IMG/VR virus record: IMGVR_UViG_3300025132_000239
Span: 1 to 26,566 of that record
DNA from: a virus
Reading direction: 5' to 3' (one strand)
DNA length: 26,566 bases
In this document: positions 1 through 26,566 of the stretch, one piece after another
How positions within the stretch are numbered: the stretch's first letter is position 1
How the letters are laid out: each line of letters begins with the position of its first letter
The notes under the pieces: model-generated
Told to the model about the DNA's origin: nothing
Database searches by the model: none
The model's input: the letters and a program-made list of their open reading frames with translations, nothing else
Program-made: the position numbers and the translations under genes

Positions 1-2247
1 GAATACCAACGCTTAGAAAACAAACTACTTGGTACTAATAGGTTTGAAAATCCTTACGTTGACAAAGAAGCTCAAGATATGTTTAATCAAGCTAGCAGCA
101 GAAAAGGTAAAAATCCATATCCTGGACAAGGAGTTACAACACACGCTAGATCTCGTTTAGAGCGTTCTATGCCTGGATGGAGAAGTGATGGTAATGTTCC
201 TTTGGACTATATGAATAGTCTTAGTAGAGGGGTAATGCAAAATTTAGGTGCTATGTATTCTAGAATTTATTTAGATAAATTTTTACAACAAGCTAGACAA
301 AATCCTCGTATGAAAGAAAATGCAGATCAATGGCATCAAACTATGATTGACTATACAAGAGGTTATATGGGCTTTCCTTCTACTAGAATATTAGAAGTAC
401 ATGGCGTATCTAAAAAAGAAATGACTTTATTAAAAGAGTGGGAAGCAGCAAAATTTGATCAAGCTTGGAAGGTTGGTAAACTAGATGCTGTATCTAAAAA
501 ATTATTATACGATTTAGAACAAAGCTCTATACCAACCATGACAGAACAACGTGCACACAAGAAAAAATTAATAGCACAATCATATAGAAATAAAAGCAAA
601 CAAATAAAAGAACTACGTGATGAATATAAAAAAGGCACAGAAGAACGTAAGTTGGAAATACAAGCTGAATTAGCTAATATTAAAAATGAAATGTTTACTA
701 ATACAAAAAAATCTTTTTCTAAATGGATGGAAAAACAAACTAGAATAAATATGAAAGATTTTATAAAAGATGAAAACATAGACAAGTTAAACATTAGCAG
801 AACACCTAGACAATGGTTTAGCGACGAAACCGTTGGTAATACTATGCTTAAATTAGAAAGCAATATAACTAAAGTTTATGGTGGAATAACTGGTAAAAAA
901 TTATTTAAATCATTACCAGACGATCCTCAATTAAGACATAAAGCTTTGGTAGATCGTGCTCAATATATTTCTGATCTTGAAGGTAGATTTGAAGTGCTAT
1001 CATTGTTGTTTGCACCTAAAGCAGCTATAACAAATGTATACGGTGGTTATCAAAACATTATAACAGATACTGGATTTGATCATTTTTTAAAAGCTGGAAA
1101 TGAAAGATATTTAATTGATGAAATATTTGTTGGACAAAAATTTAAATTGTTTAATAAAGAAAAAGGTAAATTTGAATTTAGAGAACTAAAAAATAAAGAA
1201 GAAATATATGAAATGATTGATTCTTTAGGTTTGTTAGAAGGTAATCTATTGCAGGAATTAGCATATATACAAGCTAATGAACCTTCAAATGTAAAAGCAT
1301 TTTTAAAAGAGTTAACTCAAAAAGTACAAGCACATGTTAAAACGCAAAAACTTTATGGTAACTCTAAAGAAGTTAATAAACAATTAGACGAATTTACTAA
1401 AAAGACTGTAGGGGAAATATATAGAAAGCATAGAGTAGATAAATTGGTTATGGATAAAGGTGCTATGTTTATGTCTGCTACAGAAAAACATTTACGTAGA
1501 AGAGCATTCTTAGCACATTATTTAAAAGGTAGAGAGTTGTATTCAGATCTAAGTGGAAATATACAGGTAACAGATGAATTTTTAGTTGATTTAGCTAGAA
1601 AAGGCGTAGAAGGTTCACAGTTTATTTATCACGCTACATATAGACCTAATTTTAGTAATACAGCATTTGGACGTGTAATGACAAGGTTTCAACCTTATGC
1701 CTGGAATAGTATACGTAGAAGAAAAGTTGCCTTTGAAGATGCTATGGCTGCAGAAGGACATCCAAACTTTGAATCTACTAAACGATTTGAAAGACAAATA
1801 GCAAACGATATGATGACTATGGCGTTAGGTACATTGTTTGCTTATTCTATATTTGAATATGCATTGTCTCCCCCTATGTCGTGGATGAAAGAAAGTGCAG
1901 AATTTTTATTTGGCGATGAAGAAACTAGAAAAAAAGCATTCTTTAGTCAATATCCAATACAAGCATTAGCTCCATTGCAAATAATAACACCGCCAATTAG
2001 TAGATTTATATTACCACCTATAAATGGTATTGTAAATGGAGATTGGGAAGCTTTTACTAAGTATACTCTTTGGACGTACTTTCCTGGAGGAAGATTTATG
2101 CGAGATTTTTATAAGACCGTAGACAATCCAAAGTATGCTATAGAGTATCAAACTGGATTACCATATAATAGTATGCAATGGCATTTATCAAGAGTAAAGC
2201 GTCAAGCCGAAGAGAGAGAGAGTAATAACGAAGATCCAACGACTTGA
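1..2247 (+). CDS. C-terminal part of a giant phage virion (probably ejected/internal) protein, 5' end missing
   Basis: The frame is open from the first base, so the visible 748 residues are the end of a longer protein; the ATG at 79 is only an internal methionine. The visible part is rich in charged helices (coiled-coil-like around window codons 190-240), then a mixed region containing LLFAPKAAITNVYGGYQN, then RFQPYAWNSIRRRK, a hydrophobic helix near MALGTLFAYSIFEYAL, and a proline-rich hydrophobic stretch near the end. This style is seen in the very long internal virion or polyvalent proteins of marine podovirus-like phages, which are packaged in the head and enter the cell with the DNA. That family assignment is from general resemblance, not from a catalytic motif. 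It reads rightward like the capsid and tail genes, so in a circular map it would lie at the end of the late cluster. It ends about 40 bases before a large stem-loop that closes the opposing operon. Confidence 0.55.
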   Translation, partial: EYQRLENKLLGTNRFENPYVDKEAQDMFNQASSRKGKNPYPGQGVTTHARSRLERSMPGWRSDGNVPLDYMNSLSRGVMQNLGAMYSRIYLDKFLQQARQNPRMKENADQWHQTMIDYTRGYMGFPSTRILEVHGVSKKEMTLLKEWEAAKFDQAWKVGKLDAVSKKLLYDLEQSSIPTMTEQRAHKKKLIAQSYRNKSKQIKELRDEYKKGTEERKLEIQAELANIKNEMFTNTKKSFSKWMEKQTRINMKDFIKDENIDKLNISRTPRQWFSDETVGNTMLKLESNITKVYGGITGKKLFKSLPDDPQLRHKALVDRAQYISDLEGRFEVLSLLFAPKAAITNVYGGYQNIITDTGFDHFLKAGNERYLIDEIFVGQKFKLFNKEKGKFEFRELKNKEEIYEMIDSLGLLEGNLLQELAYIQANEPSNVKAFLKELTQKVQAHVKTQKLYGNSKEVNKQLDEFTKKTVGEIYRKHRVDKLVMDKGAMFMSATEKHLRRRAFLAHYLKGRELYSDLSGNIQVTDEFLVDLARKGVEGSQFIYHATYRPNFSNTAFGRVMTRFQPYAWNSIRRRKVAFEDAMAAEGHPNFESTKRFERQIANDMMTMALGTLFAYSIFEYALSPPMSWMKESAEFLFGDEETRKKAFFSQYPIQALAPLQIITPPISRFILPPINGIVNGDWEAFTKYTLWTYFPGGRFMRDFYKTVDNPKYAIEYQTGLPYNSMQWHLSRVKRQAEERESNNEDPTT

Positions 2248-2274
2248 CGACTTTTTCATACGGCATGTATTATT

Positions 2275-2390
2275 AAAAAAATGCATTGCCGCTTATCAAT
2301 AATCTCAAATACTAATTCCGAAAATATAGAGACTAACCTATATCTTGTTTTAGTAGCCAACCAATAGTATTTGCTTTGATAAGCGACAAT
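2275..2390 (-). terminator. Large branched intrinsic terminator of the leftward operon
   Basis: In the leftward RNA, 2390-2376 pairs with 2299-2285 over 15 bp, with one G-U pair (2386/2289). Inside it, 2366-2373 pairs with 2306-2313 over 8 perfect bp (agtatttg/caaatact), and a 6-bp hairpin (atatag/ctatat, 2324-2329 with 2338-2343) sits in the apical region. Three bases after the outer stem the leftward strand has seven Ts (2281-2275). Stem plus U-run 3' of the last leftward gene fits an intrinsic terminator. The long branched shape is more elaborate than termination needs. The rightward strand has no comparable T-run after the stem. Confidence 0.7.
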
Positions 2391-2403
2391 TTCTTAATCG
2401 TTG

Positions 2404-2541
2404 TTAATTCAAATTAACATCATCATTATCTAAATTATCCTCAGTATTTCTTATAATCAAGTTATCATTTTTTTCTATTGCAATGATAAGTTTCTGAGCT
2501 AATTTAATAATAGTTTCTGCTTCTTCTCTAGTTATTTGCAT
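2404..2541 (-). CDS. Small acidic hypothetical protein, 45 aa
   Basis: A 45-residue frame starts MQITREEAETIIKLAQ and ends in an Asp/Asn-rich acidic tail (NLDNDDVNLN). Its ATG lies inside the last codons of the resolvase gene (10-bp overlap), and an AAGGAAG ribosome site lies about 6-8 bases upstream, so translation is probably coupled. The N-terminal half looks like one amphipathic helix. It is the last gene before the operon terminator. No family was recognised. The overlap and the ribosome site support a real gene; function is unknown, perhaps an accessory to the resolvase. Confidence 0.55.
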   Translation of the reverse strand: MQITREEAETIIKLAQKLIIAIEKNDNLIIRNTEDNLDNDDVNLN

Positions 2542-2861
2542 TCTTTTGCTTCCTTTTCTATTTTTAACAAATGTAGAAACCTTTTCAATGGTATTATAGC
2601 TAAGGCTTCTTTTCTATCCATACGTGTAACAACAACGTCTACATCGTCTCCGTGATAGTCTGGATACAACCATTGTGCAACTTTCTTTCTTCGCTTTGCT
2701 TGTATGCATGTATCTTCAACTATTACATCAACAACTTCTGATTTACCTAGTGATCTACCGTCTGAAGCATAGGCCCTCTTTGCAGATAGGCCCATGTCTT
2801 TAGATGTATTTACAATCTCACGTTCGAGATTGTTACCACGTATTTTATTAGGATGCGTCAT
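2532..2861 (-). CDS. Hjc-like Holliday junction resolvase, PD-(D/E)XK nuclease fold
   Basis: This 109-aa protein has the order of motifs expected of Hjc-type and phage junction resolvases. RGNNLEREIV near the N-terminus carries the first acidic residue (Glu13), followed by a Ser/Gly-rich turn (ASDGRSLG, 32-39), an Asp in a beta strand (VVDVIV, Asp45), and QAKRR at 54-58, where Gln-x-Lys stands in the usual Glu-x-Lys position; Gln there is also seen in other phage members. Such enzymes cut four-way DNA junctions during recombination-dependent replication or before packaging. It overlaps the preceding gene by 14 bp and sits downstream of the primase-helicase, SSB and ERF genes, consistent with a recombination role. 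A more general VRR-like nuclease is the main alternative. Confidence 0.75.
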   Translation of the reverse strand: MTHPNKIRGNNLEREIVNTSKDMGLSAKRAYASDGRSLGKSEVVDVIVEDTCIQAKRRKKVAQWLYPDYHGDDVDVVVTRMDRKEALAIIPLKRFLHLLKIEKEAKECK

Positions 2862-3108
2862 TCGGGGAAAGATTCATACTAACTATGTTAAAATCTTCCT
2901 CGTATTTCTTAATTGCATCTGGTGATTCGTCCCAGTATCTGATACCAAAAGAAAATTCTAGTGGACCAAATCTGGTGTCAAACCATAGATGATTACCGAA
3001 GTTATTATCCATTCTTGTGGATAAAGCAATAAACTTCAGTAGTTTAATTTCTGCTTTCTGTATATTGCTTTTTTCTTCGTACGTAGCTTTAAATAAGTTT
3101 TTCAACAT
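2848..3108 (-). CDS. Hypothetical protein, 86 aa, between primase-helicase and resolvase
   Basis: The start is placed at ATG 3108 (MLKNLFKATYEE) because GGAGG lies five bases upstream (3118-3114); the longer form begins with TTG and consumes that ribosome site as codons. It overlaps the 3' end of the primase-helicase gene by 20 bp and the resolvase start by 14 bp, so it is embedded in a coupled run of replication genes. The protein has a Lys-rich helical N-terminus and an aromatic middle (LWFDTRFGPLEFSFGIRYWD). No motif was recognised. Its conserved-looking position suggests a replication accessory role, which is inference only. Confidence 0.7.
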   Translation of the reverse strand: MLKNLFKATYEEKSNIQKAEIKLLKFIALSTRMDNNFGNHLWFDTRFGPLEFSFGIRYWDESPDAIKKYEEDFNIVSMNLSPNDAS

Positions 3109-4918
3109 TATTTCCTCCAATTTCGTTAAATGTCATATTATTTGCATTGAATGCAGCTAACATCTTGAATTGACCTTCGTCACGTGATTTTACTGATATT
3201 ATCTCACGTGCTGCATCATTTCTGTTACCTTTAATCAATACAACTTTGTCTGCTTTCTGAACAACATTACTACTACCTTTTAAAGAATGTAAGGTAATAA
3301 CATTGTTAGCAGCAGATGTTTTGTTAAGGTGATGAATAGCAATGATAATAATATTGGTTTTCTGAGCTATTTGCTTTAAAGCACCAATAACACTATTTTG
3401 CTTTTCTATCTCACCTTTAACAAAGTCTACCTCAACTTCGTCAGTAGTATCAACAACTAGAACTTTAGGTTCATATTCTGCTACTACTTTCTTAATAGAC
3501 TCTATTCGTGGTGCTATTGTCATTACTTGTATATGTTGCAACAATTCTTTTGCGTTAAATTCTGGATTATTTTGATATTGATCAATAACCCATTCTTTAT
3601 CTTTGTTTGTTGCAATTTGTACAAAACGTCTGAATATCAACTGTTCGTTCATTTCTAGTGATAAAAACAAAGTTTGTTGTTTTGCTTTTACTATTAGATC
3701 TTGTATAAACGCAGTCTTACCTAGACCAGTATCACCAGAGAATATTACTAACTCACCAGGACTAAATGTATACGGATTACATCCATATATTTCGTCTAGC
3801 TTGATAGAGTTCTCTGTTAACTTTGTTGTTACGTAGCTCCTAAAAGCGTCTTCTAACGCATCAACGCCTTTGATATCTAATGTATAATCTTTACGTTTGT
3901 AATGAATACATTTAGAATCACAATATTCAGCCATGATATGATCATCGCATCCATATTGATAGGAGCCTTCGTAAACGTTTGTAACTGTTCTAGTTATTTC
4001 TTCTTCAGACATTGTATCGTTTGCCCAAGTAAACATACCATTTAATGTAACAAGCATAGGTATACCCGCTCTTTTGTAAGAGCTTACCATACGCATCAAC
4101 TTCATATTACGTGAACCCTTTAATGGTCCTTCGTTAAATATGTGCTGCATACAAGACACTACTGATGTTACGTCCGAGCTATTTCTATTGTTCTTGGTAT
4201 CGTATTGTATTGTAGGTGATGCAACTATCATTGATTGCAAATATGGTTCTACTGTTCTTGTTTTAAATAGTGTTGCGAAGAAACTAGTATTCATAGCTGC
4301 TTGAGTTTTATTTACATAACTCATGTAGCTTGATTGACAAGATGCTATTTCTTGAATAGTATCCATATCTAACTCTGATAATAGTTGTAATGGAATCCAT
4401 ATTTTATGGAGGTTAGTTTTCTTGTTTAATGACCATTTACATCTTATGATCCTTGTCTTATCATAGATGCTATCAGCAAAGTCAAAATGCTTATTCATTG
4501 TAAGTTTAAGCTTTTCGTGTATATCTCTGCTTGGTTGTAAACCGAATACATTCTTCATTTCAATATGGAAACCACTACCACTAAACCACAAGTTAATGTC
4601 TTCTTCCATAACACCTTTGTCAAACATCTCAGATATACATTGCTGCAAATAACCAATAAAATGATCATCTGGTATTTCTCCTTTGTCTATATCTAATATG
4701 ATAAAGTCAATGTAAGCAATACCGTTAAATCCTTTAACTGATTTATTTGTAGCAACATATTCTTTGAAGTCGTCACTAAAAGTAAAATAGGATCTGTACA
4801 TTTCATCTTTCCATGCATTTCCTATTACTTCCTTAGAGTAGGTCTTAATATCCGTAATGTGATTACGTTGAGATAGATTTCCTTTTACTAATTCGCAATA
4901 AAATCTACTTTCTTCCAT
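3089..4918 (-). CDS. Bifunctional AEP-type primase fused to a RecA-fold (DnaB/gp4-like) replicative helicase
   Basis: This 609-aa protein combines two activities. The N-terminal part has archaeo-eukaryotic primase (AEP) motifs: FIILDIDKG with Asp76/Asp78 as metal ligands, SGSGFHI (113-119) as the S-x-H motif, and FADSIYDKTRIIR (about 147-159) as the third motif. A cysteine cluster at 324-337 (C-x8-C-x3-C with nearby His) looks zinc-binding. The C-terminal part is a RecA-fold ATPase: Walker A GDTGLGKT (395-402), FLSLEM (418-423) with a catalytic-type Glu422, Walker B KVLVVD (485-490), IAIHHLNK (527-533), and SLKGSSNVVQKAD (545-557). It should unwind the fork and lay primers. Unlike T7 gp4, the primase half is AEP rather than TOPRIM. 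It overlaps the preceding small gene by 31 bp. No polymerase gene lies in this cluster. Confidence 0.88.
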   Translation of the reverse strand: MEESRFYCELVKGNLSQRNHITDIKTYSKEVIGNAWKDEMYRSYFTFSDDFKEYVATNKSVKGFNGIAYIDFIILDIDKGEIPDDHFIGYLQQCISEMFDKGVMEEDINLWFSGSGFHIEMKNVFGLQPSRDIHEKLKLTMNKHFDFADSIYDKTRIIRCKWSLNKKTNLHKIWIPLQLLSELDMDTIQEIASCQSSYMSYVNKTQAAMNTSFFATLFKTRTVEPYLQSMIVASPTIQYDTKNNRNSSDVTSVVSCMQHIFNEGPLKGSRNMKLMRMVSSYKRAGIPMLVTLNGMFTWANDTMSEEEITRTVTNVYEGSYQYGCDDHIMAEYCDSKCIHYKRKDYTLDIKGVDALEDAFRSYVTTKLTENSIKLDEIYGCNPYTFSPGELVIFSGDTGLGKTAFIQDLIVKAKQQTLFLSLEMNEQLIFRRFVQIATNKDKEWVIDQYQNNPEFNAKELLQHIQVMTIAPRIESIKKVVAEYEPKVLVVDTTDEVEVDFVKGEIEKQNSVIGALKQIAQKTNIIIIAIHHLNKTSAANNVITLHSLKGSSNVVQKADKVVLIKGNRNDAAREIISVKSRDEGQFKMLAAFNANNMTFNEIGGNNVEKLI

Positions 4919-5154
4919 CCTTTAACTCTCTCGTTGTTATGTTTAACTTCTTGTAATCTTATGCCACAAGCTTCTAATAGAGCATCGTCTGAACGGATTG
5001 TTCTAAATGCTCTTGAATAAGTACTTGCCGTATGTATCTTATTGTATTTTACTTTGCCATAATATGGTACTTGACTCTCAAAGTTGTGAGAAAAGAATAC
5101 TTCTCCCATATCTAAAGAGTCAAGCCAATTGATTACTATTGTTTTTGCAGTCAT
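4888..5154 (-). CDS. Small hypothetical protein, 88 aa, possible winged-helix protein
   Basis: The gene shares its start with the end of the ssb gene and runs 31 bp into the primase-helicase gene, so all three are translationally linked. The sequence starts MTAKTIVINWLDSLDMGEVFF and has STYSRAFRTIRSDDALLEACG in the second half, which reads like a helix-turn-helix followed by a wing (QEVKHNNERVKGWKKV). Small proteins of this look occur beside replication genes in other marine phages. A DNA-binding replication accessory, for example a helicase loader or fork protein, is possible but not shown. Confidence 0.65.
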   Translation of the reverse strand: MTAKTIVINWLDSLDMGEVFFSHNFESQVPYYGKVKYNKIHTASTYSRAFRTIRSDDALLEACGIRLQEVKHNNERVKGWKKVDFIAN

Positions 5155-5678
5155 TAAAACGGTAAATCGTCTAAATCTACTTTAGTTTCTTCAGCTTGAA
5201 CGGCTTGCTGAGGAACCTCTTTTTTGTAGTTTTTAGGATAACCTTGTTTTAATGATTTTTCAAATTGTGCACCTAGGTCATCTGTATCATCCCAAGATGA
5301 AACTCTGTTCCATAATGCTCTTTTGTATTTACCACTACACGGATAACTTAGTACTGCTATTTGCGTATCTAGCAATTCATCTAAGTTTATATCACCAGTA
5401 TCAGACACTTCTAAGTCTTTACCTGCTGCAAGATACAAAGTGTTAACTAAATCTGGATATTTAAGATCTGTTACAACACCGTTAGTATCTTTTTCGTAGT
5501 TTTGATTTAAGAACAAATTAGATTTGTATGCATTTTCTGAATCTTCTAATTCCAGTTTTACTGTTGTATCTGTGTATTGAGATTCTATTTGTTCTACTGC
5601 TTTGATAAAGCATTTATTGATGAAATAAGGTTGATTACCGCCTTTAGACGTCTTAACCTTAGTACCCGTTATTGCCAT
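5154..5678 (-). CDS. ssb: Single-stranded DNA-binding protein
   Basis: The 174-aa protein ends in EETKVDLDDLPF, the acidic-hydrophobic C-terminal tip through which bacterial and phage SSBs recruit partners (E. coli SSB ends DFDDDIPF). It is preceded by a flexible Gln/Ala-rich linker (PQQAVQAEE). The N-terminal 120 residues are beta-rich with aromatic residues, compatible with an OB fold, though the core is divergent from E. coli SSB. It would coat single-stranded DNA at the fork and hand it to the ERF annealing protein and the helicase. A clear AAGGAGG site precedes the ATG at 5678. The stop overlaps the next gene's start. Confidence 0.8.
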   Translation of the reverse strand: MAITGTKVKTSKGGNQPYFINKCFIKAVEQIESQYTDTTVKLELEDSENAYKSNLFLNQNYEKDTNGVVTDLKYPDLVNTLYLAAGKDLEVSDTGDINLDELLDTQIAVLSYPCSGKYKRALWNRVSSWDDTDDLGAQFEKSLKQGYPKNYKKEVPQQAVQAEETKVDLDDLPF

Positions 5679-5689
5679 ATGATTCCTCC

Positions 5690-5941
5690 TTATCTTTGGT
5701 CATTAGCATGATCTTGATTACGTTCGTGTGCACCGTCAATTAACCCTTGATTTATACTTTCAATGTAATTGCTTAATGCGTCTATAGATTTAGCATAGTC
5801 TGCTAATTCTACATCTAGTGATTCGTCTTGTACAAATGGTACTTTAATTAATACAAAAGTACCAAAGTCGTTCACTATATGTTTTGTTTCTCCAGGTTCC
5901 ATAGAACCTATTCTATGCTCACTAGGCATCTTTTTTGACAT
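5690..5941 (-). CDS. Hypothetical acidic protein, 83 aa, between erf and ssb
   Basis: The ATG at 5941 is preceded by AGAGGAGG and lies 20 bp inside the end of the erf gene. The protein (MSKKMPSEHRIGSMEPGETK at the start) has an early beta-type segment, FGTFVLIKVPF, then a helical acidic half and a polar tail. No motif was recognised. Its place between the annealing protein and SSB suggests a recombination or replication helper, by context only. Confidence 0.65.
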   Translation of the reverse strand: MSKKMPSEHRIGSMEPGETKHIVNDFGTFVLIKVPFVQDESLDVELADYAKSIDALSNYIESINQGLIDGAHERNQDHANDQR

Positions 5942-6500
5942 TTGATGCCTCCTCTAGTTTTGATTCAAACCCTCGTTTAGCTGTTTGAACCCTAGCTACG
6001 GTATCATAGAATCCAGCTTCACGTTTCTTCATAAAAGCTAGATATTGAGCTTCATTAATTAACGAAGCTTTTTTACACTCTCTTGCAAGCTTGTCAATTT
6101 CCGAAAGTTCTTTAACTTTAGGTTTGAATACTGCTTGTTTTGTCTTAGCATTCTCAACTTCTTCTTTGCTAGCAATGGCAAAATCTGCACCAATACCCAT
6201 GTTGGCAAGGGCCCTACCGACGGCACTCGTCTCGCAATTTTCCAAAGCACTCGTCTTATTAACAAAGCCAGTATTGTCTCGCTCAGCTGCTGTTCCAGTG
6301 AATTGTTTCTCTGGTATTTCGAGTACGTTTGGCGTGATCGTTGCTTGGACTCTGTATTCATTGCATTGCTCTCCAGTTGGTGTATCTATTATTTGCTCTA
6401 CTGTAAGTAGCTTAGTATTAATCATGCCGTTTGGATACGTATTGTGAAACTCTTTTATACGGTCGTTAACTGTTGCATAATCTTTAAGATTAAATCCCAT
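5922..6500 (-). CDS. erf: ERF-family single-strand annealing recombinase
   Basis: The 192-aa protein carries the signature of ERF/Rad52-like phage annealing proteins: VNKTSALENCETSAVGRALA (about 79-98) followed by MGIGADFAIASKEEVENA. The N-terminal half is beta-rich and ends in the region around FTGTAAERDNTGF. These proteins anneal complementary single strands, circularising or recombining phage DNA. The C-terminal third is Lys-rich and helical (EIDKLARECKKASL), as in the tail of P22 Erf. The start at 6500 has TAAGGAGG. Its leader contains a 14-bp RNA stem (6523-6565). Long frames on the opposite strand here (6091-6447) are shadows of the same codons. Confidence 0.88.
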   Translation of the reverse strand: MGFNLKDYATVNDRIKEFHNTYPNGMINTKLLTVEQIIDTPTGEQCNEYRVQATITPNVLEIPEKQFTGTAAERDNTGFVNKTSALENCETSAVGRALANMGIGADFAIASKEEVENAKTKQAVFKPKVKELSEIDKLARECKKASLINEAQYLAFMKKREAGFYDTVARVQTAKRGFESKLEEASNVKKDA

Positions 6501-6522
6501 AATTCCTCCTTATTTATGGTTA

Positions 6523-6565
6523 GCTTGGACAACCAAATTAATATTTCTAAGTTGATTATCCAAGC
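6523..6565 (-). promoter_or_regulatory. 14-bp stem-loop in the erf leader RNA
   Basis: On the leftward RNA 6565-6552 (GCUUGGAUAAUCAA) pairs with 6536-6523 (UUGGUUGUCCAAGC) over 14 uninterrupted base pairs, two of them G-U, with a 15-nt loop. On a rightward RNA the same two positions would be A-C mismatches. The stem ends about 10 bases before the erf ribosome site and has no U-run after it, so it is not a terminator. It could control translation or stabilise a processed end. Confidence 0.6.
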
Positions 6566-6574
6566 GTTTTATTG

Positions 6575-6652
6575 TTATTTCGTCTTGTAATATTCGCCAC
6601 ATATACGTAATAATACGTAACACATAGCAAATGTAATTAGTAGTTTTATCAT
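6575..6652 (-). CDS. 25-aa hydrophobic micropeptide
   Basis: The frame starts MIKLLITFAMCYVLLRICG and ends with a polar GEYYKTK tail, giving a single predicted membrane segment. An AGGAGG site lies a few bases before the ATG at 6652 and overlaps the stop codon (TAG) of the preceding gene, the same arrangement as the other genes of this operon. This strong, correctly spaced ribosome site is the main support. A membrane micropeptide of unknown role is likely; chance is the alternative because the frame is so short. Confidence 0.5.
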   Translation of the reverse strand: MIKLLITFAMCYVLLRICGEYYKTK

Positions 6653-6660
6653 TACTCCTC

Positions 6661-6993
6661 CTAGTCTAATAGTACCATATAGGCCTTAGCGTTATTCCAT
6701 CTAAACCAATCTAGCCCTTTGCGTACTATTTTTTGTGCATCGTGATCCATAAAATAATCAGGTGAATCTAGTTGAGCATCGATTATCCTTTTGTATACTG
6801 ATTGTTCTACTGGTGTTAATTTGTATTTTTCACCACTAAAAGGATTTTGCGCAACTAATTCTGCGTCTTCATTATCACGAAACTTACATTCAGACATATC
6901 GTATGGAAATTTAGTATACTTTTCTGTTGTAGTATGTTCATAACCATGTACGTCTGTGTAAGTTATATTGGTTTTACTCGGTTCACTTCCCAT
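6661..6993 (-). CDS. Hypothetical protein, 110 aa
   Basis: AAAGGAGG precedes the ATG at 6993, which lies 31 bp inside the end of the preceding gene. The protein is polar and beta-rich at the start (TNITYTDVHGYEHTTTEKYT) and helical later (LTPVEQSVYKRIIDAQL, then FRWNNAKAYMVLLD). No family was recognised. It belongs to the run of small overlapping accessory genes. Confidence 0.7.
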   Translation of the reverse strand: MGSEPSKTNITYTDVHGYEHTTTEKYTKFPYDMSECKFRDNEDAELVAQNPFSGEKYKLTPVEQSVYKRIIDAQLDSPDYFMDHDAQKIVRKGLDWFRWNNAKAYMVLLD

Positions 6994-7187
6994 GTGAATC
7001 CCTCCTTTGATAGTTTATCAAGCATTTTTTGATGCCATATTTTAGCTTCTTCCTCTGTAGCATAATTAGGATGAAACTCAGCATTTCTAGCTGCTTGATA
7101 GTGTTTAACTGATAGTATTTTAAGCAATACTATGTAATTTGGATCGTCGTAATTTTCTGCTACTGAAACCACATAATGTTTATTCAT
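6963..7187 (-). CDS. Small hypothetical protein, 74 aa
   Basis: The start is placed at ATG 7187 (MNKHYVVSVAENYDDPNYIV), which overlaps the stop of the preceding gene by 8 bp and has GGAAG about 12 bases upstream. Longer options begin at ATG 7214 or TTG 7217 without a ribosome site. The sequence has a beta-type N-terminus, then HYQAARNAEFHPNYATEEEAKIWHQKML, which resembles small phage proteins that align as alternating strand and helix. Function is unknown. Confidence 0.6.
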   Translation of the reverse strand: MNKHYVVSVAENYDDPNYIVLLKILSVKHYQAARNAEFHPNYATEEEAKIWHQKMLDKLSKEGFTWEVNRVKPI

Positions 7188-7647
7188 TAGGTGAAATGCT
7201 TCCAGCAATTTCATCAATTACTATACTTAATGGTCTGAATTTAGTTCGTACTGATACCGATTTATCTTCATATTTATTTTTATCTAGTTTCAAAGATTCT
7301 AATTCAGAAATCATCCATTGAACTCCGTCCCAATAGTAGATATATTCAATAAATATATCTCCTTGTGTCATGCGAAAATATTGTGATATATCTTCGTATG
7401 AATCGTACTCTTCTTTATCACCCATATATTCAATAGTAGAATCTACAGAACGCATTGATTTAAGTTCTATTTCATCTACTTTTGATTGAGTATTAAAGTG
7501 ATTAAGTAACTCGTATCCAACTCCAGGTACAAAATCACCTTTACTTCTAAAACCAGGATAACCATCATAGTGACAATAGACTGATTTAATTGACTTGTAA
7601 CCATCTTTTGATGTTCTTTTAAATACAATATTAGATCTAGTTGACAT
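7180..7647 (-). CDS. Conserved phage protein of the MSTR...YCHYDGYP type, 155 aa
   Basis: The start MSTRSNIVFKR and the early IKSVYCHYDGYPG match a recurrent phage and plasmid protein type that opens MSTRS and has YCHWDGYP within the first 40 residues. The remainder, including DIFIEYIYYWDGVQWMISE, fits the usual length. The biochemical role of the family is not known to me. The gene starts with a TAATG overlap with the preceding gene and a GAGAGG site upstream. Confidence 0.75.
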   Translation of the reverse strand: MSTRSNIVFKRTSKDGYKSIKSVYCHYDGYPGFRSKGDFVPGVGYELLNHFNTQSKVDEIELKSMRSVDSTIEYMGDKEEYDSYEDISQYFRMTQGDIFIEYIYYWDGVQWMISELESLKLDKNKYEDKSVSVRTKFRPLSIVIDEIAGSISPNE

Positions 7648-7850
7648 TACACGCCTCTCTTTCTACGTATTGATGTTATCATATTTCCTTTACCGTCTTG
7701 GACATACATAAATTCATATCCTAAATCTTCAAGTAAAGATATTCTATGCTTGATTTCTCCATGTGTTTCTAATGCAAGCTCAGATACGCTAGTATCTTCT
7801 ATTTCATTCAACTCTTGTCTTACTATATCCATTTCAGACAATTTACCCAT
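7647..7850 (-). CDS. Small hypothetical protein, 67 aa
   Basis: GGAAGGAG precedes the ATG at 7850, which overlaps the end of the preceding gene by 8 bp; its stop overlaps the next start (TAATG). The protein is mostly an acidic helix (MGKLSEMDIVRQELNEIEDT) ending in a small beta hairpin (YEFMYVQDGKGNMITSIRRK). No family was recognised. Confidence 0.7.
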   Translation of the reverse strand: MGKLSEMDIVRQELNEIEDTSVSELALETHGEIKHRISLLEDLGYEFMYVQDGKGNMITSIRRKRGV

Positions 7851-8271
7851 TTGTATCTCCTTCCACTTTATTTGCTAAATCATTAATTTCATTAACTTTA
7901 TCAGCAATCATTTTTTTGTTAGCTTCAACTTCTTGGTTAATCTCTTCTTCTCTCCATCGTGCTGTTTCCATTACACCTACTGGTAGTACTCCGTGAGGTT
8001 CTACCATAACGGTTTCATTTCCACCTATTTCTACATCCATGCTTTTAGCTCTTCCAGTAGACCAGTGAATAGCACCAGGGCCATTACCTTCGTCATCCAT
8101 AGCTATAAACAATGCAGTACCACTATCTAACACTAATACTAAACCAGTAGTATTATCTTCATCCCACTGCTTCCATAAGATTGTTTCTATCTTTTGCCCT
8201 TGTAGTAAAGCAAAAGCTTTCTTGTGCCAACCTTCTGTTCTTTGCATTTTTTCTTTACTTATTTTACTCAT
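7843..8271 (-). CDS. Conserved small phage protein with an EGNGPGA motif, 142 aa
   Basis: The central part reads TGLVLVLDSGTALFIAMDDEGNGPGAIHW. The pattern of a beta hairpin then (D/S)DDEGNGPGA is familiar from small uncharacterised phage and mobile-element proteins that bind no known cofactor. The C-terminal third is a charged helix (EEEINQEVEANKKMIADK), probably coiled-coil. GGAGGAAG precedes the ATG. The gene overlaps both neighbours by a few bases. Confidence 0.7.
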   Translation of the reverse strand: MSKISKEKMQRTEGWHKKAFALLQGQKIETILWKQWDEDNTTGLVLVLDSGTALFIAMDDEGNGPGAIHWSTGRAKSMDVEIGGNETVMVEPHGVLPVGVMETARWREEEINQEVEANKKMIADKVNEINDLANKVEGDTNG

Positions 8272-8624
8272 GCTCTTCCTCCGTCAAGTATTTTCATATA
8301 TTTATCTTTATTGCCATTGCAATCTTCAATTACTTTTTCTTCCCATTCTTGTTGATGCATAGGATATTCAAACTCACCACAACAATCACCAGCATATTCT
8401 GGTTCTACTGTTTCTTTGCTGTAATCGTTTTTTAGTGTATTCATATTAATAAATACTTTTTCATACACTTGATCACTACCGCACCAATTACATACCCAAT
8501 CACCTAAATACTCTTCATCAATTGCTTTTACCATGCAATCTTTTTCTGTATTTAAATTTGTTATTTGCCTTGGATACAACTTTTTAGTTACAGGTCGAAA
8601 TATTTCTGCTACTTCATTACTCAT
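8268..8624 (-). CDS. Cys-rich zinc-ribbon-like protein, 118 aa
   Basis: The start is ATG 8624 (MSNEVAEIF), which has GAGGAGG upstream; the longer reading begins at TTG and would translate the ribosome site. The protein has WVCNWCGSDQVYEK (C-x2-C) in the first half and AGDCCGEFEYP in the second, a probable zinc-binding arrangement. Such small ribbons often act in protein or nucleic-acid contact. It overlaps the preceding gene by 8 bp. Confidence 0.7.
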   Translation of the reverse strand: MSNEVAEIFRPVTKKLYPRQITNLNTEKDCMVKAIDEEYLGDWVCNWCGSDQVYEKVFINMNTLKNDYSKETVEPEYAGDCCGEFEYPMHQQEWEEKVIEDCNGNKDKYMKILDGGRA

Positions 8625-8862
8625 TTGACTCCTCCTCAATTTTTAGATATTGAAATATCCATTGATTTTTATACTTATTCGTTTTTGCATTATCGGTAAA
8701 CAACCACCAAGCTCTACCGTGCTTTTCAGCAAAGTCTTCTCTTTCTTGTATACCTTCTAATGACCAAGGATCAAAGAATTTCATCTTCTTCATCCTATCT
8801 TGTATCGTTTCAGCTGGAACTATGTTTTTACGTAGTAACCAAGCTTTTTCTCTTTTATTCAT
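8617..8862 (-). CDS. Hypothetical protein, 81 aa, first gene after the structured RNA region
   Basis: AGGAG precedes the ATG at 8862. The protein is Lys/Trp-rich (MNKREKAWLLRKNIVPAET, then FDPWSLEGIQEREDFAEKHG and AWWLFTD), basic at the start and acidic at the end. No family was recognised. It is the first gene downstream of the 8882-9069 structured region, so that RNA would be its leader if no separate promoter exists. Confidence 0.7.
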   Translation of the reverse strand: MNKREKAWLLRKNIVPAETIQDRMKKMKFFDPWSLEGIQEREDFAEKHGRAWWLFTDNAKTNKYKNQWIFQYLKIEEESNE

Positions 8863-8881
8863 ATTTTTCTCCTATTTATTC

Positions 8882-9069
8882 ATAAATTTTTTGAGGCTTT
8901 GTTTATAATCTCGTTTGTTACTTAGATATCTAAGTAGAGCACAGGTATCGATTTAATAGCTTACCTCTTTTATGTGCTAACCTCAAAAATTTATTCAGAA
9001 CTGAGGTAGCTTTAGCAAAACTAGTATCTCTAACCTACTACCTCTATTCTGATTCAAGTCACTCAGAAT
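8882..9069 (-). ncRNA. Candidate structured non-coding RNA or complex leader, about 190 nt
   Basis: The 236-base gap between two leftward genes holds no convincing gene but dense inverted repeats. An outer stem joins 8882-8896 with 8981-8994 (14 bp, one bulge). Inside it are a perfect 18-bp palindrome TACTTAGATATCTAAGTA (8919-8936) and a two-part stem, 8938-8943 with 8973-8978 (agcaca/tgtgct) plus 8944-8947 with 8962-8965 (ggta/tacc). Beside it, 8995-9000 pairs with 9047-9052 and 9003-9009 with 9038-9044 (gaggtag/ctacctc). A further hairpin, 9046-9052 with 9063-9069 (attctga/tcagaat), competes for the same segment. The strand is assigned from the flanking genes and one G-U pair (9001/9046). 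I do not recognise a known RNA family. Confidence 0.6.
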
Positions 9070-9098
9070 ATTCCATTGCTGGACCATCTGTAATGTGA

Positions 9099-9437
9099 CT
9101 ATAGTTGATTTGGTCTTTTACCGACCTTCATCATCCAAGGTTCTAACGACATATGTAATAACCAGTCCGACATTGAAATAAGTTTACCTATGTCTTCTAC
9201 GACATGTTGTTCGCCTATTTGTCTTACTGGTACTTGTCTACCATCAGAATTAGTGATGTATTTACCAAATACGTCAATACACCAACCAATACCTTCTGTA
9301 TGATGTCTCATTGATCTGTGAGTTGGTAATGAACAACCACGTTTAGAATCATCAAACCAATGATGAATCTTAATGTAGTCATCTACATTACCTCCCCATT
9401 TTTTAACACTACTTTTACTGTGATAAAGCGGGTCCAT
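9099..9437 (-). CDS. DUF6915-like conserved phage protein, 112 aa
   Basis: The protein starts MDPLYHSKSSVKKWGGNVDD and continues with HHWFDDSKRG, MRHHTEGIGWC, VFGKYITNSDGRQVPVR, IGEQHVVEDIG and EPWMMKVG. This order matches from memory the DUF6915 type found in phages and bacteria (His-rich, with NSDG...PVR.IGEQHV.ED). Several conserved His and Asp residues suggest a metal-binding enzyme, but no activity is known to me. GAGGAGG precedes the start, which overlaps the preceding gene's stop (TAATG). Confidence 0.75.
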   Translation of the reverse strand: MDPLYHSKSSVKKWGGNVDDYIKIHHWFDDSKRGCSLPTHRSMRHHTEGIGWCIDVFGKYITNSDGRQVPVRQIGEQHVVEDIGKLISMSDWLLHMSLEPWMMKVGKRPNQL

Positions 9438-10471
9438 TACTCCTCCTCTCTAGTAACAGTCACGTTTTCTTTAATCATACTTTTTGTGAAATCGTGTAGT
9501 TCTTTTAGTTTAGACTGATCTTTCTTCAAACTAAAATCCAACGAATTATTTTCGTACATTTTATTTTTAGGAAATATATCTTTAATAAATCCTTTTAATC
9601 TTGTAGATAATGTATCGTCTAGTGTTACTTTGGTATTTTCAGTTTCTTGTACCATAACGTTAGTTTCTTGATTTACTGTAAGATGAACTTTGTTATCTTT
9701 TAATTCAACAAGAAATGAATTTTGACTCCCGTGGTTATTTTGCCAACCAGGCTGCAACATTCCGTAGAAAGCTTCATCAATGGTATCCCATGTATCTTTA
9801 AATACACGTGGATACATTAATTTTAAAACTCTTGTATCAAAGTATGTAAAGTCTGCATCAATGATATCTTCGTTTTGCTGTTTTCTGAGTGTTATACCAC
9901 GTTCATCGCCATTATTGCTAACGCTATGTAAAGACCAACCCATATTCAAAATACTTTGAACAATTCCATTGGAAAAATCTTCAAGATCTAAAGTTTCAAA
10001 CTCTTCTGAGTCCATTTCTATTAGAAATTTTTCACGATCTTCTATGTATTTTCTGAGTTGTCTTGTATATGTATCTGATTCCCACAAATGGTAATTAAAT
10101 ACATTGTTTTGTTTTACATTTTCTCCGTGATATATTTTCATATAAAAATGTCTTAACATATGCGATGGATGTATTTGTATACCATCAGTATCACGAAGTT
10201 CTAAGGATTCTAAACAACCGTCGTCTCCATAGCCATTGTATTCAAGTTTCATACTACCTATGTTAGTATGTTCAAAGATTGGTTTAAAATGATCATGTAA
10301 ATCAATTTTAGTTTTAATACCTCTGAAATAATTTTGAATATAATACAATTGAGACCAGGTGTATCCTTGTATTGTTTTTTGTCTACCAGACTTATCTTCA
10401 CCTAATGTTTTTTTCATAGCTTTTGTGAATTTAATATCAAGTCCATTAAACCTTACATCATTATAGTCCAT
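9437..10471 (-). CDS. Large accessory protein, 344 aa, with DUF6878-like elements
   Basis: GAAGAGGAG precedes the ATG at 10471. Two stretches, LEYNGYGDDGCLESLELRD in the first third and FYGMLQPGWQNNHGSQNSF followed by NKVHLTVNQE in the second half, resemble DUF6878-type phage and plasmid proteins, which have YxGxGDSGQI and GWEINxGS(x)GxF patterns. Here the two halves are separated by a long helical insertion (TRQLRKYIEDREKFLIEMD). The C-terminus is Lys-rich. Function is unknown. It is the largest gene of the accessory block. Confidence 0.7.
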   Translation of the reverse strand: MDYNDVRFNGLDIKFTKAMKKTLGEDKSGRQKTIQGYTWSQLYYIQNYFRGIKTKIDLHDHFKPIFEHTNIGSMKLEYNGYGDDGCLESLELRDTDGIQIHPSHMLRHFYMKIYHGENVKQNNVFNYHLWESDTYTRQLRKYIEDREKFLIEMDSEEFETLDLEDFSNGIVQSILNMGWSLHSVSNNGDERGITLRKQQNEDIIDADFTYFDTRVLKLMYPRVFKDTWDTIDEAFYGMLQPGWQNNHGSQNSFLVELKDNKVHLTVNQETNVMVQETENTKVTLDDTLSTRLKGFIKDIFPKNKMYENNSLDFSLKKDQSKLKELHDFTKSMIKENVTVTREEE

Positions 10472-10473
10472 TA

Positions 10474-10701
10474 CTATCTCCTCTTCGTTTTGTTTTGTAA
10501 TTCAATTAACATTGCTGCAAGATATACTATCATATCTAATGCTTCTTCTATAGCATCTTGCAAATGATCTCTTGTACCGTCTAATGGTACTTCTTCACCG
10601 TGCTCTATCGCACCATAATGAAGTCTTTCTTCTATTAGTTCAAGTATAGATTCGTTATTACTTTTTCTAATACCTAACCAATGTAATAGTTTTTTAAACA
10701 T
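10474..10701 (-). CDS. MazG-like / all-alpha nucleotide pyrophosphohydrolase-like small protein, 75 aa
   Basis: The protein is all-helical, with IEERLHYGAIEHGEEVPLDG and DAIEEALDMIVYLAAMLIEL. The EE..D motif on the second long helix and the YG...HG segment resemble small phage MazG-like proteins, which in active forms hydrolyse nucleoside triphosphates with EExxE and ExxD metal ligands. Only part of the motif set is present, so catalysis is doubtful. AAAGAGGA precedes the ATG at 10701. Confidence 0.6.
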   Translation of the reverse strand: MFKKLLHWLGIRKSNNESILELIEERLHYGAIEHGEEVPLDGTRDHLQDAIEEALDMIVYLAAMLIELQNKTKRR

Positions 10702-10718
10702 TGTTATCCTCTTTTTTT

Positions 10719-10752
10719 AGTATGTAGAGGAAAAGAGAAACCCCTACATACT
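10719..10752 (-). promoter_or_regulatory. Intercistronic 12-bp RNA hairpin
   Basis: The leftward RNA 10752-10741 (AGUAUGUAGGGG) pairs with 10730-10719 (CCUCUACAUACU) over 12 bp with one G-U pair and a 10-nt pyrimidine loop. It fills the gap between the zinc-ribbon gene and the next ribosome site. The following run is A-rich, not U-rich, so termination is unlikely; mRNA processing or a stability role is more likely. Confidence 0.55.
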
Positions 10753-10759
10753 TTCTTGT

Positions 10760-11005
10760 TCATCTATTGACTTCCCAAGAGTAAAAAGAAGGCTCTATAT
10801 CGCCTTTGTCGCCTCTCTTTACCTCTTTGGTATCATCGCTCTCTTTTAGATCGTTCATTACTGATTGTGATAACAGATACATACTATCGTCACAACATTG
10901 TTCTTTTGTTTCAAAGTTCCATTGTTGTTTATCATAGTTGTACTTGCTTTCTGCTATCGTTGTTCTGCAAGTAGGACATACTACTCTTATAGGTTGTCTA
11001 TTCAT
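10760..11005 (-). CDS. Zinc-ribbon protein, 81 aa
   Basis: The start is placed at ATG 11005 (MNRQPIRVV), which makes an exact ATGA overlap with the preceding gene's stop; the longer form begins at GTG 11035 with no advantage. The sequence has VVCPTCRTTIAES (C-x2-C) and EQCCDDSMYLL, a probable zinc ribbon, then a polar tail ending SFYSWEVNR. It could contact nucleic acid or protein; no family was recognised. Confidence 0.65.
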   Translation of the reverse strand: MNRQPIRVVCPTCRTTIAESKYNYDKQQWNFETKEQCCDDSMYLLSQSVMNDLKESDDTKEVKRGDKGDIEPSFYSWEVNR

Positions 11006-11202
11006 TTCAAGACCACATTGTAGTATATTGCCCACATTAAAGGTTTTGACATTTTACTGCAAACCTTATTGCATGCTGGATCGTACGAATTAGTTGCAAC
11101 ATCTTGCAATGTTCGCAAGTTCACCTTGTATGTTTTTGTAAACCACTCAGTGAATACTGTTGAATGCTGCAACTTTGTATGATACATTTCTTTTTTAGTC
11201 AT
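11002..11202 (-). CDS. Small basic hypothetical protein, 66 aa
   Basis: The ATG at 11202 overlaps the previous stop by 8 bp, with an AAGAG site nearby. The protein begins MTKKEMYHTKLQHSTVFTEW and ends LMWAIYYNVVLK, with two Cys in YDPACNKVCSKM. No motif was recognised. The overlaps on both sides support it. Confidence 0.6.
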   Translation of the reverse strand: MTKKEMYHTKLQHSTVFTEWFTKTYKVNLRTLQDVATNSYDPACNKVCSKMSKPLMWAIYYNVVLK

Positions 11203-11377
11203 CTCTTAAAACCTTTATACTTACGGTTTTAGCTCTAACATTTACCAGCGTTTCTATTACTTCGTCTGTGTATGATTCGTATGGTATTTCCGTATCATCA
11301 TTAAACGAAATGTTAATATCTACGCCTTTTGGTTTTGGAACGTGTTTCTTTCTGATAGTCTTTTGTTTATCTTTCAT
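11195..11377 (-). CDS. Small basic hypothetical protein, 60 aa
   Basis: The N-terminus is very basic (KDKQKTIRKKHVPKPKG) and is followed by a beta-type acidic segment (VDINISFNDDTEIPYESY) and a C-terminal strand VRAKTVSIKVLRDD. It starts 11 bp inside the end of the membrane-protein gene and has AAAAGGGA about 9 bases upstream. No family was recognised. Confidence 0.6.
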   Translation of the reverse strand: MKDKQKTIRKKHVPKPKGVDINISFNDDTEIPYESYTDEVIETLVNVRAKTVSIKVLRDD

Positions 11378-11708
11378 AAAACAAATCCCTTTTCATTTGT
11401 GTATACTCGTCGTATAACCATTCTACTACACGTGCTAACACATAAAATGTTATTAGCCATAAAAAGACTAACGATAGATCTAGTGCTGTTGTAGATAGCA
11501 AATTGTTATATGTTCCAGTATACATATTGTACTTTGTATCAAACTTTAAAAACATCACGATAGACGTTGTTATTGTTGATACTAACAAGATGCTGTTAAA
11601 TAAACATCTTCTTGTGAATTGAATTACACTTGTTACTGCGAGATATGGTCCTTTACCAATGTATCTTGCTTTAACACGTGTAATCTTATCTTTTATATAA
11701 TTACGCAT
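11367..11708 (-). CDS. Two-span membrane protein, 113 aa
   Basis: After a basic N-terminus (MRNYIKDKITRVKARYIGKG) there is a hydrophobic segment FNSILLVSTITTSIVMFLKF, a 20-residue polar loop, and a second segment LDLSLVFLWLITFYVLARVV, followed by a charged tail. This predicts two membrane helices. It is the first gene after a promoter and a 5' hairpin (11740-11850). AGAGGAAA precedes the ATG. A holin is conceivable but the place in an early-type operon argues for another envelope role. Confidence 0.7.
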   Translation of the reverse strand: MRNYIKDKITRVKARYIGKGPYLAVTSVIQFTRRCLFNSILLVSTITTSIVMFLKFDTKYNMYTGTYNNLLSTTALDLSLVFLWLITFYVLARVVEWLYDEYTQMKRDLFYER

Positions 11709-11739
11709 TGTATTTCCTCTTTTTTGTTAATGAAAGCTT

Positions 11740-11815
11740 TGCCGACCAATATTGCGGACTAACTGAACTAAGGTATATTGATATGATATGTGAGTTGTGT
11801 GGATATCAGTCGGCA
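11740..11815 (-). promoter_or_regulatory. Stem-loop at the 5' end of the 11708 mRNA
   Basis: The leftward RNA 11815-11803 (UGCCGACUGAUAU) pairs with 11752-11740 (AUAUUGGUCGGCA) over 13 uninterrupted bp, two of them G-U, around a 50-nt loop. The 5' arm begins at the +1 predicted from the upstream promoter, so the mRNA end would be inside the helix. The 3' arm ends about 20 bases before the ribosome site. Confidence 0.6.
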
Positions 11816-11821
11816 TAAGTT

Positions 11822-11850
11822 ATAATAGTAATATCACTTACCAATGGCAA
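11822..11850 (-). promoter_or_regulatory. Sigma70-type promoter for the leftward accessory operon
   Basis: Reading leftward, TTGCCA (11850-11845) is followed after 17 bases by TATTAT (11827-11822), five of six bases in the -10 consensus and four or more in the -35. Predicted +1 is near 11815-11816. It lies between the terminator of the 11969-12424 gene and the 11708 gene, where a new promoter is needed. Confidence 0.6.
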
Positions 11851-11876
11851 GTTTTTTAGCATGGCATTATGCATCT

Positions 11877-11907
11877 AAAAAAAATCTTTACTGTGCAAAG
11901 CACAATA
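11877..11907 (-). terminator. Intrinsic terminator after the 11969-12424 gene
   Basis: The leftward RNA has an 8-bp stem UAUUGUGC/GCACAGUA (11907-11900 with 11896-11889, one G-U) with a UUU loop, then four bases (AAGA) and eight Us (11884-11877). The gap before the U-run is longer than ideal. It follows the 15-bp hairpin at 11911-11952 directly. Confidence 0.6.
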
Positions 11908-11910
11908 GCT

Positions 11911-11952
11911 ATCCTTATGATGTCAACAAATGAATGCTGACACCATAAAGAT
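11911..11952 (-). promoter_or_regulatory. 15-bp RNA hairpin 3' of the 151-aa gene
   Basis: The leftward RNA 11952-11938 (AUCUUUAUGGUGUCA) pairs with 11925-11911 (UGACAUCAUAAGGAU) over 15 bp without a break, two pairs being G-U, with a 12-nt loop. It begins 16 bases after the stop codon and precedes the terminator hairpin. It may protect the mRNA 3' end. Confidence 0.6.
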
Positions 11953-11968
11953 TATGATACTTTGATAG

Positions 11969-12424
11969 TTATGATGTAACTATTGTATCTCCGCCAATAA
12001 CATCTGCTTTATTAGTAACGTAGAATGTTACCAATGTTTCAGACTTATTGTTCTGATTAACATAGGGCTTGTTAATCACATCAACTAATTCACCGTTGCT
12101 ATTCTTAGCTTTGGCAATAAGTTGCAAGTCCCTAAGTGCAAGGTATTTATTAAATGAAGATGCTAGTTTCCATTTAGATAAATCCTTAGAGCGGATAGTT
12201 ATCATATAGATATAACGATATCCCTCAGAAGACTCTTGGTTTAACTGAGACAATTGCTCGCCCCTGATCGCATTGAGTGCAACATTCTGCGTGTGTTTTT
12301 GCCTATCGGCTAACTCAGGCATAGTTGATTTAGTAGGACGTACTTTAATTGATACAAGTGAACTGCCAATGTTTTTCTTATTAAGCTCGTTAAATGCATC
12401 TTGGATTTTATACATATTAGACAT
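11969..12424 (-). CDS. Hypothetical protein, 151 aa, single leftward gene next to the divergent promoter
   Basis: The protein (MSNMYKIQDAFNELNKKNIG) is mixed alpha/beta, with SSLVSIKVRP, YRYIYMITIRSKDLSKWKL and a beta-rich C-terminus (ETLVTFYVTNKADVIGGD). It has no motif I recognise. It is the first leftward gene and is bounded downstream by a hairpin and terminator, so it is probably an abundant separate transcript, as expected of an early product. A weak AGAGAG lies upstream of the start, with a small hairpin (12462-12476) in the leader. Confidence 0.75.
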   Translation of the reverse strand: MSNMYKIQDAFNELNKKNIGSSLVSIKVRPTKSTMPELADRQKHTQNVALNAIRGEQLSQLNQESSEGYRYIYMITIRSKDLSKWKLASSFNKYLALRDLQLIAKAKNSNGELVDVINKPYVNQNNKSETLVTFYVTNKADVIGGDTIVTS

Positions 12425-12500
12425 TGTATACTCTCTTTCTTTTTTGTTTTAATATTAATTAGTGGACAAAGTCCACGAGGGTGCAGCTACGCCCGTAAAG

Positions 12501-12568
12501 CAAATATTGACTTAGAAATATTCAAACGAATAATTTCAACGATATTGAATATGAAAAGTCAATATTTG
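12501..12568. repeat. Large nested inverted repeat at the transcription divide
   Basis: Arms CAAATATTGACTT (12501-12513) and AAGTCAATATTTG (12556-12568) are perfect 13-bp complements. Inside, atattcaa (12518-12525) and ttgaatat (12545-12552) pair, followed by CG/CG at 12527-12528 and 12540-12541. Each outer arm contains TTGACT reading into the repeat, so both directions have a -35-like hexamer. Confidence 0.8.
12507..12534 (+). promoter_or_regulatory. Putative rightward sigma70-type promoter inside the inverted repeat
   Basis: TTGACT (12507-12512) is followed after 16 bases by AATAAT (12529-12534), five of six bases of each consensus. A mirror TTGACT reads leftward from 12562, with a weaker TGAAAT 18 bases on. 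The two would overlap face to face, so only one polymerase could bind at a time. Confidence 0.45.
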
Positions 12569-12625
12569 TAGGGGGTAGGTGTGATATATACCACGTACAC
12601 ACAATCTAGGGCTATTTTTTAAAAC

Positions 12626-12637
12626 TATTGCAAGGTA
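12626..12637 (+). repeat. Direct repeat TATTGCAAGGTA, copy 1 (copy 2 at 12872-12883)
   Basis: The same 12 bases occur upstream of each of the first two rightward genes. In copy 2, TTGCAA (12874-12879) lies 16 bases before TATAAA (12896-12901), so it may be part of a promoter. In copy 1 the spacing to an AT-rich box is not standard, so a protein-binding site is also possible. Confidence 0.5.
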
Positions 12638-12663
12638 GCTGTAAAAATTCTTAAGTTATATTA

Positions 12664-12870
12664 ATGAAAGGCGTAAATAAATTAATTTCTTTTTTAAAAA
12701 AATCTAAATCATTAGAAAGATTAAATAAAGATACAGGTGAATGGGAAGTTGTAGATTTAGATCTATCTGATGATGAAACATATACATTGTTACAAGTAAT
12801 GTCTGCAGAGCTAGAGATTATGGTAAAGATAGAAGAAATGGAATTAGAGATACGCTTAAAAGATAAATAG
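12664..12870 (+). CDS. Small acidic protein, 68 aa, first rightward gene
   Basis: The protein starts MKGVNKLISFLKKSKSLERL, a basic helix, and continues with an acidic helical half (LDLSDDETYTLLQVM, then EIMVKIEEMELEIRLKDK). There is no ribosome site before the ATG; instead the AT-rich aagttatatta abuts it, and the same string recurs next to the small frame at 15923. The leader may therefore be very short. No family was recognised; an early regulator is possible from position. Confidence 0.6.
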   Translation: MKGVNKLISFLKKSKSLERLNKDTGEWEVVDLDLSDDETYTLLQVMSAELEIMVKIEEMELEIRLKDK

Positions 12871-12983
12871 GTATTGCAAGGTATAAACGTATATATATAA
12901 ACATATGAATAAACGTTTATAAAAGTACATTTATACATACATTGGTATGTATTGCTATATACATAAACGTTTATGGAGGAAAA
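12871..12983 (+). promoter_or_regulatory. Operator cluster with ATAAACGTTTAT palindromes upstream of the 117-aa gene
   Basis: Two identical 12-bp perfect palindromes ATAAACGTTTAT lie at 12909-12920 and 12963-12974, and a degenerate copy ataaacgtatat at 12883-12894. Between the two perfect copies is a hairpin, atacatac/gtatgtat (12933-12940 with 12945-12952). A promoter-like TTGCAA-16-TATAAA runs from 12874 to 12901, so the first two sites flank or overlap it. The last palindrome touches the GGAGG of the next gene (12975-12979). Binding by a dimeric repressor is the simplest reading; origin iterons are the alternative. Confidence 0.6.
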
Positions 12984-13337
12984 ATGAGCATAGCGACAAA
13001 CGTAATATTTGATAAGTCTGATGACAAAGAAAGACATTTAATTAGCAGGGACAAGTATAATTGGATTTATTTGGTAGGGCCAAAGCATAATACCATTGAA
13101 CAGATTGTAGCTTTAAAAGATAATAAGAACTATTATACCTCTATGAAGTCTTTAGTATTAGAGTTATTTGAAAAGAAGTTAAATAAAGCTACGCACGTAT
13201 TAGGAACGCAAGAGATTATAAAAGCAGTTGGTATGGTATATCAGGACGTACTTGAGATAGCTATAGGCGTACAAACAGCAACAGAGCATTTGTTAACTAG
13301 AGGTGATCGTTGCGAAGAATGTAACAAGGAGTTGTAA
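12984..13337 (+). CDS. Hypothetical protein, 117 aa, under the palindromic operators
   Basis: The start is ATG 12984 (MSIATNVIFDKSDDKERHL), four bases after GGAGG; a longer frame from 12942 would run through the operator and ribosome site. The protein has ALKDNKNYYTSMKSLVLELF, a pattern met in small phage proteins, then helices, and ends GDRCEECNKEL with a C-x2-C pair that might bind metal. No helix-turn-helix is evident, so it may not be the repressor of its own operators. Its stop overlaps the next gene's start. Confidence 0.7.
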   Translation: MSIATNVIFDKSDDKERHLISRDKYNWIYLVGPKHNTIEQIVALKDNKNYYTSMKSLVLELFEKKLNKATHVLGTQEIIKAVGMVYQDVLEIAIGVQTATEHLLTRGDRCEECNKEL

Positions 13338-13558
13338 TGGCAATTAGTAAAAAGAATAAACCTAGTTTAAAAGAAATAGTGAGACTTGTTGGAACATTAG
13401 CTGTTCAAATAGAACAGTTGAAAATGCAAGTTTGGAACGGAGATAGGGCCCTGGACTTATATCTGGAGATGAAAAAAGAAAAAGAAGAGTTCAAAAAATT
13501 TTTAGAAAAAAAATATCCATTAGATGATACAGATAGTAAAAAGACTGAAGATAAATAA
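13337..13558 (+). CDS. Small coiled-coil protein, 73 aa
   Basis: AAGGAG lies five bases before the ATG. The protein is helical throughout: KPSLKEIVRLVGTLAVQIEQ forms a likely coiled coil, followed by LYLEMKKEKEEFKKFLEKKY and an acidic-basic tail. It ends inside the terminase small-subunit frame. It could be a small oligomeric partner of that gene, but function is unknown. Confidence 0.65.
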   Translation: MAISKKNKPSLKEIVRLVGTLAVQIEQLKMQVWNGDRALDLYLEMKKEKEEFKKFLEKKYPLDDTDSKKTEDK

Positions 13559-14297
13559 TTTTAAACCAAGTACATACAAAGTATATACAAGTGAAGACAA
13601 AGCAATACCAGAGTATGTACATTGGCAAGAATGCGATGCAGGAGACTATGGCATTAGTGATGACGGTTATATAAGTAAGTGTATTTATAGAAATAAATAT
13701 AAAAGAGGAACGCTGCTTACATTTCCCTATGGTAGACAATGGTTAGGTAGAAATAGAAAGCTAGAGTTTGAACCGCACTGGAACTCTGGTAATTTGAATA
13801 ATGTTTCTACAAAGTCTTATAGTGAAATAGAATCAAAGTCTAAAAGAGCAGAGCTAGCAGTAGATGCATATGTAGCTTATAGGGTAGCGGGGGAAAAACC
13901 TGATATGGATAAGATAGGGTTGTTGTATAGACCAGATCAAAAAGAACCGCATATAGCAGCAAGAAGATTGTTGAAGCTGAAGGAGACAAAGCAAATGATA
14001 AAAGATAAATTAAAAGAAGTTCTAACTGATAAGGGCGTGGACGAAGGATATATTATTGATGTAATGAAAGATGCAGTAGTGGTTGCAAAAATGAAAGAAG
14101 ACAGCGGAAGTATGATCCGTGCAGCAAAAGAGATGTCTATATTTTTAGATATGGCTCCTCAAAAAACACAACAAACAGAAACATTGGAAATGGATATAAG
14201 CCATCAAATATCTAATCAGTTTGAAAAACAGACTAAAAAGTTGAAAGCAACACAAACAAAAGAGCTTGGAGATGGACAAGAAGAAAATAATACTTGA
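13524..14297 (+). CDS. terS: Putative terminase small subunit, 257 aa
   Basis: Position directly before the large subunit supports this call. The N-terminal part has WQECDAGDYGISDDGYISKCIYR, a GD(W/Y)..(S/T)DDGYV-type segment seen at the start of marine phage small subunits. The middle (YVAYRVAGEKPDMDKIGLLY) could be a DNA-binding helix-turn-helix, and the C-terminal half is helical and Gln/Lys-rich. It would recognise phage DNA and regulate the packaging motor. The start at 13524 follows an in-frame stop and lacks a ribosome site, so a non-ATG start slightly downstream is possible. Confidence 0.65.
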   Translation: MIQIVKRLKINNFKPSTYKVYTSEDKAIPEYVHWQECDAGDYGISDDGYISKCIYRNKYKRGTLLTFPYGRQWLGRNRKLEFEPHWNSGNLNNVSTKSYSEIESKSKRAELAVDAYVAYRVAGEKPDMDKIGLLYRPDQKEPHIAARRLLKLKETKQMIKDKLKEVLTDKGVDEGYIIDVMKDAVVVAKMKEDSGSMIRAAKEMSIFLDMAPQKTQQTETLEMDISHQISNQFEKQTKKLKATQTKELGDGQEENNT

Positions 14298-14397
14298 AGG
14301 CGAACACGATAATTTATTATTATTTTTGGCTACAATGATTGAAGTAGGTAAAGATATGAATGTTGAAGTAACCATTATTGTACATGAAAAAAAATAA
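14272..14397 (+). CDS. Small hypothetical protein, 41 aa, between the terminase genes
   Basis: The frame starts MDKKKIILEGEHDNLLLFLA and ends DMNVEVTIIVHEKK. It overlaps the end of the small-subunit gene by 26 bp and the start of the large-subunit gene by 14 bp, a continuous-overlap pattern as elsewhere in this genome. GCTTGGAG precedes the ATG. The MNVEV string recurs in the 51-aa frame after the large subunit. Function is unknown. Confidence 0.5.
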   Translation: MDKKKIILEGEHDNLLLFLATMIEVGKDMNVEVTIIVHEKK

Positions 14398-15877
14398 AAA
14401 AGATATATTACAAGCAATGCAAAGAGATATGTTATTGTTTGGTAGAATGGTAATGCCTAATATGTTTAGTAGTGAATCTCCTCCCTTCCATTACGACCTT
14501 ACAGAATATTTATTAAATGATAAAGAAAAACAAATTAATATCATAGCACCTCGTGGTCATGCAAAAAGCTCGGTTGCTGCTGGTATATTTCCATTGTTTC
14601 ATTTAATGTTTAATAAAGGAATTAAGGTTATTGTGCTTGTGTCACGTACGCAATCACACGCTACTAAACTATTAGGAACTATTAAAGACGTCCTAGATTA
14701 TTCACAAGAGTTTAGATACTTTTTTGGATATTGGGGAATGCAGTCTGCACGAAAATGGACAAACACAGAAGTAGAGTTGAAAGATGGTAGTTTAATTATT
14801 TGTAAAGGAACAGGTCAACAGATACGTGGTATCAAACACGGAAATCAACGACCTACTCTTTTAATACTAGATGATCCCGAAGATGAAAATAATACAAAAA
14901 CAGCAGAAGCTATGGAATACAATTTACGTTGGTTGTTGCAATCTGGTGTTCCGTCCTTGGACCCGTTATCTGGAAGAATTTGTGTTATTGGTACTCCGCA
15001 GCACGAACGGTGTATGGTAGAAACATTAAAAGATATGAAAGGTTGGAAGACGTTAGAGTTCCGTCCAGATCTTGAAAATAAAAAAGCTTTATGGGATGAA
15101 GTGTGGCCAATAGATAAGTTAATTCAGAAGAAAGAAGAACTAGATAGTATTAACAGACTTTCGGTATTCTATAGAGAATATTTGTGTCAAATTGTTGGGG
15201 ATGAAGATAACTTATTTAAAAAAGAAGATATTCAATACTATGAAGGATACCTTGAGCAAGATGAAGCAGGATTGTCTACTCTCATCCTGACGAACCTAAA
15301 TGGTGAGGAAGTAGAAGAGAGGAGACCTGTAAACATCTTTACAGGCGTCGATCCTGCATCTAGTACGAAAAAAACTGCAGACTATTCTGTTGTATTTAAT
15401 TTAGCAATTGACGATAAAAACAATAGGTTTGTTTTACCGTATTTTAGAAAACGATCTACTCCTTTACGTTTAGCAGATGCTATTATTAGAAATTTTAAAA
15501 TGTACAATAGTACTAAAACACGTATTGAGTCTGTTGGTTATCAGGAAATGTTACGTCAATACATTAAAGAAGAATCTGAAAAGCTTGGATTGTTTATTCC
15601 TGGATTAGAGATTAAAGAAAATCCACGAACAAGAAAATCTTACCGATTAGAAAGTTTGCAACCTTTGTTTGCTAACAAAAGAGTTTTTATACAAAGCAAT
15701 ATGCAAGCATTGGAAAATGAATTGTTATTATACCCTAGAGGTAAGAATGACGACCTACTAGATGGTTTTTATTATGCAAATAAAAATTCATATAGACCAG
15801 GGCATACATACACGCCTTTTTCTAAGAAAAGGGAAGACTATTATTATACTCCACAAAAAAGTTGGAAGATAAACTAA
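14384..15877 (+). CDS. terL: Terminase large subunit (packaging ATPase-nuclease), 497 aa
   Basis: The start is ATG 14384 (MKKNKKDILQAM); a TTG two codons earlier is not favoured. The ATPase domain has a Walker A-type IIAPRGHAKSS (about 53-63), a Walker B LLILDDPED (about 159-167) and a coupling-type GTPQHE. The RNase H-like nuclease has FTGVDPASS (Asp about 323), RIESVGYQE (Glu about 382) and GKNDDLLDG (Asp about 456-457). It drives DNA into the prohead and cuts concatemers. The length is normal. The order small subunit, large subunit, portal, scaffold, capsid is standard. Confidence 0.93.
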   Translation: MKKNKKDILQAMQRDMLLFGRMVMPNMFSSESPPFHYDLTEYLLNDKEKQINIIAPRGHAKSSVAAGIFPLFHLMFNKGIKVIVLVSRTQSHATKLLGTIKDVLDYSQEFRYFFGYWGMQSARKWTNTEVELKDGSLIICKGTGQQIRGIKHGNQRPTLLILDDPEDENNTKTAEAMEYNLRWLLQSGVPSLDPLSGRICVIGTPQHERCMVETLKDMKGWKTLEFRPDLENKKALWDEVWPIDKLIQKKEELDSINRLSVFYREYLCQIVGDEDNLFKKEDIQYYEGYLEQDEAGLSTLILTNLNGEEVEERRPVNIFTGVDPASSTKKTADYSVVFNLAIDDKNNRFVLPYFRKRSTPLRLADAIIRNFKMYNSTKTRIESVGYQEMLRQYIKEESEKLGLFIPGLEIKENPRTRKSYRLESLQPLFANKRVFIQSNMQALENELLLYPRGKNDDLLDGFYYANKNSYRPGHTYTPFSKKREDYYYTPQKSWKIN

Positions 15878-15884
15878 ATATGTC

Positions 15885-15912
15885 TTGACTTTTGTCTGTT
15901 TATTCTTATAAG
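15885..15912 (+). promoter_or_regulatory. Sigma70-type promoter upstream of the portal gene
   Basis: TTGACT (15885-15890) is followed after 16 bases by TATAAG (15907-15912), starting just after the terL stop. The -35 hexamer is the same TTGACT found in both arms of the 12501-12568 repeat. The overlapping string attcttataagttatatta resembles the sequence before the first rightward gene. It would give separate expression of portal and head genes. Confidence 0.55.
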
Positions 15913-15922
15913 TTATATTAAG

Positions 15923-16078
15923 GTGCAGATAGACTTAGTAAAATATTATATCACAAATAATCAACTAGTCGAACTGTTGGACAAACATATGAACGTAGAA
16001 GTACCAAAAGGGTATAAGGTAGTAAATGCCAGACAGCATAAAAAAGACGAAAAAGTCACAAAGAAGTCAAAGCTATAA
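15923..16078 (+). CDS. Possible small protein, 51 aa, with GTG start before the portal gene
   Basis: The frame begins at GTG directly after the AT-rich string and reads (M)QIDLVKYYITNNQLVELL, then DKHMNVEVPKGYKVVNARQH and a very basic end. It fills the only gap in the terminase-portal region and overlaps the portal start by 53 bp. Composition is protein-like. There is no clear ribosome site, and GTG is a weaker start, so it may not be real. Confidence 0.35.
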   Translation: MQIDLVKYYITNNQLVELLDKHMNVEVPKGYKVVNARQHKKDEKVTKKSKL

Positions 16079-18359
16079 AGATCTTGTTGATGTATTTGGA
16101 TATATTCCTGGTAGATTAAAACCAGAATCTGGAGAAATACCAGACGACGTACAAGAGTCTATTGAGCTTTTAACAGAGTATAATAATCTTCGTGAAATAT
16201 GGGCTGTTAAATTTCAAGAGTCAATAGAGTTCAGAGCTGGTGCTCAATGGAGTCAAGAAGAAAGAGATGTACTTGAATCACGTGGCCAAGCACCTATTGT
16301 TGTAAATCGTATACACCCTATTGTAGAAACAGCTAAATCTCTTTTAACATACAACTCTCCTGAGTTTCGTTCGTCTGCACGTGAAGACTCTGATAGAGAT
16401 ACTGCTAAAGTTTTTTCTGATTTATTCGCTTGGATGTGGGATCAATCTTCTGGTAACGAAGAGCTGAAAAAAATTGTAGACGACTATTATGTAGGCGGTA
16501 TGGGATGTATGCACGTTTATCAAGACCCTATGGCTGATTTAGGTAAAGGGGAAGTATTTTTAAAATCTATAAACCCGTTAGATGTTTACATAGATCCGAA
16601 CTCTAAAGACGTATATGCTAGGGACGCTGCACACATATTGGTAGTAAAGTATATTACAGATGAACAAGCAATGCAACTATATCCTGACTTTATGGATATA
16701 ATAATGGATGCAGATAGTGCTATAGATAACGACGAAGAAGTTCCTGCTACTGATTTAGCTGCTACTGAAGGGCAAATATTCAATACAGACGAAGACACAA
16801 ACTATCACACTAAAAGAAAATTTATAGAACGTTATACCAAAGAAATGCATACATATTACAACGTGTATGAACCTTTTTCTCAAAAAGAATATTTGTTTGA
16901 CGCATCAGAATATCAAGAATACAAAGATACATACTACTTACGTATTACTAAAGCTACGGGAGAAGAAGTATTTATTTCTGATGAAAATGCAAAAGAAGAA
17001 TTAATGCAAGTAGTAGAAGAGTATGGTGCTATCTTTCACTTTGAATTACCTGATCCTGAAATAGACGAAGAAGGAAATATGATTCCTCAAAGTCCTATTA
17101 AGGTTTCTGGAATAGAAGGAGAAGACGCAATACCTGGTAGTACTACCGTTATTACTCCATTAACAGCCGAAGAAATGGCTGGAATGGAAAATATTATGGT
17201 AAATAAAATTGAAAAATGTTGCGTTAAACTAACAGCAACCGTTGGTAATAATTTGCTTTACACTAGAATATTGCCAATAGAAGAGTATCCTATTGTACCA
17301 TTAATGAACATACATCATAGAAATCCATATCCTGAATCAGACGTTAGACTATATAGACCGTTACAGGAATACATAAATAAGATTCGTTCATTGATTATTG
17401 CACACGCAAGTACAAGTACAAATGTAAAATTATTGATTCCTCGTGGCTCAGCAGATCTTCGTCAAATTGAAGAAGAGTGGAGTAGAGCAGGTACCAGTGT
17501 TATTGAGTTCGATGCTGAGCTAGGTGCACCTATCGTTGCTGGTCCTGTACCTTTACCAAATGAATTGTATAAAAACGAAGGAGATGCTAAATACGACTTA
17601 GAGTACGGATTTGGTATTTTTGAATTAATGCAAGGTAGTGGTATGAATTCTCCCTCAACTTATAGAGGAACACTTGTCGTTGACGAATTTGGTCAACGAA
17701 GAATTAAGTCTCGTAGAGATGATATAGAAAACTTTTTAAATCAATGTGCTAAAGTTGCAGTTCCACTTATGCAGCAAATATATACTGAAGAGAAAGTTAT
17801 TAGACTAGTACAACCAAATGGTTTAGAAAAAGAACAAAGATTTAACTTTTTTAAAGAAATGGACAACGGTGATGTTCAGCGTTTCCACGATGTAACATTA
17901 GGTAGATACGATGTTAAAGTTGTATCTGGATCTACATTACCTACAAATAGAATGGCAATGTTAAATACTTATATGCAAATGTATCAAGCTGGATTAATTG
18001 ACCAAGTTGAAGTACTGAAAAAATCAGAACTAGTAGATATTGACGGTGTATTACAAAGAAGCGGTCAAGCAGTACAAATGCAACAACAAATGAATATGTT
18101 ACAAGAAGAATTGAAGAAAGTCAAAGGTGACTTACAAACTGCTACACGTGAAGAGCTTCATGCTAAAAAACGTTTAGAGGTAGAAAAGTTTAGTTCCGAT
18201 TTAGATAAAATATCTAATAGGGCTGAATCTGCTACACAGCTTTATAAAGCTAGGATAGCAGACGTTGAAAACAATCTAATGAACTCCGTTAGCTCAGTAG
18301 AGAAAGATTTAGCTGAAGAGCTAGATGAAGAACCTGCATTAGGAGAGATGGAGAGTTAG
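16026..18359 (+). CDS. Portal protein, P22-like, 777 aa
   Basis: The early segment FRAGAQWSQEERDVLESRGQ followed by APIVVNRIHPIVETAKSLL is typical of P22-type portals (W(T/S)..ER..LE.RG.P....NRI.P.V), and DYYVGGMGCMHVYQDP continues the pattern. The central part carries an acidic insertion, and the C-terminal ~100 residues form a Gln/Lys/Glu-rich coiled coil (about 675-770), like the long barrel helices of P22 portal. A dodecamer at one vertex passes DNA and nucleates head assembly. AAGG precedes the ATG. The length is close to P22's 725. Confidence 0.85.
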   Translation: MPDSIKKTKKSQRSQSYKDLVDVFGYIPGRLKPESGEIPDDVQESIELLTEYNNLREIWAVKFQESIEFRAGAQWSQEERDVLESRGQAPIVVNRIHPIVETAKSLLTYNSPEFRSSAREDSDRDTAKVFSDLFAWMWDQSSGNEELKKIVDDYYVGGMGCMHVYQDPMADLGKGEVFLKSINPLDVYIDPNSKDVYARDAAHILVVKYITDEQAMQLYPDFMDIIMDADSAIDNDEEVPATDLAATEGQIFNTDEDTNYHTKRKFIERYTKEMHTYYNVYEPFSQKEYLFDASEYQEYKDTYYLRITKATGEEVFISDENAKEELMQVVEEYGAIFHFELPDPEIDEEGNMIPQSPIKVSGIEGEDAIPGSTTVITPLTAEEMAGMENIMVNKIEKCCVKLTATVGNNLLYTRILPIEEYPIVPLMNIHHRNPYPESDVRLYRPLQEYINKIRSLIIAHASTSTNVKLLIPRGSADLRQIEEEWSRAGTSVIEFDAELGAPIVAGPVPLPNELYKNEGDAKYDLEYGFGIFELMQGSGMNSPSTYRGTLVVDEFGQRRIKSRRDDIENFLNQCAKVAVPLMQQIYTEEKVIRLVQPNGLEKEQRFNFFKEMDNGDVQRFHDVTLGRYDVKVVSGSTLPTNRMAMLNTYMQMYQAGLIDQVEVLKKSELVDIDGVLQRSGQAVQMQQQMNMLQEELKKVKGDLQTATREELHAKKRLEVEKFSSDLDKISNRAESATQLYKARIADVENNLMNSVSSVEKDLAEELDEEPALGEMES

Positions 18360-18367
18360 GAGGATAA

Positions 18368-19258
18368 ATGAGTGAAAATAAAGAGATACTAAACACAGAA
18401 CAACAGGTTGATCCTATGAGTACTGCTAATGGAACAACAAGTGACGATGACATTTTTAAACAAGTATTTGGAACTAATACCGACAACTTTGTAGCTAGGG
18501 TTGGAGAAGATATTCAAAATACTTATGAAGGTGAAACATCCGAAGTATCTGATGTTAGTAATCCAAAGGAAAGTTCTGACCAATTTCAGTATTGGCAGAG
18601 TCAAGCAGATAAAAAAGCTGCTGAAGTTGAAACGTTGAAAAGGGAACTAGAATCTTTAAAGTCGAAAGAGATGTCTACTCCTGCACCAACACAACAAGCA
18701 GTTCAGTCTCAGGAAATAGTTAAACCTGTTAAACCTGTTAGGCCGTCTGATTTTGATAATTCCGAGGCGTTAACTGATCCTAATAGTAAATCTGCAAAAT
18801 ATCTTGCAGATAAGGAGCAATACTTAGACGACATGACTGAGTATTTAATGCAGCAGGAGGAAACACGTAATCAGCTAACACAAAAGCAATTAGAGGAGCA
18901 ACGTAAGATGCAATCTCAACAGCAATTGCTTAGTGATTTACAAGCTAATTACGGATATACTCCTAATGAAGCTACTGATTTTGTTAAAACAATGTCATCA
19001 CCAGAGTCGTTGTCCTTAGACAACTTAGTGAAGCTACACAAATCATTGACATCAAGAGAAAATGAAACCATCTCAATAAGTCAACCAAATGTGATAGATC
19101 CTAGAACAAGTGAAATGGCACAGAGACAACAGAAGTTAGCAATTCCTAGACCTATTAGTACGCAGCCAAGCGTCAGTAAGCAGTCATCTAAAAAAGTAGA
19201 AGATCAAATGATGGATTCTATGATAAAGTCTTATAAGGACAAGAATCCATTTAGTTAA
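18368..19258 (+). CDS. Scaffolding protein, 296 aa
   Basis: The gene lies between portal and major capsid, with AGGAGG before its ATG. The protein is polar and mostly helical: an acidic N-terminus, a coiled-coil (YWQSQADKKAAEVETLKREL), a Pro/Gln/Thr linker, a long Gln/Glu helix (LADKEQYLDDMTEYLMQQEE) and a basic helical C-terminus (DQMMDSMIKSYKDKNPFS). This architecture and position fit an internal scaffold that binds the coat through a basic C-terminal helix. Sequence alone gives no family signature. Confidence 0.75.
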   Translation: MSENKEILNTEQQVDPMSTANGTTSDDDIFKQVFGTNTDNFVARVGEDIQNTYEGETSEVSDVSNPKESSDQFQYWQSQADKKAAEVETLKRELESLKSKEMSTPAPTQQAVQSQEIVKPVKPVRPSDFDNSEALTDPNSKSAKYLADKEQYLDDMTEYLMQQEETRNQLTQKQLEEQRKMQSQQQLLSDLQANYGYTPNEATDFVKTMSSPESLSLDNLVKLHKSLTSRENETISISQPNVIDPRTSEMAQRQQKLAIPRPISTQPSVSKQSSKKVEDQMMDSMIKSYKDKNPFS

Positions 19259-19274
19259 TTAAGGAGAAAATAAG

Positions 19275-20711
19275 ATGTCAGTTTATAGTATAAACCCTGG
19301 GGATGCACAAGGTTCTCTAGCTTCAACAAGTATAAATGATTCAAGAAGAATCTTTAACTTTGGAGAAAGAGTAGCTGAGCTTGCACCTCAACAATCACCT
19401 TTTCTTACTTACTTATCAAAAGTTTCAAATAAGCCTACAGACGATCCTGTATTTAAGTTTTTGGAACAAAGACATCAATATCAAAGAAGAAGCTTTCAAA
19501 TTCAAGCAGCTAAATCAACCACAGCTTATAGTAGTGGTTTTGGAGTAGCAGCTGGTTTAGAGCTTGACGCTGATGTACTTTATGATAAGTATGGAAGAGA
19601 AATTACAACAGCAACAGCACCTGAGTTTTTGCTTGCAGATCAAATCGTAGCTATCGAATGTGAATACGATGCTAACGGTACTGATGCTGGAGCGGGTTCA
19701 GAAACTCCAGCTATTGCATATTACAAGTTAACTGCTGTTCCAGCAAAAGTAGATACAAATACTGCTGCTAGATTAGTAATGGACTTTATTAGAGTTAATT
19801 ACAAACCAACAGGTTCTAATGGAGCTACAGCAACAAACGCAGGACAAATTACACCAGCTTCTGCTTCTAAATTACATTTTAGAGCAGATGCAGATGGACA
19901 AGTAGTTGGTTCAGCTTTTGCTGAAGGTTCGCAAGATCCAGAAGGTTGGAGAGACGAGTTCTATAACAGAGAAGGATACACACAAATCTTTAAGACTAGT
20001 GTGCCTCTATTCTCTGGTACAGCACTTGCTACTCGTTATCGTGGATTATCAAACGAATACATGAGAGTATATCAAGAAAAACTTATGGAACATAAGATGG
20101 ATCTTGAACACGCTATGTTATTTGGTATTGGTAGCGACGATTCAACAGCTTCAGGTCCTATTCGTAGAACTTGGGGTATTGTACCTTTCGTAGAACAGTA
20201 TGGTAAAGTAAAAACACTTGACTATGCTAATGCAAGTTATGATACTTTTATAGATACAATGGAAGATGTATTCTCACCAGAGTCTGGAAACAGCGGAGAG
20301 AAACTTGTTCTAGCATCTAGAAAAGTTATATCATACTTCAACAAACTTGGCGGTACTTCGTTCTTAGGTAACACTATGGCGTTAAACAATCAAGTTGGTA
20401 GTGGTCTTGACATTCAAAATGTTGAGGGTTCATTTGGACACAACGTAACAAGAATTAGTACCATTTATGGTAACTTAAATCTTGTAATGGAACCACTATT
20501 TAGAGGGCCGTATGAAAATACAGCTATTATGGTTGATCTAAATAACGTAGCATACAGACCATTAGTAGGTAATGGCGTATCAAGAGATACACAAATTATT
20601 ACTAATGTACAAGATCAAAACGTTGATGGAAGAAAAGACATGATTCTTACAGAAGCAGGTCTAGAAATTTCATTACCTGAGACACACACTGTATTGCAGT
20701 TCTTTAGTTAA
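19275..20711 (+). CDS. Major capsid protein, HK97-fold type, 478 aa
   Basis: The N-terminus NFGERVAELAPQQSPFLTYL followed by SKVSNKPTDDPVFKFLEQRH resembles the SU10/DUF5309-like group of capsid proteins, which begin with a segment of the form ..P..TPFL..L.K.....T..EW. The C-terminal part has VEGSFGHNVTRISTIYGNLN and LEISLPETHTVLQFFS. A large Ala/Thr/Gly-rich insertion (about 110-200) may form an external domain. It follows the scaffold with AAGGAG before the ATG and is followed by a terminator hairpin, fitting a highly expressed gene. The SU10-like subgrouping is from memory and less certain than the capsid call. Confidence 0.85.
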   Translation: MSVYSINPGDAQGSLASTSINDSRRIFNFGERVAELAPQQSPFLTYLSKVSNKPTDDPVFKFLEQRHQYQRRSFQIQAAKSTTAYSSGFGVAAGLELDADVLYDKYGREITTATAPEFLLADQIVAIECEYDANGTDAGAGSETPAIAYYKLTAVPAKVDTNTAARLVMDFIRVNYKPTGSNGATATNAGQITPASASKLHFRADADGQVVGSAFAEGSQDPEGWRDEFYNREGYTQIFKTSVPLFSGTALATRYRGLSNEYMRVYQEKLMEHKMDLEHAMLFGIGSDDSTASGPIRRTWGIVPFVEQYGKVKTLDYANASYDTFIDTMEDVFSPESGNSGEKLVLASRKVISYFNKLGGTSFLGNTMALNNQVGSGLDIQNVEGSFGHNVTRISTIYGNLNLVMEPLFRGPYENTAIMVDLNNVAYRPLVGNGVSRDTQIITNVQDQNVDGRKDMILTEAGLEISLPETHTVLQFFS

Positions 20712-20721
20712 GTTGAATAAT

Positions 20722-20748
20722 AAGGGGGGATGCAATATTCCCCCCTTT
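20722..20748 (+). terminator. Intrinsic terminator or attenuator after the capsid gene
   Basis: AAGGGGGGA (20722-20730) pairs with TCCCCCCTT (20739-20747) across an 8-nt loop, then TTTAT. The stem is strong, the U-run short, so partial read-through into the small genes downstream is likely. It would make capsid mRNA more abundant than the following genes. Confidence 0.65.
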
Positions 20749-20764
20749 ATAAAAGGAGAGAGAT

Positions 20765-20941
20765 ATGAAATATAAATCAAAATCAGATGCAATTAAACCT
20801 ACTGTTATTAGTTCTGTAGCTAAATATAGTGCTGCGGGTAGAGGTATGGGTAAATTGCTTATGGGCGGTGCAGCTGCATTAGGCGTAGGTGCTGGTGTTG
20901 CTCTTTTATCTAAGAAAAAGAAAAAGAAAGAGAGTAAATAA
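20765..20941 (+). CDS. Small Gly/Ala-rich protein with one membrane-type segment and a poly-lysine tail, 58 aa
   Basis: GGAGAG precedes the ATG. After a basic N-terminus (MKYKSKSDAIKPT) comes the glycine-rich hydrophobic stretch MGKLLMGGAAALGVGAGVAL, then LSKKKKKKESK. The stop overlaps the next start (TAATG). It could be a minor head protein or a small membrane protein that enters the envelope; a holin is conceivable but the position among head genes makes it less likely. No family was recognised. Confidence 0.65.
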   Translation: MKYKSKSDAIKPTVISSVAKYSAAGRGMGKLLMGGAAALGVGAGVALLSKKKKKKESK

Positions 20942-21195
20942 TGGGAGTAGCAATTAGAGCTTTAGGTAAAGCAGCTAAAAAAAGATTAAAGAGATATAGA
21001 CAAGCAGAAGATGCTTTTACGTTCCATGTAGGAAAAAGCAATCCTGATGATTTTGTGAATCCCCCTAAAATGGATTTAGGTATAGCTTCACAGTTTTTAG
21101 ATAGCGGAGGAAAACAATTTACAAATATTGCTAATAAAGCAAAGAGTAGAAAAAGACGTAAAAAAGGTAGAGGTTCTTTACCTCTAAAAAAATAA
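20941..21195 (+). CDS. Small, very basic protein, 84 aa
   Basis: Both ends are basic: MGVAIRALGKAAKKRLKRYR at the start and KAKSRKRRKKGRGSLPLKK at the end, with a neutral middle (DDFVNPPKMDLGIASQFLDS). It overlaps both neighbours by one base (TAATG junctions). Such charge suggests DNA or RNA binding inside the head, or contact with the capsid interior. No family was recognised. Confidence 0.65.
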   Translation: MGVAIRALGKAAKKRLKRYRQAEDAFTFHVGKSNPDDFVNPPKMDLGIASQFLDSGGKQFTNIANKAKSRKRRKKGRGSLPLKK

Positions 21196-21410
21196 TGAGT
21201 ATGGTTACTAGAGCAGCTAAACAAGTACTAGCTTTACGTAAAAGAAAGCGTAAAAATAGTTTGTTTAATCCTACTTTAAAACAGTTAAGAGATACTTCTA
21301 AAAATTTAGATTTAGCTAAAGATCTTGGCATGCAAAAGAAAATGTACAGAGAAACTGGATTAGAGAGTGCGGCTGACGTATTAAGAAAAAAAGGTAAAAT
21401 GAAACTATGA
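21195..21410 (+). CDS. Small, very basic protein, 71 aa
   Basis: The sequence MSMVTRAAKQVLALRKRKRK continues with LKQLRDTSKNLDLAKDLGMQ and ends DVLRKKGKMKL. It is strongly basic and helical. It shares a one-base overlap with the gene before and an ATGA overlap with the gene after, so the three small genes and the neck gene are coupled. Function is unknown. Confidence 0.65.
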   Translation: MSMVTRAAKQVLALRKRKRKNSLFNPTLKQLRDTSKNLDLAKDLGMQKKMYRETGLESAADVLRKKGKMKL

Positions 21411-22258
21411 GCTTACAAACTGAAATAGAAGCAATTACTGGTAGTATTTCAGATATTACCGCAGAAGCTATACTATATGCAAATGAAGGAAATAAATTTG
21501 TACAAAGAGTTATTTCTAAAAATTCTGCATTATCAGAAAGATTAACTGATGAAACAGAGCTTACAGATGATACTGGATTAGACTTAGCTAATGTTGTTAA
21601 TCTTGTTTCTGTAACCAGGTTAGATTCTAATGGTGGAAGATATAGAAGCTGTAATCGTATTAGCTATGAAGCTAGCAACGACGCATTAGACTCTAATAGT
21701 ATCTATTTTGCTACTGTAACAGATCCAAAGTATTATTTAGAAGAAAATAGACTGAAAGTAGTACCTACGGGACTTAGTGCTACAATTAAAGCTGTAGTAA
21801 AACATATAACTCCAGTAACTATTACTGGTTTAAGTATTGCAACAATTACTAGATTACCTCAAGAATATTTTAGAGGAGTAGTTTTGTATGCAGCTTTACA
21901 AGTATTGCATAAAAGAATGAATGAAATAGATAAACCTACTGCAAATAAAAATTTAACAACTTTAACGGCAGGCCTTGTAAGTACTCCTGCTGATAGAATA
22001 GATCAAAATAAATGGTTTGATATTGTAGGAGACTACATTGAAAATGAAGATGTAGAATTAGCAAGTGCGTATTTAAGCAAAATAAATACTTATTTAAGTA
22101 ATTATCAAGCAGAGCTACAAGCAGATATAGGTCAATACCAATGGTACGAAAGTCAATACTTTAAAGTATCTAGACAATTCGTAGAATTTTTAAATATGTT
22201 TTCAAGCGTGAACATGCAACCAACAGGAGCACCGAATGAAGCTACAGGAAATGATTGA
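21407..22258 (+). CDS. Head-tail connector / neck structural protein, 283 aa
   Basis: The protein is mixed in its first half and strongly helical in the last third (DYIENEDVELASAYLSKINT, then YLSNYQAELQADIGQYQWYE), a region like those of structural proteins found after the capsid gene in marine podovirus-like phages. TRLPQEYFRGVVLYAALQVL is also typical of adaptor proteins. Order after capsid and before a second adaptor supports a neck role. Family assignment is by resemblance. Confidence 0.6.
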   Translation: MSLQTEIEAITGSISDITAEAILYANEGNKFVQRVISKNSALSERLTDETELTDDTGLDLANVVNLVSVTRLDSNGGRYRSCNRISYEASNDALDSNSIYFATVTDPKYYLEENRLKVVPTGLSATIKAVVKHITPVTITGLSIATITRLPQEYFRGVVLYAALQVLHKRMNEIDKPTANKNLTTLTAGLVSTPADRIDQNKWFDIVGDYIENEDVELASAYLSKINTYLSNYQAELQADIGQYQWYESQYFKVSRQFVEFLNMFSSVNMQPTGAPNEATGND

Positions 22259-22514
22259 AAAAGTACAAAAACATCATCCAGATCTTGGTAATGTAGAAAT
22301 AATTAAATTATTAAATCAAGCTTCTGATGAATTTTGTTCGAGAACATTAATATTAGATGAAGCTACTCAGTTTACTACGGTAGCTGATCAGCGTTATTAT
22401 GGACTAAAAGATTCTATATTAGAAATTAAATCTGTAGATATGCAAGACGAAGAAGGCAATACAAAATCAATTAAACGTTTACAAGGTAGACCAGAGTATA
22501 GGGATATAACATAA
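22236..22514 (+). CDS. N-terminal half of a split adaptor / tail-tube-like protein, 92 aa
   Basis: The sequence VEIIKLLNQASDEFCSRTLI, then TQFTTVADQRYYGLKDSILE and IKSVDMQDEEG, matches the start of phage adaptor proteins, which have (L.NQA.DEF......TTVA.QRYY.LP..I..I..V). Those are usually about 180-230 aa; here the frame stops after GRPEYRDIT and the rest lies in the next gene. It overlaps the connector gene by 23 bp. Confidence 0.6.
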   Translation: MKLQEMIEKVQKHHPDLGNVEIIKLLNQASDEFCSRTLILDEATQFTTVADQRYYGLKDSILEIKSVDMQDEEGNTKSIKRLQGRPEYRDIT

Positions 22515-22942
22515 TGGGACATTACGAAAAATTAAATTCTAGACAAACGAAACAACATGTATACTGGGTAGAAAGAGATTCTATTGGTATTGCTTTATAT
22601 GATGCTAGCAAGTCTGATAAAGAATTATTTACTAGCGTAGCAGCTGCTCATACTATAACGTTATTTTATCATAAGAAAGCTTTGCATTTTGGAGTAGACT
22701 CTTCTGGTACCTCAACATTAAATACTACAACATTAATGTCTGAGGATAGTGAACTACCTACACAGTTTCATCAATATCTAGTAGACAAAGCAATATCTAT
22801 GGGATATGAAACAAAACCAGACATGATTCAAATGGCACCTTATTTTGATTCTAAATTTGAAAAAGGAATTAAAGAAGGTAAGACTTTTGCTAATAGAGGC
22901 CGTATAAGCGGTAGAAGAAGAATAGTGCAGCATAGTTTCTAA
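22514..22942 (+). CDS. C-terminal half of a split adaptor / tail-tube-like protein, 142 aa
   Basis: The start overlaps the previous stop by one base (TAATG). Its sequence, YWVERDSIGIALYDASKSDK, then HTITLFYHKKALHFGVDSSG and PTQFHQYLVDKAISMGYET, has the features that follow the TTVAxQRYY part in full-length adaptors (a beta strand with IGIxP, an Y.K.A/hydrophobic strand, and H..LV..A). Two genes linked by stop-start reinitiation, or one gene broken by a recent frameshift, both fit. Confidence 0.6.
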   Translation: MGHYEKLNSRQTKQHVYWVERDSIGIALYDASKSDKELFTSVAAAHTITLFYHKKALHFGVDSSGTSTLNTTTLMSEDSELPTQFHQYLVDKAISMGYETKPDMIQMAPYFDSKFEKGIKEGKTFANRGRISGRRRIVQHSF

Positions 22943-23289
22943 TGGCTAATACTTGGAGAGTAGGACAATTTGGTTTAACATCGTTTGATGATCATAATTT
23001 ATCATTGAGCGATTTAATACAACATTTTAATGATGATATTAATAATAATTTTACAGATATACCTGAACCAGACGGTAAGGTAGATCCAGCAGTTTTTACA
23101 AATATACCTACACCGAATGGCAAAGTAAGTGAACCAGTTTATACAATGATTCCGCAACCATTAGGAAAAGTAGAAGAACCAGGGTATACACTTGTTCCTG
23201 ATTCTAATATACCTAGTTTTACAAATATACCATTACCTGATGGTAAAGTAGATGAACCGATCTATGAAGATCGAATAAAAAATACATAG
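22942..23289 (+). CDS. Peptide-repeat protein, 115 aa, four to five 15-residue repeats
   Basis: After MANTWRVGQFGLTSFDDHNL and an acidic Asn-rich segment, residues 37-107 are repeats of the form (F/Y)T(D/N/M)IPxPxGKVxEP(V/G/I): 37-51, 52-66, 67-81, a degenerate 82-92, and 93-107. The repeats are similar in protein but differ in DNA, so they are not a recent slippage product. Position between adaptor and tail fibre genes suggests a virion protein that links or decorates the tail. I recognise no family. Confidence 0.65.
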   Translation: MANTWRVGQFGLTSFDDHNLSLSDLIQHFNDDINNNFTDIPEPDGKVDPAVFTNIPTPNGKVSEPVYTMIPQPLGKVEEPGYTLVPDSNIPSFTNIPLPDGKVDEPIYEDRIKNT

Positions 23290-23298
23290 GAGATAATT

Positions 23299-23556
23299 AT
23301 GGGTGGAAGCTTAACAAGTCCAAATAAGATTAAAGACGTCTATAAAAAAATAGTCTTTTATGATGACAATAAATTAAAAATTGACAACGGTACTACTGAT
23401 GTAGTAATTACCGAAGCAGATAACTTTAGTTCAGATATAGTAGCAGGAACTGGTATAGAAGCTACTGAGTCTGGAGGACAAACTACAATAAGTGTAAAAG
23501 ATGCAGATGTTCTTTTACAAAACGAAAACATAGACGGTGGAGAGTACACCGTTTAA
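23299..23556 (+). CDS. Small tail-associated protein, 85 aa
   Basis: AGGAGATA precedes the ATG at 23299. The protein reads MGGSLTSPNKIKDVYKKIVF and later IVAGTGIEATESGGQTTISV, a beta-type segment like the GNGLTGGGT repeats of the following fibre. It may be an N-terminal adaptor for fibre proteins. Length and family are uncertain. Confidence 0.6.
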   Translation: MGGSLTSPNKIKDVYKKIVFYDDNKLKIDNGTTDVVITEADNFSSDIVAGTGIEATESGGQTTISVKDADVLLQNENIDGGEYTV

Positions 23557-23568
23557 AGAGAGGATAAG

Positions 23569-24354
23569 ATGGCTAATATTTTACAAATAAAAAAGAATGC
23601 ATGGAATACAGTTTCAGCTGGAGCTCCAAATGCTGATACATTGGCTTTTGGTGAATTAGCTTGGGATACAGCTGGAAAAACACTTTACATTGGAAGACAA
23701 ACAGATAGTAGTGGTACTACAGAAACAGTTAGAGTCATGCCTAATGCTTCAAGTAGTGCGGTTGGTGTAGCTAGTTTTAGTACTAACAACTTTGTTGTAA
23801 GTGCTGGAGGTGCTGTACAAATTAAGGACCTTGGAGTAGCAACAGAGGAATTAGCTGCTGATGCAGTAACTTCAGCAAAGATAGCAGATGATGCAGTAGA
23901 CAGTGAGCACATAGCTAATGACGCAGTAGCTCTAGGAACGCAAACTACTGGTAACTATGCAGGAACAATAACAGGTACAACAAATGAAATTGAAGTAACT
24001 GGTTCTGCTGGAGAAGGTACTGCTTATACTATTGGATTACCGAACGATGTAACTATTACTGGTAACTTAACTGTTCAAGGTGATACGGTTACATTAAATA
24101 CTGGAACATTAACAGTTGAAGATAAAAATATAGTTGTTGCTAAAAACATAACAGCAGACCCAGCGTCAGACGCAGGTGTAAACGGAGCAGGAATAACTAT
24201 TGGTGCTAATGCATCTGCTCCAAGTTTAACTTGGATAAATAATACATCTGGTGTAGCAGATAGATTTGAATTTAACAAACCTGTTAAGCTTACTATCGAC
24301 CCTACTGCAGATTGTGGTTCTAATTTAGATTTTGGAACATACGTTAATCCGTAA
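23569..24354 (+). CDS. Tail fibre-like protein, 261 aa
   Basis: The start MANILQIKKNAWNTVSAGAP, then LAFGELAWDTAGKTLYIGRQ, is the virion-anchoring N-terminal domain seen in many tail fibres. It is followed by ELAADAVTSAKIADDAVDSE, a repeating helix-like TSAKIADDAV unit common in fibre shafts, then beta-rich VTITGNLTVQGDTVTLNTGT and a repeat-like GITIGANASAPSLTW. AGAGGATAAG precedes the ATG. It is shorter than a typical receptor-binding fibre, so it may be a trimeric sheath or anchor. Confidence 0.75.
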   Translation: MANILQIKKNAWNTVSAGAPNADTLAFGELAWDTAGKTLYIGRQTDSSGTTETVRVMPNASSSAVGVASFSTNNFVVSAGGAVQIKDLGVATEELAADAVTSAKIADDAVDSEHIANDAVALGTQTTGNYAGTITGTTNEIEVTGSAGEGTAYTIGLPNDVTITGNLTVQGDTVTLNTGTLTVEDKNIVVAKNITADPASDAGVNGAGITIGANASAPSLTWINNTSGVADRFEFNKPVKLTIDPTADCGSNLDFGTYVNP

Positions 24355-24367
24355 TCAGTAGGAAAAT

Positions 24368-26566
24368 ATGGCAAATAGATTTAAAATAAAAAGAGGCTCT
24401 GAATCTCCTAACAATTCTGCTGATATAGAAAATTATGAATTAGTTTATAATTACACTGATAATGAATTATGGACTAAGCATAATGGTTCTGTTGTTAAGA
24501 TTGCTAGTGGAAACGTTGGTACAGTCACTAACGTAGTAGCTGGTAATGGACTAACTGGCGGTGGAACAACCTCTGCTACCTTAGATGTTGGTGCTGGTAC
24601 TGGTATAAGCATTGCAGCTGATTCAGTAAGTACTAACGATTCACAAATTGTACATGATAATTTAAGTGGATTTGTAGCTAATGAACATATAAATCATAGC
24701 GGAGTTTCAATACTAGCAGGTACAGGATTAACTGGTGGTGGAACTATTGCATCTAGTAGGACTTTAAATGTAGTTGGAGAAAATGGTCTTGCAGCTAGTG
24801 CTAATGCTATCGGTTTAGATCTATCTCCTTTATCTGCGGTAGGAGCAAACAACCTAGTAGATGAAGATTTATTTGCCGTAGAAATAGCAATAGGTGGAGC
24901 TATTAAAAAACTTACAGCATCTAGCCTAAAAACATATATTGGTGGCGGTACGATCACAAGCGTTTCTGGAATGACCAATAACAACGTGCTAACAGCTAGT
25001 GGTAGTACTACTATTAGTGGTGAATCTAATCTTACTTTTGATGGAACAGATTTAGCAATAGCAGCAACTGGTAAGATTTACTTAGATGGTGGTGGTCATA
25101 CTTATATAAGTGAAAGTGCTAATGATTTATTAGATGTTTATGTTGGTGGAACTAATTTATTAAGACTTGAAGAAAGTGGAACTGATAGTGTGTTTACAAC
25201 TGATAATGTTCATTTAGCAGTTGGAACTCATAAAGATTTAAGAATATATCACAATAGTTCTTCAAGCAATAACAATATAGAAAATCATAGTGGTAGTCTT
25301 TATATCACTAATGAAGTAAATGATGCTGATATAATTTTAAGAAGTGATGATGGTTCTGGTGGAGTTACACCTTACTTAACATTAGATGGTAGTGCAACCT
25401 TAATAGCTATGCACAAAAATACATACTGGAACGATGATGTAAAAGCATACTTCGGCTCACACTCAGACGCTTATATTTACTACGAAGGCACTAATGATGA
25501 TTTATATATTAGAAATGCTAATGGCGATACCAAGATAAGAAACGAAGCTACTGACGCAGATATTATATTTAGCAATGATGATGGTAGTGGTGGTAATACA
25601 AATTATATGGTTATTGATGGTGGAGCAGTAGCTATTGATTTATTACAAGACACAAGAGTAAAAGCTGGTAAGAAATTATTTTTAGATGGCGGTGGTAACA
25701 CTTACATTTTTGAAGATACTGCAGATAGACTAAGATTCTTTACTGGTGGTGCTGAATTTATGAGATTTACTGAGGATAGTTCAGATACTATAAATTTATA
25801 TCAACCAACAACAGTAGCAGGATTTTTAACTATTGATGATACAGGAGATGCTAATGAGGGTGGAGAAATAGTTATTAATCCAGGAGCAAATCATAGTGCT
25901 GTTTGGAGAATAGATAGTTTTTATGGACATTTAAGAATGTTTAGCTCTACAACAAGTGGAGAACAATTTAGATTTACAAGCACTGGAAACTTAGCACAAC
26001 TTACAGGAACTAAACATTATTTCAATGGAGATGGTGGTAATACTTATATAGATGAGGTTTCATCAGGTCAATTAAGATTAGTAGCAGGTGGCACAGAAGT
26101 ATTAAAAGGATATTCAGGTGGTGCTATTGATATGTATGGTGGTAGCATTGACAGGGCTATTCAAATTGGTGCTAATAGAACTGGAAATGCTAATTCTTAT
26201 ATTGATTTTATTGGCGACACTACTTATACAGATTATGGTTTAAGAATCATTCGTTGGGGTCATCAAGGTGTAAATGCACAAAGTGTTATTTATCATAGAG
26301 GTACTGGTGATATGATTCATTATAATCAAGAATCAGCACCACATATTTGGTATGTTAATAGCCAAGAAAAAATGAGAATAGACTCATCAGGTAATATCGG
26401 TATAGGAACTAACTCACCAGGAAGTAAGCTACATGTTCAAAATGGTGCAACTTCTTATACTTGGTCGCCTTATGCAGGAACAACTGCAATATTTGAAGGA
26501 ACATCAAGTGGTCATTCAATACTAAGTCTTGTTACAAGTACTACAGGCAATTCTTCTGTTTGGTTT
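24368..26566 (+). CDS. Tail fibre / receptor-binding protein, 3' end missing
   Basis: The frame is open from ATG 24368 to the window end, 733 codons. The N-terminus MANRFKIKRGSESPNNSADI, then ELVYNYTDNELWTKHNGSVV, is a diverged copy of the anchor of the previous gene. GNGLTGGGTTSATLDV and GTGLTGGGTIASSRTL form an early beta repeat. Later units repeat K(I/L)(Y/F)LDGGG(H/N)TYI(S/F)E at three places, interspersed with YITNEVNDADIILRSDDGSG and its copy. The visible end has EKMRIDSSGNIGIGTNSPGS, a segment that in other fibres comes before a self-cleaving chaperone (peptidase S74) domain, which would lie beyond the edge. Confidence 0.8.
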   Translation, partial: MANRFKIKRGSESPNNSADIENYELVYNYTDNELWTKHNGSVVKIASGNVGTVTNVVAGNGLTGGGTTSATLDVGAGTGISIAADSVSTNDSQIVHDNLSGFVANEHINHSGVSILAGTGLTGGGTIASSRTLNVVGENGLAASANAIGLDLSPLSAVGANNLVDEDLFAVEIAIGGAIKKLTASSLKTYIGGGTITSVSGMTNNNVLTASGSTTISGESNLTFDGTDLAIAATGKIYLDGGGHTYISESANDLLDVYVGGTNLLRLEESGTDSVFTTDNVHLAVGTHKDLRIYHNSSSSNNNIENHSGSLYITNEVNDADIILRSDDGSGGVTPYLTLDGSATLIAMHKNTYWNDDVKAYFGSHSDAYIYYEGTNDDLYIRNANGDTKIRNEATDADIIFSNDDGSGGNTNYMVIDGGAVAIDLLQDTRVKAGKKLFLDGGGNTYIFEDTADRLRFFTGGAEFMRFTEDSSDTINLYQPTTVAGFLTIDDTGDANEGGEIVINPGANHSAVWRIDSFYGHLRMFSSTTSGEQFRFTSTGNLAQLTGTKHYFNGDGGNTYIDEVSSGQLRLVAGGTEVLKGYSGGAIDMYGGSIDRAIQIGANRTGNANSYIDFIGDTTYTDYGLRIIRWGHQGVNAQSVIYHRGTGDMIHYNQESAPHIWYVNSQEKMRIDSSGNIGIGTNSPGSKLHVQNGATSYTWSPYAGTTAIFEGTSSGHSILSLVTSTTGNSSVWF

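Follow-up and report, generated by a model that had tools for sequence, protein, structure and literature searches.

The early mRNA of phage T7 is processed at five sites (PMC4858673). In Clostridium cellulolyticum, intergenic stem-loops of the cip-cel operon set the ratios of its transcripts (PMC4423207). The PeSL cassettes of T4-like phages, as far as they are described where they are cited in PMC4503421, combine a stem-loop with an early promoter in intergenic gaps and have been proposed as mediators of gene shuffling. The ESAS of Cluster K mycobacteriophages are inverted repeats of about 17 bp in gaps upstream of the starts of non-structural genes (PMC3203893, PMC11373665); they share a consensus sequence and contain SigA-like promoter motifs, which points to DNA sites.

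Here we describe structured gaps in the leftward operon of a phage. Intergenic mRNA hairpins are a known kind of element, and their signature is unusually clear here and family-wide. Similar to the RNase III sites and the terminator Tphi of T7, the stems in leftward gaps are hairpins between the genes of a polycistronic phage transcript, with G-U wobbles that favor one sense. Different from T7, the phage is an unrelated one, the stems are known from sequence alone, and other gaps hold larger structured RNAs. The cip-cel operon likewise has intergenic stem-loops at the 3′ ends of genes, within one operon and conserved in relatives, but it is bacterial and its transcript ends and effects have been measured, whereas the evidence from our phage is the sequence. 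Compared with the PeSL cassettes as outlined in that citation, the gap 11709-11968 also has a terminator-like hairpin and a promoter-like site, together with a leader; genes would be shuffled there, whereas here RNA modules within a scaffold appear to be exchanged. Like ESAS, the present stems are inverted repeats in gaps upstream of gene starts. Unlike ESAS, the 97 stems reported below have neither a shared inverted-repeat consensus nor any other common sequence, and what they share is structure.

The window and its relatives

The window is the whole stretch of DNA analyzed, a viral record of 26.6 kb with a G+C content of 33.6%. Its leftward operon extends from 12424 down to 2404 and contains many small genes of unknown function, a DnaB-like helicase gene (3089-4918), and a RusA-like resolvase gene (2532-2861). 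The rightward block contains the terminase gene and further genes. Gene 5922-6500, which served as the anchor in this analysis, has matches only to PHROG families without a known function, and the searches gave no support to an identification as ERF. Related loci were obtained from scans of viral contigs, the nearest being L075/L095 and L001-L008; their genes were called with our own script, which reproduced the gene map of the window well. No close isolate phage was found, the proteins of isolates being only 23-45% identical, and the host search found no terminase relative in genome contigs. The phages are a family of uncultured viruses of bacteria, probably marine judging from the nearest isolates. 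A single-subunit RNA polymerase gene was searched for without a match, in a search whose control also matched nowhere.

Base pairs and fold energies of six intergenic stems

The earlier note on this DNA had picked out six hairpins with stems of 8-15 bp in leftward-operon gaps. All six are present. As leftward RNA they have 15 pairs at 2285-2390, 14 at 6523-6565 (with 4 additional inner pairs), 12 at 10719-10752, 13 at 11740-11815, 8 at 11889-11907, and 18 at 11911-11952. The stem at 2285-2390, also counted among the hairpins, is not a simple one, as it closes a structured domain. In the same order, the stems contain one, two to three, one, two, one, and three G-U pairs in leftward RNA and none in rightward RNA. 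The complete one-sidedness that had been noted is hence reproduced, and the total is 10-11 rather than nine.

The leftward fold is more stable than the rightward fold at 2285-2390 (−33.1 versus −24.1 kcal/mol), 6523-6565 (−18.4 versus −9.8 kcal/mol), 10719-10752 (−15.9 versus −11.6 kcal/mol), 11889-11907 (−7.2 versus −4.9 kcal/mol), and 11911-11952 (−23.8 versus −10.6 kcal/mol). Only 11740-11815 departs from this pattern: its rightward fold uses other pairs and is the more stable one (−16.0 kcal/mol leftward versus −21.2 kcal/mol rightward). Strand-specific folding was also compared with shuffled controls for a sample of gaps. The leftward and rightward z-scores are −5.5 and −1.3 for 11709-11968, −5.3 and −1.7 for 6501-6660, −3.0 and −1.8 for 10702-10759, and −4.6 and −3.7 for 8863-9098. 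These gaps fold better leftward, as had been proposed, while the convergent gap 2248-2403 is symmetric (−3.7 and −4.0).

A strand-neutral stem search across relatives

Because the original six stems were hand-picked, the search was rerun on every gap of 70 dereplicated loci. G-C, A-U, G-U, and A-C were all allowed as pairs, which makes the search strand-neutral, as any G-U becomes an A-C when read from the opposite strand. At a score of at least 10, leftward gaps yielded 97 stems, whereas dinucleotide shuffles yielded 5.0, and the G-U pairs numbered 197 leftward versus 8 rightward (1.5 versus 2.5 in the shuffles); as the loci are related to each other, these stem and wobble counts are not independent events. 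With one stem per sequence cluster (47 clusters), the wobbles number 93 versus 6, and base composition, which predicts a ratio of 1.02, was rejected as the source of the bias. Lowering the score to at least 8 gave 231 stems versus 60.5 in shuffles, with 291 leftward and 56 rightward wobbles. Shuffled gaps, which the earlier note had named as the comparison to make, therefore give neither as many stems nor the same bias.

Convergent gaps have 20 leftward wobbles versus 0. Rightward gaps exhibit no bias (10 versus 8), most of their listed stems being AT-rich palindromes. Within called genes, the search found 101 stems in leftward genes (wobbles 132:54) and 23 in rightward genes (17:17). T7 served as a positive control, in which the same search found 8 stems versus 2.2, with wobbles of 14:2. 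One of the T7 stems, at 24170-24205, is the terminator Tphi, annotated at 24210; among the others are stems that carry no annotation in the record and are reportedly RNase III sites described by Dunn and Studier in 1983. The Pelagibacter phage HTVC106P had no stem excess in the same search.

Covariation and loop sequences

The 39 four-base loops include 9 of the GNRA type and 10 of the UNCG type, versus 2 and 0 among 32 in the shuffles. Compensatory changes, another check that had been proposed, are present in homologues. As a control for relatedness, the inferred substitutions were re-placed 300 times along a FastTree tree. Five of the six stems have compensatory changes beyond this null. Each of five alignments, the fifth of which covers the interior of 2285-2390, exceeded all 300 replicates; this null replaces R-scape in simplified form, and the alignments are small, with 6 to 14 distinct sequences. 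Strand bias, covariation, tetraloops, and the same bias in T7, whose intergenic hairpins are established signals at the RNA level, bear out the earlier proposal of selection on the stems as RNA and not as DNA palindromes. It is close to certain that selection maintains structure in the leftward-operon gaps at the level of the leftward RNA.

Plain junction hairpins and their placement

Three of the stems are plain junction hairpins, each identified by its fold, by the stem search, and by covariation; these and all features described below are on the minus strand. The hairpin at 6523-6565 has 14 bp plus 4 inner pairs and covaries in two clades. The start of gene 5922-6500 lies 22 nt downstream of it, and the ribosome-binding site is left free, which speaks against a role in simply blocking initiation. 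In an alignment of 14 homologous sequences, 96.8% of cells are paired and 30 are double-change cells, compared with at most 6 when the partners are slid. The same position in a second clade has different sequences, of which 97.4% of cells are paired. The hairpin at 10719-10752, with 12 bp and a loop of 10, precedes the start of gene 10474-10701 by 17 nt, and its homologues have three double-change pairs in six sequences, exceeding the tree-based null. Beside the homologue of this hairpin, L004 and L005 have an inserted structured segment, about 95 nt long, which L006 lacks. The hairpin at 11911-11952, with 18 bp and a loop of 6, follows the stop codon of gene 11969-12424 at a distance of 16 nt and has four double-change pairs in relatives.

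Stem lengths range from 10 to 25 bp, with peaks at 13 and 17. The 97 stems start at a median of 12 nt past the upstream stop codon. For 67 of them the gap is wide enough to permit other placements. Of these, 41 begin no more than 20 nt from the upstream stop, compared with 15.6 expected, and not one has its end within 15 nt of the next start, compared with 11.9 expected. All four leftward-leftward junctions of the window that are wider than 11 nt bear structure.

Elements of the gap 11709-11968

The 8-bp hairpin at 11889-11907 is followed in leftward RNA by a T8 run (11877-11884), has two double-change pairs in relatives, and looks like a terminator. The promoter-like site TTGCCA-17-TATTAT at 11822-11850 is conserved in relatives save for single changes, promoter-like matches in the window overall being not above chance. 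Directly past this site begins the element at 11740-11815, a 13-bp stem with a conserved loop of about 50 nt, supported by alignment and covariation. A second leftward transcript probably has this element as its 5′ leader. The three stems of this gap are 100% paired in relatives, with double changes in each.

Two larger conserved RNAs

The structured RNA at 2285-2390 is a domain of about 106 nt, recognized from its fold, from arm pairs in relatives, and from covariation of one of its hairpins. The closing stem P1 has 15 bp, formed by 2376-2390 with 2285-2299 around a 76-nt interior, which contains hairpin A, TTGGT[TGGCT]ACTAA, at 2350-2364 and hairpin B at 2323-2344. Six of the seven pairs of hairpin B covary. 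The loop sequences GGCT and AGTC, both invariant, could pair with each other. P1 was assessed solely by listing arm pairs in relatives, a less selective search in which not every pair was checked singly; it gave 32 different arm pairs and a much weaker bias, with 33 leftward to 20 rightward wobbles. In leftward RNA, P1 is followed by the U-run GCATTTTTTT at 2272-2284, which we infer to be a terminator-like end of the leftward operon. In L211 and L212, a ribosome-binding site and the start of an ORF follow an RNA of the 2285-2390 type. Other contigs with TTGGTTGGCTACTAAAA (L210, L214, L215, L218, L225, and L227) were set aside as chance occurrences, since the flanks do not fold like this RNA.

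The second RNA, at 8994-9100 in the gap 8863-9098, is modular and was recognized by comparison of relatives. It is composed of stem P1 (AGTCAC/GTGACT) bearing module M1, a linker, and stem P2 (TCAGAATAGAGG/CCTCAGTTCTGA) bearing module M2. A further inverted repeat, AATTTTTGAGG...CCTCAAAAAATTTAT, was read from the same gap at 8882-8992. The two stems of the scaffold are conserved, while the distal parts appear to be exchanged between phages. The basal pairs of P1 covary (AGTCAC/GTGACT, AGTTAC/GTAACT, and ACTCAC/GTGAGT), and P2 has changes from G-C to A-U. About six M1 types and about 17 M2 types occur in many combinations, the counts being approximate because types were grouped with a simple cutoff on similarity. 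Different modules are present in the window and in L075, a close relative, and phages that are about half identical in the anchor protein have nearly the same module. A tentative reading of this pattern is that the modules may be exchangeable hairpin cassettes, swapped largely independently of relatedness and some of them present in other scaffolds as well, so that the whole would be a combinatorial mobile RNA element. Pieces of the cassettes may resemble 23S rRNA.

Neither the window nor any of eight related loci matched an Rfam family at or above its gathering threshold, and relaxed searches returned only implausible weak matches. The elements 2285-2390 and 8994-9100 are two conserved RNAs absent from Rfam, and as such are more novel than the plain hairpins.

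Discussion

The stems are of at least four kinds and have no sequence in common. For both reasons, one sequence-specific protein is unlikely to read them all, and a common reader of this type was rejected; a structure-reading nuclease or the blocking of exonucleases is possible as the common factor. There is an even chance, in our estimate, that the plain hairpins at 6523-6565, 10719-10752, and 11911-11952 serve as mRNA segment boundaries and that the other three stems are special cases. Each plain hairpin, which follows a stop codon and leaves the next ribosome-binding site unobstructed, would block 3′-to-5′ exonucleases, or would be cut to leave a hairpin-capped end. Such boundaries would protect or create transcript ends and turn the long polycistronic transcript into segments differing in stability and translation. 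As special cases, 11889-11907 would act as a terminator, 11740-11815 as a 5′ leader after the promoter, and 2285-2390 as a separate structured RNA whose U-run lies where the operon ends. The boundary role is suggested by position, as the stems hug the upstream stop and none crowds the next start, and by analogy with T7 and the cip-cel operon. The placement also fits a 3′-UTR role on the upstream gene only, or a control of coupling. A pure boundary role gives no account of the stems within called leftward genes unless these genes are miscalled.

It is less probable, though conceivable, that the junction hairpins are RNase III processing sites as in T7, where a host enzyme would cut and free shorter mRNAs. 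T7 processing provides a precedent, and the intergenic placement and wobble bias are like those of T7, whose stems presumably include RNase III sites. Stems of 12-15 bp seem short for this enzyme, whose typical substrate has about two helix turns, and both peaks of stem length would fall below that size, in a range that reaches 25 bp. Moreover, an RNase III gene had no match in 15 relatives, some of which are fragments, so the enzyme of the host would be required.

We consider it improbable that the stems in general are transcription terminators or attenuators. This role suits 11889-11907 with its T8 and 2285-2390 with its run of seven T, and several stems of convergent gaps end in T-runs. A T-run follows 20 of the 97 stems, compared with a frequency of 11.9% at gap positions drawn at random. 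The remaining stems, about four fifths, have none; among them are 6523-6565, 10719-10752, 11740-11815, and 11911-11952, and for these four termination was rejected. To a similarly small degree we credit regulation of translation or binding of a phage or host RNA-binding protein. The stems lie upstream of start codons, and the conserved loop of 11740-11815 and the structured RNAs could bind something, but the plain stems have no common sequence and the start region is avoided (0 versus 11.9 expected within 15 nt). That the stems are DNA-level palindromes such as operators or other protein-binding sites, or an artefact of hand-picking, is hardly credible: six were indeed picked by eye, and AT-rich palindromes near the divergent region (e.g., 12890-12941) are not consistently biased and could be DNA sites, but in leftward gaps strand bias, shuffles, tetraloops, and covariation all contradict it.

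If the exchange of cassettes is true, the question arises of what a virus gains from reshuffling non-coding RNA parts. One-sided wobble, counted strand-blind, is a cheap test of RNA versus DNA function and gave the expected answer in T7. In the present family of phages, for which there is no cultured host, it led to a layer of RNA structure that extends over the operon, and to the two conserved RNAs absent from Rfam.

Structured RNAs of the leftward operon

The leftward strand at 8994-9100 carries a structured RNA of modular build. Its two-stem scaffold is conserved, and the modules M1 and M2, which sit distally on the basal stems P1 and P2, respectively, appear to be exchangeable. Related loci from viral contigs contain 35 further instances of this RNA. 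The window's RNA and its relatives display about 6 types of M1 and about 17 types of M2, and tandem copies are found in the loci L030, L110, and L097. An Rfam search with the modular RNA gave no match.

Another structured RNA is located on the leftward strand at the operon end (2285-2390). It is composed of a closing stem and a three-way interior, and a loop-loop contact inside it is possible. In distant clades, the interior of this RNA type is built differently.

In the related loci L004 (at 4953-5113) and L005 (at 4937-5097), the homologue of the plain junction hairpin at 10719-10752 is adjoined by some 95 inserted nucleotides, which form a structure closed by 16 bp. L006, otherwise similar to these two loci, is without the insert (at 3819-3883). 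L005 and L066 are on the same 89.8-kb contig, IMGVR_UViG_3300030116_001948, in which the region of the anchor gene (window 5922-6500) occurs twice, with the copies about 44 kb apart. This contig is possibly two phages joined in assembly.

Stems in coding stretches and near the divergent region

The called leftward genes of the related loci contain 101 stems, versus 23 in the rightward genes. The G-U wobbles of these stems (leftward:rightward RNA) number 132:54 in leftward genes and 17:17 in rightward genes. The stem excess in leftward genes may reflect either miscalled genes or RNA structure within coding regions.

The gap separating the divergent operons has an inverted repeat, AAATATTGACTT...AAGTCAATATTT, at 12500-12570. 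Upstream of the rightward genes, AT-rich palindromes (ATAAACGTTTAT) are repeated at 12890-12965. The strand bias of stems in such gaps is not consistent, and the palindromes look like DNA-level sites.
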